Shown: piece after piece, positions 1 to 64,000 of the stretch
Layout of the letters: each line of letters starts with the position of its first letter
How positions within the stretch are numbered: position 1 is the first letter of the stretch
NCBI GenBank assembly: GCA_017434855.1
Contig: JAFRUA010000076.1
Coordinates: forward strand, 1 to 64,000
Reading direction: 5' to 3'
DNA from: Clostridia bacterium
Lineage (GTDB): Bacteria; Bacillota; Clostridia; Oscillospirales; Acutalibacteraceae
Length of the DNA: 64,000 nt
Notes under the pieces: model-generated
Seen by the model: the letters and a program-made list of their open reading frames with translations, nothing else
Databases searched by the model: none
What the model was told of the DNA's origin: nothing
Translations under genes and position numbers: made by a program

Positions 1-158
1 CTCTAAAAACTGCGCGCCGCTCGATCGCGCGCACCTTTCACCGTCATATTGCCCAAATTTTCCTTGAAAGCCGAGAGGATTCCTGCGTCAAATTTATGCA
101 ATCTGACGATAAAATCTGCATCGCGCTCAAACGACCCGAGTATTTAGAGGTGCCCTAT
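1..158. repeat. Possible short inverted-repeat element, cut by the window edge
   Basis: The first ten bases (CTCTAAAAAC) are matched as an inverted repeat, 9 of 10, by GTATTTAGAG at 140-149. The right arm continues GTGCCCTAT to 158, and any matching left extension would lie outside the window. The interior encodes no recognisable protein. A plus-strand frame is open from base 3 to a stop at 165-167, and a minus-strand frame of about 45 codons lacks a start; neither resembles a known family. The segment could therefore be a MITE-like or intergenic repeat. Alternatively it is the 3' end of an unknown plus-strand gene converging on ruvB. Seen: the inverted repeat. Inferred: element status. Confidence 0.35.
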
Positions 159-166
159 TCTAAATA

Positions 167-203
167 ACTCCAAACTCCAAACTCCAAACTCAAAACTCAA
201 AAC
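167..203. repeat. Heptad tandem repeat abutting the ruvB stop
   Basis: Five consecutive 7-base units: ACTCCAA three times, then ACTCAAA twice, with a partial sixth. The ruvB stop codon (197-199 on the complement) lies inside the array, so the last unit also serves as coding sequence. No hairpin or U-tract is visible, so this does not look like an ordinary terminator. Confidence 0.8.
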
Positions 204-1243
204 AGGCTTTGCTGCTGCGATTTTACGTCCGTCGTCGGCTGCGGAATGCCGAGGTGTTCATAGACCGCCGGTGTGACCATGCGGCCGCGGGGTGTGCGGC
301 TCAAAAAGCCGATTTGCATCAGGTACGGCTCATAGACGTCTTCGATCGTGACGGACTCTTCGCCGATGGCGGCAGAGATGGTCTCAAGGCCGACCGGGCC
401 GCCGTTGTAGTTGCGGATCATTGTGGTGAGCAGACGGCGGTCCACCGCGTCCAGACCGAGGTTGTCGATCTCCATTTTTGACAGGGCCACGGACGCGCTC
501 TCTTCTGTGATGACGCCGTCGCCCATGACCTCGGCAAAATCGCGTGCGCGCTTCAAAAGCCGGTTGGCGATACGCGGCGTTCCGCGGGACCGGGCGGCGA
601 TTTCCAAGGCGCCGTAGGGCTCGATGTCGATGCCGAGGATGCCCGCCGAGCGCGTGACGATCTGCGACAGTTCCTCCGGGGTATACATCTGCAGATGCTC
701 CACAATGCCGAAGCGGTCGCGCAGCGGGGCCGAAAGCTGACCGGCGCGTGTCGTTGCGCCGACGAGTGTGAACTTCGGCAGGTCCAGCCGGATGGACCGG
801 GCGGACGGACCCTTGCCGATGATGATGTCCAGCGCGTTGTCTTCCATCGCGGGGTACAGCACCTCTTCCACGCTGCGGTTGAGGCGGTGAATTTCGTCAA
901 TGAACAGCACGTCGCCTTCGGCCAGGTTGGTCAGCAGCGCCGCCAGGTCCCCCTGCTTTTCGATCGCGGGACCGCTCGTGACGCGCAGGTTGACGTTCAT
1001 CTCGTTGGCGATGATGCCGGCCAGCGTCGTTTTGCCAAGGCCCGGCGGGCCGTAGAGCAGCACATGGTCCAGGCTTTCGCCGCGCTTCAGCGCCGCCTGA
1101 ATATAGATTTCAAGGTTTTCCTTGACCTTTTCCTGCCCGATGTATTCGCTCATCACGCGCGGACGCAGCGAGGTTTCGATGTCGTTGTCCTGTTTTGTGA
1201 ATTCCGCCGAAACAAAGCGTTCTTCAAAATCAAAATCTGCCAT
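197..1243 (-). CDS. ruvB: Holliday junction branch migration helicase RuvB
   Basis: RuvB is the AAA+ motor that pulls DNA through the RuvA-bound Holliday junction during recombinational repair. The 348-residue product has the usual length. The Walker A motif GPPGLGKT is at residues 65-72 and Walker B LFIDEIH at about 113-119. Sensor 1 (GATTRAG, about 162-168) is followed by the arginine-finger context RDRFG, and the C-terminal winged helix ends the protein. The ATG lies 3 bases after the ruvA stop, so it is the last gene of a ruvC-ruvA-ruvB operon. Its stop codon is formed within a heptad tandem repeat. Nothing is missing from the family motifs. Confidence 0.98.
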
Positions 1244-1246
1244 GGC

Positions 1247-1852
1247 TTACACCTGCCTTGAAAGAAGTTTCAGCGCCTGCCGGATCAGGTCCTGGGTCGG
1301 CAGAGCCGGGTCCAGCTTGCTGACCGCGACCGAGGCCTCGGTCTGGCTGTAGCCGAGCATGGACAGCGCGGCGATCGCCTCGCCGGTGTTCGGCAGCTCG
1401 TTGACAGCCGCAACAGATTCAAACGACGGCCCGATGTCAACGCCGGACATCACGGTTTTTGCCTTGTCCTTGAGCTCCAGGATCACGCGCTGGGCGATCT
1501 TCGGCCCCACGCCCTGCGCCCGGGTGATGGCTTTCACGTCGCCGGAGGAGATCACCAGCGCCAGCTTTTCCGGCGGCAGCACCGACAGAATGGCCAGCGC
1601 CGCCTTTGGCCCCACGCCGGTGACGCCGATCAGATAGCGGAACCACGTCAGCTCGTACTGGGTGGAAAAGCCGAACAGCTCCAGCGCGTCCTCGCGGACG
1701 TTCAGATGGGTAAAGAGCGTGACCTCCTGCCCCTTTTCGCAGTCACGCAGCGTGAACGCCGTGGTCTGGCAGTGAAAGCCCACGCCGCCGCAGGACACGG
1801 CCACGGAAGAAAGATCGGTGAAGATCACCGTTCCGGTCAAACTGTAAAACAT
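1247..1852 (-). CDS. ruvA: Holliday junction DNA-binding protein RuvA
   Basis: RuvA tetramers hold the four-way junction in a square-planar form and load the RuvB rings. At 201 residues the protein is of normal length. The N-terminal OB fold (MFYSLTGTVIF...) is followed by two helix-hairpin-helix segments, seen around GVTGVGPKAALAIL and AQGVGPKIAQRVILELKDK. The C-terminal three-helix domain that contacts RuvB includes EAIAALSMLGYSQTEA. The gene sits 3 bases after ruvC and 3 bases before ruvB, so the three are almost certainly cotranscribed. Confidence 0.97.
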   Translation of the reverse strand: MFYSLTGTVIFTDLSSVAVSCGGVGFHCQTTAFTLRDCEKGQEVTLFTHLNVREDALELFGFSTQYELTWFRYLIGVTGVGPKAALAILSVLPPEKLALVISSGDVKAITRAQGVGPKIAQRVILELKDKAKTVMSGVDIGPSFESVAAVNELPNTGEAIAALSMLGYSQTEASVAVSKLDPALPTQDLIRQALKLLSRQV

Positions 1853-1855
1853 GAG

Positions 1856-2365
1856 TCAGATCCCCCTTTTGATGCGCATCGCGCCGCTCATCATCGACGC
1901 GCCGGTGTGCCCGTGGCAGACCGCCATGGCCAGCGCGTCCGCCGTATCGTCCGGCTTTGGCACCGTTTCCAGCGAAAGGATGCGGCGGATCATTTCCTGC
2001 ACCTGCTTTTTATCCGCGCGGCCATAGCCGACCACGCTCTGCTTGACCTGCAGCGGGGTATATTCAAACACGGGCACGCGCCCCTTTTGCGCTGCAAGCA
2101 TGATGACGCCGCGCGCCTGACTGACGTCGATGACGGTTTTGGCGTTGCTGTTGTAAAACACCTTTTCCACGCTCATGGCGTCCGGACGCCAGCGGTCGAT
2201 CAACGCGGCCAGCCGGTCAAAGATGATCTCCAGCCGTTCGTTGAAGGGCGTGCCGGCGTCGGTCGTGATCGCGCCGTAATCCAAAACGGAAAAATGATTG
2301 TTTTTATAATCCAGCACGCCGAAGCCGACGATGGCGTAGCCCGGATCGATCCCCAGAATAATCAT
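1856..2365 (-). CDS. ruvC: Holliday junction endonuclease RuvC
   Basis: RuvC is the dimeric, metal-dependent RNase H-fold nuclease that resolves Holliday junctions. The ATG at 2365 is preferred (169 residues) because GAGGG lies five bases upstream; an in-frame TTG four codons earlier would overlap that site. The acidic catalytic residues are present: D7 in GIDPG, E67 in SVEKVF, and D140/D143 in PDDTADALAMAVCH. First gene of the ruvCAB operon, with a strong promoter immediately upstream. Confidence 0.97.
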   Translation of the reverse strand: MIILGIDPGYAIVGFGVLDYKNNHFSVLDYGAITTDAGTPFNERLEIIFDRLAALIDRWRPDAMSVEKVFYNSNAKTVIDVSQARGVIMLAAQKGRVPVFEYTPLQVKQSVVGYGRADKKQVQEMIRRILSLETVPKPDDTADALAMAVCHGHTGASMMSGAMRIKRGI

Positions 2366-2394
2366 ATGATCCCTCAATCAGCATAATTAAATTT

Positions 2395-2423
2395 ATTATA
2401 GCACAATGTCCGCATTCAGGCAA
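2395..2423 (-). promoter_or_regulatory. Sigma-A promoter of ruvCAB
   Basis: On the minus strand, TTGCCT (complement of 2418-2423) and a perfect TATAAT (complement of 2395-2400) are separated by exactly 17 bases. The -10 ends about 30 bases before the ruvC ATG. I saw no SOS-box-like CGAAC-GTTCG palindrome nearby. Confidence 0.8.
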
Positions 2424-2450
2424 GTGCTTTTTTATAATTTCATCGGCAGC

Positions 2451-2480
2451 AAAAAACTGCCGGGCGAAGCCGCTCGGCAG
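2451..2480 (-). terminator. Intrinsic terminator of the LRR-protein gene
   Basis: Read on the minus strand, a GC-rich hairpin with outer stem CTGCCG/CGGCAG (2457-2480) is followed by six T (2451-2456). It lies 17 bases past the stop of the secreted LRR gene and separates it from the ruvC promoter. Confidence 0.85.
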
Positions 2481-2496
2481 TCGGATGCGTATGTAT

Positions 2497-3282
2497 TTAT
2501 TTTGCGCGGTTGAACAGCGCAAGGAAGCGTTCCAGCAGACTGCGGAAGAATTCAAACAGGCGGGAAAGCAGGCTGCCGCTCTTGCCGTCCTGATTCTGCT
2601 GCTTGTAGCTGCTGTCGATCGCCTTGGCGCCGTATTTGATCACAAGGTCGTCTGCACGCAGGCATTCGTTGCCATCTTCGATCTCAACATTTGCCCATTC
2701 ACGCTCGGTCCCCGCATAGAACAGTGTTTTCATTTTGTAGCAGGTCTTGAACGCGTTGAAGCCGATGCGGCTGACGCTGGTCGGGATCAGCACCGCCTGC
2801 AGATTGCTGCAGCCCATAAAGGTGTAGGCGCCGATTTCGCTCACGCCGCTCGGGATCACGATGGTCTCCAGACTCTCGCAGTACTGGAACGCCTTGTTGC
2901 CGAAATGGGTCAGCTTTTTCGGCATCGACACGCTCTTGAGCCCCTTGCAGTAAGAGAACGCCTGGATGCCGATGGAGGTCACGGTGTCGGGAATGCTGAC
3001 CGACGTCAGGTTGCGGCACTGCTCAAACGAACCCGCCCCGATCGTTGTCAGGCCAAACGGCAGCGTGACGCTTTTGATCTGGTCGGCATACTCGCTCCAC
3101 ACGCAGGCGTCGGTCATCTTTCCGCTGCCGGTGACGGTGAGATGCCCCGCGGACGAGAGCTTCCATTGCAGGTTGGTGCCGCAGGACCCGCTGGCAACGT
3201 CGGCGCCCAACGCGACGCAGGGCGTGACCGCAAGCAGCAGAACCGCCAAAAGCACAGCCCAAAGTTTTTTCATACGCTTCAT
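2497..3282 (-). CDS. Secreted BspA-type leucine-rich-repeat protein
   Basis: A 261-residue exported protein. It has a clear signal peptide (basic start, hydrophobic AVLLAVLLLAV, cleavage near ALG-AD) and then about five BspA-like LRR units of roughly 23 residues with the pattern L-x-x-V-x-I-P-x-x-V-x-x-I-G-x-x-A-F. Examples are the units containing SIPDTVTSIGIQAF and VIPSGVSEIGAYTF. Such repeats usually mediate surface binding; the ligand is unknown. The last 25 residues (from about LLSRLFEF) form a strongly amphipathic, Phe/Leu/Arg-rich helix with no sortase motif. An ATG two codons upstream (3288) is less likely, because AAGGAG is only 2 bases from it and 8 bases from the chosen one. Confidence 0.85.
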   Translation of the reverse strand: MKRMKKLWAVLLAVLLLAVTPCVALGADVASGSCGTNLQWKLSSAGHLTVTGSGKMTDACVWSEYADQIKSVTLPFGLTTIGAGSFEQCRNLTSVSIPDTVTSIGIQAFSYCKGLKSVSMPKKLTHFGNKAFQYCESLETIVIPSGVSEIGAYTFMGCSNLQAVLIPTSVSRIGFNAFKTCYKMKTLFYAGTEREWANVEIEDGNECLRADDLVIKYGAKAIDSSYKQQNQDGKSGSLLSRLFEFFRSLLERFLALFNRAK

Positions 3283-3318
3283 GTTCATCGCTCCTTATAT
3301 AAATTTTTTGTTGCTCAG

Positions 3319-4603
3319 TTACTGCGCCGTGCGCATACGGACCGAAACCGTATAGGTCCCGTAAACCCAGCAATCCTCGGCGATCTCGTCAGGCTTGAGC
3401 AGGATCGTGACCGGCAGGCTCTGAACGCTTCCGCCGCCCTCTTTCCAGTTCTGCAGATCGACCAGCAGCTCTATCTTTTGGGGATCGAGCTTGTCCAGAC
3501 TGCTTTGGCTGCCGATGACGGTCACCGCCTGCAGATTTTCGGCCGTGGCAGACGCGGCGGACGCCTCGCTTCCATTGGTAAAGGTCACCTGGTTTTCGCT
3601 GAGGTCCAGACGGCCGCGGGCATAGTCGCTCAGGTCGACCGTCACGGTGAATTTTGTGATCTCTTCCTGCAGCTCGGCACTGCCCTCAACAGAGGGCGCA
3701 GGCAGCTTGATCTGATTGACGCCGTTTTTCAACGTGGAAAAATCGATCTTGCCCACCGGGAAGCTGTTGGTATCGGCGTTGGTGGTGCGGATCAGCACGG
3801 TGGCCGGGTCGATCTTGTATTCCGGCGGCGTGTCGTTAAAGGCGGCCGGCTGATTGATGAAGCTGACTGTGGCGGGCACCGTCAGCTCGCGCTTGACCGG
3901 AACCGTGATGCCGGGCTTTTCCGCATCGCAGGTCAGGAATCTGGCATTGGCTTCAGACAGATCATAGCGAATCTCTGCCGCAACCTCTTCGGTGGCGGTC
4001 AGCGGCAGCCGGGCGGGATCGATCGTCGCCTCAAAAATGACCTCGCTCAAGGTCTCGACCACCGACGCGGGGCCGGTGACGTTGACGGTGCGCGACGTGG
4101 CCTGAAGCGCCTCGATCACATAGTCTCCCTCGGTCAGCGTGTCCGCCCGGTTGGTCAGGCGCGGCTTGACGTTGACCACCTGGGTCGCCTCGCGGTCAAA
4201 GAAAAGCGTCACGCTGGACGGCGTCACCTCGACGATTTCTGCCGCAGGATTGGTGGAACGCGCAGACAGATTGACGGTTCTGTATCCGGCGTCCACATAG
4301 CCGACCGCAGCCTCGACCACCAGATCGTCGCGTGAAAAACGCCTGGGCGTTGATGTCAAACGACCGGCCGGACACCACAACGTCCACATACAGGTCGCCT
4401 TCGTCATAGAACGCCTTGTAGCCGTTGGCTTCCGCGCTCGGCATATTGATCGACACCTTGACGTCATAAATGGTGCGCTCTGCCTTGTCACTGTAGTTGA
4501 CCTTGATGGACGCCCAGATCGCAATCGCGATCAAAAAAGCCGCAACCAGCAGGAATTTGTTGTTGTGCATCAAGCGGTTCAAACGGGAAGTCTCACGATT
4601 CAT
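3319..4603 (-). CDS. cdaR: CdaR/YbbR-domain regulator of diadenylate cyclase (frameshifted)
   Basis: CdaR is the membrane-anchored extracytoplasmic partner that modulates CdaA. The start codon at 4603 follows AGGAGG by 7 bases. The N-terminus has one transmembrane helix (FLLVAAFLIAIAIWASI) and then tandem YbbR-type beta domains. The reading frame breaks at a run of five A (plus strand 4335-4339). Upstream the product reads to DINAQAF; downstream it continues as SRDDLVVEAAVGY in another frame to the stop at 3319. Removing one base from the run restores a single protein of about 427 residues. The 5' end overlaps cdaA by 11 bases, the usual pairing. Either the gene is disrupted or the run carries a sequencing indel; the latter seems likelier because both halves look well conserved. 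Confidence 0.85.
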
Positions 4604-5450
4604 GGCGGTTCCTCCTGCGCGGCTTTGCGCTGTCGTCATCCTCGTCGGTCAAAAGAAACGCGGTCAACTGATCTGACACGGCGCCGGACGTGACGTTGCG
4701 GGTCAGTCTGCCGTCCTTTGCGATCGACACGGCGCCGGTCTCTTCCGACACAACAATGACCAGCGCATCGGTCGCCTCACTGATGCCCACAGCGGCGCGG
4801 TGGCGTGTGCCAAGCTCTCGGCCGATTTCGTTCTGCGTCAGCGGCAGAATACACCCCGCCGCACAGACGCGGTTGGCACGGATGATCATGGCGCCGTCAT
4901 GCAGCGGCGATTTGGGATAAAAGATGTTTTCTATGATGGGGACCGAAATCTTGGCGTCGATCTCGCTGCCGGTGGCGATGATCTCCGTCAGCGGGCTTTT
5001 GCCCTCCACCACAATCAGGGCGCCGGTGCGCGTGTCGCTCATATTCATCGCGGCCTTGACAATGGCAGAGATGCCGGCGCGGTACTCTTCCTGCTGCATG
5101 GAGCTGAAGCGGAAAAAGGTGGTGAACCGGTGCAGGTCGCCGCGGCCGAAGTTTTCGATCGCGTGGCGGAATTCCGGCTGGAACAGCAGCACGATCACCA
5201 CCACAATGTCGCTGAACAGTTTGTGCAAAAAATAGGTGCTGGCAGACATGTTCAGCGTGGACACCGCAAAATAGATCAGCGCGATAAAGATGAAACCGCG
5301 CACCAGATGAAAGGCCCGTGTGCGAATAAACAGCTTCATCCCGTAATACAGCACAAGAGCGACAAAGATGATGTCAAGCGCGTCGTACCAGTTAAAGGAA
5401 GACGCCAGACGCAAAAAGCCGTCTGCAATCTTGTTGAAAAAAACCGTCAT
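4593..5450 (-). CDS. cdaA: Diadenylate cyclase CdaA
   Basis: This membrane enzyme makes the second messenger c-di-AMP from two ATP, controlling potassium and osmotic balance and cell-wall homeostasis. The 285-residue product has three N-terminal transmembrane helices (about 26-42, 50-66 and 79-92) followed by the DAC domain. The signature residues are intact: DGA at 185-187 and RHR at 216-218. The ATG at 5450 is chosen; in-frame GTG and TTG codons lie 3 and 10 codons upstream, so the start is not certain. It overlaps cdaR and lies 72 bases after the cysteine desulfurase gene. I saw no strong promoter in that gap. Confidence 0.95.
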   Translation of the reverse strand: MTVFFNKIADGFLRLASSFNWYDALDIIFVALVLYYGMKLFIRTRAFHLVRGFIFIALIYFAVSTLNMSASTYFLHKLFSDIVVVIVLLFQPEFRHAIENFGRGDLHRFTTFFRFSSMQQEEYRAGISAIVKAAMNMSDTRTGALIVVEGKSPLTEIIATGSEIDAKISVPIIENIFYPKSPLHDGAMIIRANRVCAAGCILPLTQNEIGRELGTRHRAAVGISEATDALVIVVSEETGAVSIAKDGRLTRNVTSGAVSDQLTAFLLTDEDDDSAKPRRRNRHES

Positions 5451-5522
5451 ATTTTTCACCCAATCAGTTTTTATCGTCAAGCGCCGCCGATGAGACAGGC
5501 GGCCGGATCGTTCAAATCTATT

Positions 5523-6674
5523 TTAGCATACTTTTCGGCCCAATGCAATTTTATTTAAGCAAAAAATAAAATTTTTTATCTGGGGCACCGTATTGAAGAC
5601 GCCGGGACTGACGCGGACCGTGCCGGCGTCTGCCGTTCCGTGGCGGGTATGGGCCAGCATGGCGCAGTGATATCCCGCGCGCACCGCAAAACCGCTGTCG
5701 TCCAGAAGCGCCGCGGTCTGTTCACTGTGGGCGTTTCCAACGGTCAGCGACAAAAGCGTGCCGGCCCCGTTTGTGTGCATCGCGTCAAACAGCCGCACGT
5801 TCGGGATTACAGACAGGTCCTCTTTCAACAAACGGACCAGCGTTTGCTCATGCTGCCGCACGGCGTCCATGCCGACCCGGCGCAAGCACCTCAGCCCCGC
5901 GCGCAGGCCGACGATACCGGGCAGGTTCAGCGTTCCGCTTTCCAACCGGTCGGGATAGTCCTGCGGCTGATCGGCAGACAGTGAAAAGCTGCCGGTGCCG
6001 CCCTCTGTCAAAGGCAGAACGTCCACGTCTTTGCCCAGCAGCAGCGCGCCGGTCCCCATCGGGCCAAACAGGCCCTTGTGCCCCGGAACGCACAGATAGT
6101 CCACACCGTCGCGCCGCAGGCTGATCGGTTCCGTGCCGGCGCCCTGCGCCGCGTCCACACCAAAGCGCAGCCCGTGCTGCGCGGCAAGCGCACCCAGCGC
6201 CCGCACCGGCAGCACGGTACCGAAGACGTTTGACACCTGGGTACAGAAAATCAGCCTGGTCCCGGGCCGGATGAGGGCGGCAAAGTTTTCCACGGTCTGA
6301 CCGGGGTCAGCCGGGCACACATCCGCCACATCGTATTGCACGCCGTTTTCCTGACGCAGCCGCTCCAGCGGACGCAGGACGGCGTTGTGCTCCAGCGACG
6401 ATATGATCACATGGTCGCCCGGCTGCAGCGTACCCTTCAGCACGATGTTGATCGCCTCGGTACAGTTTTTGGTCCAGATCACACGTTCCGGCGTTCCTTC
6501 AAACAGCGCGGCCAGCAGTGCGCGCGTTTCAAACACGGCCTCCCCCGCCCGGGCCGACAGACGATAGCCGCCGCGCCCGGGGTTGACGCCGAAGCCGCGC
6601 AGACACGCCGCAACGTCCTGCGCCACACACGCCGGCTTTGGGAACGTGGTGGCGGCATTGTCAAGATAGATCAT
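5523..6674 (-). CDS. Cysteine desulfurase-family class V aminotransferase
   Basis: A PLP enzyme of 383 residues in the NifS/SufS superfamily, expected to release sulfur (or selenium) from cysteine (or selenocysteine) as an enzyme-bound persulfide. It opens MIYLDNAATTFPKP. The PLP lysine lies in HKGLFGPMGTGALLLG, preceded by GVDAAQGAG. The mobile-loop cysteine lies in RAGYHCAMLAH, which matches the short desulfurase subgroup often found with a DUF3343 partner rather than canonical IscS. It overlaps the upstream DUF3343 gene by 4 bases (ATGA), indicating translational coupling. The exact acceptor is unknown: sulfur delivery and selenium delivery are both possible. Confidence 0.85.
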   Translation of the reverse strand: MIYLDNAATTFPKPACVAQDVAACLRGFGVNPGRGGYRLSARAGEAVFETRALLAALFEGTPERVIWTKNCTEAINIVLKGTLQPGDHVIISSLEHNAVLRPLERLRQENGVQYDVADVCPADPGQTVENFAALIRPGTRLIFCTQVSNVFGTVLPVRALGALAAQHGLRFGVDAAQGAGTEPISLRRDGVDYLCVPGHKGLFGPMGTGALLLGKDVDVLPLTEGGTGSFSLSADQPQDYPDRLESGTLNLPGIVGLRAGLRCLRRVGMDAVRQHEQTLVRLLKEDLSVIPNVRLFDAMHTNGAGTLLSLTVGNAHSEQTAALLDDSGFAVRAGYHCAMLAHTRHGTADAGTVRVSPGVFNTVPQIKNFIFCLNKIALGRKVC

Positions 6675-6883
6675 CCTTTGTCGCCGCCCCGCGGCAAAAG
6701 GCCCGCGGCCTGCAGCAAAGAACGTGCCAGTGCAATGTCCGGCACATACAGCGCAAACCCGCAGCCGACCCTGCGGTCGGGGTCCGGGTCCCGGCGCAAC
6801 CGGGCGCTGACGCCGTGCGAAAGCAGCGTTTGCTGTGCGCGCTGCGCCGCCGCCTGTGTTTTGAATTTGATCAGATCAGTCAT
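6671..6883 (-). CDS. DUF3343 Se/S-carrier-like small protein
   Basis: A 70-residue protein with the beta-alpha-beta layout of the DUF3343 (putative Se/S carrier) family. An N-terminal strand/helix (DLIKFKTQAAAQRAQQTLL) precedes a basic strand and a GCGFALYV motif whose single cysteine is the presumed carrier residue. It is translated ahead of, and overlaps by 4 bases, the cysteine desulfurase gene, which suggests it accepts the mobilised sulfur or selenium. The start follows AGGTGA. Family membership rests on my reading of the Cys-Gly motif, the size and the neighbour. Confidence 0.7.
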   Translation of the reverse strand: MTDLIKFKTQAAAQRAQQTLLSHGVSARLRRDPDPDRRVGCGFALYVPDIALARSLLQAAGLLPRGGDKG

Positions 6884-6985
6884 GGTATCACCTCATAAAG
6901 ACGTTTTCATTCCATGCTATTCCGCGGCGGACCGGGCGGTTCCGCTTGCCGCGGCGGGAAAATTTTTTACACGCGTCACTTTTTG

Positions 6986-7014
6986 TTGACTATTTTTCAC
7001 TTTCATTGTATAAT
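6986..7014 (+). promoter_or_regulatory. Sigma-A promoter of the two-component system
   Basis: TTGACT at 6986-6991 and a perfect TATAAT at 7009-7014 are separated by 17 bases. The -10 ends 64 bases before the response regulator ATG. Confidence 0.9.
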
Positions 7015-7078
7015 AAAAAAAATATCGGGAAAGATGTGCTTTTCCGATGATTTAACATGAAAGAAAGCGGTGACGTTT

Positions 7079-7756
7079 ATGAGCAAAATTTTGATCGCGG
7101 ACGATGAACAGAAGATCCGTTCCCTGGTGTCGGACTTTTTCAAAAACAGCGGTTATGAAACCGTGGAGGCCGAGGACGGCGACCAGGCGTTCCAGATCTT
7201 TCACGAGCACGGCGACGACATCGACGTTGTGATCCTTGACATCATGATGCCCGGGCTCAACGGCTGGGAGGTCTGCCGCGAGATCCGCAAGACCAGCGAC
7301 GTGCCCATCCTGATGCTGACCGCGCGCAGCGAAGAGTTTGACGAGCTGCTGGGCTATGAATCCGGGGCGGACGATTATGTGACCAAGCCCTTCAGTCCCA
7401 CGATCCTGGTCAAGCGTGTGGAGGCGCTGATCCGCCGCAGCAAGCAGACGGCCGCCGCGTCCGAGGGCATCCGCAGCCTGTCGTTCAATCACGAGGCGCA
7501 CGAGGTCCGGCTCAACGGGCAGGAGATCGAGCTGACGCTCAAGGAATACAACATCCTGAAAAAGCTGCTGGAAAACCCCGGCCGTGTCTACAGCCGCGAG
7601 CAATTGCTCGACGCCGTGTGGGGCTATGACTACGTCGGCGACGTGCGCACCGTGGATTCTCACATCGCGCGCCTGCGTACCAAGCTGGGCGAATGGGGCA
7701 ACCGCCATCTCAAAACCGTCTACGGCATCGGCTACAAGCTTGAGGAAGTCGAATGA
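7079..7756 (+). CDS. OmpR/PhoB-family response regulator
   Basis: A DNA-binding response regulator of 225 residues. The receiver domain carries the acidic pair D8/D9, the phosphoacceptor D54 in VVILDIMMPG, the conserved threonine in MLTAR and the lysine in VTKPF. A winged-helix effector follows (from about 130: LSFNHEAHEVRLNG...), ending with the recognition region RTVDSHIARLRTKL. The ATG at 7079 is preferred over a GTG three codons upstream because GGTGA sits just ahead of it. The histidine kinase follows with a 4-base ATGA overlap. Its targets cannot be named from the sequence. Confidence 0.93.
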   Translation: MSKILIADDEQKIRSLVSDFFKNSGYETVEAEDGDQAFQIFHEHGDDIDVVILDIMMPGLNGWEVCREIRKTSDVPILMLTARSEEFDELLGYESGADDYVTKPFSPTILVKRVEALIRRSKQTAAASEGIRSLSFNHEAHEVRLNGQEIELTLKEYNILKKLLENPGRVYSREQLLDAVWGYDYVGDVRTVDSHIARLRTKLGEWGNRHLKTVYGIGYKLEEVE

Positions 7757-9279
7757 GCCGGAAACAACGCCACGCCCGACGCCAGCGCGAAAGCCTGATC
7801 GGGCGCAACTTTTTGATCATCATGATCCTGATCCTGTCGCTGGGCGCGATCGCGCTGCTGAGCCACGTTTTGATGGACGACATCTTTTTGCTCAAGGCAA
7901 AGCATGACATGCGGGATGTTGCAGACACCATCAGCGGCATGGACATCACGGACCCGCAGACCAAAGCCCGGCTGTCTGACCTGGAAGCGAGTTACAATTT
8001 CTATTTTGAAATGTATTATCCGCGCGATCAGCTGATCTATACCACCGACGCAAACAACTCGATCTTCGGCGAGATGCAGGACGATAAAAAAAAACTGCAG
8101 CCGCGTTATATGCCGATCCTGGACCGGGAAGAGGTTGACGACGTCAGTTATTTTGAAATGCGGCGCGAGTTCTATACCACCGCAAAATACATCGTCTACG
8201 GCACGCAGTTTGATTCCGGCGTCGCGATCGAGATCTATGCGTCCATCGACATCATTTCTTCCAACGCGCACACCACCAACCGTATTGTGCTGTATGTTGT
8301 GCTGTTCCTCTCCGTCCTGATGCTGGTGCTGTTTTCGGTCCAGAGCTTTGGCGTCACGATCCCCATCAACAAGATCAACCGCATCACCAAGCGGCTGGCG
8401 CAGATGGATTTTGACACGGCGTGTCCCCCCTTCCGTCTGCGGGAAATCGACGAGCTGGGCACCAGCATCAACCGGTTGTCCGCGTCGCTGGATATGACGC
8501 TGAAAACGCTGCGCCGGCGAAACGCGCAACTGGAGCAGGACATTGAAAACGAAAAGGAGCTGCTGGAAAACCGCAAGCAGTTCATTGCCAACGCATCGCA
8601 CGAATTAAAAACGCCGATCGCCATCATCCAGGGCTATGCCGAGGGTCTGAAGTACGGCATCTATGACAGCAACCGCGCGGAGTGCTATGACGTCATTCTG
8701 GAAGAGGCGCAAAAGATGAACGAGCTGGTCATCCGCCTGATGGAGATTAACCGCATCAGCAGCGCCAATGTTGCGCCGGATTACGCGACGTTTTCGCTCA
8801 GCCGCCAGATCGGGACCTTTGTTTCACAGTGCCGCAGCATTTTTGCAAAGAACGGCATCACCGCATTCTGCAATGTGGATGAAGCCTATACCGCCGTGGC
8901 GGACCCGGTGCTGTTTGAGCGGGTACTGAGCAACTATGTTTCCAACGCCGTGAGTCATTGCGCCGGCAAAAAAGAGATCCGCATCACCTGTGACGAGGTG
9001 GACGGCTGCTATCGTATCCGGGTGTTCAACACCGGTAAACCGATCGCCGAAGAGGACCTGCCGAACATCTGGACCAGCTTTTATCGCGCGGACAAATCGC
9101 ACTCCCGCGCCGAAGGCCGTTTCGGGCTGGGTCTGCCCATCGTCGCCGCATCGCAGGAAGCGCAGAAGATGAAATACGGCGTCGAGAACCGCGCCGACGG
9201 CGTGGAATTCTGGTTCGACGTGCGAAAGAGCACGGGAGAAGCTGACGCCGACACCGACACAACGGACGAGAAGGCGTAA
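7753..9279 (+). CDS. Membrane sensor histidine kinase
   Basis: Cognate kinase of the preceding regulator, 508 residues. Transmembrane helices at about 19-41 and 177-199 flank an extracellular sensor region of about 135 residues with no domain I recognise. HAMP follows (about 200-255), then the dimerisation/phosphoacceptor helix with H283 in NASHELKTPIA. The ATPase domain has an N box (VLSNYVSNAVSH) and the glycine-rich lid GRFGLGLPIV. Overlap with the regulator by ATGA implies coupled translation. The layout resembles general envelope-sensing kinases of the VanS/PhoR type; the signal is unknown. Confidence 0.93.
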   Translation: MSRKQRHARRQRESLIGRNFLIIMILILSLGAIALLSHVLMDDIFLLKAKHDMRDVADTISGMDITDPQTKARLSDLEASYNFYFEMYYPRDQLIYTTDANNSIFGEMQDDKKKLQPRYMPILDREEVDDVSYFEMRREFYTTAKYIVYGTQFDSGVAIEIYASIDIISSNAHTTNRIVLYVVLFLSVLMLVLFSVQSFGVTIPINKINRITKRLAQMDFDTACPPFRLREIDELGTSINRLSASLDMTLKTLRRRNAQLEQDIENEKELLENRKQFIANASHELKTPIAIIQGYAEGLKYGIYDSNRAECYDVILEEAQKMNELVIRLMEINRISSANVAPDYATFSLSRQIGTFVSQCRSIFAKNGITAFCNVDEAYTAVADPVLFERVLSNYVSNAVSHCAGKKEIRITCDEVDGCYRIRVFNTGKPIAEEDLPNIWTSFYRADKSHSRAEGRFGLGLPIVAASQEAQKMKYGVENRADGVEFWFDVRKSTGEADADTDTTDEKA

Positions 9280-9302
9280 CAAATAAATCATGACACAACG
9301 TG

Positions 9303-9337
9303 AAACCGACGGAACTGCACACGCAGCCCGTCGGTTT
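9303..9337. terminator. Convergent terminator hairpin
   Basis: A 10-base perfect inverted repeat, AAACCGACGG (9303-9312) and CCGTCGGTTT (9328-9337), lies between the convergent kinase gene and the TIR gene. The stem is good, but the U-tracts on either side are weak. Confidence 0.6.
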
Positions 9338-9366
9338 GGTTGTATTTCATCATTGGATTCAATTGG

Positions 9367-11466
9367 TCAGAATCGGAAATCATCGGCACGGAACGGCGGG
9401 ATGCTTTCGATCTGCGCCATCAGTTTGGCATCTTTGCGTTCTTTGACCATAAGTTGTGCTCTGCGGATCGTTCGGAGAACGGGACGGAAGACCAGGCCGC
9501 CGATTGCGGAACCAATCACAAAACCGATCAAGAGTACCAGGAAATCTCCAATGCCGTCAATATCGCTGAACCCGCCTGAAATCACAAAAACCAACAGGTC
9601 AAAAATAAAGAATCCGCCCGCAAGGATCAACCACATTTTACGCTTTGTCTCATCACTGTTCAGCCCGCCGAGCGATCTTCTTGTCGCTTCCAGACGTGTG
9701 GTGACCTGCTCTCTTTGCTGCAGCAGCGGGTATGCCTGCGTGTAACGCATATTTGCATTGTTATAAGCCGCGTCCGCCTGGGCTTTTACCTGCTGGGCGC
9801 GCTGTTTGCTGTCCTTAAAGCTCTTCAGTGCTTCAAATTCTTTTTGCGCCTGGACCAATTCGGAATGCGAATGTGCGTTGGCCTGTTTCATACCGGCGGC
9901 GTTGTACTTCTCGTTCAGAATGCCCAGGAACTTATCTCGGCCCTCTCGAATGACTTTTTCCACCTTGGCAAGGTCAGCCTGATAGGCGGCAACGGCTGCT
10001 GCGCGATCCTTTTGATCTTTTTCTGCCGCACGGTCAACAAGTTCCTGCAGGCGAGCGACGTATTCCTTTTCCTGTTGCGTAATTCTCGCTGAGAATTGCG
10101 CCGAAGAGAACTGAATGGAACGCATATAATCGCCATTATTATGAAGGTCTTCAACTCGTTTCTGAAGATCGTTTTGTTGCGGTCGCAGCGTTGAGGTATA
10201 GGTAGCCGGAATCTTATCCAGATACCCCTCAATGGTGGCTTTGTCGAAAAAGTCCGGCACTTCATTTTCACGAAGGATCCTCTGGTGCTGCTCTTTGATC
10301 CCCTGGTCCAGAATGATGACAGTTTCTGATTGGACTTCTGCCGATTCCTTTACGTTACGATCAAAGTATTCCGAAAGACTCCTCGCACGTTTTCTAGCCA
10401 AAAACTTTCCAAGATACGCTTCGCCGTTTTCAGCTTCAAGGTTCAAAACTTCGTCAAAGAATCCGTTCGCTTCATCCCATCTATCTCCGTCCGTCAACGC
10501 AAAGTTTCCACGTTTAAGCAGATTTGCGCCGGTGTTATCAACAGAAGAAATCACTGCTGCACTTGAAAACTTCTTCTCTGGAAAGAACTCCTGCATATAA
10601 CGTGAAATCTCTTCAATTTTTCCGACTCGACCGAGGTCATGCGCCTGATTGGACTTGATCTCAGGCGGCAGGTCATATGGACTCATATCCTTATAACACG
10701 GAATGATGACCTTTTTGCTGTCCTTTGCCATCAGCCGAAGAAAGCGACCCCACTCGTTTCGCACCCAAGGCGCCTGCATATACTCCGGTCTCGTGCAGAC
10801 TGTGATCATTACCCGCGCAGTGGTGAGCGCGGAAAAAATAATCGCTTCATAGTCTTTTACGTAGGCGGCGTCCATGGTCACATGCGAGAAAAAGACGCGA
10901 TAGCCTTTTTCGGTCAGTTTGTCATAGAGCCTTTCCGCTAGCAATGAATCCTGCGTACGCTGATCGTCATTATCCTTTTCCTTATAGCAAATAAAACAAT
11001 CGTACGGTTTTTGAGTCTTGACGATTTCAATGATGTCATGGTTGATGCGGTCAATTTCCTGTGCCTGATTCAAATAATACTTTTTAGACGTTTCATCCGC
11101 ATACAATACTGCCTTTTTAAAGTTTTCATCCTCTGTCATGCTGGTAACCATCGTACGATGACAGGTTGGTTTCATATCGTCCGAGTACGGATCGTCGACA
11201 TATTCGATACCGAACTCGCACAGACACAGTCCCCAATATGCTTCCGCTTCCCGTGGGAAATCGATGATCAGTCTTTCATAAGCGCTCGCTGCACGGTCAA
11301 ACAGCATTTGCATGCGCAATTTGTTAGCCAAGTTGAATTCCACCGACTTTTTTTCGTCATCCACGGTCGGGACCGTCTGGATGCTGTCGCAGTTTTCACA
11401 TTCGGCCAAATTACCATTTTCGAGCATGTGAAGTTTTCCGCCACATATTTTGCATTCGAAAACCAT
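9367..11466 (-). CDS. Zinc-ribbon/TIR protein with coiled coil and C-terminal membrane hairpin
   Basis: A 699-residue protein. Order: a zinc ribbon (CKIC at 5-8, CENC at 23-26); a short helical TPR-like segment (about 40-150, with YWGLCLCEFGIEYVDDP); a TIR domain (about 155-285, starting YDCFICYKEKD); a long coiled-coil region (about 420-600); and two transmembrane helices (about 612-632 and 641-660) joined by a short acidic turn. E207 in KDYEAIIFSAL aligns by eye with the catalytic glutamate of NAD-cleaving TIR domains. It would sit on the inner membrane face with TIR in the cytosol. Last gene of the cluster, 38 bases after its neighbour. Base composition is lower in GC than nearby genes. 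The N-terminal architecture is common in gut Firmicutes; its function is not known to me. Confidence 0.85.
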   Translation of the reverse strand: MVFECKICGGKLHMLENGNLAECENCDSIQTVPTVDDEKKSVEFNLANKLRMQMLFDRAASAYERLIIDFPREAEAYWGLCLCEFGIEYVDDPYSDDMKPTCHRTMVTSMTEDENFKKAVLYADETSKKYYLNQAQEIDRINHDIIEIVKTQKPYDCFICYKEKDNDDQRTQDSLLAERLYDKLTEKGYRVFFSHVTMDAAYVKDYEAIIFSALTTARVMITVCTRPEYMQAPWVRNEWGRFLRLMAKDSKKVIIPCYKDMSPYDLPPEIKSNQAHDLGRVGKIEEISRYMQEFFPEKKFSSAAVISSVDNTGANLLKRGNFALTDGDRWDEANGFFDEVLNLEAENGEAYLGKFLARKRARSLSEYFDRNVKESAEVQSETVIILDQGIKEQHQRILRENEVPDFFDKATIEGYLDKIPATYTSTLRPQQNDLQKRVEDLHNNGDYMRSIQFSSAQFSARITQQEKEYVARLQELVDRAAEKDQKDRAAAVAAYQADLAKVEKVIREGRDKFLGILNEKYNAAGMKQANAHSHSELVQAQKEFEALKSFKDSKQRAQQVKAQADAAYNNANMRYTQAYPLLQQREQVTTRLEATRRSLGGLNSDETKRKMWLILAGGFFIFDLLVFVISGGFSDIDGIGDFLVLLIGFVIGSAIGGLVFRPVLRTIRRAQLMVKERKDAKLMAQIESIPPFRADDFRF

Positions 11467-11504
11467 ATCTTTTCCTTCTCCTTTACTTGAATTACTCCCG
11501 CACG

Positions 11505-12212
11505 TTATCGTGTCATCGATTTATACGTCTTGCAGACGTCGTTGCGGTGGGCAAGCTTGCGGCTGATGGCGTCGACCATATTTTCGGCGTTGTCCACACG
11601 GTTGGCCATCACGTCCAGGCGCAGCGTTTCGATTGCGGCAACGATATCGCTTTCCAGCTGCGCGGTGGCGTCAGACGACACCGGATCGCTGTAGCGAAAC
11701 GCCTCCGACAGCTTCATCAGCTTCTGACGCAGAGCGTCGTCGCGGCATTCGCGTGTGATGTCGTCCAGCTCCACGCGGAAGTATTTTGCGGCAGCAATGC
11801 TTTGACGTGTTTCGTCATCGACTTTTTCAATGATCTGTCTGGTATTCACTGCGGCGACAACACCCACCAGCGCCAGGAAAAGCAGAAATACGCATACCAG
11901 CAGCGTGATCCAGTACGGCACCTCAAATTTGACGTCAAGGAAATAGATCACAATTCCGACAACCATCTGAATAATCAGATAGAGATAGCCGATGCGGAAA
12001 ATCGGCAGGCCGTAAATGCGGCTGAGGATCGTTGATTTGTCATTAAACGAGATCGACGTCACAATGCAGCTGACGATGATTGCAACGATCGAAAAAGAAA
12101 AGGCGATCCACGTGGAAGCGTATTTATCGTGCGGAATCAGGAAAAAACACAGCAGGAAAAATGCGAGTATGACGGTGTGCAGCGCAATGATGGATTTATT
12201 CAGATATTTCAT
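11505..12212 (-). CDS. Four-helix membrane protein of the TIR/SPFH cluster
   Basis: An unrecognised 235-residue membrane protein. Four hydrophobic helices (about 8-27, 34-55, 72-91 and 100-122) occupy the first half. The cytosolic C-terminal half is helical and charged (from about NTRQIIEKVDDETRQ) with no cysteine cluster or catalytic motif. It starts 3 bases after the SPFH gene stop, with AAGGAG 8 bases ahead, so the two are expected to be made together. A membrane anchor or channel-like partner for the SPFH oligomer is plausible, but that is inference from context only. Confidence 0.8.
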   Translation of the reverse strand: MKYLNKSIIALHTVILAFFLLCFFLIPHDKYASTWIAFSFSIVAIIVSCIVTSISFNDKSTILSRIYGLPIFRIGYLYLIIQMVVGIVIYFLDVKFEVPYWITLLVCVFLLFLALVGVVAAVNTRQIIEKVDDETRQSIAAAKYFRVELDDITRECRDDALRQKLMKLSEAFRYSDPVSSDATAQLESDIVAAIETLRLDVMANRVDNAENMVDAISRKLAHRNDVCKTYKSMTR

Positions 12213-12215
12213 ATT

Positions 12216-14129
12216 TTAATCTCCTTTTGAATTCCCGCATTCCGGGCAAAATTTTGATTGAATGTTGGTGGTTCCGCATTTTGGGCAGGTCCAGGTCGGG
12301 TCATCTGCGGGTTTCGAGGTACCGCAATTGGGGCAGAATTTTGATTTGATTCCCTCAGCGCCGCACTTCGGGCATGTCCAGCCCGGGTCCTCGGCCGGTT
12401 TCTTTGCGCCGCAGTTCGGGCAGAAGTTGGAGGTGATCCCCTCGGTTCCGCAATCCGGACAGGTCCAGCCGGCGTCCGGCTTTTTCTCAGGTTTGCCGCA
12501 GGCGGGGCAGAATTTGGACGTGATGCCCGTGTTGCCGCATTCGCAGGTCCAGCCGGCAGGCGCGGGCTGCGCACCGGCAAGGTTTGCGCCCAACCGGTCG
12601 CCCAGTTCTTTGGTTCCGCTGACGATGGGGTTGATGGCATCCTTCGTCATACCGATGACGCCGCCCATCGCGCCCAGTGTGATGCCCAGCGATGCAATAT
12701 CGCCCAGGCCGCCGCCACCGCCTTCGCCGCCGGTGATGCCGTTTTTCATGGCCTCCAAACCGACCTGACGCGCCGTTTCCTGCTGATAGGTGTAGCCCTT
12801 GGCCTGCATTTCGGCAGCCTCGGCAAAGGCCTTGGCCTTATAAGCCTCCGCTTCTGCCTGGGCCTGGATCAGCTTGAGCTGCGCCGCAGTCTGCGCCTCC
12901 ACCATCTTGCGCTGCGCAGCAGCTTCGGCCACGTCTTTTTTGATGGACTCATCACGCACGCCGAGCGTCCGTTCCGCATACTGCAAGCTCAGGCGATGGA
13001 AGTTGGGGTCTTCGTCCTTTGTCGGCAGCAGGATGCGCGTGACATAGAATTCCGGCATAACAAGGCCGTATTCTTCCAGCGCTTCGTTGATTCTGTCGCG
13101 CAGATAGACCGAAAGGGAGTCAAGATAGGCGTCCGCTTCCAACAGGTTGACGTTGTTGTCTTTGATCGCCTTTGACAGGAAGGTCTTGACCTTGGTGTTG
13201 ATCATGCCGCGGAAATGCTTGACGACCGGCTTGGTCTTGTATTCGCGCGCCTGATCGGGATTAGCGCCGGCACCGAACCCATTGTCCTGCGGCGTACCGG
13301 TGAATTCGGAAAGCAGGAAAGAGTCGGTGGTCCCGACGACCTTCAACACAAACTTTCTGGAGTCCGCCACACGCAGATTGAAGTCACCGCAGGCGCCGAT
13401 CTTGACGTGCAGGCCCGAACCCGGGTCAAACACGCCGACCTTGCTGTCGGTCCCCCACTTGATGCCCATGTGGGTCGTGAGGTTGATGAAATAGACCTCG
13501 CTGTGGAAGAAGTTGTCGGTGCCGCCGGGAAACTTATAGAGCGTATCCAGCGCCGGCAGATTCTGCGTCGTGAGCGTATAGCGCCCGGCGCCGAACAGGT
13601 CCAGCGCACGCCCGTCGCGGAAGAACAGCGCTTCCTGACTCTCATGGACGATCAGCTGCGACCCGAGGTTGAAATCTTCGATCGGGTGTTTCCAAACAAA
13701 GACGTCGTTGCCGCCCTCATATTTGATGACGCTGACAACGCCTTTTTTGCGCGCCTCTTCCGCAGCGATCTGTTTTTGCACGTCAAACAGATTGTCACAC
13801 AGCGGGCACTCAAACGTCGGCGCCGCCTTGTCGACCATCAGCTCGCATGCGCAGGACGGGCAGTGGACGGTCGTGGAGTTTTTCATGTCGTCAAGCGTGT
13901 TGATCGGTTCCTTGCAGACCGGGCAGCGCGCGCGCTTTTTCTTTGCCTGGTCAAAGGCGACCATGCTGCCGCAGTGCGGACACTTGCGCGCACCCATACG
14001 CGCCGAATCCACATGCAGGTGATGCCCGTTCGGGCACGTCGCCTCCTGATGCAAATGTTTTGACATCATGACGTAGGAAGTCCGTCCCTCCTGCGCACAA
14101 TACGGACATTCGACAGCAAATTTTCCCAT
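12216..14129 (-). CDS. SPFH (band 7) protein flanked by zinc-ribbon arrays
   Basis: A 637-residue protein of the YdjI/'virion core protein' SPFH class. The N-terminal 120 residues hold several Cys pairs (CPYC, CPHC, CPVC, CPSC, CPLC). The SPFH core spans about 135-390. A charged Ala/Glu/Lys coiled coil (about 395-460) then precedes a glycine-rich linker (466-476). Four C-terminal zinc ribbons (527-637) repeat every 29 residues in the pattern WTCPxCG...FCPxCG. SPFH proteins assemble membrane-associated rings or scaffolds; the zinc ribbons suggest protein or nucleic-acid docking. The start has AAAGGAG 8 bases upstream. It stands 56 bases after the TIR-ankyrin gene. The biological role is inferred only. 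Confidence 0.88.
   Translation of the reverse strand: MGKFAVECPYCAQEGRTSYVMMSKHLHQEATCPNGHHLHVDSARMGARKCPHCGSMVAFDQAKKKRARCPVCKEPINTLDDMKNSTTVHCPSCACELMVDKAAPTFECPLCDNLFDVQKQIAAEEARKKGVVSVIKYEGGNDVFVWKHPIEDFNLGSQLIVHESQEALFFRDGRALDLFGAGRYTLTTQNLPALDTLYKFPGGTDNFFHSEVYFINLTTHMGIKWGTDSKVGVFDPGSGLHVKIGACGDFNLRVADSRKFVLKVVGTTDSFLLSEFTGTPQDNGFGAGANPDQAREYKTKPVVKHFRGMINTKVKTFLSKAIKDNNVNLLEADAYLDSLSVYLRDRINEALEEYGLVMPEFYVTRILLPTKDEDPNFHRLSLQYAERTLGVRDESIKKDVAEAAAQRKMVEAQTAAQLKLIQAQAEAEAYKAKAFAEAAEMQAKGYTYQQETARQVGLEAMKNGITGGEGGGGGLGDIASLGITLGAMGGVIGMTKDAINPIVSGTKELGDRLGANLAGAQPAPAGWTCECGNTGITSKFCPACGKPEKKPDAGWTCPDCGTEGITSNFCPNCGAKKPAEDPGWTCPKCGAEGIKSKFCPNCGTSKPADDPTWTCPKCGTTNIQSKFCPECGNSKGD
12219..12551 (-). 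repeat. 87-base tandem repeats encoding C-terminal zinc ribbons
   Basis: Four consecutive units of 28-29 codons encode WTC...CG...FCP.CG zinc ribbons at the end of the SPFH gene. The central two are the most alike at both DNA and protein level. The first has CxC in place of CxxC, and the last is shortened to 25 codons. Such in-frame repeats can change copy number by slippage or recombination. Confidence 0.85.
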
Positions 14130-14185
14130 GTTGACAATCTCCTTTACTTTCTATGATCGATAATGATGATACTTCTTCAAATGAA

Positions 14186-16206
14186 TCAAAACAGGCCACT
14201 GCCCCTCCAGCCGAGCTGACGCAGCTGCGTTAAAAGCTCCTTTGGCAGGCCGTCCTTATGAAATGGATATTTAATGATACGGTATTTTTGCAGATTGATA
14301 TGCACTTCGGCGTTCCAGTCTGCGCCGGCATTCAAAAGCATCTGAACAACATTCAGATTGCCCCACTTGTCAATCGCACAGAACAGCGGCGTACTGTCAA
14401 ACCAATCCGCGGACCCGGCTTTGTATTTTGAAAACTGATTGACGTTTGCCCCGGCCCGAATCAGCAGTTGCACGATGCTTTCGTTTTTAACGGCGATCGC
14501 CCGGTCAAGCGGCGTAAAGAACCGCATGTCGTTTTGCAGTGCGGATTCATTGAGGATCGGCGAATTCGGCTTGTAGCGCATTAGAAGCATCTCGTCCGGC
14601 TTGGCGCCGGCAGAAAGCAGCATGCTGACAAGTCTGGGATTGTTGGCCTCGATGATTGCGGCAATCAGCGGCGTGCAGGAAATTTCATATCTGCTTTCAT
14701 TCGTATAACTGACCCGAAGGTTGACGTTTGCCCCGGCTTGGATCAGCAACCGGACCAACGCCTCGTCTTTCCGTTTCCAGATTGCACGATAAAGGGCGGA
14801 ATACAGGTTCTTTTTTCCGTTTTTTGTTATAACGGTCTGCAGCGTGTTGACGTCTGCGCCCGCGGCAATCAAAAGCTGCGCAAACGCCAGGTCGTTGTTT
14901 TCCACCGCTTTGTGCAAAAGCTGGTACCGCTCATTTTTTGCTTCAAACCAGGTGCCCGCAACGGCAGGAAAACGTTCCAGTACAAAACGGATCCCGTTCT
15001 GATCCTCTGCCAGCGCATACAATAACAGCACTTCTTTTGCGTTATCCGCATTGATAAACGCCGCCTCCCCCGCAGAAACCTGAGGCGACAGCTTGCGTAC
15101 TTCGCCAAGATAGGATTTTTTCTCCGCTTCGGTCTCAGCTGTCAGCGCCAGGCCGAAAAACACGCCCGGGTCCCCTGACGTGAGCCTTGCCGCTTCCATA
15201 AACTGCGTGCGGGCCCCTTCGATATTTCCGGAATTCAAAGACAGCCGGGCCAGCTTTTTGATGTTTTCGACCTGTGAATTCTCTGCCTGCGCGGCGGGGC
15301 GAGCAGTTGAACCGCTTTTTCCGAAAATCTTTTCAATTCCGCGCAGCAGGTCCTGCATCGCGCCGACCTTGCCCATGTCCTGTGCCTGGAATTTGGCAAA
15401 CTCCCGCGGCATGTCATAGGCGTCCACACCCTTGTAGCAGGGAATGAGGACCTTGTCTTTTCTTTTGCCATCAGGAGCAAAAAGCGGTTCCATTCGTTCT
15501 TGACCCAGACGGCGTTGAAATGCTCATAATCGGTGCCGAACACAAGCATCACCTTCGCGCTGTTGAGCGCGGCGAAGATGTAAGGCTCATACTCCTGTCC
15601 GAGTTTGTCTTCCAACGTGATGCGTGAAAAGAACACACGGTAACCTTTTTCGGTCAGTGCGTCATAGACGTCCTGGGCAATGACGGAATCCACCGTGCGC
15701 TCGCCGTTGGTGTCAGTCTCTTTGTAACAGATAAAAATGTCATACGGCTCTTCTTTGGACGAGACCTCGAGGATGCCCTTGCGGATCTCTTCAATGACCT
15801 TTGCTTCGTCGCGATAGACCTTGCGCGCAAGGACGTCGGCGTTTTCCAGCGTCTGATCAAAATTGTCATCCTCTAAAATCGAAGTAAAAGACGAACGGTG
15901 GCACGTGGGAATCTTTTTGCCGCTTGCCGGGTCGTCCACATATTCGATACCGTAATTGCAAAGGCACAATCCCCAGTAGGCCTCCGCCTCACGCGGAAAC
16001 TGGGCCACAATACTCTCATAAATGCCGGCAGCCTTGTCAAACTCATTGGCCAGGCGCAAGCGATTGGCGCGGTTGAACAGCGCCATCTTTTTTTCATCGT
16101 CGGCGAACGGCACGGTCTGGACAGTGCCGCAATAGTCACATTCGACCACGTTGTCTGCGTCGGTGATGTTGAGATCGCCGCCGCACATTTTGCATTGATA
16201 GATCAT
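14186..16206 (-). CDS. Zinc-ribbon/TIR/ankyrin-repeat protein (frameshifted)
   Basis: The N-terminal half matches the downstream TIR protein closely: zinc ribbon (CKMC, CDYC), TPR-like segment (YWGLCLCNYGIEYVDDP) and TIR domain from YDIFICYKETD. E207 in EYEPYIFAAL is the candidate catalytic glutamate. The frame breaks in T runs at plus-strand 15458-15466. Restoring one A on the coding strand yields MAKEKDKVLIPCYKG and continues into PREFAKFQAQDMGKVGAM. The C-terminal half holds about five ankyrin repeats (AQLLIAAGADVN, VRLLIQAGANVN, VQLLIRAGANVN, VQMLLNAGADW). The repaired protein would be about 670 residues, with no membrane segment. Either a recent inactivation or an assembly indel; both halves otherwise look functional. 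Confidence 0.82.
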
Positions 16207-16249
16207 CCGTGATTCTCCCCTTTATTTACAGAAAGTACCGCAAGCAAAC

Positions 16250-16852
16250 TTACTTCAGCAGATCGTCAATCTGTCCGGCGAGATCGTCCAGAAGAAGACG
16301 CAGTTCGTCGGTCGGTTTGTTTTCAGCAGATGTATTTTGTTTTGGCAATACGTCAGGCGCTTTCACAGGGCGGCTGACACGCTGCGGAGCCGGAGCGCTT
16401 TGATTCTGCTGCGTGGAATCATAGATTAAAAAATCATATTCATAAACGCTGGAATTGTTGACCCACACTTCCAAATGATAGCGGCCGTTATCCACGCGGG
16501 AACCGTCGCTTCCGCGAAGGATCCAAACCATGCCGAACTTGTTGTAATCGGCCTCAACGCGCAGATCACTTGTATCGTCAAAAATACAGTTTTCAGCTTC
16601 ATCATAAATCGTGTAATTGACTTTTATGGTTCCGTCATATCCGATGCGGTGATACATGCTGACCTGAATCGACATGTACTGATACTTTCCGATATCGATC
16701 TTTGACGTATATGGATTATTTGAAAAGATATCATTCTTGTCGTTGGTACCGGTCAAATGAATCTGTTTGATCAGCTTCGGGCCGTTCCAGCGGCGCTGCT
16801 TTTCCAAAATTTTATCGCCGTTCTTTTGATACATTACGGGGTTATTTTCCAT
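16250..16852 (-). CDS. Unrecognised beta-rich protein opening the TIR/SPFH cluster
   Basis: I do not recognise this 200-residue protein. Its first 155 residues alternate polar and hydrophobic residues as in a beta sandwich (YQYMSIQVSMYHRI, IKVNYTIYDEAENCIF, RYHLEVWVNNSSVYEYDFLIY). A Pro/Ala-rich linker follows, then a short acidic amphipathic helix (ELRLLLDDLAGQIDDLLK) that could be a docking peptide. No signal peptide or cysteine cluster is present. The ATG at 16852 has AAAGGA nine bases upstream and is preferred to a TTG six codons earlier. It lies 43 bases ahead of the TIR-ankyrin gene and is probably cotranscribed with it. Confidence 0.7.
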   Translation of the reverse strand: MENNPVMYQKNGDKILEKQRRWNGPKLIKQIHLTGTNDKNDIFSNNPYTSKIDIGKYQYMSIQVSMYHRIGYDGTIKVNYTIYDEAENCIFDDTSDLRVEADYNKFGMVWILRGSDGSRVDNGRYHLEVWVNNSSVYEYDFLIYDSTQQNQSAPAPQRVSRPVKAPDVLPKQNTSAENKPTDELRLLLDDLAGQIDDLLK

Positions 16853-16922
16853 TCGGAGCCATCCTTTCAATTTTCACGAATACGCTTCACTGAATAAAAC
16901 GTGGTTTTTAAAGCGAAACTTC

Positions 16923-17564
16923 TCACCCGATCTGCTTCGCTACAGTGCCGTCTTTGCAGACCGTGAGCGTTGCGCCGGCGCCGGTGCCGTGCTGCTTGAG
17001 CACCTGGTCGCGGGTCGGCGAATACATTTTGACCGCGCCGACGTTGCCGTACAGCAGGATCTGCACCTTCATCAGCACCGGGAACAGCAATGGAATGACC
17101 TTTTTGCCGCTGCCGGCATTCCATACCGCCGCAGCAAAGGAATCGCAGTTGACGATGGGGTCCCAGTGATTGGTGCTCAGCACCACATTGCTCAGCCGTG
17201 CAAGGTCGCTGCGGGTCATGGCGTCTTTGGTGGCGACCATGCCGCTCAGGCTGTAATGGTTGCCGCAGTAGGCCTCCACATTATAATAGGTTCCGTTGCC
17301 GTCGGCGCGCGTCAGGCCGAAGTTGCCGAGCGACACGCCCTGGTGCGGCGGCAGTTGATACGCCCCGACCTGCAGCGTCTCATTTGTCAGGTTTTCGATA
17401 TAGACCCAGTCGTGGCCGAGCGAAGGAAAGGCGGACCAGCGGTGGCAAAGATAGATGTCGGCCACAATGTCGCTGTCTGCCGCGCCGGCCGGAACCGCAA
17501 GAACCGCAGCGGCGGAAACCAGCAGGCAAAGGGTTAAAACCAAAGATACGATACGTTTTTTCAC
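16923..17564 (-). CDS. Secreted protein, possible permuted papain-like (NlpC/P60-type) hydrolase
   Basis: A 213-residue exported protein with a signal peptide (KKRIVSLVLTLCLLVSAAAVLAV, cleavage near AGAA-DSD). Two motifs suggest a circularly permuted papain-like fold: an early histidine in GHDWVYIENLT (H51) and a late cysteine at a helix start in NCDSFAAAVWN (C140). This is the His-before-Cys order seen in YiiX/LRAT-type enzymes, which cleave amide or ester bonds in lipids or wall material. The start is GTG, 8 bases after AAGGAG, only 13 bases from the PHP gene stop, so the genes are coupled. The fold is my inference from two motifs and could be wrong. Confidence 0.55.
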   Translation of the reverse strand: MKKRIVSLVLTLCLLVSAAAVLAVPAGAADSDIVADIYLCHRWSAFPSLGHDWVYIENLTNETLQVGAYQLPPHQGVSLGNFGLTRADGNGTYYNVEAYCGNHYSLSGMVATKDAMTRSDLARLSNVVLSTNHWDPIVNCDSFAAAVWNAGSGKKVIPLLFPVLMKVQILLYGNVGAVKMYSPTRDQVLKQHGTGAGATLTVCKDGTVAKQIG

Positions 17565-17577
17565 GGTAAACGCTCCT

Positions 17578-18345
17578 TTATACAGAATCGATCAAAGCAC
17601 GGGCTTTGTCAAAGCCGAAGTCCAGCGCCTCAACGCAGTGCGCGTCGCTGGTGACAATCAGGTGTGCGCCGCGCTGTTTGAGCGCGCGGATCAGAAACGG
17701 CGCCGGATACGGCAGCGGGTTGCCCACGCGGAACATCGCCCCGGTGTTGACCTCAAAGGTGATGCCCGGCTTCGCATCAAGAATGCGATCCAGATGCCGC
17801 AGCGCCAGCGCCTGATACGCCGGGTCGTCGGTGTCAAACAGTTCATGGTGCGCGTTGAACTTTTCAACCAGGTCAAAATGCGCCACGATCTGCACGTCTT
17901 CCCTGCAGACAAAGTCGCTGAAGGTTTCATAGTACCGCGTGAGCAGCGCCATGAAATCGCCGCCGAATTCTTTTTTGCAGCAGTCGCGCAGAATGTCCGG
18001 CGTGTCGTCCACGTCATAATACCGGTCGTCGCATACGATCTGATGGACCGCGCCGATCACATAATCAAAGTCGCGCACGTTGACATCGCAGTATTCGCGA
18101 TCCAGCTCAATGCCGTTTTTGATCTCGATCACGCCGGCATATTTCGTTTGCAGGCGGTGGATCTCGTCCAGGTATGCCGGCACATCCTGCGGGCGAATGG
18201 TCCACCAGACGCCGCTTTTCATCGGCGAATGGACCGAAAAGCCAAGGCAGTCAAAGCCGCGCTCGATCGCACCGCGCACCATTTCTTCCGGTGTGTTTTT
18301 GCCGTCGCAAAACACGGTGTGCGTATGTAAATTGATCTTTTTCAT
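17578..18345 (-). CDS. PHP-domain phosphoesterase (histidinol-phosphatase type)
   Basis: A 255-residue PHP metalloenzyme. The first motif is INLHTHTVFCDGKN (HxH metal ligands), the second FSVHSP, followed by EIKNGIELD, IGAVHQIV, IVAHFDLV and a terminal VTSDAHCVE. Together these give the usual trinuclear metal site. The length and motif spacing fit HisK-type histidinol phosphatases, but no histidine biosynthesis genes are nearby, so the substrate may be another small phosphate ester. The ATG at 18345 lies 9 bases after the stop of the upstream alpha-mannosidase gene, whose end overlaps the GAGG binding site. The neighbour suggests a sugar phosphate is possible. Confidence 0.85.
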   Translation of the reverse strand: MKKINLHTHTVFCDGKNTPEEMVRGAIERGFDCLGFSVHSPMKSGVWWTIRPQDVPAYLDEIHRLQTKYAGVIEIKNGIELDREYCDVNVRDFDYVIGAVHQIVCDDRYYDVDDTPDILRDCCKKEFGGDFMALLTRYYETFSDFVCREDVQIVAHFDLVEKFNAHHELFDTDDPAYQALALRHLDRILDAKPGITFEVNTGAMFRVGNPLPYPAPFLIRALKQRGAHLIVTSDAHCVEALDFGFDKARALIDSV

Positions 18346-18353
18346 CACAAACC

Positions 18354-21300
18354 TCAGGATTGATTCGGCGTCTTGGTGTATTTTTGCATCTGCTTTTCAT
18401 GGGCGGCGCGCTCACGGTTGGACATGGAATAGTCAAAGGTACGGCGCTCCACCTGCTCGGTGATCGGGGTACCGGGCGCGGCGGTGCGCTTGTCAAACAC
18501 CTGCGTTGCCGCCAGCAGCACCAGCCCGCTGTCCTCCGGCAGCGTCACCTCAAACGCGCCGGCGGTGTTCAACTCATACATGAAGAAATAGACGGAATCG
18601 GCCAGATTCTTTTTTTGCGGCGTTTCGGTGTGCGTGCATTCCCACGCCACGCGGTCCGGCTTGATAAAGGCCGTCTGGCCCAGATGATACAGGTCCCAGC
18701 CGCCGATGCGCTCGTTGAGCGCCTGCACCTTGAGGTCCACCGCCTTGCGCCCGACCTTAAAGGTGTATCGCTTGTCGCCGTAAAGGCTTGCGGCCAGCAG
18801 ATACAGGCGGTCGCCCTCCACCGGAAGGGTCTGGCCGTGGCAGGCCAGCAGATTGTTCCCATCGGGATCGCCCAGCGCAAACCGAACGCCGGCACAGTCC
18901 ACCGTTTGCGGGAACAGCGTGCGCGGGAAACAGGCGTTCACCGTGGGCAGGAGCACCGAATTCGGGCCGGACACACAGTTTGCATTGAACGGCAGCTCCA
19001 CACTTTGCTGCAGCGCCGGCGCGGCTTTGACGCTGTTGGCCAGCGTCAGCGCAAAGGTCTTGATCTCAAACGGCGCCATCGAAAAGACCAGCCGCCCGTT
19101 TTCCACCGTGGCTTCACCCAGCTCTTCCTCCATGCCGTTGACCTCGCGGGCGGCCAGAATGCCGTCGCCCAGCGCCAGCATCACATTTTGCACCGCGGTG
19201 CCGCAGCCCTCGTTGAAGCGCACGATGACATCTTCGCTGTCCTCTGCTTTTTTCATGGCGCGCAGAATGACGTTCGGCTTGTTGACGCCGCCGAAGGAAA
19301 ACTTGCTGCCCAGGGCGCCGGGGTGGTTCCCGGTCAGAAAAGCGACCATCGGCTGCTGGAAGCAGCGCGCGCCGAACTGGGTGCCGCTGCCAAAGGCGCC
19401 GCCGTGGGAATAGATGGCATAGCCGTAGCGGTTCAGACCGAAGTCCATCATACCCTGCACGCTGTCGTTGCGATAATAGTGTTTCGGCGTATGCACGACC
19501 GTCAGGCGCAGCGTGTGCTTATCCGGCTTGACCCAGCCGTATTTGGAATCGCTGAAGACCGAAATGCCGAAGCTGCTTTTTTCGTCGGTCAGGTCGGCCC
19601 ATTTCTGCGCGGGCACGGCATACATCTTTTTGGTGGCGGTCGGGCGGCGGATCACGCCGAGGCCGAGGTCATAGGTCGCCTCGCGGTTTTCTGCCGTGAA
19701 GCAGAAGCCGTTTTGCAGCAGCGTGCAGAACTCGCGCCACTCCACCTCGTTCTGAACGCTGACCCACTGGCCGCCCTCTGTCAGCGAAACGCGATAGCTG
19801 AACGTGCTGTTGCCGGCCGTCTGGCGCACGCCCAGCGTCACACGGACGGGGCCGTTTTCAAGCACCTCGATCTCGCCCTTTTGGGCAAAGGCCGCCGGGG
19901 CGCGCGTGACCTCACGATAAGTCAGCTCCCACGCGGGATAGGATTTGTCGCCGGTATAACGATACAGCTCAAAGCGGATGGGCTTTTTCAAAAGCTCCTG
20001 GCCGCCGAGCGATTTGTCAAGGATGGAGAAGATGTCGCCGCGTTCATTCAGCGACACAACATATTTTTCGTTTTCGATCGCGGTGCCGCCGCAGCGCAGC
20101 GACGATTTGACGCCGCAAGGCTGATAGCTGTAAAGAATGTCATAGACCTTGCAGCCCAGCGCGTCGGTTTCGGCAAAGAAGCAGGCGTTGACGCGGCCGT
20201 CTTTGATGGAATTGACCTGCGACGGAACCTCGCGCCCGTCACGCTCAAAAACGCGCACGCACGGATAGCCGGCGTCCGGAATGGTGACGTCCACCACGCC
20301 CTTGCGCGGCTGCTCCAGCGCGTTGAACACCACCGCGGCGACGCCCCGGGTCCAGGAGGTGTCCATGTTTTTTGCAAGCACGGACGCGGCCCCCTCAAAC
20401 GCGCCGGCCAGGCGGTTTTCCGCCACCAGATAATCGTTCCAGGACCGCTGATACACGCGCTCCACGCTGGTGCCGGTCAGGTCGTCGTGGAAGGTGTGGG
20501 CAATGGTCGTTTTCCACGCGGCGTCGATCACCGCTTTCGGATACGGTGCGTCGCAAAGCGCTTCTGCCATGACGGCGCTGCGCTCTGCCATATCGGCCAG
20601 CTCCTCGTTGCGGCGATTCATCCGCTTGCTGAACGCGCGGGAGGTATAGGCGCCGGCACCGTGGTTGGTCATCAGCAGCTCGGTCTCCCAGCGCGGCAGG
20701 GCGGTCTTTTGCTCTGTGGAAAGCGCGGCCAGGTCGTTGAAAAATTCGGTCGGGGACGCAGACAGCACCTTGATCTCCTGCGAATCGTTTTCACTCATTT
20801 CACGGCAGACGGTCGCAACCGATTCTTCCTTCGGCGCGCCGCCGACGTCGCCGACGCCGTGATAGGCAAAGGTCCACGGCAGAGAGAAACGCTGCGCGTT
20901 GTCGTTCAGCTTTTTCAAAAGGTCGGGATTAGTCCGCACGTTTTTAAACACCGTGCAGTAAGATTTCGCGTTGAGCGCGGCAAAAATGCTGCGTCCGTCC
21001 GGGCCGGTCCAGACGCCGACGTCAAACGGAATGCCGTAGGCGCTGCCCCAGGAGAGCTTTTGTGTGGAAAAGCCCAGCAGACCCGCATGCGCCGCCACAG
21101 ACGGCAGCGCCCAGCCGAAGCCGAAGCAGTCCGGCAAAAAGATGTCGTTGCTGGTTTTGCCGAAGTTCTGCCGGAAAAACCGGTTGCCGTAAAGGATGTT
21201 GCGCAGCAGAGATTCCGGCGACGGCACGTTGACGTCTCCGTTTTCATAGCTGCTGCCGGTCACGTTCCAGTTGCCGGCGTCGACCTGCGCTCTGACTTTT

Positions 21301-21509
21301 TCAAAGCCCTCCGGGTCATACTCCTCCATCAGCGCATAGCGATAGGCGCCCTCAAAGTTGAAGCGATAGGTCGGGTACTGTTCAAACAGACGCAGGTTGT
21401 CATAGATCGTTGCGGGAATGCAGGTGGACAGCACATGCTCAAAGTCCCAGTTCCAGACCGTATCCAGGTGCGCCGTTGCGATGGTATAGATTCTTTTTTC
21501 ATTCGTCAT
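18354..21509 (-). CDS. GH38 alpha-mannosidase-type glycosidase, paralogue 1
   Basis: A 1051-residue intracellular (no signal peptide) glycoside hydrolase of family 38, expected to cleave alpha-mannosides with retention using a zinc ion. Zinc ligands H14 and D16 lie in TAHLDTVWNW. The nucleophile candidate is D127 in FLPDCFGFGWALPS. A further active-site block is AHTFHDDLTGTSVERVYQ. The rest is the large beta-sandwich C-terminal region. The ATG at 21509 is chosen because AAGGA precedes it; the frame is open for 41 more codons upstream but lacks a good binding site. It is followed tightly by the PHP gene. A tandem paralogue lies upstream. Confidence 0.9.
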   Translation of the reverse strand: MTNEKRIYTIATAHLDTVWNWDFEHVLSTCIPATIYDNLRLFEQYPTYRFNFEGAYRYALMEEYDPEGFEKVRAQVDAGNWNVTGSSYENGDVNVPSPESLLRNILYGNRFFRQNFGKTSNDIFLPDCFGFGWALPSVAAHAGLLGFSTQKLSWGSAYGIPFDVGVWTGPDGRSIFAALNAKSYCTVFKNVRTNPDLLKKLNDNAQRFSLPWTFAYHGVGDVGGAPKEESVATVCREMSENDSQEIKVLSASPTEFFNDLAALSTEQKTALPRWETELLMTNHGAGAYTSRAFSKRMNRRNEELADMAERSAVMAEALCDAPYPKAVIDAAWKTTIAHTFHDDLTGTSVERVYQRSWNDYLVAENRLAGAFEGAASVLAKNMDTSWTRGVAAVVFNALEQPRKGVVDVTIPDAGYPCVRVFERDGREVPSQVNSIKDGRVNACFFAETDALGCKVYDILYSYQPCGVKSSLRCGGTAIENEKYVVSLNERGDIFSILDKSLGGQELLKKPIRFELYRYTGDKSYPAWELTYREVTRAPAAFAQKGEIEVLENGPVRVTLGVRQTAGNSTFSYRVSLTEGGQWVSVQNEVEWREFCTLLQNGFCFTAENREATYDLGLGVIRRPTATKKMYAVPAQKWADLTDEKSSFGISVFSDSKYGWVKPDKHTLRLTVVHTPKHYYRNDSVQGMMDFGLNRYGYAIYSHGGAFGSGTQFGARCFQQPMVAFLTGNHPGALGSKFSFGGVNKPNVILRAMKKAEDSEDVIVRFNEGCGTAVQNVMLALGDGILAAREVNGMEEELGEATVENGRLVFSMAPFEIKTFALTLANSVKAAPALQQSVELPFNANCVSGPNSVLLPTVNACFPRTLFPQTVDCAGVRFALGDPDGNNLLACHGQTLPVEGDRLYLLAASLYGDKRYTFKVGRKAVDLKVQALNERIGGWDLYHLGQTAFIKPDRVAWECTHTETPQKKNLADSVYFFMYELNTAGAFEVTLPEDSGLVLLAATQVFDKRTAAPGTPITEQVERRTFDYSMSNRERAAHEKQMQKYTKTPNQS

Positions 21510-21581
21510 AGCTGACTCATCCTTCCGCCGGGTCGGCAAATGATTCATGGCCGATGCACGGCCGATTTTGCTTGATATTTT

Positions 21582-21610
21582 ATTGTAGCATATCTTTTTG
21601 ATTTTGGCAA
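21582..21610 (-). promoter_or_regulatory. Sigma-A promoter of the GH38-1/PHP operon
   Basis: On the minus strand TTGCCA (complement of 21605-21610) and TACAAT (complement of 21582-21587) are 17 bases apart, just past the stop of the second GH38 gene. Between the -10 and the start codon is a near-palindrome, GGCCGATGCACGGCC (21549-21563), that could be an operator. Confidence 0.75.
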
Positions 21611-21613
21611 GAT

Positions 21614-24600
21614 TCAAAACGCCTTGCGCCACAAAGAAATCAGTTTGCGTATGCGCGCTTCATTCGGTGCGGGCTGATAGTCCTCTTTCCGTACCTGCCG
21701 CGCCGGCACCTGACCGATCGGGTCTGTCAGCAGTGCCGTTTCATCCGTTTCAAACAGAAACGAAGCGGCAAGCATCAGCAGCTCCGACTGTTTCGGCAGC
21801 GTCAGCGCATGCGTGCCGGACACGGGAATGCGATAGCGGAAAAAGTACTTTTGATCGCCGTAATTGTCGCCGTCCGCGTGCCTGGTGTGTGAAAAGACCA
21901 GCGCGACCGGGTCCGGCTTGCGAAAGGCGGCCTCGTTCAGCTCCACAAGGTCCCAGCCGCCGATGCGCTCCTCCATGCTCTGCACCGTCAGGGAAACGGC
22001 GGCGCCGTCCAGCAGGAACTTGAACATTTTGTCCTCGCCCAGCGACGCGCCCACAAAAGTGAAGTACTTTGCCCGTTCCGGCACCGCAAGCACCTGGCCG
22101 TCACACAGCAAGGCGTTGTTTTCATGCAGCGTGCGCATTTTGGCGTCGACAGCGTTCCATGCAAAGAAATTGCAGCCGCCGCTGGCAAAGCAGTCCGGGA
22201 ACTCTTCAAACGGCAAGGCATACGGCTTCCCGGGTACCGCGCCGCAGCCGGGTGCGCAGTGGGACGAAAACACCCGCACGTTATACGGCAGTTTTGCAAC
22301 GGCATACCCGCGGTCAAGGGTGTCGCCGTCTGACGTATCCAGGCGCAGCGTGCGCAGGTCAAACCCGCGCAATTCCAGTGAAACGGCGTTGTTTTCAAAC
22401 GGCAAATCCGCAGTCGGCGTTTCACAGCCGGTGCAATCCCGGACCCGCTTCAGCTTGAACGGCACGCGCAGCGTCACGGTTTGCGCTTCCTTCCGCAGGG
22501 AGCCGATGCGCAAAACCGGATGGAAACCCGTTTCGGATTCTTTGACCGCACGCAGCGTCACGCCGGCGCAGTCGCACTGCAAAAAGCTGAACGCCGGCGG
22601 CACCTCGCCGGTACCGGTATGACGGTCCGTGACAAACGCCTGCATCGGAACGCAGAATTCCTCGGCGGCAGCGTCCAGCGGCGCGGTGTCGGCTGACCCC
22701 AGCGGGACCAGCGCAACGCCGAACCGGTTCAGCCCCAGGTCCATCTGCCCCTGCATACTGTCGGGGCGGAACTGATTGGCCGGGGTGTGCAGCACCGTCA
22801 GGCGCAATGTGCCAAGGTCTGGCTTGTCCCACCCGCGCTTGCTGTCGGAAATGACGCCGACGCCGAAGCTGCCGCCGCTGTCAAGCAGCGCGGCCCAGCG
22901 CTGCGCCGGGACCTCGTAAAGCTTTTTGCTGTTCGTTTCGCGTTCGATATAACCGAGGCCGAGGTCATAGCGCGCCCTAGCATTCTGCGCCGCGAACGGG
23001 AACCGCAGCTTCAAAAGCGATGCGTGGCAGTGCCAGTCCAGCTCGGTCTGCAGCTCCACACGGTCAGACCCGGCGCACAGGCGCACCGTGGTCAGGATGG
23101 CTGTCTTCTCAAAGCACGACGCGATCTGCACCGCCGCGCAGCAGGCGCCTGCATACAGCGGCTTGACCCATTGCACGGCCGGGTGGCCCTTTGGCGCGGC
23201 CATCACTTCATGATAACGCAGCTCCCACGCGGGATAGATGAACGAGGCGTTGTCGCGCAGCACGTCAAAGCGGATCGGCGCGGCCAGCAGCTCGCGGGCA
23301 AGATCTTTGGAATACAGACTGTCGATCTCGCCGTTGGGATTGAAATGCACGCGCACGCGGTCATTTTCAAGCACGGTGTCGCTTGCTTCACAAACAGCAC
23401 CGCCATCATAGACCGTGCCGCTGTTTTGTACGTCAAACACGCGCAGCCCGCAGGACGGTACGCTTGCCGAAAACGCAAGCGTCCACGTTCCCGTTTCGTC
23501 GCGGTATTGCTGCGACGGGACCTCCTGCCCATGATCGTCAAACACACGCACCGCGCCCGCAGCAGCCCACGGCACTGAGATCACAGCCGTTCGCGTGCGC
23601 AGATGCGGGTTGTGCACCGCAACGGGCGTACCGCTGCAAAAGGACGTATCCATGCAGCCGATCACAGCCGCGCCGGCTGACGCATAACAATCGGCAAACT
23701 GATTCATCGACAGCATATAGTCGTTCCACGACCGGCGGTATTCCGCCTGCAAAGCGGTGCCGGTCAGATCGTCGTGGAACTGATGGGCGATGACGCGCTT
23801 CCACGCCCCGGTCAGCGTGCGTTTGTCATAAGGCAACCGGCCGAACAAGGCGGCGATGGCCGCCATCTCTTCCGCCAAAAAGCCCAGCGATTCGCATTTG
23901 GCGTTCCAGCGTTTGCTGATGGCGCGCGACGTATAGCAGCCCGCGCCGTGGTCCGTCATGACCAGCTCGTTGTTCCACACCGGCAGCGCGTCGCGCAAGG
24001 CGGCGTTCCCCGGCCTGTCAAGGTCGCAAAACAGCGCGTCCGCAGCAGCGGAACGAACCTCGATCTCTGACTGAGGATTCCGGTCGATCTCTTTTTGCAG
24101 CGTGCAGACAGAGGACTCTTTCGGCGCGCCGCCGCGGTCCCCGACGCCGTGGAACGCCGCCGTCAGCGGCAGACCGCGCCGGACGTTTTCTTCCAGTTTC
24201 TTTTTGATGAACGGCAGCGCACGGATTTTGGAGAAGGACGACGTGTAATTGCCCATATTGACGCAGGCATACACGCTGTCGCCGTTGACGCCGAGCCAGC
24301 GGCCCACGTCAAACGGAACGCCGTAAGCGCTGCCCCACGACAGTTTTTGCGTTGTGAAGCCGCGCAGACCGCAGTGCGCCATCACCGACGGCAGCGCCCA
24401 GCCGAAGCCGAAGCAGTCCGGCAAAAAGACGTCTGTGCTGCGTACCCCAAACGTGCGCTCAAAATAAGCGTTGCCGTAAAGGATGTTGCGCAGCAGCGCT
24501 TCCGGCGAGGGAATATTGACGTCGCCGTTTTCATACGCGCTGCCGCAGACGTTCCAGCGCCCCTGACGCACATAACCGCGCAGCGTTTCAAACGCTTCGG

Positions 24601-24790
24601 GGTAATAGGTCTGCATCAGCTCATAGCGATAGGCACCCTCAAAGTTGAAGCGATAGTCGGGGTACCGCGCAAGCAGCGTAAAATTCCGTTCCATCGTTGC
24701 CGGCAGATACCGGGTCAGCGTGGTCTCAAAGCTCCAGTTCCAGATCGTGTCGAGGTGCGCCGTGGCAACGGTATAGATTGTTTTTTTCAT
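21614..24790 (-). CDS. GH38 alpha-mannosidase-type glycosidase, paralogue 2
   Basis: A 1058-residue paralogue of the downstream gene with the same architecture: H12 and D14 in TAHLDTIWNW, nucleophile candidate D125 in FLPDCFGFGWALPS, and the block AHQFHDDLTGTALQAEYR. No signal peptide is present, so substrates must be imported or cytosolic. The two copies agree strongly around the catalytic blocks and diverge in the C-terminal sandwich, suggesting an old duplication and split substrate preference. The start has GGGGGAT upstream. The gene ends 104 bases before paralogue 1, which has its own promoter. No transporter is adjacent, so the substrate cannot be named. Confidence 0.9.
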   Translation of the reverse strand: MKKTIYTVATAHLDTIWNWSFETTLTRYLPATMERNFTLLARYPDYRFNFEGAYRYELMQTYYPEAFETLRGYVRQGRWNVCGSAYENGDVNIPSPEALLRNILYGNAYFERTFGVRSTDVFLPDCFGFGWALPSVMAHCGLRGFTTQKLSWGSAYGVPFDVGRWLGVNGDSVYACVNMGNYTSSFSKIRALPFIKKKLEENVRRGLPLTAAFHGVGDRGGAPKESSVCTLQKEIDRNPQSEIEVRSAAADALFCDLDRPGNAALRDALPVWNNELVMTDHGAGCYTSRAISKRWNAKCESLGFLAEEMAAIAALFGRLPYDKRTLTGAWKRVIAHQFHDDLTGTALQAEYRRSWNDYMLSMNQFADCYASAGAAVIGCMDTSFCSGTPVAVHNPHLRTRTAVISVPWAAAGAVRVFDDHGQEVPSQQYRDETGTWTLAFSASVPSCGLRVFDVQNSGTVYDGGAVCEASDTVLENDRVRVHFNPNGEIDSLYSKDLARELLAAPIRFDVLRDNASFIYPAWELRYHEVMAAPKGHPAVQWVKPLYAGACCAAVQIASCFEKTAILTTVRLCAGSDRVELQTELDWHCHASLLKLRFPFAAQNARARYDLGLGYIERETNSKKLYEVPAQRWAALLDSGGSFGVGVISDSKRGWDKPDLGTLRLTVLHTPANQFRPDSMQGQMDLGLNRFGVALVPLGSADTAPLDAAAEEFCVPMQAFVTDRHTGTGEVPPAFSFLQCDCAGVTLRAVKESETGFHPVLRIGSLRKEAQTVTLRVPFKLKRVRDCTGCETPTADLPFENNAVSLELRGFDLRTLRLDTSDGDTLDRGYAVAKLPYNVRVFSSHCAPGCGAVPGKPYALPFEEFPDCFASGGCNFFAWNAVDAKMRTLHENNALLCDGQVLAVPERAKYFTFVGASLGEDKMFKFLLDGAAVSLTVQSMEERIGGWDLVELNEAAFRKPDPVALVFSHTRHADGDNYGDQKYFFRYRIPVSGTHALTLPKQSELLMLAASFLFETDETALLTDPIGQVPARQVRKEDYQPAPNEARIRKLISLWRKAF

Positions 24791-24830
24791 TGTTATCCCC
24801 CGTGATCCTCCCCCGTAAAGAAAGCCAAAG

Positions 24831-24850
24831 AGGGAAGCGTGCGCTTCCCT
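24831..24850 (-). terminator. Terminator of tyrS
   Basis: AGGGAAGC (24831-24838) pairs with GCTTCCCT (24843-24850) around a four-base loop, 12 bases past the tyrS stop. On the minus strand the stem is followed by an interrupted T-rich tail (TCTTTGGCTTTCTTT). Confidence 0.7.
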
Positions 24851-24861
24851 TTGACAGATGT

Positions 24862-26088
24862 TTATGCAAGGATGATTTTATGAAAGACCTTTTTGCCTTT
24901 TTTGATGACGGCATACCCTTTTTCAAAGTCCGCCGCGGTCAGGGCTGCAAATGCGTCGGTCACTTTCACATCGTTGACCGAAACGCCGCCCTGGTCGATC
25001 AGGCGCCGGCCCTCGCCTTTGGACTTGATCAGCCCGGCCTTCACCATGACGTCAATCAGCGCGATCGCGCCGTCGGTAAGGTCGGCTTTCGTGATCTCGG
25101 TCGCGGGCATGTTTTCACTGTCTGCGCCGCCGGCAAACAGGGCTTTCGCAGTCTGCTGTGCCTTTTGCGCCTCGTCATCGCCGTGCACAAGCCTGGTCAG
25201 TTCAAAGGCCAGAATCTCTTTGGCTTTGTTGAGCTCGCTGCCCTGCCAGGCGGCCATGGTCTCGATCTCTTCCAGCGGCAGGAAGGTCAGCATCCGCAGG
25301 CACTTGAGCACGTCGGCGTCATCCACATTGCGCCAGTACTGATAGAATTCATAGGGCGAGGTTTTTCCCGGGTCAAGCCAGACGGCGCCCTTTTGGGTCT
25401 TGCCCATCTTTTTGCCTTCGGAATTCAGCAGCAGCGTGATCGTCATGGCATAGGCGTCCTTGCCCAGCTTTTTGCGGATCAGCTCCGTGCCGCCAAGCAT
25501 GTTGCTCCACTGGTCGTCGCCGCCGAACTGCATGTTGCAGCCGCAGCGCTGATAGAGCGAATAGAAGTCATAGCTCTGCATGATCATGTAGTTGAATTCC
25601 AGGAAGGACAGGCCCTTTTCCATCCGCTGCTTATAGCATTCCGCGCGCAGCATGTTGTTGACGGAAAAGCACGCGCCCACCTCGCGCAGCAGTTCAACAT
25701 AGTTGAGCGAAAGCAGCCAGTCGGCATTGTTGACCATCAGGGCCTTGCCGTCGGAAAAATCGATGAAACGGCTCATCTGCTTTTTGAAGCAGTCGCAGTT
25801 GTGCTGAATCGTCTCTTTTGTCATCATCTGGCGCATATCGGTGCGGCCGGACGGGTCGCCGATCATGGCGGTGCCGCCGCCGATGAGGGCGATGGGCTTG
25901 TTGCCCGCCATCTGCAGGCGTTTCATCAGGCAAAGCGCCATAAAGTGGCCGACGTGCAGCGAATCCGCCGTGGGGTCAAAGCCGATATAAAACACGGCCT
26001 TGCCGTTGTTGATCAAATCGCGGATCTCGTTTTCATCCGTGACCTGCGCGATCAGGCCGCGCGCCACCAGTTCTTCATATATTTGCAT
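24862..26088 (-). CDS. tyrS: Tyrosyl-tRNA synthetase
   Basis: Class I synthetase charging tRNA-Tyr, 408 residues. The HIGH-type motif is in [14 protein letters not shown]. The KMSKS-type motif is KMGKT in [11 protein letters not shown], a variant common in this branch. Tyrosine and ATP pocket segments include [14 protein letters not shown] and [12 protein letters not shown]-terminal S4 RNA-binding domain ([22 protein letters not shown]) ends the protein. The gene has its own promoter upstream. The 82-base gap to recN is too short for a T-box leader, so regulation by tRNA charging is not indicated here. Confidence 0.97.
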
Positions 26089-26144
26089 TGGGGATCATCC
26101 TTTCTTTTGCGGGTACCCCGACCCGAATCACATCATTAAAAAAT

Positions 26145-26174
26145 ATTTTACTATATTTTGCACCCGTCTGTCAA
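26145..26174 (-). promoter_or_regulatory. Sigma-A promoter of tyrS
   Basis: On the minus strand TTGACA (complement of 26169-26174) overlaps the recN stop and is followed after 18 bases by TAAAAT (complement of 26145-26150), about 57 bases before the tyrS ATG. Confidence 0.7.
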
Positions 26175-27847
26175 GACCGGTCGGGCGGGTTTTGCGCCGC
26201 ATATTCCATCAGCTCACGCGCCGAAGACAGCGTGCTTTGTGTCACCACGTCGCCGCCGATGATGCGGGCCAGCTCCATCTCGCGTGCGTCGCCGGTCAGC
26301 GGCGTCACGCTGGTATAGGTCGCGTCGCCGGCCGCGCTCTTTTCAATCAAAAGATGCCGGTCCCCTGCCGCCGCGATCTGGGCCAGATGCGTCACGCAGA
26401 TGACCTGACGCCCGTGGGCGACCTGACGCAGCTTGCGTGCGATTTTGCCCGCGGCGCGGCCGCTGACGCCGGTGTCGATCTCGTCAAAGATCATGGTCTC
26501 TTCATTCGCCTGCGACAGCACACAGCGGATGGCCAGCATCACGCGCGACAGTTCGCCGCCGGACGCGATCTTTGCCAGCGGCCGTGCCGGCTGGCCGACG
26601 TTGGCGCTGAACAGGAATTCCACCTCGTCCAGACCGGTTTCGTCCGGGTCCCTGTCACGGAAATCCACAACGAATTCCGCGCCGGGCATGTCAAGCTGCG
26701 TCAATTCATTCCGGACCGCGTCGGCAAAGGCGGCCGCCGCTTTTTTGCGGCAGTCGGAAATGTGACAGCCCTGCTGGAACACGGCGTTTTCAAGCGCGGC
26801 GCACTCCACCTGCAGCGCTGCCTTGCGCTCGTCGGCAAAGGCAATGTCCTCATACTGCGCGCGGGCGCTGTCAAGGAACGACAGCATCTCCTCCTCGGTC
26901 GCGCCGTATTTTTTTGACAGGCGATACAGCACGTCCAGCCGCGCTTCCACCGTGTCGATGTCGATCTGCGGCGCATCGTCCAGCGACGCATGCACGGTGG
27001 ATAGGCAGTCTTCCATCAGGTATCGGAAGTTTTCGGCTTCGTCACGATAAGCTGTAAAGGCGTCGTCCGCATCGCTCAGGCGCGAAAGCGCACCGCAGAG
27101 CGTATACAACTGCGAAAGGATGCCGCCCGTTTCGTCGCCGTCGATGGCGGATGCGGCGTCAATGAGCGCACGCTCGATCTTTTCTTTGTTTTGCAGCTTG
27201 CGCTTTTCAGCGTTCAGTTCTTCCCATTCGCCGATTCGCAGGTCCGCATCCTCCAGTTCCCGGATCTGGAACGACAAAAAGTCCAGCCGGTTCTGTTTGT
27301 CGCGGTCGCTTTGCTGCAGGGCGCTCAACTGCCGCCGGGTCTGTTTCAGCTTTTGATAGGTTTCGCGGTACTGCGCCAGCAGCTCGCCGCAGTCCGCCAG
27401 GCGGTCCACATAATCCAGATGGCATTCGCGCTGCAGCAGACGCTGGCTGTCGTGCTGGCCGCAGATCGTGATCAGCAGTGTGCCCAATTGCCGCAGCATC
27501 GCCGCGGTCACCGGCTGGCCGTTCACACGGCAGACCGAGCGGCCGTCGTGGGTCAATGTGCGCGACAGCAGCAGCCCGTCGGCCGCGTCGATCTCCAGAT
27601 CAAAGTCACGCAACAGCGCCGCCGCAGTGTCCGGTACCGCGTCAAAAAAGGCGCTGACCCGCGCGTCCCTGGCCCCCGTGCGCACAACATCCTTTGACGT
27701 GCGCGCGCCCAGCACGGCGTTGATGGCGTCGATCACGATGGATTTTCCCGCGCCGGTCTCGCCGGTCAGCACGTTCAGCCCGGCGTCAAAACGGATGGCC
27801 GCCCGTTCGATCACGGCGACGTTTTCGATGTTTAATTCCGTCAGCAT
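26171..27847 (-). CDS. recN: DNA repair ATPase RecN
   Basis: SMC-like ATPase acting early at double-strand breaks, 558 residues. It opens MLTELNIENVAVIERAAI, with Walker A GETGAGKS at about 30-37. The ATPase halves are separated by long coiled coils (for example QTRRQLSALQQSDRDKQNRL). The C-terminal half has the signature and Walker B in MIFDEIDTGVSGRAAGKIAR and then VICVTHLAQIAAAGD. It lies 34 bases after argR, the usual clostridial and bacillar order (argR-recN), and ends at the tyrS promoter. Confidence 0.96.
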   Translation of the reverse strand: MLTELNIENVAVIERAAIRFDAGLNVLTGETGAGKSIVIDAINAVLGARTSKDVVRTGARDARVSAFFDAVPDTAAALLRDFDLEIDAADGLLLSRTLTHDGRSVCRVNGQPVTAAMLRQLGTLLITICGQHDSQRLLQRECHLDYVDRLADCGELLAQYRETYQKLKQTRRQLSALQQSDRDKQNRLDFLSFQIRELEDADLRIGEWEELNAEKRKLQNKEKIERALIDAASAIDGDETGGILSQLYTLCGALSRLSDADDAFTAYRDEAENFRYLMEDCLSTVHASLDDAPQIDIDTVEARLDVLYRLSKKYGATEEEMLSFLDSARAQYEDIAFADERKAALQVECAALENAVFQQGCHISDCRKKAAAAFADAVRNELTQLDMPGAEFVVDFRDRDPDETGLDEVEFLFSANVGQPARPLAKIASGGELSRVMLAIRCVLSQANEETMIFDEIDTGVSGRAAGKIARKLRQVAHGRQVICVTHLAQIAAAGDRHLLIEKSAAGDATYTSVTPLTGDAREMELARIIGGDVVTQSTLSSARELMEYAAQNPPDRS

Positions 27848-27881
27848 CGGTTCTTTCGCCGGTTGCCCGGCCTTCCTTTCT

Positions 27882-28340
27882 TCAGCGGGTACTCTCGCTG
27901 TAATGTTTCAGCTTGGCCTCAACGGTCAGCGCGCAGGCCTCGTCGCGGCAAAGCACAAAAAACGTGTCGTCGCCCGCGATCGTTCCGACGATCTGTTCGT
28001 CGCGCAGCTCGTCCACGGCGGCGCAGGCTGCATTGGCCATGCCGGAATAACACTTGACACAGACCATGTTGCCCGCATGGTCCACACGCAGTACGGAATG
28101 GTTCAGGATGGAGCGGAACTTGTCTGCCACGCTCTCTTTTTCGCGCTCCGGCAGCGCGTATTTATACTGCCCGCCGGGCAGCGGCGATTTCACAAGCTTC
28201 AGCGCCTTGATATCGCGCGAGACCGTCGCCTGCGTCACGGCAAAGCCCTGCGCGTTCAGGCGGCGCATCAGGTCTTCCTGCGTGGCGATCTCTTCTTTTT
28301 CAATCAGCGCCAGCAGCGCTTCCTGCCGATTCTTTTTCAT
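27882..28340 (-). CDS. argR: Arginine repressor ArgR
   Basis: A 152-residue arginine-responsive regulator. The N-terminal winged helix (EEIATQEDLMRRLNAQGFAVTQATVSRDIKAL, split around position 20-50) binds operators; the C-terminal hexamer domain carries the arginine-binding motif GTIAGDDTFFVLCRD. The ATG at 28340 is chosen because GGGGG lies upstream and the family begins at this point; the same frame remains open far upstream inside nadK but that extension is a shadow. It sits between nadK and recN in the conserved order. No arginine biosynthesis genes are in the window. Confidence 0.95.
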   Translation of the reverse strand: MKKNRQEALLALIEKEEIATQEDLMRRLNAQGFAVTQATVSRDIKALKLVKSPLPGGQYKYALPEREKESVADKFRSILNHSVLRVDHAGNMVCVKCYSGMANAACAAVDELRDEQIVGTIAGDDTFFVLCRDEACALTVEAKLKHYSESTR

Positions 28341-28351
28341 CGTTTTTCCCC

Positions 28352-29209
28352 CTATACCCTGCGTTCGATCATCTTGCGCGAAAGCAGGTCGGTAAAGCTT
28401 TCCGCCTTGATGCGGATGATTTTGGAATTGCGGTGCGCCTTGCGGATCACAAAGCGGCTGTCCGGCGTGATGTTCAATGTCTCTTCCCCGTCGCAAGACA
28501 GCAGCGGCCCACAGCTTTTGGCGTTTTTGACTTCGATCTCCAGCCGGGTATCCGGGCGGAACACCAGCGAGCGCGCAAACAGCGAATGCGTGCAGATGGG
28601 CGTGAGCAGAATGCTTTCCAGCATCGGGTCCACCACAGGCCCGCCGGCCGACAGCGAATATGCCGTGGAGCCCGTGGGCGTTGCAACGATCACGCCGTCG
28701 GCAAAATAATCGTTGACGGCGTTGCCGTTCGCTTTCACGGCAATGTCCAGCATCACCATCGACACCCCGCGGGCAAACACCGCGTCGTTGAGGCAATAGA
28801 ACTTTTCAGGTTCCGCCCCCGGCCGGTGATGCTCCACGCAAAGCATCATGCGCTTGTCGATCGTATAATCGCCGGTGAACAGATGCTCCAGCAGATGCAG
28901 CTCGGTCTTTTCCAGCCCGGCCAGAAAGCCGAGGTTGCCGGCGTTGATGCCGAGGATCTCTTTGTCATACCGCGCAGCGTCGTGCGCCGCGTGGATGAAC
29001 GTGCCGTCGCCGCCGATGGTCAAAAACAGGTCGCACTGTGTGCCGGCGGTCGCTTCGTCGCAAAAGGTCACGGCCTTTTTGCCAAACTGCGGCCGCAGCG
29101 CCTCGTCCATCAAAAGCTCGGCGCCCAGCGCCGTCAGCGTATCGCAGACGCGGTTCGCCACGTCAAAGGCGTGTTCCCGCGTCAGATTGACGCGCAATGC
29201 GATGTTCAT
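28352..29209 (-). CDS. nadK: NAD kinase
   Basis: ATP-dependent kinase making NADP from NAD, 285 residues. The diagnostic GGDGT motif lies in LTIGGDGTFIHAAH. The catalytic segment LGINAGNLGFLA, the LNDAVFARG motif and the glycine-rich DGVIVATPTGSTAYSLSAGGP follow in the expected order. It overlaps tlyA by 4 bases (ATGA) at its 5' end and precedes argR by 11 bases, as in many Firmicutes. Confidence 0.96.
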   Translation of the reverse strand: MNIALRVNLTREHAFDVANRVCDTLTALGAELLMDEALRPQFGKKAVTFCDEATAGTQCDLFLTIGGDGTFIHAAHDAARYDKEILGINAGNLGFLAGLEKTELHLLEHLFTGDYTIDKRMMLCVEHHRPGAEPEKFYCLNDAVFARGVSMVMLDIAVKANGNAVNDYFADGVIVATPTGSTAYSLSAGGPVVDPMLESILLTPICTHSLFARSLVFRPDTRLEIEVKNAKSCGPLLSCDGEETLNITPDSRFVIRKAHRNSKIIRIKAESFTDLLSRKMIERRV

Positions 29210-30027
29210 ACGTCCTCCCCCCTGTCGAGCGAAGCATGCGCCGCCTGCACAACCGAAGCGGCTGTGGCTTCTGTCCGGCGGACCGGCGCGTCGGATTTTT
29301 GAATGTAGGCCAAAAATTCAATGTTGCCCTGCGGCCCCTTGATGGGCGAAAAATCAAGCCCCAACAGGGAAAAGCCGTTTTGCAGCATGAACTGTGTGAC
29401 CTCTTCCACCACGGAAATATGGATGCTTTTGTCGCGCACAACGCCGTTTTTGCCGACGTTTTCACGCCCCGCTTCAAACTGCGGCTTGATCAGGCAGACG
29501 GCCCTGCCGCCGTCACAAAGCAAATCATGCAGCACCGGCAAAATCAGCCGCAGGGAAATGAACGACACATCCACCGAAGCGAAGTCGATCAAATCCGGAA
29601 TCTGTTCGCGCGTGACATAGCGAAAGTTGGTGCGCTCCAGGTTCACCACCCGCGCGTCGGTGCGCAGCTTCCACGCGAGCTGGCCGTATCCGACGTCCAC
29701 GGAATAGACCCGGGCCGCGCCGTTTTGCAGCATGCAGTCGGTGAAGCCGCCCGTGGACGCGCCGACGTCCATGCAGACGAGGCCGCCGAGCGAAAGTGAA
29801 AACGCGGCCATCGCCTTTTCCAGCTTATAACCGCCGCGGCTGACATAGGGCATTGGTTCGCCCCGGACCTCGATGACGTCCTCCGGCTTGACGATTTCGC
29901 CGCTTTTGGTGCATTTTTGATCGTTGACAAAGACCTGGCCCGCCATGATGAGCGCCCTGGCCTTTTCTCTGCTTTCCGTCAGACCGCGTGAAAACAACGC
30001 CACGTCCAGTCGTGTTTTTTCCGTCAT
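29206..30027 (-). CDS. tlyA: TlyA-family rRNA (cytidine-2'-O-)methyltransferase
   Basis: A 273-residue protein with an N-terminal S4 RNA-binding domain (RLDVALFSRGLTESREKARA) and a C-terminal FtsJ/RrmJ-type methyltransferase. The SAM motif is VCMDVGASTGGFTDCML, followed by VDVGYGQLAW, FASVDVSFISLRLILP and IKPQFEAGR. Homologues 2'-O-methylate cytidines in ribosomal RNA; the old name 'hemolysin A' is misleading. The ATG at 30027 has AGGGTGA upstream and lies 4 bases past the dxs stop. Confidence 0.93.
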   Translation of the reverse strand: MTEKTRLDVALFSRGLTESREKARALIMAGQVFVNDQKCTKSGEIVKPEDVIEVRGEPMPYVSRGGYKLEKAMAAFSLSLGGLVCMDVGASTGGFTDCMLQNGAARVYSVDVGYGQLAWKLRTDARVVNLERTNFRYVTREQIPDLIDFASVDVSFISLRLILPVLHDLLCDGGRAVCLIKPQFEAGRENVGKNGVVRDKSIHISVVEEVTQFMLQNGFSLLGLDFSPIKGPQGNIEFLAYIQKSDAPVRRTEATAASVVQAAHASLDRGEDV

Positions 30028-30031
30028 ACGC

Positions 30032-31888
30032 TCACCCTGCTTCACAATCTCTGATGATGCGGCACATACCGTCCGCATCCAGGTCATAGGCTTTGAGCTG
30101 TTCTTTCACCGTGGCCTGCGCCACAAATTCATCGGGCACCGCCGTCAGGCGGAACGTGCCCCGGTACCCGCGCTCCAGCAGTTCCAGCGCGGCGCGCTCT
30201 CCGGTACCGCCCGAACGCAGCCCCTCTTCAAAAAAGTAAACCGCACGGCTGCCCAGCATCATTTCAAGGGCTGCAGCGGGCAGCGGCTTGATCTGATTGA
30301 GCGCCAGCAGACCGACGGCGACGCCCGCGCCGCGCAGCGTCTGCACCGCCTCCACCGCCTCGCCGGCGATGCGGCCATAGGTCACCAGCAGCACTTCGGT
30401 ACCGTCTGTTTCCAGAGTTGCATACGCCACGTCGCCGCAATGCAGCGCCGCGGTGCGCGCATCCTCTCCGCCGCGGGGGTACCGCACGGCAACCGGCCCG
30501 TCGTCCGCCGCGACCGCCGTGTTGAGATCGGCGCGCAGCATCCGGTAATTGCACGGGGAATAGATCTTGACCCCGGGCACAGTGTTTAAAAACGCAACGT
30601 CCATCAGGCCCTGATGCGTTTCGCCGTCTTCGCCGACAAAGCCGGCGCGGTCCACGGCAAAAATCAGCTTGAGCTTTTGCAGCGCGGCGTCGTGAACCAC
30701 CTGGTCATAGCAGCGCTGGAAAAAGGTGGAATACACCGCAAACACCGGCAAACAGCCGTTTTTTGCAAGGCCGGACGCAAAGGTCACGGCGTGCTCCTCC
30801 GCAATGCCGACGTCAAAGAAGCGGTCGGGATACTGCTGCGAGAACGCCTGCAGCCCGGTGGAAAGCCCCATGGCCGCCGTCACGGCGCAAAGCGGGGCGC
30901 CGTCCTTTGCCGCCTCACACAGCAGCGCGCCGAACTGAGAGGAAAAATCCGTCCGGGGCGGCGGCGCGGACCCGGTCGCGACCGAAAAGCCGGCCACCCC
31001 GTGGTACGCGCTGGGGTCCGCTTCGGCATAGGGATAGCCCTTGCCCTTTTGCGTCAGGACATGCAGAACCACCGGGCCTTTGACAGCCTTTGCCGCCTGC
31101 AGCGCGTCGATCAATACGGGGATTTCGTGCCCGTCGATGGGGCCCATATAACGGTAACCGAGGTCTTCAAAAAAGTTGCTTTGGGCATAGATTTTATTTT
31201 TGATGTCGGTCTTGAGGTCATACAGCCGCTTGACCAGCTTTTGCCCCACGCTGGGGATTTTGCGCAGCGTGCGTTCCGTGGACGCCTTGAAGGTATAATA
31301 CTGCGGCGTGGAGCGGATGACCGCAAGATACTTGGCCAGGGCGCCGACATTTTCCGAAATCGACATTTTGTTGTCGTTGAGCACAATGATGTGCCTGGCG
31401 CCGCTGCGCCCGCCGTTGTTGAGCGCCTCATAGACCATGCCGCCGGTGAACGACCCGTCGCCGACAACGGAAACGACATAGCTCGAATCGCCGTGCATCT
31501 TTTTGGCCGCGGCAAGGCCCAGCCCCGCCGATACCGACGTGGAGCTGTGACCGGAATAAAAAATATCGTGTGCGCTTTCGTTCGGCCGGCAAAAGCCGGA
31601 AAGGCCGCCCGCCCTGCGCAGCGTGGCAAAGCGGTCGTATCGCCCGGTCAAAAGCTTGTGGGTATAGCACTGGTGCCCCACGTCAAAGACGATCTGATCG
31701 CGCGGGGAATCAAACACGCTGTGCAGCGCAACCGTCAGTTCCACCGCGCCGAGGTTTGATGCCAGATGACCGCCGTTTTTGCCGACGGTTTTGATAAGTA
31801 CGCCGCGAATCTCACGGCAAAGCTGTTCCAGCTGTGTGGGGCTCAGACGTTTCACATCCGCCGGGCCGTTGATCTTTTCCAAATACAT
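30032..31888 (-). CDS. dxs: 1-deoxy-D-xylulose-5-phosphate synthase
   Basis: Thiamine-diphosphate enzyme condensing pyruvate and glyceraldehyde 3-phosphate, the first step of the MEP isoprenoid pathway; 618 residues. The TPP motif is GDGSFTGGMVYEALNNG. The central domain has KGKGYPYAE and the pyrimidine domain GIAEEHAVTFASGLA. FVGEDGETHQGLMDVAF is the DXS-specific loop. It lies 53 bases after ispA, linking precursor supply with prenyl chain synthesis in one operon. Confidence 0.97.
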   Translation of the reverse strand: MYLEKINGPADVKRLSPTQLEQLCREIRGVLIKTVGKNGGHLASNLGAVELTVALHSVFDSPRDQIVFDVGHQCYTHKLLTGRYDRFATLRRAGGLSGFCRPNESAHDIFYSGHSSTSVSAGLGLAAAKKMHGDSSYVVSVVGDGSFTGGMVYEALNNGGRSGARHIIVLNDNKMSISENVGALAKYLAVIRSTPQYYTFKASTERTLRKIPSVGQKLVKRLYDLKTDIKNKIYAQSNFFEDLGYRYMGPIDGHEIPVLIDALQAAKAVKGPVVLHVLTQKGKGYPYAEADPSAYHGVAGFSVATGSAPPPRTDFSSQFGALLCEAAKDGAPLCAVTAAMGLSTGLQAFSQQYPDRFFDVGIAEEHAVTFASGLAKNGCLPVFAVYSTFFQRCYDQVVHDAALQKLKLIFAVDRAGFVGEDGETHQGLMDVAFLNTVPGVKIYSPCNYRMLRADLNTAVAADDGPVAVRYPRGGEDARTAALHCGDVAYATLETDGTEVLLVTYGRIAGEAVEAVQTLRGAGVAVGLLALNQIKPLPAAALEMMLGSRAVYFFEEGLRSGGTGERAALELLERGYRGTFRLTAVPDEFVAQATVKEQLKAYDLDADGMCRIIRDCEAG

Positions 31889-31941
31889 CGTTTTCTTCTC
31901 TCTGTGCAGCCGCCGCGGCAGCCGTTGATTTCATGTCAAAT

Positions 31942-32826
31942 TCAGGCGTTGCGCTCGCAAAGGCGCAGGGCAAGCTCACGCAGGAACGCCGCCTGTTTGC
32001 CGAACGGCGCAAGGCGATCGACCGCACGGGCGGTCAGGGCCTCGGCTTCCCGCTTTGCCGCGTCAAGGCCCAGCAGAGATACATAGGTGGATTTTTCGCT
32101 TTCTTTGTCGCTGCCGATCGGCTTGCCCAGCGCGGCCTCGTCGCCCACCACGTCAAGCACGTCGTCCACGATCTGAAAGGCCTGGCCCAGGTCGTCGGCA
32201 TAGCCGCGCAGCGCCGAAAGCTGCGCTTCTGACGCGCCGGCGATCACGCCGCCGATCTCACACGCGGCACGGATCAGCGCGCCGGTCTTTTTGGCGTCCA
32301 TCGTCTGCAGCCGGTCAAGCGTGATACGCTGCCCTTCCGACCGCAGGTCGATCACCTGGCCGCCGATCATGCCGCCGACGCCGGCGTTTTCACTCAGCAG
32401 GGCGATCACACGCAGCGCGGCGTCCGGCGATTTTTTTGCAAACGGCGCGGTGCTGACCACGCGGAACGCCTCGGTCAGAAGCGCGTCGCCGGCCAGCAGC
32501 GCAATCGCCTCGCCGAACTGTTTGTGGCAGGCGGGTTTTCCGCGGCGCAGGTCGTCGTCATCCATGCACGGCAGATCGTCGTGGATCAGCGAATAGGTGT
32601 GGATCATCTCCAGCGCGCAGGCCGCGTCCACCGCACTGTCCGCATCGCCGCCGCAAAGCCGGCAGCATTCCAGCACCAGCACCGGGCGGATACGTTTGCC
32701 GCCGTTGGCAACGCTGTATCGCATCGCGTCACGCACCACACCGTCGGCGTCATGCGCGGCAGGCAGCAAACGGTCCAGCGCGGCATTGACCCGTGCAAGA
32801 TCTGTTTGAAAGGTCACGTCAAACAT
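31942..32826 (-). CDS. ispA: Polyprenyl (farnesyl/geranyl-type) diphosphate synthase
   Basis: A 294-residue trans-prenyltransferase adding isopentenyl units to an allylic diphosphate. The first Asp-rich motif is HDDLPCMDDDDLRRGKPA with the DDx4D spacing of bacterial farnesyl synthases; the second is QIVDDVLDVVGD. KRIRPVLVLE and GGQVIDL are also present. The ATG at 32826 has GGAGGG upstream and overlaps the xseB stop by 8 bases. It belongs to the xseA-xseB-ispA-dxs order of Firmicutes. Confidence 0.95.
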   Translation of the reverse strand: MFDVTFQTDLARVNAALDRLLPAAHDADGVVRDAMRYSVANGGKRIRPVLVLECCRLCGGDADSAVDAACALEMIHTYSLIHDDLPCMDDDDLRRGKPACHKQFGEAIALLAGDALLTEAFRVVSTAPFAKKSPDAALRVIALLSENAGVGGMIGGQVIDLRSEGQRITLDRLQTMDAKKTGALIRAACEIGGVIAGASEAQLSALRGYADDLGQAFQIVDDVLDVVGDEAALGKPIGSDKESEKSTYVSLLGLDAAKREAEALTARAVDRLAPFGKQAAFLRELALRLCERNA

Positions 32827-33028
32827 CGTCGCCCTCCGCAGCCTGCAGGTCGCCGAGTGCGGCAATCTTTTGTTTTGCGCCAAGCAGCGCGGCGTTGCAG
32901 AACGAGATCAGATGCACGCCCTCTTCATAGAGCTGCATCGACATTTCAAGGTCATATTCATTTTTTTCCAGCAGCTCCGTGATCTCTTTGAGCCGCAGGA
33001 GCGCCGTATCAAGCGTATATTTTTCCAT
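32819..33028 (-). CDS. xseB: Exonuclease VII small subunit
   Basis: A 69-residue helical subunit that bundles along the XseA nuclease, which degrades single-stranded DNA. It shows the family pattern LDTALLRLKEITELLEKNEYDLEMSMQLYEEGV, here cited by its first and last blocks at residues 6-20 and 22-38. It lies 8 bases after xseA and overlaps ispA by 8 bases. Confidence 0.93.
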   Translation of the reverse strand: MEKYTLDTALLRLKEITELLEKNEYDLEMSMQLYEEGVHLISFCNAALLGAKQKIAALGDLQAAEGDDV

Positions 33029-33036
33029 GGCTTTTC

Positions 33037-34248
33037 TTATCCTTTCTCATGCAGAACTTCGTCCACGGTGCAGCGCAGCCGCCCGTCCGCCAGACGGATC
33101 TCGACCGGTTCGCCGACTTCGGCGTCAAGCGCCGACCGCAGAGGGGTCTTGTCTTTTTTGGTGACGGCCGCATAGCCGCGCGACAGGATGCGCAGCGGGC
33201 TGCTGCCGTCCAGCCGGACCGCCGCTTCCCGCACGGCGCGGTCATAACGGTGAAGCACCGCCTGCATGGCAGACGACAGCCCTGCCGTCTGCAGCGACAA
33301 AAGCGTGCCGGCCGCATCCAGCGTTCGCAGCGGAGAGGCCGCGTGCAGACGCTGCGCATAGGATTGAACCGTCTGTGCACGGGCCGCGCATGCGTCGTCC
33401 GTCAACTGGGTCAGCCGGTCCAGCGTGCCGTCCAGCTGAAACAGCAGCTCGCGCGTGTCGGGCACCGCAAGCTCCGCCGCAGCGGAGGGGGTGGGCGCAC
33501 GGCAGTCCGCAACAAAGTCCGCAATGGTAAAATCCGTTTCATGCCCCACGGCAGAGATCACCGGGATGGACGAATCATAGATCGCGTGGGCCACGATCTC
33601 TTCGTTGAACGCCCAAAGGTCCTCCATCGAACCGCCGCCGCGGCCGACGATGAGCACGTCGGCGCCGTTCAGTTCATTGAAACGTTTGATCGCTGCGGCG
33701 ATCTGGGGCGCGGCCGCGTCCCCCTGCACCTGCACGCCCTCAAAGACGACCGTCGCAGCGGGAAAGCGCCGCTCCAGCACCGTCAGAATATCATGCAGCG
33801 CTGCGCCGGTGGGCGACGTGATCACGCCGACGCGCAGCGGAAGAAGCGGCAGCGGGTGCTTGGCGTCCTCGTCAAACAGGCCCATTTTTGCCAGCTTGTC
33901 CTTGCGCTGCTCAAACGCAAGATGCAGCGCCCCGGCGCCGTCCGGCTGCATATCCTCGCAATAGAGCTGATACACGCCGTCGCGCTCAAATATCGACACG
34001 CTGCACCGCACAATGACGCGCAGCCCGTTTTCCGGCAAAAAGCGAAGGCGCTGCGCCGCCGTGCGGAACATCACCGCCTTGACCGCCGCCTTTTCATCCT
34101 TCAGCGTGAAATAATAATGGCCGGTGCGATAGTGGTTGGTGAAATTGGAGATCTCTCCGCTGACATAGATGTTTTTCAGATTGCCGTCGCCGTCCACGAC
34201 GGACTTTAAATAGGTATTGATCTGTGAAACCGTTAAAATCGTTGACAT
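33037..34248 (-). CDS. xseA: Exonuclease VII large subunit
   Basis: Catalytic subunit of exonuclease VII, about 403 residues. The N-terminal OB fold includes YVSGEISNFTNHYRTGHYYF. The catalytic domain has ITSPTGAALHDI, DVLIVGRGGGSMEDLWAFN and ISAVGHETDFTIADFVADCR. A helical segment and C-terminal beta domain (RILSRGYAAVTKKD) follow. The start is uncertain: the ATG at 34248 has AGGG too close, while a GTG at 34266 directly follows AAGGGA; either is possible. Ends 8 bases before xseB. Confidence 0.93.
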   Translation of the reverse strand: MSTILTVSQINTYLKSVVDGDGNLKNIYVSGEISNFTNHYRTGHYYFTLKDEKAAVKAVMFRTAAQRLRFLPENGLRVIVRCSVSIFERDGVYQLYCEDMQPDGAGALHLAFEQRKDKLAKMGLFDEDAKHPLPLLPLRVGVITSPTGAALHDILTVLERRFPAATVVFEGVQVQGDAAAPQIAAAIKRFNELNGADVLIVGRGGGSMEDLWAFNEEIVAHAIYDSSIPVISAVGHETDFTIADFVADCRAPTPSAAAELAVPDTRELLFQLDGTLDRLTQLTDDACAARAQTVQSYAQRLHAASPLRTLDAAGTLLSLQTAGLSSAMQAVLHRYDRAVREAAVRLDGSSPLRILSRGYAAVTKKDKTPLRSALDAEVGEPVEIRLADGRLRCTVDEVLHEKG

Positions 34249-34287
34249 ACCCTGTAATTTAAACACTCCCTTTTCAGGCAGTTTCCA

Positions 34288-35226
34288 TCACATGCGCACC
34301 AGTTTCATCGCGCCGATGATCGCCACGCCCGCCGCGTTGTCGCTTGAATATTCCGGCGGGGCAAACACCGCGCCGAAGCGGTCTGTGAAGCGGGCCTTGA
34401 TTGTTTTGTTGGACATCACGCCGCCGGCAAACAGCAACGGCAGACCGCTGTTTTTATTCCGGACCTCCAGCGCCATCGCTTCCAGCGCGGCCGTGACGCT
34501 TTCAAGACAAAAGCGCGCCACGTCGCAGGGCGCTTCCCCGGCGGCAATGCGCTTCATGCACTGGTTCTCGATGCCGGACAGGCTGGGACAGCCGTCGCGC
34601 AGCGTCGGTCGAATGCGAAAAGCCGCTTTGCTTTGCTGTGCCAGCTTTTCCAGCGCCGGGCCGCACGGAAAGCCGAGGCCCAGCAGCACGCCCACCCGGT
34701 CGATCACCTGGCCGGCCTTGAGGTCCAGCGACGACGCAACACAGGTGCAGCGGAAAATTTCGGCTGCGTCCGGCTCAACCAGCAGTGCTTCCGTGGTACC
34801 GCCCGACACATGGAACGCAAGGAAGGGCAGCTGCAGAAAATCGAGCCGCCCCGCGCCGAACAACGCGGCCGCAACGTGCCCGTGCTGGTGCGACGTGGTC
34901 AAAAGCGGCACACCGTGCGACGACGCCAGAAGCGAAGCCGCCGTCTTTCCGACCAGAAAGCAGGGCATATAAGAACCTGTTTCCATCCGGGGCGTCACCG
35001 ACGCGCAGACCGCAGCCGGGCAAACGCCGTGCGCCGCCGTCAGCTCGTCAAACACCTGCGGCAACTGAACCGTGTGATGAAACACGGCGTCGCTTTGACG
35101 CAGGCCGCGTTCGCCCGCCTTGACCGGCAGCAGGCGCTTTGCCTGAACCAGCGTTTTTGCATCGGCGTCGTACAGCGCGGCCGAGGTGGTATAGTTGCTG
35201 GTATCGAACCCGAGGACCGCCGTCAT
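34288..35226 (-). CDS. TsaD-like (Kae1/peptidase M22 fold) protein
   Basis: A 312-residue member of the ASKHA/TsaD superfamily, shorter than true TsaD. It keeps VLGFDTSNYTTSAAL, the metal-ligand pair in SHQHGHVAAAL and the nucleotide loop FHVSGGTTEALLV. Clostridia often carry this paralogue beside nusB and xseA in addition to genuine TsaD elsewhere. Its role is not established; it may act in tRNA threonylcarbamoyladenosine chemistry or in something distinct. It overlaps nusB by 4 bases, so the two are coupled. Confidence 0.75.
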   Translation of the reverse strand: MTAVLGFDTSNYTTSAALYDADAKTLVQAKRLLPVKAGERGLRQSDAVFHHTVQLPQVFDELTAAHGVCPAAVCASVTPRMETGSYMPCFLVGKTAASLLASSHGVPLLTTSHQHGHVAAALFGAGRLDFLQLPFLAFHVSGGTTEALLVEPDAAEIFRCTCVASSLDLKAGQVIDRVGVLLGLGFPCGPALEKLAQQSKAAFRIRPTLRDGCPSLSGIENQCMKRIAAGEAPCDVARFCLESVTAALEAMALEVRNKNSGLPLLFAGGVMSNKTIKARFTDRFGAVFAPPEYSSDNAAGVAIIGAMKLVRM

Positions 35227-35621
35227 GCGTTTTTGCTGCGGGCGATCGTGCCGAGCACGCCGTTGACATAGGACGCCTCTTCCTGCACGGAATACTTTTT
35301 GGTGATCTCCACCGCTTCGTTGATCGCCACGCCGTCCGGCACGTCGCTGTAAAGAATTTCATAGACCGCAAGGCGCAGCACCGCGCGCGCAACCTTGGAA
35401 ATGCGCGACGCGGACCAGCCGACCAGATTGTCGTCGATGATCTGATCGATGCCGCCCAGATGTGCAAACACCTGGGTCACGGTTCCGGTCACAAAGTTGT
35501 TGACCTCAAAGAATTCGGATTCGGTCGCCGCTTCGATCAGTGCATCGACCGGCGCATCGGCCTGAAAGCCTTTTTCAAAGATGATGATGAACGCGACTTC
35601 GCGCGCTTCATGTCGTTTCAT
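35223..35621 (-). CDS. nusB: Transcription antitermination factor NusB
   Basis: All-helical RNA-binding factor, 132 residues, which joins NusE (S10) on boxA in rRNA antitermination. The N-terminal MKRHEAREVAFIIIFE and the C-terminal SRISKVARAVLRLAVYEILY and VAINEAVEITKKYS blocks are diagnostic. The ATG at 35621 follows AAGGA by 8 bases and is preferred to one three codons upstream. First gene of the long nusB-to-recN run, with its own promoter. Confidence 0.95.
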   Translation of the reverse strand: MKRHEAREVAFIIIFEKGFQADAPVDALIEAATESEFFEVNNFVTGTVTQVFAHLGGIDQIIDDNLVGWSASRISKVARAVLRLAVYEILYSDVPDGVAINEAVEITKKYSVQEEASYVNGVLGTIARSKNA

Positions 35622-35661
35622 AAGCGACATCCTTCCGTTCCTATAGATTATAGTCGGAATT

Positions 35662-35690
35662 AGTATATCACTTTTTGCGCCGGATAACAA
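35662..35690 (-). promoter_or_regulatory. Sigma-A promoter of the nusB operon
   Basis: On the minus strand TTGTTA (complement of 35685-35690) and TATACT (complement of 35662-35667) are 17 bases apart, about 40 bases before the nusB ATG. Confidence 0.75.
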
Positions 35691-35715
35691 CTGTTTTGTG
35701 CCATTTCTAAAAAAT

Positions 35716-35748
35716 TTTTTATACAGCAGCCGTGAATTTTTATACAGC
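35716..35748 (-). repeat. Two 12-base direct repeats upstream of the nusB promoter
   Basis: GCTGTATAAAAA on the minus strand occurs twice (complements of 35716-35727 and 35737-35748), 21 bases apart or two helical turns. The copies lie about 25 and 46 bases upstream of the -35 element, as for an operator or an upstream binding site. No clear terminator for spoIIIAH is visible in this gap. Confidence 0.55.
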
Positions 35749-35789
35749 GCCCTGTCTTTCGCCGCATTTTTGATTATCGGATGCGCCTG

Positions 35790-36359
35790 TCACTTCGCCT
35801 CGGTGATCGTCAGGTTTTCTGCGCCGACGCCGGCGATCTGCTCCACGATTTCGGCGATCTGAAGCGATGACGTTTCATTGACGCGGCCGGATTCCACAAC
35901 CACCCAGGCCTCGCCGTCCTGCAGCACGACCACGCACGCCCCGCCGACCTTTGCGGCGATCAGGGTTTCACAGTTGCTTTCCGCCATACAGACCGAATCC
36001 AGGTCAGACAGCAGCGACAGCACTTTTTGCTGCGCCGCGGCGTCCAGCTTTTCGCTGTCCAGCGCCGTTTCGATCGCATCCTTGACCGCATCGCGGCTTT
36101 GCGTCTTTTTGAGCTGCGCTTCGGAAAAGAATTGCTGCATGGCAGCAACGGATGCGGCCGCGTCATCGCCCGGTTCGTCCTGCGGCGCGTCGATCTGTGC
36201 CGTGCCCGCCACAAGCAGCGAATCCCCCAGCGACGCCGGCGGCGACTGATCGGTGCTTTGCGGCAGCCGGGCATAGTACCAATTGACGCCGACCGCCGCG
36301 GCCAGCGCGACAATGAGCGTTGCGGAAAGCACGCGGCGTTTTTTATCGGATGATTTCAT
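35790..36359 (-). CDS. spoIIIAH: Stage III sporulation protein AH
   Basis: SpoIIIAH is the mother-cell half of the SpoIIIAH-SpoIIQ channel across the double membrane around the forespore; 189 residues. It has one N-terminal transmembrane helix (LSATLIVALAAAVGVNWYYA), a variable low-complexity linker, and the conserved C-terminal ring-building domain that begins near AQLKKTQSRDAVKDAIE and ends AEIVEQIAGVGAENLTI. Last of the eight-gene operon, overlapping spoIIIAG by 4 bases. In many Firmicutes nusB follows, as here. Confidence 0.92.
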   Translation of the reverse strand: MKSSDKKRRVLSATLIVALAAAVGVNWYYARLPQSTDQSPPASLGDSLLVAGTAQIDAPQDEPGDDAAASVAAMQQFFSEAQLKKTQSRDAVKDAIETALDSEKLDAAAQQKVLSLLSDLDSVCMAESNCETLIAAKVGGACVVVLQDGEAWVVVESGRVNETSSLQIAEIVEQIAGVGAENLTITEAK

Positions 36360-36910
36360 GCTGACTCCTCCTTCGCTGCCATTTCGGCAACACTGACATT
36401 GGTGGATTTGATATCAAACAGCGCCGTCACCAGGGAAATGATCTGTTCCCGGATCACAGCGTTGGCGCCGCCCTCGCACACCACGGCAACACCGCGCACC
36501 CGCGGAAAGACCTCTTTCACGCGCAGTCCGCTTTCGCTTGTTCCGCTTTTGACCAGAACGACGTCGGACTTTCGGGTGTCGCTTTCGCCGCTGTCTTTGC
36601 GGTCAAAGGCTGCGTCGGTATCGGCGGCATAGACGGTTTCGCTTCCGGATTCAAAGGTGAGCATCACCTCGGTTTTTCCGGCCCCGCGAACACAGGACAG
36701 CAGCGCCGTGAGCTGGTCGTGCAGCGCCTGCTCACTGAACACGGCGGCCGGCTCGTCTGCTGCCGGCGCGGCCTTTTCTTTTTTTGCGCCGAACAGCACG
36801 ATCGCCGCCATCGCCAAAAGACCTGCGACCAATAAAATCAGCGCGCGCCTGTCGGTTTTCAGACGTACACACGCTTTTTTCAGCGTCGGCCAAAGCATCT
36901 GCCCTTTCAT
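36356..36910 (-). CDS. spoIIIAG: Stage III sporulation protein AG
   Basis: SpoIIIAG forms a large secretin-like ring in the mother-cell membrane of the feeding-tube apparatus; 184 residues here. It has one transmembrane helix (RALILLVAGLLAMAAIVLF), a linker, and the ring-building region around LTALLSCVRGAGKTEVMLTF and RGVAVVCEGGANAVIREQI. The ATG at 36910 follows GGAGGA. It overlaps both neighbours by 4 bases. Confidence 0.92.
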   Translation of the reverse strand: MKGQMLWPTLKKACVRLKTDRRALILLVAGLLAMAAIVLFGAKKEKAAPAADEPAAVFSEQALHDQLTALLSCVRGAGKTEVMLTFESGSETVYAADTDAAFDRKDSGESDTRKSDVVLVKSGTSESGLRVKEVFPRVRGVAVVCEGGANAVIREQIISLVTALFDIKSTNVSVAEMAAKEESA

Positions 36911-37386
36911 GGTTGCTCCTCCGTTTCCCATGTGACCGCCGCGTCCGCCGGCAGCAAAGACGCCAGCAGTGCGTGCGCCTGCTCTGTCTGCGCCTCAGTC
37001 CCCCGGCCGCGAACGGTCACCTGAATCGCTATGCTTTCTTCCGTATCACCCGTGCAGAGGACCGCAGCCGTAAACGGAAGGCCCTGTGCCGTGAACGCGT
37101 CGGCCAGTTGTGTTTCCAGCGCGGTCTGCGCCGCCCAGAGCGCCGGCTGGTTCCGGACGTCTGACAGCGACGCCTGTGCGGCCGGGTCGGTTTGAAACAG
37201 TCCCCGCGCCGCCGAGCGCAGCACGCCCTCACCGGGAAAGCCCTGCAGCGCCGCGCAGATCAGGAACACGCCGCACAAATAGCCGAACGCACCCTTCATC
37301 TTTCCTTCGGGAAGCAACGCGCTGAGGACGGCGCAAAAGATCGTCACCAGGGCAAGCGTGCGTACCCACAACGACAGCCCGCTCAT
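36907..37386 (-). CDS. spoIIIAF: Stage III sporulation protein AF
   Basis: A 159-residue membrane protein of the SpoIIIA engulfment-channel complex. Two N-terminal transmembrane helices (SLWVRTLALVTIFCAVLSAL and GAFGYLCGVFLICAALQGF) flank a short loop, as in the family, and a soluble C-terminal ring-building-like domain ends with LASLLPADAAVTWE. It starts immediately after spoIIIAE and overlaps spoIIIAG by 4 bases. Identified by position and topology more than by sequence. Confidence 0.88.
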   Translation of the reverse strand: MSGLSLWVRTLALVTIFCAVLSALLPEGKMKGAFGYLCGVFLICAALQGFPGEGVLRSAARGLFQTDPAAQASLSDVRNQPALWAAQTALETQLADAFTAQGLPFTAAVLCTGDTEESIAIQVTVRGRGTEAQTEQAHALLASLLPADAAVTWETEEQP

Positions 37387-38508
37387 TCATCCGCCCCCTT
37401 TCAGGCTGAGCATGATCCCTGTTGCGATCAGCACAGCAAACAGCTGCAGCACCGCCGCCAGAAGCAAAAAGCGGACGCCGACGCCGAAGCCGCGGATCAG
37501 CGCGGCAAGATCGGCGCAGTCCAGCAGCTCTGCCGCCGTGGCGGCCAGCAAAAACAAAAAGTAAACCAGCAGCGTTTCAAGGATCGGGGGAACCAACAGC
37601 ACCAACAGCACCAGAATGCCCACCACGGCCACCGACCCTTTGATCAGTTGCAGACTGCCGAGCACGGCGGCATAGGCGTCGCTGATGGAGCCGCCCACGA
37701 CCGGGATCAGACTGCTGATCAAAAAGCGCGTGCTTTTGACCGATACCGCGTCCAGCGACCCGGACAGTGCGCTGCGCACACCCAGCACCGCTGCAAACAC
37801 GCTGGCCAGCAGCCCCATCACGATGGACAGCGCCCGGTTCACGCCGCCCACAAAGCGCGACAGATTCATCCGCTGAGAAAAGGCGTTTGCAATCAGCAGC
37901 GCAAAAAAGCAGCCGACCATCGTGACGCACCCGCCGTCGCAAAAGGCAGAGACCCCCTGCGCCAGCGAAAACACCACGCCGCTGTATACGGCCGCACCCG
38001 TCGGCGCGCCGGACAGCGCCAGCAGCCCGGTATAGACCGGCACATACCCGTGCATAAAATCTGTGGCAACACGCATTGCGGAAAGCAGCGTGCTGATCAA
38101 CGGTTCCATCTGCGCCACACTGAAAATCGCAACCGCCGAAACGCACAGCAGGCGCATCCCCTGCGCGGCAGAGGTATCGCGGATCAGCACACGCACCAGC
38201 GCAATCAGCAGCAGCAGTGAAGCAAACGGCAAGAACCGTGTGCCGACGTCACGCAGCGTGGATGCCAGCGACTGCGTGAAAAAGGCGGTGATGTTTTCCG
38301 TCGACACGTCAAACATGGTCTGCGGATCGGACAGATCCAGCCCAAAGGCGTGCAGCGCGTCGGACACATCGTCGTTCATCAGCGCACCCAGCGCCTGCGC
38401 GGTGTCATCCTGCACCTGCTGCAGGGCATCCTCTTCGGCGGCGGCCGCCGGCGCCGTCAGAAACAGCAGCAGCACCGCCGCAATCAAAACCCGGAACCGT
38501 TTCATCAT
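37387..38508 (-). CDS. spoIIIAE: Stage III sporulation protein AE
   Basis: A polytopic membrane protein of 373 residues with a cleavable-looking N-terminal signal segment (RVLIAAVLLLFLTAPAAAA). It then has about seven transmembrane helices, including FASLLLLIALVRVLI and GILVLLVLLVPPILETLLVY. Conserved blocks such as SALSGSLDAVSVKSTRFLIS and SLIPVVGGSISDA are characteristic. It forms part of the mother-cell channel platform that keeps the forespore active. The ATG at 38508 overlaps the spoIIIAD stop as ATGA. Confidence 0.94.
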   Translation of the reverse strand: MMKRFRVLIAAVLLLFLTAPAAAAEEDALQQVQDDTAQALGALMNDDVSDALHAFGLDLSDPQTMFDVSTENITAFFTQSLASTLRDVGTRFLPFASLLLLIALVRVLIRDTSAAQGMRLLCVSAVAIFSVAQMEPLISTLLSAMRVATDFMHGYVPVYTGLLALSGAPTGAAVYSGVVFSLAQGVSAFCDGGCVTMVGCFFALLIANAFSQRMNLSRFVGGVNRALSIVMGLLASVFAAVLGVRSALSGSLDAVSVKSTRFLISSLIPVVGGSISDAYAAVLGSLQLIKGSVAVVGILVLLVLLVPPILETLLVYFLFLLAATAAELLDCADLAALIRGFGVGVRFLLLAAVLQLFAVLIATGIMLSLKGGG

Positions 38509-38894
38509 CCGCAATAGACCAGTACCAGCCGTACTGCGCGCTCCATCAGCGGCAGCGCCAGCAGCACTGTCATGCAGCGTCCGGCAAACACCAGCACCTC
38601 GCCAACGGCGGCGTTGCCGCTTTCCCGGCACAGCGCGGCGCAAATTTCCGTCACGATGCAGATTCCGGCCCCTTTCAGCAGCACTGCGGCGTCTGTGCCG
38701 GCCAGTGCGCCCTGGTCCGCAAAGCCGCGCAGCCCCGCAATGATCTGACGCCCTGCGTTCAGCGCGGCGGCAAGGATCACCACGCAGCAGCCCAGCTCCA
38801 GCAGCAGCGCAAACTCACGTTTTTCTTTGCGCAGCATGACCGCCAGCAGCGCCGCACAAACCGCAAGGGCCGCAAGTTTCAACATCAGGCTCAA
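38505..38894 (-). CDS. spoIIIAD: Stage III sporulation protein AD
   Basis: A 129-residue membrane protein with four hydrophobic helices (for example LAALAVCAALLAVML and LLLELGCCVVILAAAL). It contains the family stretch VLLKGAGICIVTEICAALCRESG. Part of the SpoIIIA complex, overlapping spoIIIAC and spoIIIAE by 4 bases each. Confidence 0.93.
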   Translation of the reverse strand: MSLMLKLAALAVCAALLAVMLRKEKREFALLLELGCCVVILAAALNAGRQIIAGLRGFADQGALAGTDAAVLLKGAGICIVTEICAALCRESGNAAVGEVLVFAGRCMTVLLALPLMERAVRLVLVYCG

Positions 38895-39085
38895 AACTCG
38901 ATCAACTCCCGCACAGCGGCCAGCAGCGCCCGAATCTGGGGAATGAGGATCATCAGGACCACAATCACGCCCATCAGCGTTGTCAATGTCGCATACTCGC
39001 TCTTTTCCGCCCGAACCAGGATCTGGTTCAGAATCGAAACGATCAGACCGACCGCGGCGATTTTTAAAATCAAATCAATATCCAT
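38891..39085 (-). CDS. spoIIIAC: Stage III sporulation protein AC
   Basis: A 64-residue protein with two transmembrane helices (DLILKIAAVGLIVSILNQIL and TTLMGVIVVLMILIPQI), the usual size for SpoIIIAC. It overlaps spoIIIAD by 4 bases and lies 9 bases after spoIIIAB. Confidence 0.94.
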   Translation of the reverse strand: MDIDLILKIAAVGLIVSILNQILVRAEKSEYATLTTLMGVIVVLMILIPQIRALLAAVRELIEF

Positions 39086-39094
39086 CGTTCATCC

Positions 39095-39583
39095 TCATGT
39101 CATAAACACAAACAGCGCAAACCCCGCAAATATGCCGCAGCCGTTGCAGACCGGGGCATATTTTTCATACCGCGACCGCGCACGCTGCGCCAGGTCCTCC
39201 ATGGTGCGGCCGGCGCGGTGCAAAATCTGCAACTGGCCATTCAGGTCCGTTGTGCCCAGCAACGCACCCAGCGCGCATAGATCGTCGCGCGCGTCCTTGT
39301 CCAGCGGCAGCGTCGTTTCACGGATCGCCGCCGACCACGCAGCGGAAAAGCTTTCGCCCGCACGGACCGCCGCACAGCAGCGCGTCAAAAATGTCAGGTC
39401 GCCGGCGTTCTCTTCCAGCAGCGGCAGCAGCGGCAGCGCGGCATACTCCATCCGCAGGCGGATCGTTTCAAAAAACGTCGCCAACGCCGCCAGCGTTTTC
39501 CATCGGGCACGCAGCCGACGGCGCATCCACAGCCCCGCCAGTACGCTAAAACACCAGACCGACACGGCGAGCATATATTTCAT
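39095..39583 (-). CDS. spoIIIAB: Stage III sporulation protein AB
   Basis: A 162-residue protein with N- and C-terminal transmembrane helices enclosing a cytosolic helical domain, the GspF-like arrangement of SpoIIIAB. Conserved features are FFETIRLRMEYAALPL and a C-terminal EKYAPVCNGCGIFAGF. The ATG at 39583 has AAGGAG 7 bases upstream, giving an unusually long 38-base overlap with spoIIIAA, so the two must be translationally coupled. Confidence 0.92.
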   Translation of the reverse strand: MKYMLAVSVWCFSVLAGLWMRRRLRARWKTLAALATFFETIRLRMEYAALPLLPLLEENAGDLTFLTRCCAAVRAGESFSAAWSAAIRETTLPLDKDARDDLCALGALLGTTDLNGQLQILHRAGRTMEDLAQRARSRYEKYAPVCNGCGIFAGFALFVFMT

Positions 39584-40520
39584 CACGCAGCTCCTTTGCA
39601 TCCATCATCGTTTCAACCCGGCCGGGCTGGCCGCCGCTTTTCAACAGCGCCACCGATGAAAAGGCTTCTGTTTCCAGCAGCGCACAAATCACGCGCCGTG
39701 TCAGCAGATCGTCACGCCCGGCCGCATGCACGCTGGCAATGAAACGGACCCCCGCGTTGACGCCGCTGCGGACCGCCTCCAGCTCGTCGTCTGTCACCAG
39801 CTCGTCACACACCATCACCTGCGGCGACAGGGTGCGCAGTGCGATCTCGATGGCCGCGGCCGTGGGGTACCCCGTCAGAACGTCGGTGTTCCAGCCCACG
39901 TCGTTTTGCGCCGTACCGTCGCGCACGGCAGCCAGCTCCTGGCGCGCATCCGCCACGCAAACCTTTTGCGCCGGCCCCTCGCTCCCGCCGGCAAGCAGCC
40001 GGATCAGATCGCGCAGCAGCGTGGTTTTGCCGCCGCCGGGCGGCCCGGCGATCAACAGCCCGCCCGGGACCGCTTTCAACTGTTCCAGCAGCGGCAGCGC
40101 ACAGCCCGGCGCCTCGCGCGCGATGCGCAGATTCAGCGACGACACGTTGCGCAGCGACATGATCTTTCCGTTTGCGTCTGTCACCGCCGTGCCGCAAACG
40201 CCGGCGCGATGCCCGTTTTGCAGCGTGATAAAGCCGCTGACGATCTCGCTTTGAAAGCTGTGGACCGAATAAGCGCACAGGCGCTGAAAACAGTCCTGCA
40301 GGTCTGACGAAGCAAGGCGCACGCAGTTTTGCGCCGGAACGTCAGAAAGCGTTCCATCCTCCAGCAGCGCACATGAACCGTACCGCCCGAACAGAACCAA
40401 CGGCTGCCCGGCGCGCAGGCGCACCTCATACGTTTCGCGCTTGATGTTGGTTTTCACCCGCAGCAGCCGGTCGCGCAGCGGCGGCGAAAGCGCCGACACC
40501 GCGCCCTCAAAACGCTTCAT
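39546..40520 (-). CDS. spoIIIAA: Stage III sporulation protein AA (ATPase)
   Basis: Cytosolic secretion-type ATPase of the SpoIIIA channel, 324 residues. Walker A is IAGPPGGGKTTLLRDLIR, Walker B-like VMVCDELVTDDE, preceded by the family block GHRAGVCGTAV and followed by FIASVHAAGRDDLLTR. First gene of the operon, behind a predicted sigma-E promoter, as expected for mother-cell expression. Confidence 0.95.
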   Translation of the reverse strand: MKRFEGAVSALSPPLRDRLLRVKTNIKRETYEVRLRAGQPLVLFGRYGSCALLEDGTLSDVPAQNCVRLASSDLQDCFQRLCAYSVHSFQSEIVSGFITLQNGHRAGVCGTAVTDANGKIMSLRNVSSLNLRIAREAPGCALPLLEQLKAVPGGLLIAGPPGGGKTTLLRDLIRLLAGGSEGPAQKVCVADARQELAAVRDGTAQNDVGWNTDVLTGYPTAAAIEIALRTLSPQVMVCDELVTDDELEAVRSGVNAGVRFIASVHAAGRDDLLTRRVICALLETEAFSSVALLKSGGQPGRVETMMDAKELRDEIYARRVGLVF

Positions 40521-40543
40521 GGCCCTTCCCCCTTTCTCACTCC

Positions 40544-40572
40544 AAGGTATGTCCGGGCCGGAAAAAATATGC
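40544..40572 (-). promoter_or_regulatory. Predicted sigma-E promoter of the spoIIIA operon
   Basis: On the minus strand GCATATT (complement of 40566-40572) matches the sigma-E -35 consensus KMATATT exactly, and CATACCTT (complement of 40544-40551) matches CATACAHT in all but one position. The spacing is 14 bases. It lies just upstream of spoIIIAA, which is sigma-E-controlled in Bacillus subtilis. Confidence 0.75.
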
Positions 40573-40591
40573 TTTATTTTTTAGAAAGCAC

Positions 40592-40620
40592 TTGCACGCA
40601 GGGCCAAAATCATGTATCAT
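40592..40620 (+). promoter_or_regulatory. Sigma-A promoter of the YfhO-like gene
   Basis: TTGCAC (40592-40597) and TATCAT (40615-40620) are separated by 17 bases, 54 bases before the ATG. It is back-to-back with the divergent sigma-E promoter. Confidence 0.6.
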
Positions 40621-40674
40621 ATAGGATGGATTATCGGGCGGTGCCGGGCATCGCCGTCAGAAAGAGGGAACGCT

Positions 40675-43665
40675 ATGCAATCCACGTCGCCGCTGCAAAA
40701 GCGTCAAAACATCTTTTGGCGCAACCGCTTTGTGCTGCTCGCCGTCCTGATGACGGCGGGGGTCATGTCTGTGATCTATCTGTGCGCTTCGTTTGCGCTG
40801 TTTCACGGAGAAAACACCATTTTGCGCATTGACCTGTATCACCAGTATGCGCCGCTGTTTGCGGAGCTGTATGACCGTTTGTTTGCGCATCAGTCGCTGA
40901 CCTATTCCTGGACCACGGGGCTCGGCAGCTGCTTTTTGGGCAATTATTTCAACTATTTGTCCAGCCCCATCGGCGCGATCGTCGTGTTCTTTGGCCACAA
41001 GCATGTGCCGGAGGCCATCGCCGCGATGGTGCTGATCAAGGCCGCGCTGTCGTCCGGCACCTTTGCGTGGTATCTCAAGCGCTCGCAGCGCAGCCACACG
41101 CCCGTCATTGCCGCGTTCGGGCTGCTGTATTCCTTTTGCGGCTTTATGCTGGCGTATTATTGGGACGTGATGTGGCTGGACGCCATGGTGCTGCTGCCGC
41201 TGGTGGTGCGCGGCATTGAGCAGATCATCGACCGCCGCCGCTTTGCCCTGTTCACCGGCGCGCTGGCACTGAGCATGTTTTCAAATTATTACATGTCTTA
41301 CATGCTCTGCCTGTTTTCGGTGCTTTATTTCTTTTACTATTTCTTTTCCCGCTACACGCTGCTGGACTGCGTGAACCAAAAACGCTTTTCACCCGGCAAC
41401 GCGTTTTCGCTGCGCCTGCTGCGGGCCGGGCTGGTGTTCACCTTTGCCGCGCTGCTGGCCGCGGCGCTGATGGCTGCGGCGCTGCTGCCGACCTATCGCA
41501 TTCTGCAAAGCTGCTCGGCCACGTCCGGCATCACGCCGAAGGAATGGAAAACCTATTTCAACTTTTTTGACTTTTTTGCCAACCATTTTGCGCTTTTGAC
41601 GCCGACCATCCGCAGCAGCGAAACCGTTGTGCTGCCAAACATCTATTGCGGCGTGCTGACGCTGCTGCTTGCGCCGCTGTATTTCTTTACCAAGTCTGTT
41701 TCAAAGCGCGAAAAAACCGTCACGCTGTTTTTGCTTGCGATCTTTTATGTGTCGTTCAATTACAACATCATCAACTTCTATTGGCACGGGATGCACTTTC
41801 CCAACGACCTGCCCTACCGTTTTTCATTCATCTATTCCTTTTTGCTGCTTGTGATCGCATACAAGACGTTCCGCCGCCTGCGGGAGCTGGAGACGCGGTG
41901 GATCGCGCTGTCATGCATCTTTGTCTTTGCGTTCCTGGTCCTGGTGGAGGACGCCGGCTCGCATAATGTCACCGACAAAACCGTGCTGTGGACAAGCGTT
42001 TTTCTTGTGATCCAGGGGCTGCTCCTGATTTTGTTCAGGAGCGGGCGCACGTTTGCGCTGTCGCTGTCGATGCTGCTGTGCGTGTTCACCTGCAGCGAAG
42101 CGATCATCTGTGACACACCGGCCTTTTTGCTTGACAACCCGGTCAAGCAGGAATCCTATGAGGGCGACTATGACGAATTCCGCGGACTGAAAGAAAAGCT
42201 GGACACCATTGAGCAGGGTGACTTTTATCGCATGGAGCTCAGCCAACTGCGCGCCCGGATGGACAATAGCTGGTTCGGTTATAACGGCGTTTCCACGTTT
42301 TCTTCCATGGCATATGAGCGCATGGCAAAGCTGGAATACTCGCTGGGGATGATGAGCAACCACATCAACAGCTATACCTATCACCCGCAGACGCCGGTCT
42401 ATAACATGATGCACGCGCTCAAGTACGTCGTCAGCAACACATCGCCCAATCTGCTTGTCAGCCCGCACTATGCCTATACCACCGACAACGGAAAGTTCCT
42501 GGCCTATCGGGTCAAAGAGAATCTGCCGATCGCCTATGGCGTCAACAGCGACATTGAAAACTGGAACACTGAGCTGACAAACCCCTTTGCCATGCAGACG
42601 GATTATTTCCTGCGCGCCACCGGACTGGACGGCAGCCTGTTTACCATTGCGCCCGCCGACTATGTCAATTACTTCAACTGCGAGCCCTTTGCCACCGATC
42701 TGGAGACCACGGAGTTCTATTTCACAAAAACCAGCGCCGGGCAGGAAGCCAGCGCCAATTTCCATGTGGTCGCACCCAAAAAGGGCAACCTGTATTTCTA
42801 TTTCAAGGTGTCCGGCGCCAGCAGCAAAAGCGTCACCGTCAACACCAACAACGGCACCCTGACGCATTCCGCGCGTGAAAACTGCATCTTTGATCTCGGC
42901 TATTATGAAAAGGGCGAGGAAGTGAACATCACCATCCCGTTTGAAACCGACAGCGGCAGCCTGACCTTTGAGGTCTGCACCATGGACGAAAAGCTGTTTG
43001 CCGAGGGGTATGAGATCTTATCGGAGCGTGCGCTGCTGCTGACCGATTTCACCAACGACCTGCGCAAAACATCATTGACCGGCACCTTCATCACCGCCGA
43101 AGACTGCGTGCTGTATACCTCGATTCCGTATGACACCGGGTGGGTCGTCACCATTGACGGCGAAACGGTGCCGCAGGACGAGATCTTTGCCATCGGCAAC
43201 GGGCTGCTGGGCGTGCGCGTCGGGCGCGGCAGCCACACCGTGCAGCTCACGTATCACGCCCCCGGGCTGCGAATCGGTCTGATCATCAGCGGGGCGGCCG
43301 CGCTGCTGGCGCTGCTGCTTGCGGTCGGATACCTCATCCGCAAACGGCTGCGGATCAAAAAACGTCTGGCAAACGGCGAGCGCGTGCTGCTGGCCGGCCG
43401 GGACGCCCCCGTCAGCGAGGACCTGTTCCTTGCCCCGCCCGCGCCAAAACCGGCAAACGCACCAGCACCCCCGGCACCGCCCGCGCAGCAGGCATCGGCC
43501 AAAGCTGCCCCGCCTGCCGGCGCACCAAAGCGCGAAATCATCACGCCGCCCAGGCAACAGGTCCGCCGCGAGGTGATCGGCGTGCCCGCGCCGCCGGCGT
43601 CTGAGGTCCCGACCGTGACGCCGCCGCAGTATGACGTCACAGAGCTTGCGCCGTTTGACGAATAA
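40675..43665 (+). CDS. YfhO-family polytopic membrane protein
   Basis: A 996-residue membrane protein of the YfhO group, a GT-C-like glycosyltransferase superfamily linked in some bacteria to lipoteichoic-acid or lipid glycosylation. About a dozen helices fill the first 480 residues. The first external loop has the acidic pattern DLYHQYAPLFAELYDRL and TYSWTTGLGS. A long extracellular region (about 490-860) precedes a last transmembrane helix (about 865-885). The final 110 residues form a cytosolic tail rich in Pro and Ala (PAPKPANAPAPPAPP). AGAGGGA precedes the ATG. The donor lipid and target are unknown. Confidence 0.85.
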   Translation: MQSTSPLQKRQNIFWRNRFVLLAVLMTAGVMSVIYLCASFALFHGENTILRIDLYHQYAPLFAELYDRLFAHQSLTYSWTTGLGSCFLGNYFNYLSSPIGAIVVFFGHKHVPEAIAAMVLIKAALSSGTFAWYLKRSQRSHTPVIAAFGLLYSFCGFMLAYYWDVMWLDAMVLLPLVVRGIEQIIDRRRFALFTGALALSMFSNYYMSYMLCLFSVLYFFYYFFSRYTLLDCVNQKRFSPGNAFSLRLLRAGLVFTFAALLAAALMAAALLPTYRILQSCSATSGITPKEWKTYFNFFDFFANHFALLTPTIRSSETVVLPNIYCGVLTLLLAPLYFFTKSVSKREKTVTLFLLAIFYVSFNYNIINFYWHGMHFPNDLPYRFSFIYSFLLLVIAYKTFRRLRELETRWIALSCIFVFAFLVLVEDAGSHNVTDKTVLWTSVFLVIQGLLLILFRSGRTFALSLSMLLCVFTCSEAIICDTPAFLLDNPVKQESYEGDYDEFRGLKEKLDTIEQGDFYRMELSQLRARMDNSWFGYNGVSTFSSMAYERMAKLEYSLGMMSNHINSYTYHPQTPVYNMMHALKYVVSNTSPNLLVSPHYAYTTDNGKFLAYRVKENLPIAYGVNSDIENWNTELTNPFAMQTDYFLRATGLDGSLFTIAPADYVNYFNCEPFATDLETTEFYFTKTSAGQEASANFHVVAPKKGNLYFYFKVSGASSKSVTVNTNNGTLTHSARENCIFDLGYYEKGEEVNITIPFETDSGSLTFEVCTMDEKLFAEGYEILSERALLLTDFTNDLRKTSLTGTFITAEDCVLYTSIPYDTGWVVTIDGETVPQDEIFAIGNGLLGVRVGRGSHTVQLTYHAPGLRIGLIISGAAALLALLLAVGYLIRKRLRIKKRLANGERVLLAGRDAPVSEDLFLAPPAPKPANAPAPPAPPAQQASAKAAPPAGAPKREIITPPRQQVRREVIGVPAPPASEVPTVTPPQYDVTELAPFDE

Positions 43666-43681
43666 TCATTCACAACAAAAT

Positions 43682-43718
43682 AACGACCCCGCCGAAGTTC
43701 AGCCCCGGCGGGGTCGTT
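43682..43718. terminator. Bidirectional terminator
   Basis: A perfect 13-base stem, AACGACCCCGCCG (43682-43694) and its complement (43706-43718), with an 11-base loop. It lies between the convergent YfhO-like gene and the hydrolase gene. The T-rich tail is better on the minus strand (ATTTTGTT), so it mainly ends the hydrogenase-maturation operon. Confidence 0.85.
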
Positions 43719-43733
43719 TGATCACGTTATAAA

Positions 43734-44501
43734 TCAGACCGGTACAAAGCCGTCATACGTCAGTGTGCCGAGCTGCTCTGCCAGCCAGCCGATGCTGTCC
43801 GCGACCCAGTTTTTCACACGGGCGCAGACGTCGCCGCGCATCATCAGCGGAACGGCGGTCGAAAAGCCGTGCGTGCCGCGCGAATAGATGTGGCTTTCAA
43901 AGGGAATGCCGTGCATCGCGAGGGCCTGCTCCATCGCCAGCGTGTGGCGGATATCCACGGTCCGGTCGTCGCGGCCGTGGGCGAAAAAGCAGGGGCAGGT
44001 CGCGCTGTCCACGCATTGCTCCGCGGACGGAAGGCGCGGTTTGTCAGGCGTGACCACAGCGGGCAGGATCGAAGAATCCGGAAAGATCACGGGATAGACC
44101 AGCACGGCGGCCGCCGGCTTGTGCTGTGCCAGCGTCGCGGCACAGGCGGCAAGATGTCCCCCGGCAGAAAAGCCGACAATGGCGATCTTATCCGCGGCGA
44201 CGTGCCACTGCCGCGCGTGATCGAGAATGAGCTGCATGGCGTCCTCATAGTCATCGAGCGGCTGCGGCCAGGCGCAGGCGTCGCCGACGGTATAGCGCAG
44301 CACAAACGCCTGATAGCCCGCGTTTGCATAGGCCAGCGCGATGGGCTCCGCCTCGCGGTCGGAGCAGAACTGATAGGCCCCGCCGGGAATGACCAGCATC
44401 GCGGGGCGCTCAAGAAAGCCGTATTCCCCGCCGACGTCCTGCAGATACGCCGTCAGCGTCACGCCACGTTCGGGATGCAAAGGAATCGTTTGTATCCTCA
44501 T
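43734..44501 (-). CDS. Alpha/beta hydrolase (acetyl-esterase type)
   Basis: A 255-residue cytosolic hydrolase. The nucleophile is S112 in VGFSAGGHLAA, the oxyanion loop IPGGAYQ, with the acid in HGRDDRTV and the histidine in GTHGF. This layout fits short-chain or sugar-acetyl esterases. Its ATG overlaps the hydF stop (ATGA) and its AAAGGAGG binding site lies inside hydF, so it is a coupled part of the hydrogenase-maturation operon. A link to H-cluster chemistry is not known and may be coincidental. Confidence 0.85.
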   Translation of the reverse strand: MRIQTIPLHPERGVTLTAYLQDVGGEYGFLERPAMLVIPGGAYQFCSDREAEPIALAYANAGYQAFVLRYTVGDACAWPQPLDDYEDAMQLILDHARQWHVAADKIAIVGFSAGGHLAACAATLAQHKPAAAVLVYPVIFPDSSILPAVVTPDKPRLPSAEQCVDSATCPCFFAHGRDDRTVDIRHTLAMEQALAMHGIPFESHIYSRGTHGFSTAVPLMMRGDVCARVKNWVADSIGWLAEQLGTLTYDGFVPV

Positions 44502-45691
44502 TTTTGACCTCCTTTGAATGCGCGCAGGCTGCGCTGCAGAATGCCGTGCATCTGCGCGATCGCCACGCCGTAATTCACCATTGGTACGCCGGCAGCTTTT
44601 GCAGTGTTGATCCGGGTCTGCATCGCGGTCTCGTTGAGCATGCAGCCGCCGCAGTGGATCACCAGCCGGTACGCGGACAGATCGGTCGGAAACGTGCCGC
44701 CGCTGGTGAATTCAAACACGGGCTCGGCCCCGGTGTAAGCACGAATCCACGCGGGCAGCTTCACCGTGCCGATGTCGCCGCACTGGCGGTGATGGGTGCA
44801 GCCCTCGCTGATGAGGACTTTGTCGCCGTCCTTCAGCGAGGACAGTGCTTCCGCCCCGCGTACCAACGTGTCCAGGTCGCCCTTGTACCGCGCGAAGAGG
44901 ATCGAAAACGACGTCAGCGGCAGGTCGGGCGGCACCGTTTCGGCCACACGTTCAAACACCTGCGAATCCGTCACGACGATGCGCGGCGGCGTTTTGAGCA
45001 GCGACAGCGTCTGCGGCAGCTCTTCCGGCTGGCAGACAAAGCTCATGCAGTGGGCGTCCAGCACCTCGCGCAGCACCTGCTGCTGGGGCAGGATCAGCCG
45101 CCCCTTCGGCGCCGAGGCGTCGATCGGAACCACCAGCACCACGGCGTCGCCCGCTGTGAGCAGATCGCGCAGCAGGACCTTTTCTTTGGGACGCGCTGTG
45201 CCAAGGCGTGCCAGCGTTTCTTTCAGCGCATGGATGCCGTCGCCGGTTTTTGCGCTGACGTACACTTCGTTGTCAGTACCGTTCGGTACTACAGAAAGCA
45301 GGTCGGCCTTGTTCCGTACCACGAGGTATGGCGTCCCCTGCGCGCGCAGCAGCGAAATCAAATCCTCGTCCGCCGCAGTCAGGCCGCGCGTCGCGTCCGT
45401 CACCAGCACGGCAATGTCGGTTTCGCCGAGGACGCGCTTTGCCCGTGCCACACGCTGCGCGCCGAGCGCGCCTTCATCGTCCAGGCCGGGCGTGTCGATG
45501 ATGACCACCGGGCCCAGCGGCAGCAGCTCCATCGCCTTTTTCACAGGGTCGGTCGTCGTTCCCTTGACGTCGGAAACGACCGACAGCGCCTGCCCGGTTA
45601 CGGCATTGACCAGGCTCGACTTGCCGGCGTTGCGCACGCCGAAAAAGCCGATGTGCAGCCGTTCGCCCGAGGGGGTTGCGTTCAAGCTCAT
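44498..45691 (-). CDS. hydF: [FeFe]-hydrogenase maturation GTPase HydF
   Basis: HydF is the scaffold on which the diiron subcluster of the H-cluster is assembled before transfer to HydA; 397 residues. The GTPase domain has Walker A GVRNAGKSSLVNA, switch KGTTTDPV and DTPGLDDEG. The C-terminal cluster-binding ligands are visible in EGCTHHRQC and HCGGCMLNE. It lies 12 bases after hydG. The expected partner hydA is not in this window. Confidence 0.96.
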   Translation of the reverse strand: MSLNATPSGERLHIGFFGVRNAGKSSLVNAVTGQALSVVSDVKGTTTDPVKKAMELLPLGPVVIIDTPGLDDEGALGAQRVARAKRVLGETDIAVLVTDATRGLTAADEDLISLLRAQGTPYLVVRNKADLLSVVPNGTDNEVYVSAKTGDGIHALKETLARLGTARPKEKVLLRDLLTAGDAVVLVVPIDASAPKGRLILPQQQVLREVLDAHCMSFVCQPEELPQTLSLLKTPPRIVVTDSQVFERVAETVPPDLPLTSFSILFARYKGDLDTLVRGAEALSSLKDGDKVLISEGCTHHRQCGDIGTVKLPAWIRAYTGAEPVFEFTSGGTFPTDLSAYRLVIHCGGCMLNETAMQTRINTAKAAGVPMVNYGVAIAQMHGILQRSLRAFKGGQK

Positions 45692-45703
45692 AAGCGTCCT
45701 CCG

Positions 45704-47152
45704 TTAAAAGCGGAAATCGCGGCGATTGGAATGTTTGATGTCTTCGATGTGCTGCCGCGCGATCTCACGGACCTTTTCCTTCGGGATCTTTTCCAGCTCA
45801 CGCTCCACCATGGCATAGCCGATGGCTTTCGTTTCGGGCGAAGCGTAATCCTCCAGATATTCTGTCAGCGTCATCAGCGCGTTCGGGTGGCAGCAGTTGA
45901 GGATCTGACCGCTCTTGCACAGTGACATGAACCGGTCGCCGGTGCGGCCCTCACGGTAGCAGGCGGTGCAGAACGACGGAATGTGGTCGTTTTCCATCAG
46001 CCAGCGGACCACCTCGTCCAGCGTGCGCTGGTCGGAAACGTCGAACTGCTCGGTGTCATGCGGGCGCTCCTCTTCGGTATAGCCGCCGACGGAGGTGCGG
46101 GACCCGCCGCTGATCTGCGAAACGCCGAGCCGCAGCAGCTTGGCGCGGACGGCCTCGCTTTCACGCGTGGAAATGATCATGCCGGTATAGGGCACGGCCA
46201 GACGGATACAGGCCGTGATCTTGGCAAAGGTGTCGTCGTCGATCCCGCCGTCAAAGGTGTCGGGGTCAATGTCGTCCGCCTTTTTGACGCGCGGCACGCT
46301 GATCGTGTGCGGTCCCACGCCGTGCACGGCCTCCAGATGCTCGGCATGCATGATGAGTCCCGCGAATTCATACTTATACAGCTCCAGACCGAACAGGACG
46401 CCGAGGCCCACGTCGTCGATGCCGCCGTCCATGGCGCGGTCCATCGCCTCGGTGTGATAGTCGTAGTCATGCTTGGGGCCGGTGGGGTGCAGTTCAAGAT
46501 AGCTCTTTTTATGGTATGTCTCCTGGAACAGGATATAGGTGCCGATGCCGGCCTCTTTCAGCTTGCGGTAATTTTCCACCGTCGTGGCGGCGATGTTGAC
46601 GTTGACGCGGCGGATGTCGCCGTTTTTGTGGTGCACGCTGTAGATCGTGTTGATGCATTCCAGAATGTATTCGATCGGGTTGTTTTTCGGGTCCTCGCCC
46701 GCTTCGATCGCCAGGCGCTTGTGGCCCATGTCCTGCAGGGCGATGACCTCGGCGCGCACCTCGTCCTGGGTCAGCTTTTTGCGCGCGATGTGCTTGTTTT
46801 TGAGGTGGTACGGGCAGTACAGGCAGCCGTTGACGCAGTAGTTGGACAGATACAGCGGCGCAAACATGACGATGCGGTTGCCGTAGAATGCCAGCTTGAT
46901 CTCTTCCGCGATCTTATAGATCTCTTCGATTTTTTCCGGAATGTCGCATGCCAGCAGCACGGACGCCTCGCGGTGGGTCAGCCCCGCGCAGACGCAGCCG
47001 GTCGCGGTCTTTTGCGGCCGGGCCTTTTGCAGAATCCGGTCGATCAGTTCAACGTTGTGTTTGTTTTCCTCAGCATACGCGAGGGTGGCCTGAATCTCTT
47101 CATCGTTGATGAATTCTTCGGCCTTCAGGGATTTCGGATCATAAATTGCCAT
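45704..47152 (-). CDS. hydG: [FeFe]-hydrogenase maturase HydG (tyrosine lyase)
   Basis: Radical SAM enzyme splitting tyrosine to supply the CO and CN ligands of the H-cluster; 482 residues. The radical SAM cluster motif CxxxCxxC is NYCVNGCLYCPYH. The C-terminal auxiliary-cluster region has SFCTACYREGRTGDRF and a downstream cysteine in SLCKSGQ. The ATG at 47152 has AAGGAA 6 bases ahead; an earlier ATG at 47176 has no such site. Situated between hydE and hydF. Confidence 0.96.
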   Translation of the reverse strand: MAIYDPKSLKAEEFINDEEIQATLAYAEENKHNVELIDRILQKARPQKTATGCVCAGLTHREASVLLACDIPEKIEEIYKIAEEIKLAFYGNRIVMFAPLYLSNYCVNGCLYCPYHLKNKHIARKKLTQDEVRAEVIALQDMGHKRLAIEAGEDPKNNPIEYILECINTIYSVHHKNGDIRRVNVNIAATTVENYRKLKEAGIGTYILFQETYHKKSYLELHPTGPKHDYDYHTEAMDRAMDGGIDDVGLGVLFGLELYKYEFAGLIMHAEHLEAVHGVGPHTISVPRVKKADDIDPDTFDGGIDDDTFAKITACIRLAVPYTGMIISTRESEAVRAKLLRLGVSQISGGSRTSVGGYTEEERPHDTEQFDVSDQRTLDEVVRWLMENDHIPSFCTACYREGRTGDRFMSLCKSGQILNCCHPNALMTLTEYLEDYASPETKAIGYAMVERELEKIPKEKVREIARQHIEDIKHSNRRDFRF

Positions 47153-47179
47153 AATGCGTTCCTTCTTTATTTTCAAATA

Positions 47180-48220
47180 TTATTTGTCTTTTCGGTCGCC
47201 GCGATCGATGACAAGGGTGTAACCGATGGCTTCCATGCGGCGCTGCAGGCAGCCGCGGCACTGCGCGGATTCTTCACCGGTACAGATCTTGTTGTCATAC
47301 AGCGCATATTTTTTCCGCACGTCAACGGGCGACAGGTTCGGCATGACGACGTTTGCCCCGGCAAGGATGCCCTTTTCGCGCCCCATCGGGTCAACGGTCC
47401 CCAGCGCCGTGGTCGCCGGCAGCAGCAGCGTGGGATCGATCAGGCGCAAAATCGACAGCAGATAGCAGGTCAGCGCCGCCGTGCCTGCCGGTTCGTTCGC
47501 GAAGGGCGTGTCCTTTTGCGGAATGAACGGCCCGATGCCGACCATCGCCGGACGAAAGGTCTCGATGAACTTGAGGTCCTCTGCCAGATGCTGCGCCGTC
47601 TGGCCGGGCGAACCGACCATGAAGCCGCAGCCGACCTGATAGCCGATGGCTTTGAGGTCGCGCAGGCACCGCATGCGGTTGTCATAGGACATTTCCTTCG
47701 GGTGCAGGGCTTCATAGTGCGCCCGGTTGGCGGTTTCATGCCGCAGCAGATAGCGGTCCGCCCCGGCGTCAAACAGCGCCTGATAGCTTTGTCGGCTGCG
47801 CTCCCCGAGCGACAGGGTCACGGCAACGTCCGGGTGCATCGCTTTGATTTGACCGATCAGATCGCAAAGCACGCCGTCGGTAAAGAACGGGTCCTCGCCG
47901 CCCTGCAGCACCACCGTGCGAAACCCGAGTTCGTACCCCGCAGCGGCGCAGGCAAGAATCTCTTCCGGCGCCAGCCGATAACGGTCGCAGTGCGTGTTGC
48001 CGCGCCGGATGCCGCAGTACAGGCAGTCGTTTTTGCAGATGTTGCTGATCTCGATCAGCCCGCGCGTAAAGACCGTGGTGCCGTAGATCGCCTTGCGGGC
48101 TTTGACGGCGGCGTCGGCCAACGTCTGCGCCAGCGCGTCGGTGCGCTTTTCGATCAGCGCGCGATACTCCGGCACAGTCAGGCTGTGCGTTCGGATGAGC
48201 CGTTCGGCAAGGGTGTTCAT
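47180..48220 (-). CDS. hydE: [FeFe]-hydrogenase maturase HydE
   Basis: Radical SAM maturase that processes the HydG iron product toward the diiron subcluster; 346 residues. The cluster motif is ISNICKNDCLYCGIRR. Further blocks are VVLQGGEDPFFTDG and GCGFMVGSPGQTAQHLAEDL. The start overlaps the small regulator gene by 4 bases (ATGA), so the two are coupled. Confidence 0.95.
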   Translation of the reverse strand: MNTLAERLIRTHSLTVPEYRALIEKRTDALAQTLADAAVKARKAIYGTTVFTRGLIEISNICKNDCLYCGIRRGNTHCDRYRLAPEEILACAAAGYELGFRTVVLQGGEDPFFTDGVLCDLIGQIKAMHPDVAVTLSLGERSRQSYQALFDAGADRYLLRHETANRAHYEALHPKEMSYDNRMRCLRDLKAIGYQVGCGFMVGSPGQTAQHLAEDLKFIETFRPAMVGIGPFIPQKDTPFANEPAGTAALTCYLLSILRLIDPTLLLPATTALGTVDPMGREKGILAGANVVMPNLSPVDVRKKYALYDNKICTGEESAQCRGCLQRRMEAIGYTLVIDRGDRKDK

Positions 48221-48465
48221 TTGGCCGAAACCGCCGTTTTGACGCTGACGCCGGGCAGCGCGCCGATCTTTCCCGCCAGGGCGGAGATCGTATCCTGCGG
48301 CGCATCCAGCGCGATGGAAATGATGTTGATGTGTTTGGCATGATACGGCAGGCCCATGCGGCCGATGATATATTCCCCGTATTCATGCAGCAGGGCGTTC
48401 ATCGCCTCCACGGAATCGGCGTTCTCCACAATGATGCTCATCACAGCCACGCGTGTGTTTTCCAT
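48217..48465 (-). CDS. Iron-only hydrogenase system regulator (TM1266 family)
   Basis: An 82-residue ACT/NikR-C-like protein of the family that accompanies HydE/F/G. It reads MENTRVAVMSIIVENADSVE at the N-terminus and has the central block GEYIIGRMGLPYH. The ATG at 48465 follows GGAGG by 8 bases; upstream in-frame codons belong to the leader RNA. Putative regulator or metallochaperone; the mode of action is unknown. First gene of the maturation operon. Confidence 0.88.
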   Translation of the reverse strand: MENTRVAVMSIIVENADSVEAMNALLHEYGEYIIGRMGLPYHAKHINIISIALDAPQDTISALAGKIGALPGVSVKTAVSAK

Positions 48466-48487
48466 AAGCTTAACCTCCAAAAGAAAA

Positions 48488-48578
48488 TTGCCGCACCCTG
48501 ACAGATGCGGCAAGCTCCGCGCCAAACGGCACAGCATATTTGCAAAACGCACCTTTCACGCAGATCGGCTTTGCCGCC
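48488..48578 (-). promoter_or_regulatory. Candidate attenuator/riboswitch leader of the hyd operon
   Basis: Read on the minus strand, an 8-base hairpin TTGCCGCA/TGCGGCAA (48488-48495 with 48506-48513) is followed by TTTTCTTTT and then, at once, by the GGAGG of the first gene. This is an intrinsic terminator placed before the coding sequence. Further upstream GCGGCAAAGC (complement of 48568-48577) could pair, with one bulge, with GCTTGCCGC (complement of 48507-48515), the terminator's 5' arm, and so act as antiterminator. The fold matches no riboswitch class I recognise. Confidence 0.55.
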
Positions 48579-48601
48579 TTAGTGTCAGGATCAACAAGGA
48601 T

Positions 48602-48630
48602 AGTATACCACGGTTCAAAACGATATACAA
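48602..48630 (-). promoter_or_regulatory. Sigma-A promoter of the hyd maturation operon
   Basis: On the minus strand TTGTAT (complement of 48625-48630) and TATACT (complement of 48602-48607) are 17 bases apart. Transcription would begin near 48595, giving a leader of about 130 bases. Confidence 0.7.
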
Positions 48631-48653
48631 GAGGAAAATCAAAAAAACGCTGG

Positions 48654-48698
48654 TCTAAAAACGATTTTCTAAAATCCAACGTCTAAAATCTAACGTCT
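48654..48698. repeat. 14-base tandem repeats at the lipase 3' end
   Basis: Two units TCTAAAATCCAACG and TCTAAAATCTAACG (48668-48681, 48682-48695) are preceded by a degenerate unit at 48654-48667 and followed by a partial TCT. The array stops 2 bases before the stop codon of the minus-strand lipase-like gene and is AT-rich relative to its surroundings. Confidence 0.75.
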
Positions 48699-48699
48699 C

Positions 48700-49878
48700 T
48701 TACGCGCATCGATTCAGCATCGTCAGCATGTCCACATACAGCGGGCGGATGTTTGTCGTGACCAGCAGCCCGCCTTCCAGCGACATGTGGTCGCCGTCAA
48801 AGTCCGGCATGACATTCCAGACGCCGGGCGCGGGCGTGTCTTTGGTCCGGTCAAAGTCGGTCTTTGGGGCATTGAACGGCGCCGTGGCGGAAATGGTGTT
48901 GACCAGGCCGTCGTTCTTTTGCCAGCGTTCGTCAATGACATAGCCCTTTGGCGTGACGCCGGTGTAGGAGCCGATGCGCTTTGACGCCGCGCGGAACAGC
49001 GGCTCCATCTCGTCTTCTTTTGGCGACCATGTGCCGTCTTCGTTCTGCACCACCTTGGAGCACGGCAGCGAGAAATAATAGACGTCCGGCAGCGTTTCAA
49101 AGCCCTCGCACATCTCCATTGCGTTGTCGATGTACATGTCATACATGGCGCTGTCGTCTTCGATGCGGCCGTCGCGCAAAGGTGAAAGCTGCGACAGCAC
49201 CGCCACCACCGCGCGTTCCTCTGCCGTGGCGTTCGGGTCCTCTCGAATCTCGTCGCGGACACTGTAGGCCGTGGTGCCGTTCATCGGCGCGGCCAGCGCC
49301 ACAACCGCATGGACCCAGTCCCCTTTTCCGCCCTTGAAAAAGTCAGAGAGTTCATTTTCCGGCGTTGCGGCGCGCTCCGCCTCGCTGCCGGCATGCATGA
49401 GCTGCAGGAACATCAGCACCGTTGCCCCGCCGAAGGAATGGCCCAGCAGGTTGATCTTATCCGTTGCGCTGAAGCGCTTGATCAGCGGCCGGCCGACATA
49501 ACTTTGCCCGTAGCGCCGGTGATGGCAGCGCTCGGAATGCTCCTTGCCGTAGTCCACGCGGGTCCCGGTCAATTGGGCATACAGCTCGCAGGCGCGGTCC
49601 CAGGCGCTGGCGCCTTCGTTGACCGAAGCTGCCGCACAGTTGAAGCCCCGCGCGTTGAGATACTTCATCAGGTCGCCGCCGCGCACGCCCCAGTACGGAA
49701 ACATATCGTAATAGATGTCATACGCGCCCCAGCCGCCGAGGCCGTGCACAAAGACGTTGGTATAGGTCGTTTTAAATGAGTCCTTGTCCACCGTCGCTTT
49801 CGGAACGTTTGCCCACGGCATGACAAGCATGACGAACGACAAGATTGCCGATGTGATCTTTGCAAAGAGTTTTTGCAT
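48700..49878 (-). CDS. Exported lipase-like alpha/beta hydrolase
   Basis: A 392-residue secreted protein with a signal peptide (FAKITSAILSFVMLVMPWANV). The lipase features are the oxyanion segment NVFVHGLGGWGAYD and the nucleophile elbow LLGHSFGG (S148). The layout resembles family I.5/staphylococcal-type lipases, including an insertion rich in His and Arg (about 110-125) that may bind metal. It has its own promoter. Acyl-ester or lipid substrates are expected; specificity is unknown. Confidence 0.83.
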   Translation of the reverse strand: MQKLFAKITSAILSFVMLVMPWANVPKATVDKDSFKTTYTNVFVHGLGGWGAYDIYYDMFPYWGVRGGDLMKYLNARGFNCAAASVNEGASAWDRACELYAQLTGTRVDYGKEHSERCHHRRYGQSYVGRPLIKRFSATDKINLLGHSFGGATVLMFLQLMHAGSEAERAATPENELSDFFKGGKGDWVHAVVALAAPMNGTTAYSVRDEIREDPNATAEERAVVAVLSQLSPLRDGRIEDDSAMYDMYIDNAMEMCEGFETLPDVYYFSLPCSKVVQNEDGTWSPKEDEMEPLFRAASKRIGSYTGVTPKGYVIDERWQKNDGLVNTISATAPFNAPKTDFDRTKDTPAPGVWNVMPDFDGDHMSLEGGLLVTTNIRPLYVDMLTMLNRCA

Positions 49879-49907
49879 ATGCAGCCCTTCTTTCTCTCTT
49901 TTTCTTT

Positions 49908-49937
49908 ATTATAACATCGCGTTCACGATTTCGTCAA
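49908..49937 (-). promoter_or_regulatory. Sigma-A promoter of the lipase-like gene
   Basis: On the minus strand TTGACG (complement of 49932-49937) and TATAAT (complement of 49908-49913) are separated by 18 bases, about 30 bases before the ATG. Confidence 0.8.
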
Positions 49938-49994
49938 GATATATTCACAAAACATTTTCGATTTTCAAGCAACATCCCTTCCGGCAAACAATGC

Positions 49995-50021
49995 GCCCCA
50001 CGGCAGCATCGGCCGCAGGGC
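49995..50021 (-). terminator. Terminator-like hairpin after the GNAT gene
   Basis: A 10-base stem, GCCCCACGGC (49995-50004) with GCCGCAGGGC (50012-50021), formed on the minus-strand RNA with two G-U wobbles and a 7-base loop, just past the GNAT stop. The following T content is low, so it is moderate evidence only. Confidence 0.5.
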
Positions 50022-50026
50022 AACAG

Positions 50027-50392
50027 TCAGCAATCGCTGTATTTTGAAAGATCGGTGCAGAGATACTCGTATAGGCGATCCGCAACCGTAAAGCCCAGTT
50101 TTTCATACAGGTCTTTCGGCGTATCCTGCGCGTCCGCGTGCAGAAAGACAAGCGACCCTTTCGCCAGTTCTGTGACGTGCGAAAGCAGCGAGGTTGCAAC
50201 GCGGCGGTTTCGGAATGCTTCGTCCACAATCAGCCCGTCGACACAGGTGCAGCCCGCTGCCGCCGCGCTGTAGCACGCGCCGACCAGCCGACCGTCCATA
50301 TAGGCGCCGCAGTAATCCAGTACATTGTAAACGGTCGTTCCGTCGAAAAGCGGTGCGCGATCTCTGCCTCTGCAAGGCGCGTGATTTCCATG
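50027..50392 (-). CDS. GNAT-family N-acetyltransferase (frameshifted)
   Basis: A small GNAT-like protein of about 121 residues once repaired. The acetyl-CoA-binding region is VDGLIVDEAFRNRRVATSLL (R-x-x-x-x-A type), and DTPKDLYEKLGFTVADRLYEY is the usual C-terminal block. The start at 50392, after AAGGGGAG, encodes MEITRLAEAEIA and then runs out of frame near 50351-50362. Adding one base there joins it to PLFDGTTVYNVLDY and the rest. It lies 28 bases after the topoisomerase A-subunit gene. Pseudogene or indel error cannot be separated here. Confidence 0.65.
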   Translation of the reverse strand, partial: HGNHAPCRGRDRAPLFDGTTVYNVLDYCGAYMDGRLVGACYSAAAAGCTCVDGLIVDEAFRNRRVATSLLSHVTELAKGSLVFLHADAQDTPKDLYEKLGFTVADRLYEYLCTDLSKYSDC

Positions 50393-50420
50393 GCTGCTCC
50401 CCTTTTCGTAACCGCAGAAA

Positions 50421-52682
50421 TTATTCAAACCCTTCCAGCGTGACGTTGGTCTTTTTCATCGCGTCTTCGGCACTCAGCAGCGCGCCCATCGTGGGCAGCG
50501 TCTTGCTCTTGTAGCGACCGGGTTTCACAAATTCGCCGGGTACATACGGCCGCACGACGCTGATTCGGTTGCCGCGCTTGAGGGAGAAGCAGGCGACGCC
50601 CTGCGTGTCCTTGGTCGTCTTTGGCGAGATCATGGCCGTGTCCAGCAGCAGGTACCGCCCGGCCGTGGTCTCGATCACAACCTCGGTATCCTGCGGCAGC
50701 TGCATCATGCAGGCAAGCTCCGCTTTGTCGCTGTAGGACTTCACCAGCTTTTTGCGGTTTGCCTTGGTTGCGTAGGACGACAGCGTAACCTTGGCGGCTT
50801 TGCCGTTCTGGAACAGGAAGAGCACATAGCCCGCGTAGCGGTCATCCGTCACGGCGCAAAAAACGGTCGTTTCGCCCTCTTCCATGTCCAGTTTTGCCGG
50901 AATATAGTCGCCGAGCACACTGGCTTTGCTGTCGGCAAAATCGCTCAATTTTGCCTTGTAAACCTGCATGCGGTCGGTGAAGAACAGCAGGTCGCGGTTG
51001 TTGGTCGTCTCCTGCTGCAAAATCAGGGCGTCCCCCTCTTTCAGCTTTTGCTCACTGCTCATACGCAGCGACTGCGGCGTGATCTTTTTGAAATAGCCGT
51101 CACGGGTGAAAAAGACCGTCACCGGATAATCCGGCACCGATTCCTCCTCTGCTTCGTCCTCGATCGCATGGGTTGCCAGCAGATCGCTGCGGCGGTCCTG
51201 TCCGTACTTTTTGCTGACGGCCTCCAGTTCTTTGATGATGACGCGGCGCAGCTTGGCCTTGTCGCCAAGGGTGCTTTTCATTTCGGCAATGGCGGCTTCC
51301 AGGTCTTCAATGTCCTTGAGCCGCTTGAGGATGTACTCGCGGTTCAGGTGACGCAGCTTGATCTCTGCCACATACTCCGCCTGGGTCTGGTCGATGCCGA
51401 AGCCGATCATCAGGTTCGGCACCACCTCGCTCTCCTCCTCCGTTTTGCGGATGATGGCGATGGCCTTGTCGATATCAAGCAGAATCTTTTGCAAACCCTC
51501 AAGCAGATGCAGCTTGTCCTGCGCTTTGGAAAGATCGAAGCTGATGCGGCGGAACACGCTGCGCCCGCGAAAGCGAATCCATTCGATCAGAATGTCGCGC
51601 ACGCCGAGCACTTGCGGATGCCCGCTGATGAGCACATTGAAATTGCAGGAGAAGGCGTCCTCCAGCGGCGTGATCTTATACAGCTTTGCCATCAGCTTGT
51701 CGGGGTCGGTGCCGCGCTTGAGGTCGATCGTGATTTTCAGACCGTTTTTGTCGGTCTCGTCGCGGATATCGGTGATCTCTTTGAGCGACCCGGCCTTGAT
51801 GCGCTCGATGATCTTGTCAATGATCGCCTCGCACGTTGTGGTGGGCGGGATCTCAAAAACGTCGATGCAGTTGAACGCTTTGTCATACTTGTATTTTGCG
51901 CGGACCTTGAAGCTGCCGCGGCCGGTGCGATAGATCTCTTCCATCTGCTCACGGTCATAGAGGATCGTGCCGCCGCCGATGAAGTCGGGCGCGGGCAGCG
52001 TGTCGATCACCTCATGCTTCTGGTCGCGGATGAGGGCGACGGTCGTGGCGCACAGCTCGCGCAGATTGAACGAGCAGATGGAGCTGGCCATGCCGACGGC
52101 GATGCCGAGACTGACGTTGGCCAGGATTGTGGGGAACGTGACCGGCAGCAGCGTCGGCTCCTTCATGGTACTGTCGTAGTTATCCACAAAATCCACGGTG
52201 TTCTTGTCGATCTCGCCGAACAGCTCGCCGCAGACCGGTTCCAGCTTTGCTTCGGTATACCGCGGGGCGGCATAGTGCATGTCGCGGGAATACGCCTTGC
52301 CGAAATTGCCCTTGGAATCCACAAACGGGCACAGCAGGGATTCGTTTCCGCGGGCCAGGCGAACCATCGTTTCATAGATCGACGCGTCGCCGTGCGGGTT
52401 CAGACGCATCGTCTGGCCCACGATGTTGGCAGACTTTGTCCGCCCGCCGGACAAAAGGTTCATCTTGTACATCGTATAAAGCAGCTTGCGGTGCGAGGGC
52501 TTGAAGCCGTCGATCTCCGGAATCGCGCGCGAAAGGATGACGCTCATCGCATACGGCATGTAGTTGATCTCCAGCGTATCGACGATGCTTTGCTCAATGA
52601 TGTCGCCCGCGTCGGCAATGTGGGTGTTCAGAAGCGGATTCGCCGTGTCTGCGGGGCGGTCCGGCTTTTTTCGTTTTGCCAT
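50421..52682 (-). CDS. Type IIA topoisomerase A subunit (ParC-like)
   Basis: DNA-cleaving subunit, 753 residues. It shows SRAIPEIDGFKPSHRKLLY and the catalytic tyrosine in YAAPRYTEAKLEP, where canonical GyrA/ParC read AAxRYTE. The tower and coiled-coil region follow. The C-terminal part lacks an obvious GyrA-box series, favouring a decatenase (ParC-like) over gyrase. It follows the B subunit by 14 bases. Divergent from textbook ParC, so the symbol is left blank. Confidence 0.88.
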   Translation of the reverse strand: MAKRKKPDRPADTANPLLNTHIADAGDIIEQSIVDTLEINYMPYAMSVILSRAIPEIDGFKPSHRKLLYTMYKMNLLSGGRTKSANIVGQTMRLNPHGDASIYETMVRLARGNESLLCPFVDSKGNFGKAYSRDMHYAAPRYTEAKLEPVCGELFGEIDKNTVDFVDNYDSTMKEPTLLPVTFPTILANVSLGIAVGMASSICSFNLRELCATTVALIRDQKHEVIDTLPAPDFIGGGTILYDREQMEEIYRTGRGSFKVRAKYKYDKAFNCIDVFEIPPTTTCEAIIDKIIERIKAGSLKEITDIRDETDKNGLKITIDLKRGTDPDKLMAKLYKITPLEDAFSCNFNVLISGHPQVLGVRDILIEWIRFRGRSVFRRISFDLSKAQDKLHLLEGLQKILLDIDKAIAIIRKTEEESEVVPNLMIGFGIDQTQAEYVAEIKLRHLNREYILKRLKDIEDLEAAIAEMKSTLGDKAKLRRVIIKELEAVSKKYGQDRRSDLLATHAIEDEAEEESVPDYPVTVFFTRDGYFKKITPQSLRMSSEQKLKEGDALILQQETTNNRDLLFFTDRMQVYKAKLSDFADSKASVLGDYIPAKLDMEEGETTVFCAVTDDRYAGYVLFLFQNGKAAKVTLSSYATKANRKKLVKSYSDKAELACMMQLPQDTEVVIETTAGRYLLLDTAMISPKTTKDTQGVACFSLKRGNRISVVRPYVPGEFVKPGRYKSKTLPTMGALLSAEDAMKKTNVTLEGFE

Positions 52683-52696
52683 GCGTCGGCCTCCTT

Positions 52697-54676
52697 TCAG
52701 CTCACGTCGGTCATGTCGATATACAGATGACCGTAGTTTGCAATATAGTCTTTTCTGCCCTGCAGGTTGTCGCCGAGCAGCAGATCAAATTTTTCGCTGG
52801 TCGCTGCGGCGTCGGCCGGTTCAATCTTGATCAGCCGGCGCGTTGCGGGGTTCATCGTGGTCAGGTTGAGCATCTCGGCGTCGTTTTCGCCAAGGCCCTT
52901 GGACCGCTGCACGGTGTATTTTTTGTCGCCGATCTGCGCCAGGGCATCGGCCTTTTCTTTTTCGGTATAGGCAAACCAGGTCTCTTTTCCGCTGGTGATC
53001 TCATAGAGCGGCGATTCCGCGATAAAGACCTTTCCTTCGCTGATCAGCGTGGGACACAGACGATACAGCATTGTGAGGATCAGGGTGCGAATCTGATAGC
53101 CGTCCACGTCGGCGTCGGTGCAGATGATGATTTTGTTCCAGCGCAGGTTGTCAAGGTTGAAGGTCACCATATTTTTAACGGCTTTGCCTTTGACCTCCAC
53201 CCCGCAGCCGAGCACGCGGACCAGATCGGTGATAATGTCGCTTTTGAAGATTTTTTCATATTCCGATTTCAGACAGTTGAGGATTTTGCCGCGCACCGGC
53301 ATCAATGCCTGAAACTCGGAGTCACGGGCCTGCTTGCAGGCGCCCAGCGCGGAGTCGCCCTCCACAATGAACAGCTCGCGCTGATCCACGTCGCGGCTGC
53401 GGCAATCCACAAATTTTTGCACACGGTTGGTGACGTCGCCGGTGGCGGTCAACGTCTTTTTCAGATTTTGACGTGTCGCCTCGGCACGCACGCGCGAACG
53501 CAGATTGATCAGCACCTGCTCGCAGATCTTATCGGCGTCCATCTTGTTTTCGATGAAATAGACCTCAAGCTGGTGACGCAGGAACTCGGTCATCGCCTTT
53601 TGAATGAACTTGTTGGTGATCGCCTTTTTGGTTTGGTTCAGATAGGACGTTTCGGTCGAGAACGACGACGACACCAGCACCAGACAATCGGCAATGTCCT
53701 GAAATTTCACCTTAGGATCGCTTTTCTGATACTTTCCGTTCTGTTTCAGATAGCCGTCGATGAACGACACAAAGGCGCTGGTGACGGCCTTGTCCGGCGA
53801 GCCGCCGAATTCCAGCCAGCTGGAATTGTGATAGTATTCGAGCAATTGCACCTTGTTGGAAAAGGTCAGCGCCACGTTCAGCTTGACCTTGTATTCCGGC
53901 AGATCGTCACGGTCGCGGCCCTGCCGGTCGGCGGACCAGAGCTGGATGCCGGTCAGCGCGTTGTCGCCGACAATCTCCTGCACATAGTCCTTGATGCCCT
54001 CTTCATAGCAGTATTCCGTCGTTTCAAAGCCGTCCTTTGTCTCGACGCGCAGCTCAAAACGCACATGGCTGTTGACGATGGCCTGCCGCCGGATGGTCTC
54101 GTGATAATATTCCACGGGAATGTCGATGTCGGTAAAGACCTCAAGGTCCGGCTTCCAGCGGATGCGGCTGCCGGTGTCGCGTTTGTTGTACGGCTCTGCC
54201 GTCAGGCCGCCGACGTTTTCTCCCTTTTCAAAATGCAGGGTAAAGCGCTGGCCGTCGCGCTTGATCTCGGCGTCCATGAATTCACTCGCGTACTGTGTGG
54301 CGCACAGACCGAGCCCGTTGAGACCGAGGGAATATTCATAGCTGCCGCCCGCGTTGGTCTTGTACTTTCCGCCGGCGTACATCTCGCAAAAGACAAGTTC
54401 CCAGTTATACTTGCCGTACTTTTCGTTGAACCCGACCGGGATGCCGCGCCCGAAGTCCTGGACCTCGACCGTCCCGTCCAGGAACCGCGTCACAAGGATG
54501 CGGTCGCCGTAACCCTCGCGCGCCTCGTCGATGGAATTGGACAAAATTTCAAACATTGAGTGCTCGCAGCCCTCGATCCCGTTGGAGCCGAAAATGACTG
54601 ACGGACGCTTTCGGACTTTGTCCGCACCCTCCAGAACCTCAATGTCCTGATCGCTGTAATTGTTATGCTTCGCCAT
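52697..54676 (-). CDS. Type IIA topoisomerase B subunit (ParE-like)
   Basis: ATPase/TOPRIM subunit, 659 residues. The GHKL ATPase has MFEILSNSIDEAREGYGD and NGLGLCATQYAS. The TOPRIM domain has LFIVEGDSALGACKQARD and the metal-binding ICTDADVDGYQIRTLILT; canonical GyrB/ParE read EGDSAGG and DADVDGxHI. These changes mark a divergent clostridial subfamily. It begins ATGGCGAAGCAT after AAAGGAT. Partner of the adjacent A subunit. Confidence 0.88.
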   Translation of the reverse strand: MAKHNNYSDQDIEVLEGADKVRKRPSVIFGSNGIEGCEHSMFEILSNSIDEAREGYGDRILVTRFLDGTVEVQDFGRGIPVGFNEKYGKYNWELVFCEMYAGGKYKTNAGGSYEYSLGLNGLGLCATQYASEFMDAEIKRDGQRFTLHFEKGENVGGLTAEPYNKRDTGSRIRWKPDLEVFTDIDIPVEYYHETIRRQAIVNSHVRFELRVETKDGFETTEYCYEEGIKDYVQEIVGDNALTGIQLWSADRQGRDRDDLPEYKVKLNVALTFSNKVQLLEYYHNSSWLEFGGSPDKAVTSAFVSFIDGYLKQNGKYQKSDPKVKFQDIADCLVLVSSSFSTETSYLNQTKKAITNKFIQKAMTEFLRHQLEVYFIENKMDADKICEQVLINLRSRVRAEATRQNLKKTLTATGDVTNRVQKFVDCRSRDVDQRELFIVEGDSALGACKQARDSEFQALMPVRGKILNCLKSEYEKIFKSDIITDLVRVLGCGVEVKGKAVKNMVTFNLDNLRWNKIIICTDADVDGYQIRTLILTMLYRLCPTLISEGKVFIAESPLYEITSGKETWFAYTEKEKADALAQIGDKKYTVQRSKGLGENDAEMLNLTTMNPATRRLIKIEPADAAATSEKFDLLLGDNLQGRKDYIANYGHLYIDMTDVS

Positions 54677-54746
54677 GATTTGATCCTTTCATCGCAAAAT
54701 CTGCAAATGATCGCAAACGATTCTACCAAATATTGTGTACCTTTCT

Positions 54747-54774
54747 ATTTTACACATTTTTCAGAAAAATGCAA
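54747..54774 (-). promoter_or_regulatory. Probable promoter of the topoisomerase operon
   Basis: On the minus strand TTGCAT (complement of 54769-54774) and TAAAAT (complement of 54747-54752) are 16 bases apart, about 70 bases before the B-subunit ATG. Confidence 0.5.
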
Positions 54775-54822
54775 GTCCCTGTTTGAAATTTGCGGAACAT
54801 TTTTTCCGCCGGGCGCTATGAC

Positions 54823-54851
54823 TTGACTTTCTTTCCACCGTTTGCTATACT
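54823..54851 (+). promoter_or_regulatory. Sigma-A promoter of the HAD hydrolase gene
   Basis: TTGACT (54823-54828) and TATACT (54846-54851) are 17 bases apart and 28 bases before the ATG. Confidence 0.85.
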
Positions 54852-54879
54852 GAAAGGCACCCAAAGGAGGCAGACCCAC

Positions 54880-55485
54880 ATGATCAAAAACATTGTATTT
54901 GACATCGGGCGCGTACTGGTGGAGTTTGAACCGCACGACTATCTTTGTTCGTTCGGCTTTTCAGAAGACACGGTGCAGGCGCTGGAAGAGACCGTTTTCG
55001 CCCGGCACTGGAACGCCTATGACCGCGGCGACTATGCCACCGTGAACGACATGCGTGACGCGCTCATAAAACTTTACCCCGCATGCAAAACGGAATTGGA
55101 GCTTGTGCTGCAAAGCGACTGGGTCAAAATCCACGCATTGAAGCAGGACACGGCGGCGTATCTTGCGGCGCTCAAAGCCCGCGGCTACCGCGTCTATCTG
55201 CTGTCGAACCTCTCAAAGGATTCCTATGACTACATCACGGCGCTGGACTTTTTTCATCAGGTGGACGGCGGCGTGTTCTCCTATCAGGAACACGTCTGCA
55301 AGCCGGAGCCGAAGCTCTATGAAACGCTGCTTTCACGCTGCGGCCTGCAACCGGAAGAGACGGTCTTTCTTGATGACACCGCCAAAAACATTGCCGCAGC
55401 GGAAAAGCTCGGCATCCACGGCATCCTGTTCACCGACTTTGACAGTGCAAGCGCAGCACTGGAAACGCTTTTGCAAAAAGCATGA
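54880..55485 (+). CDS. HAD-superfamily hydrolase (class IA, YihX-like)
   Basis: A 201-residue HAD phosphatase. The nucleophile motif is VFDIGRVLVEFEP: Asp is first, but the +2 residue is Gly rather than the usual acid/base Asp. Motif II is YLLSNLS, the lysine lies in CKPEPKLYE, and motif IV is FLDDTAKNIAAAEKLG. The YihX/epoxide-hydrolase-N-like group often shows DxGx here, so the change need not mean inactivity. AAAGGAGG lies 9 bases before the ATG. Monocistronic, on the opposite strand from both neighbours. Confidence 0.88.
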   Translation: MIKNIVFDIGRVLVEFEPHDYLCSFGFSEDTVQALEETVFARHWNAYDRGDYATVNDMRDALIKLYPACKTELELVLQSDWVKIHALKQDTAAYLAALKARGYRVYLLSNLSKDSYDYITALDFFHQVDGGVFSYQEHVCKPEPKLYETLLSRCGLQPEETVFLDDTAKNIAAAEKLGIHGILFTDFDSASAALETLLQKA

Positions 55486-55509
55486 CGCGATCGCATAATA
55501 CAGAAAGGG

Positions 55510-55536
55510 CCGGGCAGCCAGAAAGCGGTTGCCCGG
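55510..55536 (+). terminator. Terminator of the HAD hydrolase gene
   Basis: A 10-base stem, CCGGGCAGCC (55510-55519) with GGTTGCCCGG (55527-55536), and a 7-base loop. It sits 24 bases past the stop codon, with a modest T-rich tail. Confidence 0.7.
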
Positions 55537-55580
55537 TCGAAATTTGTTTCATAATTCCTCTCTGTTGCTTTTGAAATAAA

Positions 55581-55628
55581 AAACCGGGAACTGTTACAGC
55601 CACGGTTTCAGAATGTGTAACAGTCCCC
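55581..55628 (-). terminator. Terminator of the miaA-to-transketolase gene run
   Basis: On the minus strand GGGGACTGTTACA pairs with TGTAACAGTTCCC (complements of 55616-55628 and 55586-55598, one G-U), and a T-rich tail follows after GG. It lies just past the transketolase C-subunit gene. Confidence 0.85.
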
Positions 55629-55640
55629 GCTTTGTGTCAC

Positions 55641-56585
55641 TTACTTTTTCAGCGCAACGGCTTGCTTCGCCTTTTCGGCGATGTGCTCGGCGTCCAGGCC
55701 AAAGAGCTTGAGCAGCTTCACGGCCGGGCCGGATTTGCCGAAGGTGTCATACACACCCAGGCGCAGCACCGGAACCGGGCAGCTTTCGCTCAGGACTTCG
55801 CACACCGCGCCGCCAAGACCGCCGATCACGCTGTGCTCTTCCGCCGTCACGATGGCGCCGGTCTCTTCGGCTGCCTTGACCAGCAGGTCCTTGTCGATCG
55901 GCTTGATCGTGTGGATATTGATCACGCGCGCGTCGATGCCGTCCGCTTCCAGCAGCTTTGCGGCCTCCAGCGCTTCAGCGACCATCAGGCCGGTGGCGAC
56001 GATGGTGACGTCCCTGCCGTCCTTCAGCGTGACGCCCTTGCCAAGCTCAAATTTGTAATCCTCGCCGTTCACGCGCGGCACCGCCAACCGGCCAAAGCGC
56101 ATATACACCGGGCCGTCGTGGTCTGCGGCGGCCAGCACCGCCTGGTACGCTTCCACGTCGTCGGCGGGGTTGATGATCGTCATGTTGGGCACGACGCGCA
56201 TCAGGGCGATGTCTTCGCAGCACTGGTGGCTTGCGCCGTCCTCGCCGACCGAGATGCCGGCATGGGTGGCGCCGATCTTGACGTTCAGCTTCGGATACGC
56301 GATGGAGTTGCGCACCTGCTCAAACGCTCTGCCCGCAGAGAACATGGCAAAGGACGAGGCAAACACCGTGTAGCCCGTGGTGGCAAGGCCGGCGGCCACG
56401 CCCATCATGTTGCCTTCCGCGATGCCGGCGTCGATGAATTTGTCGGGATATTCCTTTTTGAACACACCGGTCTTTGTCGCCTTGGCAAGGTCCGCGTCAA
56501 GCACAAGGATGTCGTCGCGGGTTCCCAGCGCCTTCAGCGCGTTGCCGTAAGCGTCTCTTGTTGCACATTTGATGACGTCTGCCAT
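55641..56585 (-). CDS. Transketolase, C-terminal subunit
   Basis: Second half of a split transketolase, 314 residues, supplying the pyrimidine-binding and C-terminal domains. The thiamine-contact motif is FIDAGIAEGNMMGVAAGLA. GATHAGISVGEDGASHQ and the tail VLRLGVYDTFGKSGP are typical of the split clostridial form. The ATG at 56585 lies 3 bases past the N-subunit stop with GGAGG upstream. Works in the non-oxidative pentose phosphate pathway with the neighbouring subunit. Last gene before a strong terminator. Confidence 0.93.
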   Translation of the reverse strand: MADVIKCATRDAYGNALKALGTRDDILVLDADLAKATKTGVFKKEYPDKFIDAGIAEGNMMGVAAGLATTGYTVFASSFAMFSAGRAFEQVRNSIAYPKLNVKIGATHAGISVGEDGASHQCCEDIALMRVVPNMTIINPADDVEAYQAVLAAADHDGPVYMRFGRLAVPRVNGEDYKFELGKGVTLKDGRDVTIVATGLMVAEALEAAKLLEADGIDARVINIHTIKPIDKDLLVKAAEETGAIVTAEEHSVIGGLGGAVCEVLSESCPVPVLRLGVYDTFGKSGPAVKLLKLFGLDAEHIAEKAKQAVALKK

Positions 56586-56587
56586 AA

Positions 56588-57430
56588 TCACGCCTCCACT
56601 TCTGCAAGGGCAGCGTTCAGCTCTGCCATTGCCTGTTCATACTGTTCGGCATTCGGTGCGCTGCCGTGCCATTCGCATTTGTCTTCCATAAACGAAACGC
56701 CTTTGCCCTTGATCGTTTTGGCAACGATGCAGGTCGGCTTGCCCTTGCAGGCCTTTGCCGCCGTGAACGCGTCGTCGATCTGATCGAAGTCATGGCCGTC
56801 GATGGTGATGACGTTCCAGCCGAACGCGGCGAATTTTTCATCGATCGGGCAGGGCGAGTTGACCTCGTCCAGCGTGCCGTCGATCTGCAGGTTGTTCCAG
56901 TCCACAATGGCAACCAGGTTGTCAAGCCCCTTGTTGCCGGCGAACATGGCCGCCTCCCAGATCTGGCCCTCTTCGATCTCGCCGTCACCGAGCGGGGCAT
57001 AGACGCGGAACGCCTTGCCCTGCAGCTTTGCGCCGAGCGCCATGCCGACCGCTGCCGACAGGCCCTGACCGAGCGAACCGGTGCTCATATCCACACCGGG
57101 GGTATAGTGCATGCTGGGGTGGCCCTGCAGGATGGAATCCGGCTGACGCAGCGTTTTGATGTGGTCCCATGAGAAAAAGCCCTTGAGCGCAAGCGCGGCA
57201 TACAGCGCCGGCGCCGTGTGCCCCTTGGAAAGCACAAACCGGTCACGGTCGGCCCATTTCGGGTTTGCCGGGTCCACGTTCATCTCATTGAAATACAGAT
57301 ATGTGACGATGTCCGCGATGGAAAGCGAGCCGCCGGGGTGGCCGCTTTTCGCGTTGCCGGTGCCCTCAATGACGCCCATGCGGACTTTGCAGGCCAGCGC
57401 CTGCAGTTCTTTTTTCTTGGTCGTATCCAT
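56588..57430 (-). CDS. Transketolase, N-terminal subunit
   Basis: TPP-pyrophosphate-binding half of the split enzyme, 280 residues. SGHPGGSLSIADI, LSKGHTAPALYAAL and the TPP motif GDGEIEEGQIWEAAMF...VDWNN are in place. The ATG at 57430 is preceded by AAAGGAGG; a longer in-frame extension lacks such a site. It lies 22 bases after the Cof-type phosphatase. Confidence 0.93.
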   Translation of the reverse strand: MDTTKKKELQALACKVRMGVIEGTGNAKSGHPGGSLSIADIVTYLYFNEMNVDPANPKWADRDRFVLSKGHTAPALYAALALKGFFSWDHIKTLRQPDSILQGHPSMHYTPGVDMSTGSLGQGLSAAVGMALGAKLQGKAFRVYAPLGDGEIEEGQIWEAAMFAGNKGLDNLVAIVDWNNLQIDGTLDEVNSPCPIDEKFAAFGWNVITIDGHDFDQIDDAFTAAKACKGKPTCIVAKTIKGKGVSFMEDKCEWHGSAPNAEQYEQAMAELNAALAEVEA

Positions 57431-57452
57431 AGAATACCTCCTTTTGGTTCTT

Positions 57453-58316
57453 TCAACCGCTGCGTGAAGCATCGGCTTCTTTTTGTTCCCGCTGAATGAT
57501 ATATTCGATCAAATCGGCGACCGCGCCCCGGTTGCAATGGCAGGTGACCAGCTTCGCGATGTCTTTCATCCCCTGCGGCGCCTGCCCGCAGCAGGCGGGC
57601 ACAGCGACCGATCTGAGCATTTCATAATCGTTGAAGTAGTCGCCGATGGCGGCGGTTTTCGATGGGTCGATACCCAAATGCTCTGCAACCTTGAGCACGG
57701 CAACGCCTTTGTTGGTTCCGGTATTCACCACCTCAAAGCTGCAGACGGAGGAGCGCATCAGATTTGAAGTCTCCCCGTTGTTTTTTTCTTTGACAAAGCG
57801 TTCCACACGGTTGATGACCGACGGCAGGCCGGTAAAGATCACCTTGCACCAGTCCCCTTTCGGAACGGCGTCGATCGTGTGATAGCGCGTCATTTTCATT
57901 TTGGATGTTTTTGCAAGGATCCATGCGCCCACGTCCGGGCGGACCATCCGCGTTTCATCAACGGTGACCACCTGCACCTGCGCCATGGGGAACCGTTTTG
58001 CTGCGGCAACGACAATGTCGGTCAGCGTTTCACTGAGCTGATTCAGCCAAAGCACCTTTTCCTGCCTGTAATCATAAATGCCGGCGCCGTTCTGGAACAC
58101 GGCATAGCCGTGATTCAGGCCAAGGCGGTTAAAATGCTTTCGCATGGACTCGATGGAACGGCCGGAGGCGAGAATGAATTTCCCGCCGTAGGTATAGACG
58201 AATTGATGAATGGCGGTCCGGTTGCGCTCCGGCAGCTTTCGCCGCTTGTTATTCAGCGTGCCGTCGATATCCGACGCGATCAGCCAATCAGAAAGAGAAA
58301 GCTGTTTAGTCTCCAT
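57453..58316 (-). CDS. Cof-type HAD phosphatase
   Basis: A 287-residue HAD-IIB phosphatase. The nucleophile motif is IASDIDGTLNN, motif II ILASGRSI, and motif IV AAIGDYFNDYEML. The cap domain lies between about 85 and 190. Such enzymes dephosphorylate sugar phosphates, nucleotides or PLP; the substrate is unknown. It overlaps the rluD 3' end by 11 bases and sits just before the transketolase pair, so a pentose or hexose phosphate is a reasonable guess. Confidence 0.88.
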   Translation of the reverse strand: METKQLSLSDWLIASDIDGTLNNKRRKLPERNRTAIHQFVYTYGGKFILASGRSIESMRKHFNRLGLNHGYAVFQNGAGIYDYRQEKVLWLNQLSETLTDIVVAAAKRFPMAQVQVVTVDETRMVRPDVGAWILAKTSKMKMTRYHTIDAVPKGDWCKVIFTGLPSVINRVERFVKEKNNGETSNLMRSSVCSFEVVNTGTNKGVAVLKVAEHLGIDPSKTAAIGDYFNDYEMLRSVAVPACCGQAPQGMKDIAKLVTCHCNRGAVADLIEYIIQREQKEADASRSG

Positions 58317-59229
58317 GAGAGAGTCTCCTTAAAAATGCGGTGAAATACGCCGGCAGTTCGCTTTCGATTTCGATGTACTGCCGCGAACGCGGATGTTTGA
58401 AGCCGATCAGCCCCGCGTGCAGGCATTGACCGTGCAGGTCGGTGATGACCTTTTTCGGTCCGTAGACCGGATCGCCGGCAACCGGGTGCCCGATGTATGC
58501 CATATGCACACGGATCTGGTGCGTACGCCCGGTCTCAAGCCGCACGCGCAGATGCGTGAAGCCGTCGAAGCGCCGCTCCACCTCATAATGTGTTACGGCA
58601 GGCTTGGCGTTTTTCTGTGTCACGGCCATTTTTTTGCGGTCGTTCGGGTGGCGGCCGATCGGCGCGTCCACCGTGCCGCTGTCAGCCTGAAAGCCGCCGT
58701 AGACCACGGTCTGATACTCGCGCCTGAACGAGTGCGCCTGGATCTGTTCGGCAAGCGAAAGATGGGCAAAATCGTTCTTGGCAACGATCAGCAGCCCGCT
58801 GGTGTCCTTGTCGATGCGGTGCACAATCCCCGGGCGGATCACGCCGTTGATACCGGACAGACTGCCCCGGCAATGGTGCAGCAGCGCGTTGACCAGCGTG
58901 CCGTCTTCATTCCCGGCGGCCGGGTGGACCACCATGCCCTTCGGCTTGTTGACCACCAGCAGGTCGTCGTCCTCATACCGCACATCCAGCGGAATCTCTT
59001 CCGGCAGAACATCCAGCGGCTTCGCTTTCGGAATCACGACCGAAACGCGGTCGCCGACCTTTGGCTTATAGCTTTTGCCGACGGTGACGCCGCGCACGCT
59101 GACGCCGCCCTCGTCAATGATTTTTTGCACCGCCGACCGTGTCAGCTCCGGCGCAAACGCCGTGACCAGCCGGTCGATCCGTTCCCCGGCGTGAGCGTCG
59201 TCCACAATAAAGATCATTGCGTCAACCAT
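58306..59229 (-). CDS. rluD: RluD-family 23S rRNA pseudouridine synthase
   Basis: Enzyme isomerising uridines in 23S rRNA helix 69 or close relatives; 307 residues. An N-terminal S4 domain (ERIDRLVTAFAPELTRSAVQ) precedes the catalytic core with D in HRIDKDTSGLLIVAKN and the C-terminal GRTHQIRVHM. The ATG at 59229 follows AGGAG by 7 bases and overlaps lspA by 8 bases. RluD, RluA and RluC cannot be separated by eye; the lspA-rluD neighbourhood favours YlyB/RluD. Confidence 0.93.
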   Translation of the reverse strand: MVDAMIFIVDDAHAGERIDRLVTAFAPELTRSAVQKIIDEGGVSVRGVTVGKSYKPKVGDRVSVVIPKAKPLDVLPEEIPLDVRYEDDDLLVVNKPKGMVVHPAAGNEDGTLVNALLHHCRGSLSGINGVIRPGIVHRIDKDTSGLLIVAKNDFAHLSLAEQIQAHSFRREYQTVVYGGFQADSGTVDAPIGRHPNDRKKMAVTQKNAKPAVTHYEVERRFDGFTHLRVRLETGRTHQIRVHMAYIGHPVAGDPVYGPKKVITDLHGQCLHAGLIGFKHPRSRQYIEIESELPAYFTAFLRRLSHGD

Positions 59230-59704
59230 CGGCGGGCTCCTTTTGCCTGCGGCCGGAGCGGATCAGGTCCGCGATCTGATAAAACAGAATGGCAAAAGCG
59301 CCGACGGTGATCAGGCAGTCCGCAAAATTAAAAATGTAAAAATCAACAAACAGCACCTCGATATAGTCCACGACATAACCGAAGCGAAGGCGGTCGATGA
59401 TGTTCCCCAACCCACCGGCGATCACAATCGTCAGGCAGCCGTAAAGGAACCCGGGCTTCAGCTTTTTTGAAAACACGATGTACAGCAGAACGGCCAGAAC
59501 CAAAACGGCGGCGACGATCATCACGGAGCGTTTGCCGGGCAGACCCATCATCGCACCGTCATTTTCGGCATAATGCGCCTGCAAAACGCCGGGGATGAGC
59601 ATCCTGACACCGTTTGGCGCAAGGTCGCGCGTCACGGCGTATTTGATCCACTGGTCCGCGCCGGTCAGGGCCGCCACGATCAACAAAGTCAAAACTGCTG
59701 CCAT
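59222..59704 (-). CDS. lspA: Lipoprotein signal peptidase (SPase II)
   Basis: Aspartyl membrane protease that cleaves prolipoprotein signal peptides; 160 residues. Four transmembrane helices are visible (for example VLTLLIVAALTGADQWI and IVAAVLVLAVLLYIVF). The catalytic motifs are GGLGNIIDRL and YIFNFADCLITVG, each with its Asp. It lies 8 bases after divIVA. Confidence 0.95.
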   Translation of the reverse strand: MAAVLTLLIVAALTGADQWIKYAVTRDLAPNGVRMLIPGVLQAHYAENDGAMMGLPGKRSVMIVAAVLVLAVLLYIVFSKKLKPGFLYGCLTIVIAGGLGNIIDRLRFGYVVDYIEVLFVDFYIFNFADCLITVGAFAILFYQIADLIRSGRRQKEPADG

Positions 59705-59712
59705 AGGTCTCC

Positions 59713-60933
59713 TCAGTCGTCAAATATATCAAAGTTTTTGGTCAGATGGAATTTGAAGCTCTGCGTCGGCGTATCGTCTTCTTTCGGCGCTTCTTTGGGC
59801 GCTTCTTTCGGCGTCTGATAGGTAAACAGCGGTGCGGGCTCCGCAGCGGCCGGAGCGGTTTTGACCTCTGCCGGCGGCACATCAAACGTCAGCTGACGGT
59901 CCGGTTCCGGCGCGGCAAAGTCAAAGAGAGAACGCTGCTGGTCCGCATTCAGCGACGGCAAAGCCTCGGTTTTATCCAGATCAAAGGCCGGCGGAATATC
60001 AGAGACACGCACGGTGCTGTCTGCGGCGTCATCTGTGATCTCTTCCACGTCATCATATTCAGGCACGTCTGCCGGGGCCGCCTGCTCTGCGGCGTCTTGG
60101 GCGGTCTCTTCGGGTGCAGCCGGCTCGGGCTCGTCATCTTCCGGCAGATCAAACAGCGCTTCCAGCGACAGCGTCGGCGCCTCGCCCACCTCCGGCGTCA
60201 CCTCCGGAATGCTGGTCTTTTTTTCAAACAGGCCGCCGTCGTCAAATTCATCGACCGAAATATTTTCGATCATCGGGGTCAGTTCATTCAGAACGCTGAG
60301 CGCATCGGTACGGAACGCAGCAATGCTGCGCTTGGTCGTTTCCATTTCGACCTTGGCGCGGGCGATGATCTCGTCGGTCTTTTGCTGCGCGTCCTGCGCG
60401 TCTTTATACGCGGCGGCAACGATCATCGCCGCCTTTTCGTTCGCGTCCGCAATGATTTTTGCGGCCCGGGCGTTGACGTCGTCGGCATACTGCTTGCTCT
60501 GTGCCTCCGCCTCGGTCATGATGCGCTGCATCTGCGCGTGCATTTTTTCATAGTAGCGGTCGGCGGTTTCTTTTTTTTCTGCGGCATAGCGCTCCGCTTC
60601 GGCGGTCTTTTCGGCGATCGGCGTTTCCGCCTTGCCGTTCGCTTCGGCCAGCACCTGCTCGGCGGCGGTTTTGGCCGCTTCCGTCGTCTGGTCGGCCAGC
60701 GCCTGTGCCTTGACCAGGGCGGTGGCGATGGCGTTTTTGCCGGCGTTGTATTCCTTCACAACGTCGCTCAGCTCGGCAAATTTATTTTTCAGCTCGTTGT
60801 TTTCCTGCATCAGATCACCGTAGGAATAGGACACGCGCTGCAAAAAGGCGTCCACATCCCCGGCGCGGTATGCACCGCGGCTGACTTGCGGAAAGGTTTG
60901 TGTTTTGATTTGATTCGGCGTCAACATGGACAT
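59713..60933 (-). CDS. divIVA: DivIVA-family division/polarity protein
   Basis: A 406-residue coiled-coil protein that binds curved membrane at septa and poles. The N-terminal DivIVA domain is intact (TPNQIKTQTFPQVSRGAY, GDVDAFLQRVSYSY). A long Ala/Glu/Lys coiled coil runs to about residue 215, then an unusually long acidic, Pro-rich tail (about 230-406) ending in KEAPKEAPKED and a small folded-looking end. Typical DivIVA is about 160-230 residues, so the tail is an extension. AAGGAGGG precedes the start. Placed between sepF and lspA, as in the Firmicute division cluster. Confidence 0.9.
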   Translation of the reverse strand: MSMLTPNQIKTQTFPQVSRGAYRAGDVDAFLQRVSYSYGDLMQENNELKNKFAELSDVVKEYNAGKNAIATALVKAQALADQTTEAAKTAAEQVLAEANGKAETPIAEKTAEAERYAAEKKETADRYYEKMHAQMQRIMTEAEAQSKQYADDVNARAAKIIADANEKAAMIVAAAYKDAQDAQQKTDEIIARAKVEMETTKRSIAAFRTDALSVLNELTPMIENISVDEFDDGGLFEKKTSIPEVTPEVGEAPTLSLEALFDLPEDDEPEPAAPEETAQDAAEQAAPADVPEYDDVEEITDDAADSTVRVSDIPPAFDLDKTEALPSLNADQQRSLFDFAAPEPDRQLTFDVPPAEVKTAPAAAEPAPLFTYQTPKEAPKEAPKEDDTPTQSFKFHLTKNFDIFDD

Positions 60934-60952
60934 GATTTTGCCCTCCTTGATT

Positions 60953-61585
60953 TTAATAAAGTGTATCCTGGTCGATCTGACTGAAGAAATCGCCCGACAA
61001 CTCCGCCGCTTCCGGAACGATCAGATAGATCTTGGCAGAGATGTTTTCAATGCGGGAATTGCAGACATACTTCACGCCGTCCAGAAAATCAAGCACACGG
61101 CGCTGCTCGTCGGCAGTGATCTTGGTGAAATCGCAAATGGTCACAATGTTGCGCTCGATCATGCAGTCGGCAACATTGCGCGCGTCGTCCATATCCTCAA
61201 GGACGAACAAAGAAACCTTCAGTTTGCCGGTCGGCTTCGCTTCGTTCATACGGTAAATATTCCCTGATCCTTTCTTCGGCGCCGGCTGGGCGTCGAGCTT
61301 GCTGTTGAACTGGTTGGTCTGCGGGGCGCTGAAAGAATTCTGATAGCTCCCCAGGGGGATCGTCTGCGTTGACGACGGGGTATACGGCGTATACGGCGCA
61401 ACATTGAGCGGTGCGGCGCTCACCTGGCCGGGCTGCGGCGCAGAGGCGTCGGGCGCGGCGTCATAATCGTCATAGCCGGCATAATCGTCGTCGCCGTAAT
61501 CCTCATCGTCTTCGATGTAGTCGTCCTGAAAGTTGATCGCGTTTTTTACATTGTCCTTCAGCTTTTTAAAAAGTCCGTCCTTCAT
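60953..61585 (-). CDS. sepF: Cell-division protein SepF
   Basis: SepF forms rings that bundle FtsZ and tether it to the membrane. The 210-residue product has a membrane-binding N-terminal helix (MKDGLFKKLKDNVKNAIN), a long acidic Tyr/Asp-rich then Pro/Ser linker (about 22-115), and the globular SepF domain from NIYRMNEAKPTGKLKVSLFV to ISAKIYLIVPEAAELSG. It lies 39 bases after yggS and 19 before divIVA. Confidence 0.93.
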   Translation of the reverse strand: MKDGLFKKLKDNVKNAINFQDDYIEDDEDYGDDDYAGYDDYDAAPDASAPQPGQVSAAPLNVAPYTPYTPSSTQTIPLGSYQNSFSAPQTNQFNSKLDAQPAPKKGSGNIYRMNEAKPTGKLKVSLFVLEDMDDARNVADCMIERNIVTICDFTKITADEQRRVLDFLDGVKYVCNSRIENISAKIYLIVPEAAELSGDFFSQIDQDTLY

Positions 61586-61624
61586 TTGTTTTGCTCCTCC
61601 GATATTTAAATTTATAAAATTTGC

Positions 61625-62347
61625 TCAGTATAATCTCGGCCCGAAAATCGACGAGCCGACACGCACCATGGTCGCGCCGCACAAAATGGCCTGCACATAG
61701 TCTGAAGACATGCCCATGGACAAAATCTCCATATCTTTATTATCTAACTTTTTCGCCCGAATGTCAACAAACATTTTATGCATTTTTTCAAAATATTTTT
61801 CCAACTGCGCCCCTTCGCAGATCGGCGGGATCGCCATCAGCCCCTTCAGGCAAAGGTGCGGCAGCCCGCGAACCGTTTCGATCAGGGCCGGCGCGTCGTC
61901 AAACGGGACGCCCGTTTTGCTTTCTTCATCGCCCACATTGACCTCGATCAGGCAATTGGTCGTCACGCCCAGGCGCGCGCTTTGCTTTTCGATCTCCAGC
62001 GCCAGGCGCTCGCTGTCGACCGACTGGATGGTTGACACCTGCCCCACGATCTGGCGGACCTTGTTGGTCTGCAGATGACCGATCAGGTGGACGTCCACGC
62101 CGTCCAGATTCAGATACTCTTTTTTGCCGAGAAATTCCTGGACCTTGTTTTCGCCGATCAGGTCGATACCGCAGGCAATGGCGTGGTTGATAAAGACCGG
62201 CTCCACGGTCTTGGTCACCGCCATCAAACGAATGTCGCCGCGGGTGCGGCCGGTTTTTTTGGCGGCCTCTTCAATGTTGTGATTGATGAACGCCAGGTTC
62301 TCTTCGATCGTTTTGAAGCGCGCTTCAACTGATAACTTTTCCATCAT
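61625..62347 (-). CDS. yggS: YggS-family PLP homeostasis protein
   Basis: A 240-residue PLP-binding TIM-barrel protein with a lysine in LMAVTKTVEP, further motifs GENKVQEFLGK and VHLIGHLQTNKV, and CSDYVQAI replaced here by SSDYVQAILCGATMVRVG. It regulates free PLP rather than catalysing racemisation. The start codon overlaps the 3' end of the HlyD-like gene by 23 bases; AAGGAA lies ahead of it. It precedes sepF, the common Firmicute order. Confidence 0.93.
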   Translation of the reverse strand: MMEKLSVEARFKTIEENLAFINHNIEEAAKKTGRTRGDIRLMAVTKTVEPVFINHAIACGIDLIGENKVQEFLGKKEYLNLDGVDVHLIGHLQTNKVRQIVGQVSTIQSVDSERLALEIEKQSARLGVTTNCLIEVNVGDEESKTGVPFDDAPALIETVRGLPHLCLKGLMAIPPICEGAQLEKYFEKMHKMFVDIRAKKLDNKDMEILSMGMSSDYVQAILCGATMVRVGSSIFGPRLY

Positions 62348-63626
62348 GCAGATTCTTTCCTTTCACAATCACCTGATCAAAGGTTTCCAGCTTCGGATAA
62401 GACGGCGTTTCCGTATCGTCGCCGGGAATCTCTGTTGTTTTCGGGCGGTAGGACGTTGCAATCACATAGCTTGACGCATCATAGAGAATCGTGATCGGCT
62501 TAAAGACCATCACGTTGCCGCTCAGAACATAGACGCCGGTCAGGCCGTCCTTTTCTTTCAGGGCGTTGCTGTCGATGCGATAGCCGTCATAGCTGTTGAT
62601 GGTGATTTCGGCGCGCTCTTTTCGCAGCGTTGACAATGCCTCGTTCATCGAGGTGCATTTCAAAACCAGCGCAACGATGTCGCTGTTGCGGTCCGAAATG
62701 CTGTGGACGCGCATGGACACGTCATAGATCCCCTTATCCGGAAAACTGACCATCACATTTTTGCCTTTTGACAGCGCGCCGATCTCTGCAACCGGCACAC
62801 TGCACAAATAGTACCAGGTATGCTGACCGATGATTTTGCCGAAGATGCCGTCGGTCGGGCGCGGTTCGGTTTTGATCAGTGACGAGACCTGTTCGGGCGT
62901 GACGCCTTCTTTTTGCAGGGACGAATAATCAAACACACTTTCGTACCCGTCTGCATCGCTGACAAAATAGCCGGCATAGGGCGTTGTGACCAGGCGCGGT
63001 GCGGTCATTTTCTGTTCCAGCTGCAGCTTTTCACTTTCCAACTGTGCCAACTGCGCCGAAAAATCAAGCTGCGATTCCGGGTCCGCGATCTGGCGGATGG
63101 TCAGTTTGTAATCCACCGTCTGCACGGCGTCTGCCAGACCGGCCAACTGATTGGAATCGATCAGCTGCATATAGTGATCCACGGCAGACAGGATCTCGGA
63201 ATTCAGCGCGACCACGTCGATATAGTTCAGATTCTGCTGCTCCTGCAGCGCCTGCAGCGTTTTGAGCTTTGCTTCCACAGCCATGTGATCGTGATACAAC
63301 TGGGCCTGTGTTTCGCTTTTGAAGGCATAGGCGATGGTGTCGCCGGCAGTAACGCTGGTGCTGTCTGTCACCGACGGAATATAGGTTTCATCCGCCTGCA
63401 TCTTCAAAAGAGAAACCCCGACGCCGTCAACCGTGCGGTTCTCGTCACGCACAACGATGCCCCGGACCGAAATGTTTTCACGCTCTGTTGTCAAGAACAG
63501 ATAGTCTGTGCGCAGGTCGCCGGACCAACTGAAATACATGTCCTGCACCACATACGCCAGCACAATGACAGCCATCACGATCAAAAGGATGCTCACGGTT
63601 TTTGTGTCTCGTGATTTTTTCTTCAT
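62325..63626 (-). CDS. HlyD-like membrane-anchored adaptor protein
   Basis: A 433-residue protein with one N-terminal transmembrane helix (TVSILLIVMAVIVLAYVVQD) and an extracytoplasmic region. A barrel-sandwich/lipoyl-like half domain (GVSLLKMQADETYIP...) flanks a helical hairpin (about 105-225). A second beta domain follows, resembling the HlyD/RND adaptor fold. No ABC transporter or outer-membrane partner is adjacent. It sits ahead of yggS, sepF and divIVA, an order seen in Ruminococcaceae, which hints at an envelope or division role. It overlaps miaA by 4 bases and yggS by 23. Confidence 0.78.
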   Translation of the reverse strand: MKKKSRDTKTVSILLIVMAVIVLAYVVQDMYFSWSGDLRTDYLFLTTERENISVRGIVVRDENRTVDGVGVSLLKMQADETYIPSVTDSTSVTAGDTIAYAFKSETQAQLYHDHMAVEAKLKTLQALQEQQNLNYIDVVALNSEILSAVDHYMQLIDSNQLAGLADAVQTVDYKLTIRQIADPESQLDFSAQLAQLESEKLQLEQKMTAPRLVTTPYAGYFVSDADGYESVFDYSSLQKEGVTPEQVSSLIKTEPRPTDGIFGKIIGQHTWYYLCSVPVAEIGALSKGKNVMVSFPDKGIYDVSMRVHSISDRNSDIVALVLKCTSMNEALSTLRKERAEITINSYDGYRIDSNALKEKDGLTGVYVLSGNVMVFKPITILYDASSYVIATSYRPKTTEIPGDDTETPSYPKLETFDQVIVKGKNLHDGKVIS

Positions 63627-64000
63627 AGCGTATCTCCTAAAAAACGATTGATGATCCGCCCGCCTGCGTCCAGCAGCTGCGCCGGCGTGTCCCTGTCGAT
63701 ATACAGCCAGTGGATGTCCGGATTCCTGCGGAACCAGGTCAACTGCCGTTTGGCATAGCGCCGCGTTTCACGCTTCAGCCGTTCAACGGCGCTTTCCAGC
63801 GGTTCGGCGCCGTCCAGATAAGGCTTCAGCTCTTTATAGCCGATGGCCTGCTTCGCCGTCGGCACATGCCCGGCCGCAAAAAACCGGCGCGCTTCGTCCA
63901 GCAAACCGTCTGCCAGCATGCGGTCCACACGGCGGTCAATCCGGTCATAAAGAACCTGACGGTCCTGCGCGGTCAGGCCGAGCAGACAAAACCGAAAGTC
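63623..64000 (-). CDS. miaA: tRNA dimethylallyltransferase MiaA, C-terminal part
   Basis: The last 125 residues of MiaA, which prenylates A37 of tRNAs reading UNN codons; the gene runs off the window end. The visible part includes LADGLLDEARRFF, AKQAIGYKEL and the C-terminal ETRRYAKRQLTWFRR, all family blocks. The P-loop end is outside the window. It overlaps the HlyD-like gene by 4 bases. Confidence 0.92.
   Translation of the reverse strand, partial: DFRFCLLGLTAQDRQVLYDRIDRRVDRMLADGLLDEARRFFAAGHVPTAKQAIGYKELKPYLDGAEPLESAVERLKRETRRYAKRQLTWFRRNPDIHWLYIDRDTPAQLLDAGGRIINRFLGDTL

Follow-up and report, generated by a model that had tools for sequence, protein, structure and literature searches.

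A conserved hairpin in the leaders of clostridial hydrogenase maturation operons: evidence for a transcription attenuator and a candidate riboswitch class for H-cluster assembly

We identified a conserved RNA hairpin, coupled to an intrinsic terminator, in the leader of the hydrogenase maturation (hyd) operon of a Clostridia bacterium (Acutalibacteraceae; GCA_017434855.1, contig JAFRUA010000076.1, positions 1-64,000; this whole 64,000-nt stretch of DNA is referred to as the window); by our own count, confirmed hyd-linked copies are spread over 14 GTDB families within the class. We put about even chances on a switch that works by attenuating transcription, turns off the genes of H-cluster assembly and most likely belongs to a new riboswitch class. 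The original prediction had named a "possible new riboswitch or attenuator". As far as sequence evidence reaches, it is borne out by an aptamer-like conserved domain, covariation, mutually exclusive pairings, association with hyd genes and the lack of an Rfam match. Its attenuator half is well supported; the riboswitch half, meaning direct binding of a ligand, is the most likely reading, though a protein, in particular TM1266, could act as sensor instead.

The operon TM1266-hydE-hydG-hydF extends from 48465 to 44498 on the minus strand, and all four genes exceed their NCBIfam cut-offs (Table 1). A promoter giving a leader of roughly 130 nt had been claimed, and a suitable site was found: its -35 box is weak and the site falls below the threshold of the promoter scan of the window, and it occupies the place, seen from the motif, at which several relatives have better TTGACA/TATAAT-like boxes. 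From its position, transcription is predicted to start near 48595, consistent with the claimed length. The terminator likewise lies where it had been placed, directly before the first ribosome-binding site of the operon, which follows the stem-loop and U-tract immediately and precedes the TM1266 ATG at 48465-48463. The interval first delineated, 48488-48578, fell slightly short, as the conserved element starts at 48592. The leader folds better than its shuffles (z=-4.1, 0/200), and its minimum free energy (MFE) structure has the terminator disrupted.

Table 1. Features of the hyd leader and operon in the window.
Feature	Coordinates	Strand	Details and basis
Promoter	48602..48630	(-)	-35 TTGTAT 48630-48625, 17-nt spacer, -10 TATACT 48607-48602; read from sequence
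Conserved aptamer-like hairpin, ~45 nt	48548..48592	(-)	covariance model R1 match, E 2.1e-8 in own genome; window in training set
P1	within 48548..48592	(-)	C48589 C48588 U48587 with A48554 G48553 G48552; covariation
GA/AA loop, then middle helix		(-)	C48584 A48583 C48582 with G48557 U48558 G48559; covariation
P2, variable hairpin	48562..48579	(-)	A48579-U48562, G48578-C48563, G48577-U48564, CGGC/GCCG, loop AAA
AGGUGCG, 3' strand of P1, common to antiterminator	48548..48554	(-)	pairs with 48509-48503, -10.4 kcal/mol
Terminator 5' arm, also antiterminator partner	48513-48503	(-)	own versus swapped pairing test
Intrinsic terminator stem-loop TTGCCGCATCTGTCAGGGTGCGGCAA	48488..48513	(-)	10-11 bp, -17.5 kcal/mol, then TTTTCTTTT
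U-tract TTTTCTTTT	48479..48487	(-)	read from sequence
Ribosome-binding site GGAGG	48474..48478	(-)	read from sequence
TM1266-family gene, first in operon	48217..48465	(-)	TIGR03959 4.9e-33; PF21699; PDB 2nzc relative
hydE, radical SAM maturase	47180..48220	(-)	TIGR03956 6.6e-167
hydG, radical SAM tyrosine lyase; start may be further downstream	45704..47176	(-)	TIGR03955 3.4e-277
hydF, maturation GTPase	44498..45691	(-)	TIGR03918 1.5e-165

Two further genes flank this region. An esterase-like gene (43734-44501; lp_1002 family, below cut-off) shares 4 bases with the end of hydF and is a possible operon member, and a lipase-like gene (48700-49878), whose best NCBIfam match is a YSIRK lipase below cut-off, has a good promoter at 49937-49908 (TTGACG-N18-TATAAT).

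The consensus of the motif reads ACCUGACAYNAAG, a short variable hairpin and CUGNGUGAAAGGUG, followed by a linker and the terminator. Its general fold, exemplified by the predicted fold of one relative (L064), consists of P1 (3-4 bp), a GA/AA 2x2 loop, a 3-bp helix (CAY/RUG), a second 2x2 loop and P2; the second loop also separates the middle helix from P2 in the window. The near-invariant CUG-N5-AAG is repeated on both strands, which lends the core a pseudo-two-fold symmetry. Across 38 distinct sequences, in an alignment fitted to the covariance model, two-sided changes occurred at 7 of 10 pairs, with 21 double-changed cells (0/500 shuffles; kinship ignored), and a MAFFT alignment of 19 sequences gave the same picture. 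The first P2 pair not constrained by our scan pattern was paired in 125 of 132 non-redundant sequences versus 67.5 in shuffles, kinship again ignored, being A-U in 67, C-G in 28 and G-C in 26, and the P2+4 pair was formed in 23 of 28 versus 14.6 in shuffles. Covariation of a non-Watson-Crick kind links positions 12 and 38, where a purine goes with A and a pyrimidine with C (Fisher p 9e-18, uncorrected for relatedness). Positions fixed by the scan pattern are conserved by construction and carry no weight as evidence of conservation. The compensatory changes that the original prediction had made its check are thus present in the hyd leaders of relatives, and the comparison points to a conserved RNA domain with covarying helices, as expected of a riboswitch.

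Association with hyd genes holds at every taxonomic level covered. Among 34 genomes of the genus, TM1266 was detected in 23, and the motif lies upstream of it in all but one of these leaders (22 of 23); the exception (L021, genome G022) is a TM1266 gene that lacks the RNA element. The first covariance model (R1) matched 22 of the 34 genus genomes, including that of the window, at E below 1e-5, and the matches were the hyd leaders; in other genera of the family, matches at E<0.003 were again hyd leaders, preceding either TM1266 or the hyd operon, and a rebuilt model (R2) recovered the element across the order and class. Covariance model matches weaker than E about 0.01 fell mostly on unrelated sites. 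A blastn-type DNA search of the family with the leader returned no match except the leader itself, so the element appears conserved in structure and not in overall sequence.

A core pattern blind to gene context, scanned over ~85,000 genomes, yielded at least 118 loci, 116 of them with enough downstream sequence. Among the matches listed, TM1266, hydE or hydG lies downstream in 113 of the 116 testable loci and TM1266 directly downstream in 107 of the 118; the three exceptions among them are L146, L243 and L172, the last (from a Thiodiazotropha MAG) probably a chance match. The element stands before hydE alone in L113 and L132 and before hydG alone in L136, genomes in which TM1266 is located elsewhere without an element of its own. 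It also occurs upstream of aspA-hydF in two related genomes (L267, 1010-3861; L268, 8931-6198), which supports a tie of aspartate ammonia-lyase to H-cluster assembly; this enzyme is known in hyd operons, where it supplies ammonium and thereby the nitrogen atom in the dithiomethylamine ligand (PMC11736057). Such association with functionally coherent genes is as expected of a riboswitch.

In agreement with the claim that no known class fits, searches of Rfam 15 with the window and 20 relatives gave 0 matches above the gathering cut-off, and permissive searches gave chance-level matches only, the best far below cut-off. A T-box leader was considered and rejected, as the T-box covariance model had no match in the window or relatives. 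No RNA that regulates [FeFe]-hydrogenase maturation was described in the literature searched, and hyd genes go unmentioned in the main text of two papers on new structured RNAs (PMC11109978, PMC8632094).

A mutually exclusive antiterminator and terminator, i.e. an expression platform of the riboswitch type, is present in these leaders. Besides closing P1, the strand AAGG(U/A)NNN can base-pair with the terminator 5' arm across leaders. In the window, the segment that had been said to do so is AGGUGCG, and GCGGCAA (48577-48571) can pair with the same arm as well (-13.1 kcal/mol); the terminator 3' half can also pair with UCCUGACA at the 5' end of the leader (-11.9 kcal/mol). In 90 leaders with a clear terminator, pairing of the motif 3' strand with its own terminator arm came to -12.26 versus -10.07 kcal/mol when arms were swapped between leaders (z=-10, 0/5000), which indicates that the P1 3' strand and the terminator 5' arm co-vary. 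MFE and terminator-forced structures have equal energies (median difference 0). The terminator is broken in the MFE of only 22 of 91 whole leaders; the MFE of single sequences is no sufficient guide to the resting state. Pairing between CCUGACA, on the 5' side, and the 3' half of the terminator was rejected as the main alternative and kept as secondary, being weakly above swapped controls (z=-2.2, 75/5000) though strong in the window. Four leaders (L009, L012, L014, and L015) carry repeat-like insertions (aatgcagaatgc..., attccgaattcc...) between aptamer and terminator, and the switch would need to tolerate a long linker there.

We propose that, without a signal, the hairpin strand AAGGUGNNN would pair with the terminator 5' arm, leading to antitermination and production of the hyd genes. 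A molecule binding the CUG-N5-AAG/CUG-N5-AAG core would stabilise P1, which would take the strand back, whereupon the terminator would form and transcription would stop upstream of the first ribosome-binding site. As A48554, G48553, and G48552 are common to P1 and the antiterminator, a stabilised P1 should free the terminator, and it is from this overlap that we infer the OFF direction. The arrangement resembles that of terminator-type OFF riboswitches (e.g. TPP, SAM-I, and FMN), in which P1 acts as the anti-antiterminator and its 3' strand is common to the antiterminator, and here too control extends to biosynthesis genes and, in other genomes, to an ECF S importer; unlike those classes, the present element matches no Rfam 15 family in sequence or core, and its gene set is H-cluster assembly. 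Against the riboswitch reading, P1 has only 3-4 bp and the core is small and pseudo-symmetric.

In 16 Oscillospiraceae-type MAGs (L143, L145, L146, L168-L170, L180, L187, L193, L196-L198, L215, L243, L254, and L255), the element controls the gene for an ECF-transporter S component, with TM1266 between the two in 14. At 14 scan loci, TM1266 is followed by this gene, encoding a membrane protein of ~180 residues, in place of hydE/G/F; in L146 and L243 the element directly precedes it. Single-sequence searches with one or two members gave no Pfam or NCBIfam match, and a scan of all 16 assigned 13 of them to the ECF S-component family PF12822, with matches allowed at E up to 10; the best E was 3.2e-12, and the first member scored 38.6 bits versus a cut-off of 30.7. 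The AlphaFold model (pLDDT 89) had TmRibU as its top structural match (Z 18.7, 3.4 A over 165 residues, 18% identity), and the best 20 PDB matches by Z were S components or ECF-type permease chains. By PF12822 and by its modelled S-component fold, the protein is thus predicted to be an ECF S component like RibU, ThiT, and PanT, differing from these in that its gene lies under the hyd-leader RNA; none of the substrate families matched it above cut-off.

Whole-genome searches of the same 16 genomes, mostly MAGs of unknown completeness, found HydE, HydF, and HydG above cut-off in 0/16, 0/16, and 0/16, and joint chance loss of three genes in all 16 is unlikely; four maturase-bearing controls, run for HydG and HydF, were all positive (HydF split in one). 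The [FeFe]-hydrogenase catalytic domain (PF02906) is nonetheless present in 16/16 at E 1e-66 or better, with the three H-cluster motifs (TSC[CS]P, MPCxxKK, and CPGGC) in the best match of 13, while a form without MPC is the only one seen in 3. A hydrogenase without detected maturases, and an importer under the same RNA, suggest, as the simplest reading, that these relatives import the H-cluster's [2Fe] part, or a precursor, from their surroundings. Such import is chemically possible, since apo-HydA from E. coli without HydEFG becomes active once synthetic [2Fe]adt is added to cells (PMC8960641). That artificial maturation likewise yields active hydrogenase from an external complex without HydEFG, but it is a laboratory procedure, whereas natural uptake by a dedicated importer is what we infer here; natural import of an H-cluster precursor was not described in the literature searched.

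The probable signal is the H-cluster's [2Fe] precursor or a closely related small molecule, because the element controls the maturases where they are present and the ECF importer where they are missing. Known vitamin riboswitches control both biosynthesis genes and ECF S importers, and one switch over makers and importer would, by analogy, fit the sensing of a shared product. A protein-free interaction with such a ligand would make the RNA a riboswitch for an organometallic H-cluster precursor, coupled to a natural salvage route in which the same switch governs a dedicated ECF transporter: gut bacteria with an [FeFe]-hydrogenase and without HydE/F/G would import the [2Fe] precursor from their neighbours. 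Taken jointly, we regard this proposal as tentative, with odds clearly on the low side.

Similarly tentative, and the chief alternative to direct sensing, is the idea that TM1266 itself is the sensor, an oligomer of which, with or without an H-cluster-related ligand, would bind the hairpin and cause termination as operon feedback. TM1266 is encoded in all 22 motif-bearing genus genomes and in 9/9 order and class genomes with matches, it directly follows the element in the great majority of the listed loci (107/118), and it persists together with the RNA at 14 of the 16 loci that lack maturases. It is an 82-aa NikR-C/ACT-like protein (the NikR_C similarity being weak), usually encoded first in the operon, and the twice-occurring CUG-N5-AAG would suit a dimeric protein, LicT and its RAT sites being the comparison case. 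As in LicT/SacY RAT and PyrR attenuators, a short conserved hairpin with symmetric internal loops overlaps the terminator decision; unlike in those systems, the protein has no known RNA-binding domain or activity, and the element has no RAT or PyrR match at curated thresholds (PyrR model, 18 bits versus a cut-off of 54). Moreover, TM1266 genes unlinked from hyd genes (L269-L271) have no motif of their own, so that self-feedback is not general, and TM1266 in L021 lacks it as well.

A general signal of anaerobic iron metabolism (Fe2+ or another metal, SAM, tyrosine, or ammonium), with the ECF S component importing something unrelated, seems improbable. HydE and HydG do use SAM, tyrosine, and iron, and the ammonium-supplying aspA of hyd operons (PMC11736057) carries the motif in L267 and L268; however, the 116 testable loci listed precede H-cluster or ECF S genes, apart from the likely chance match L172, with no general iron, SAM, or amino-acid genes behind them. 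Retention of the element where HydE and HydG were not found also makes their substrates, SAM and tyrosine, less likely signals than the H-cluster precursor. Sensor-free tuning by constitutive hairpins, or a decision by leader-peptide translation, is very improbable, as unpaired core positions that a simple attenuator does not need are conserved and, although 16 of 97 leaders have a closed ORF of at least 6 codons (counting ATG and leaving out GTG and TTG starts), 0 of the 16 has a Shine-Dalgarno-like sequence.

The element is widespread in gut Clostridia and offers a handle on the regulation of H2 production, and it points to genomes that have catalytic-type [FeFe]-hydrogenases and a dedicated importer gene with no maturase found. 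If H-cluster precursor is passed between cells, this cofactor would be vitamin-like in the gut community. The maturase-less genomes carry more than one type of [FeFe]-hydrogenase (L279, L282, L283, and L285 versus L287-L295), and the hydrogenases that lack the MPC motif (L296-L298) may be sensory forms.
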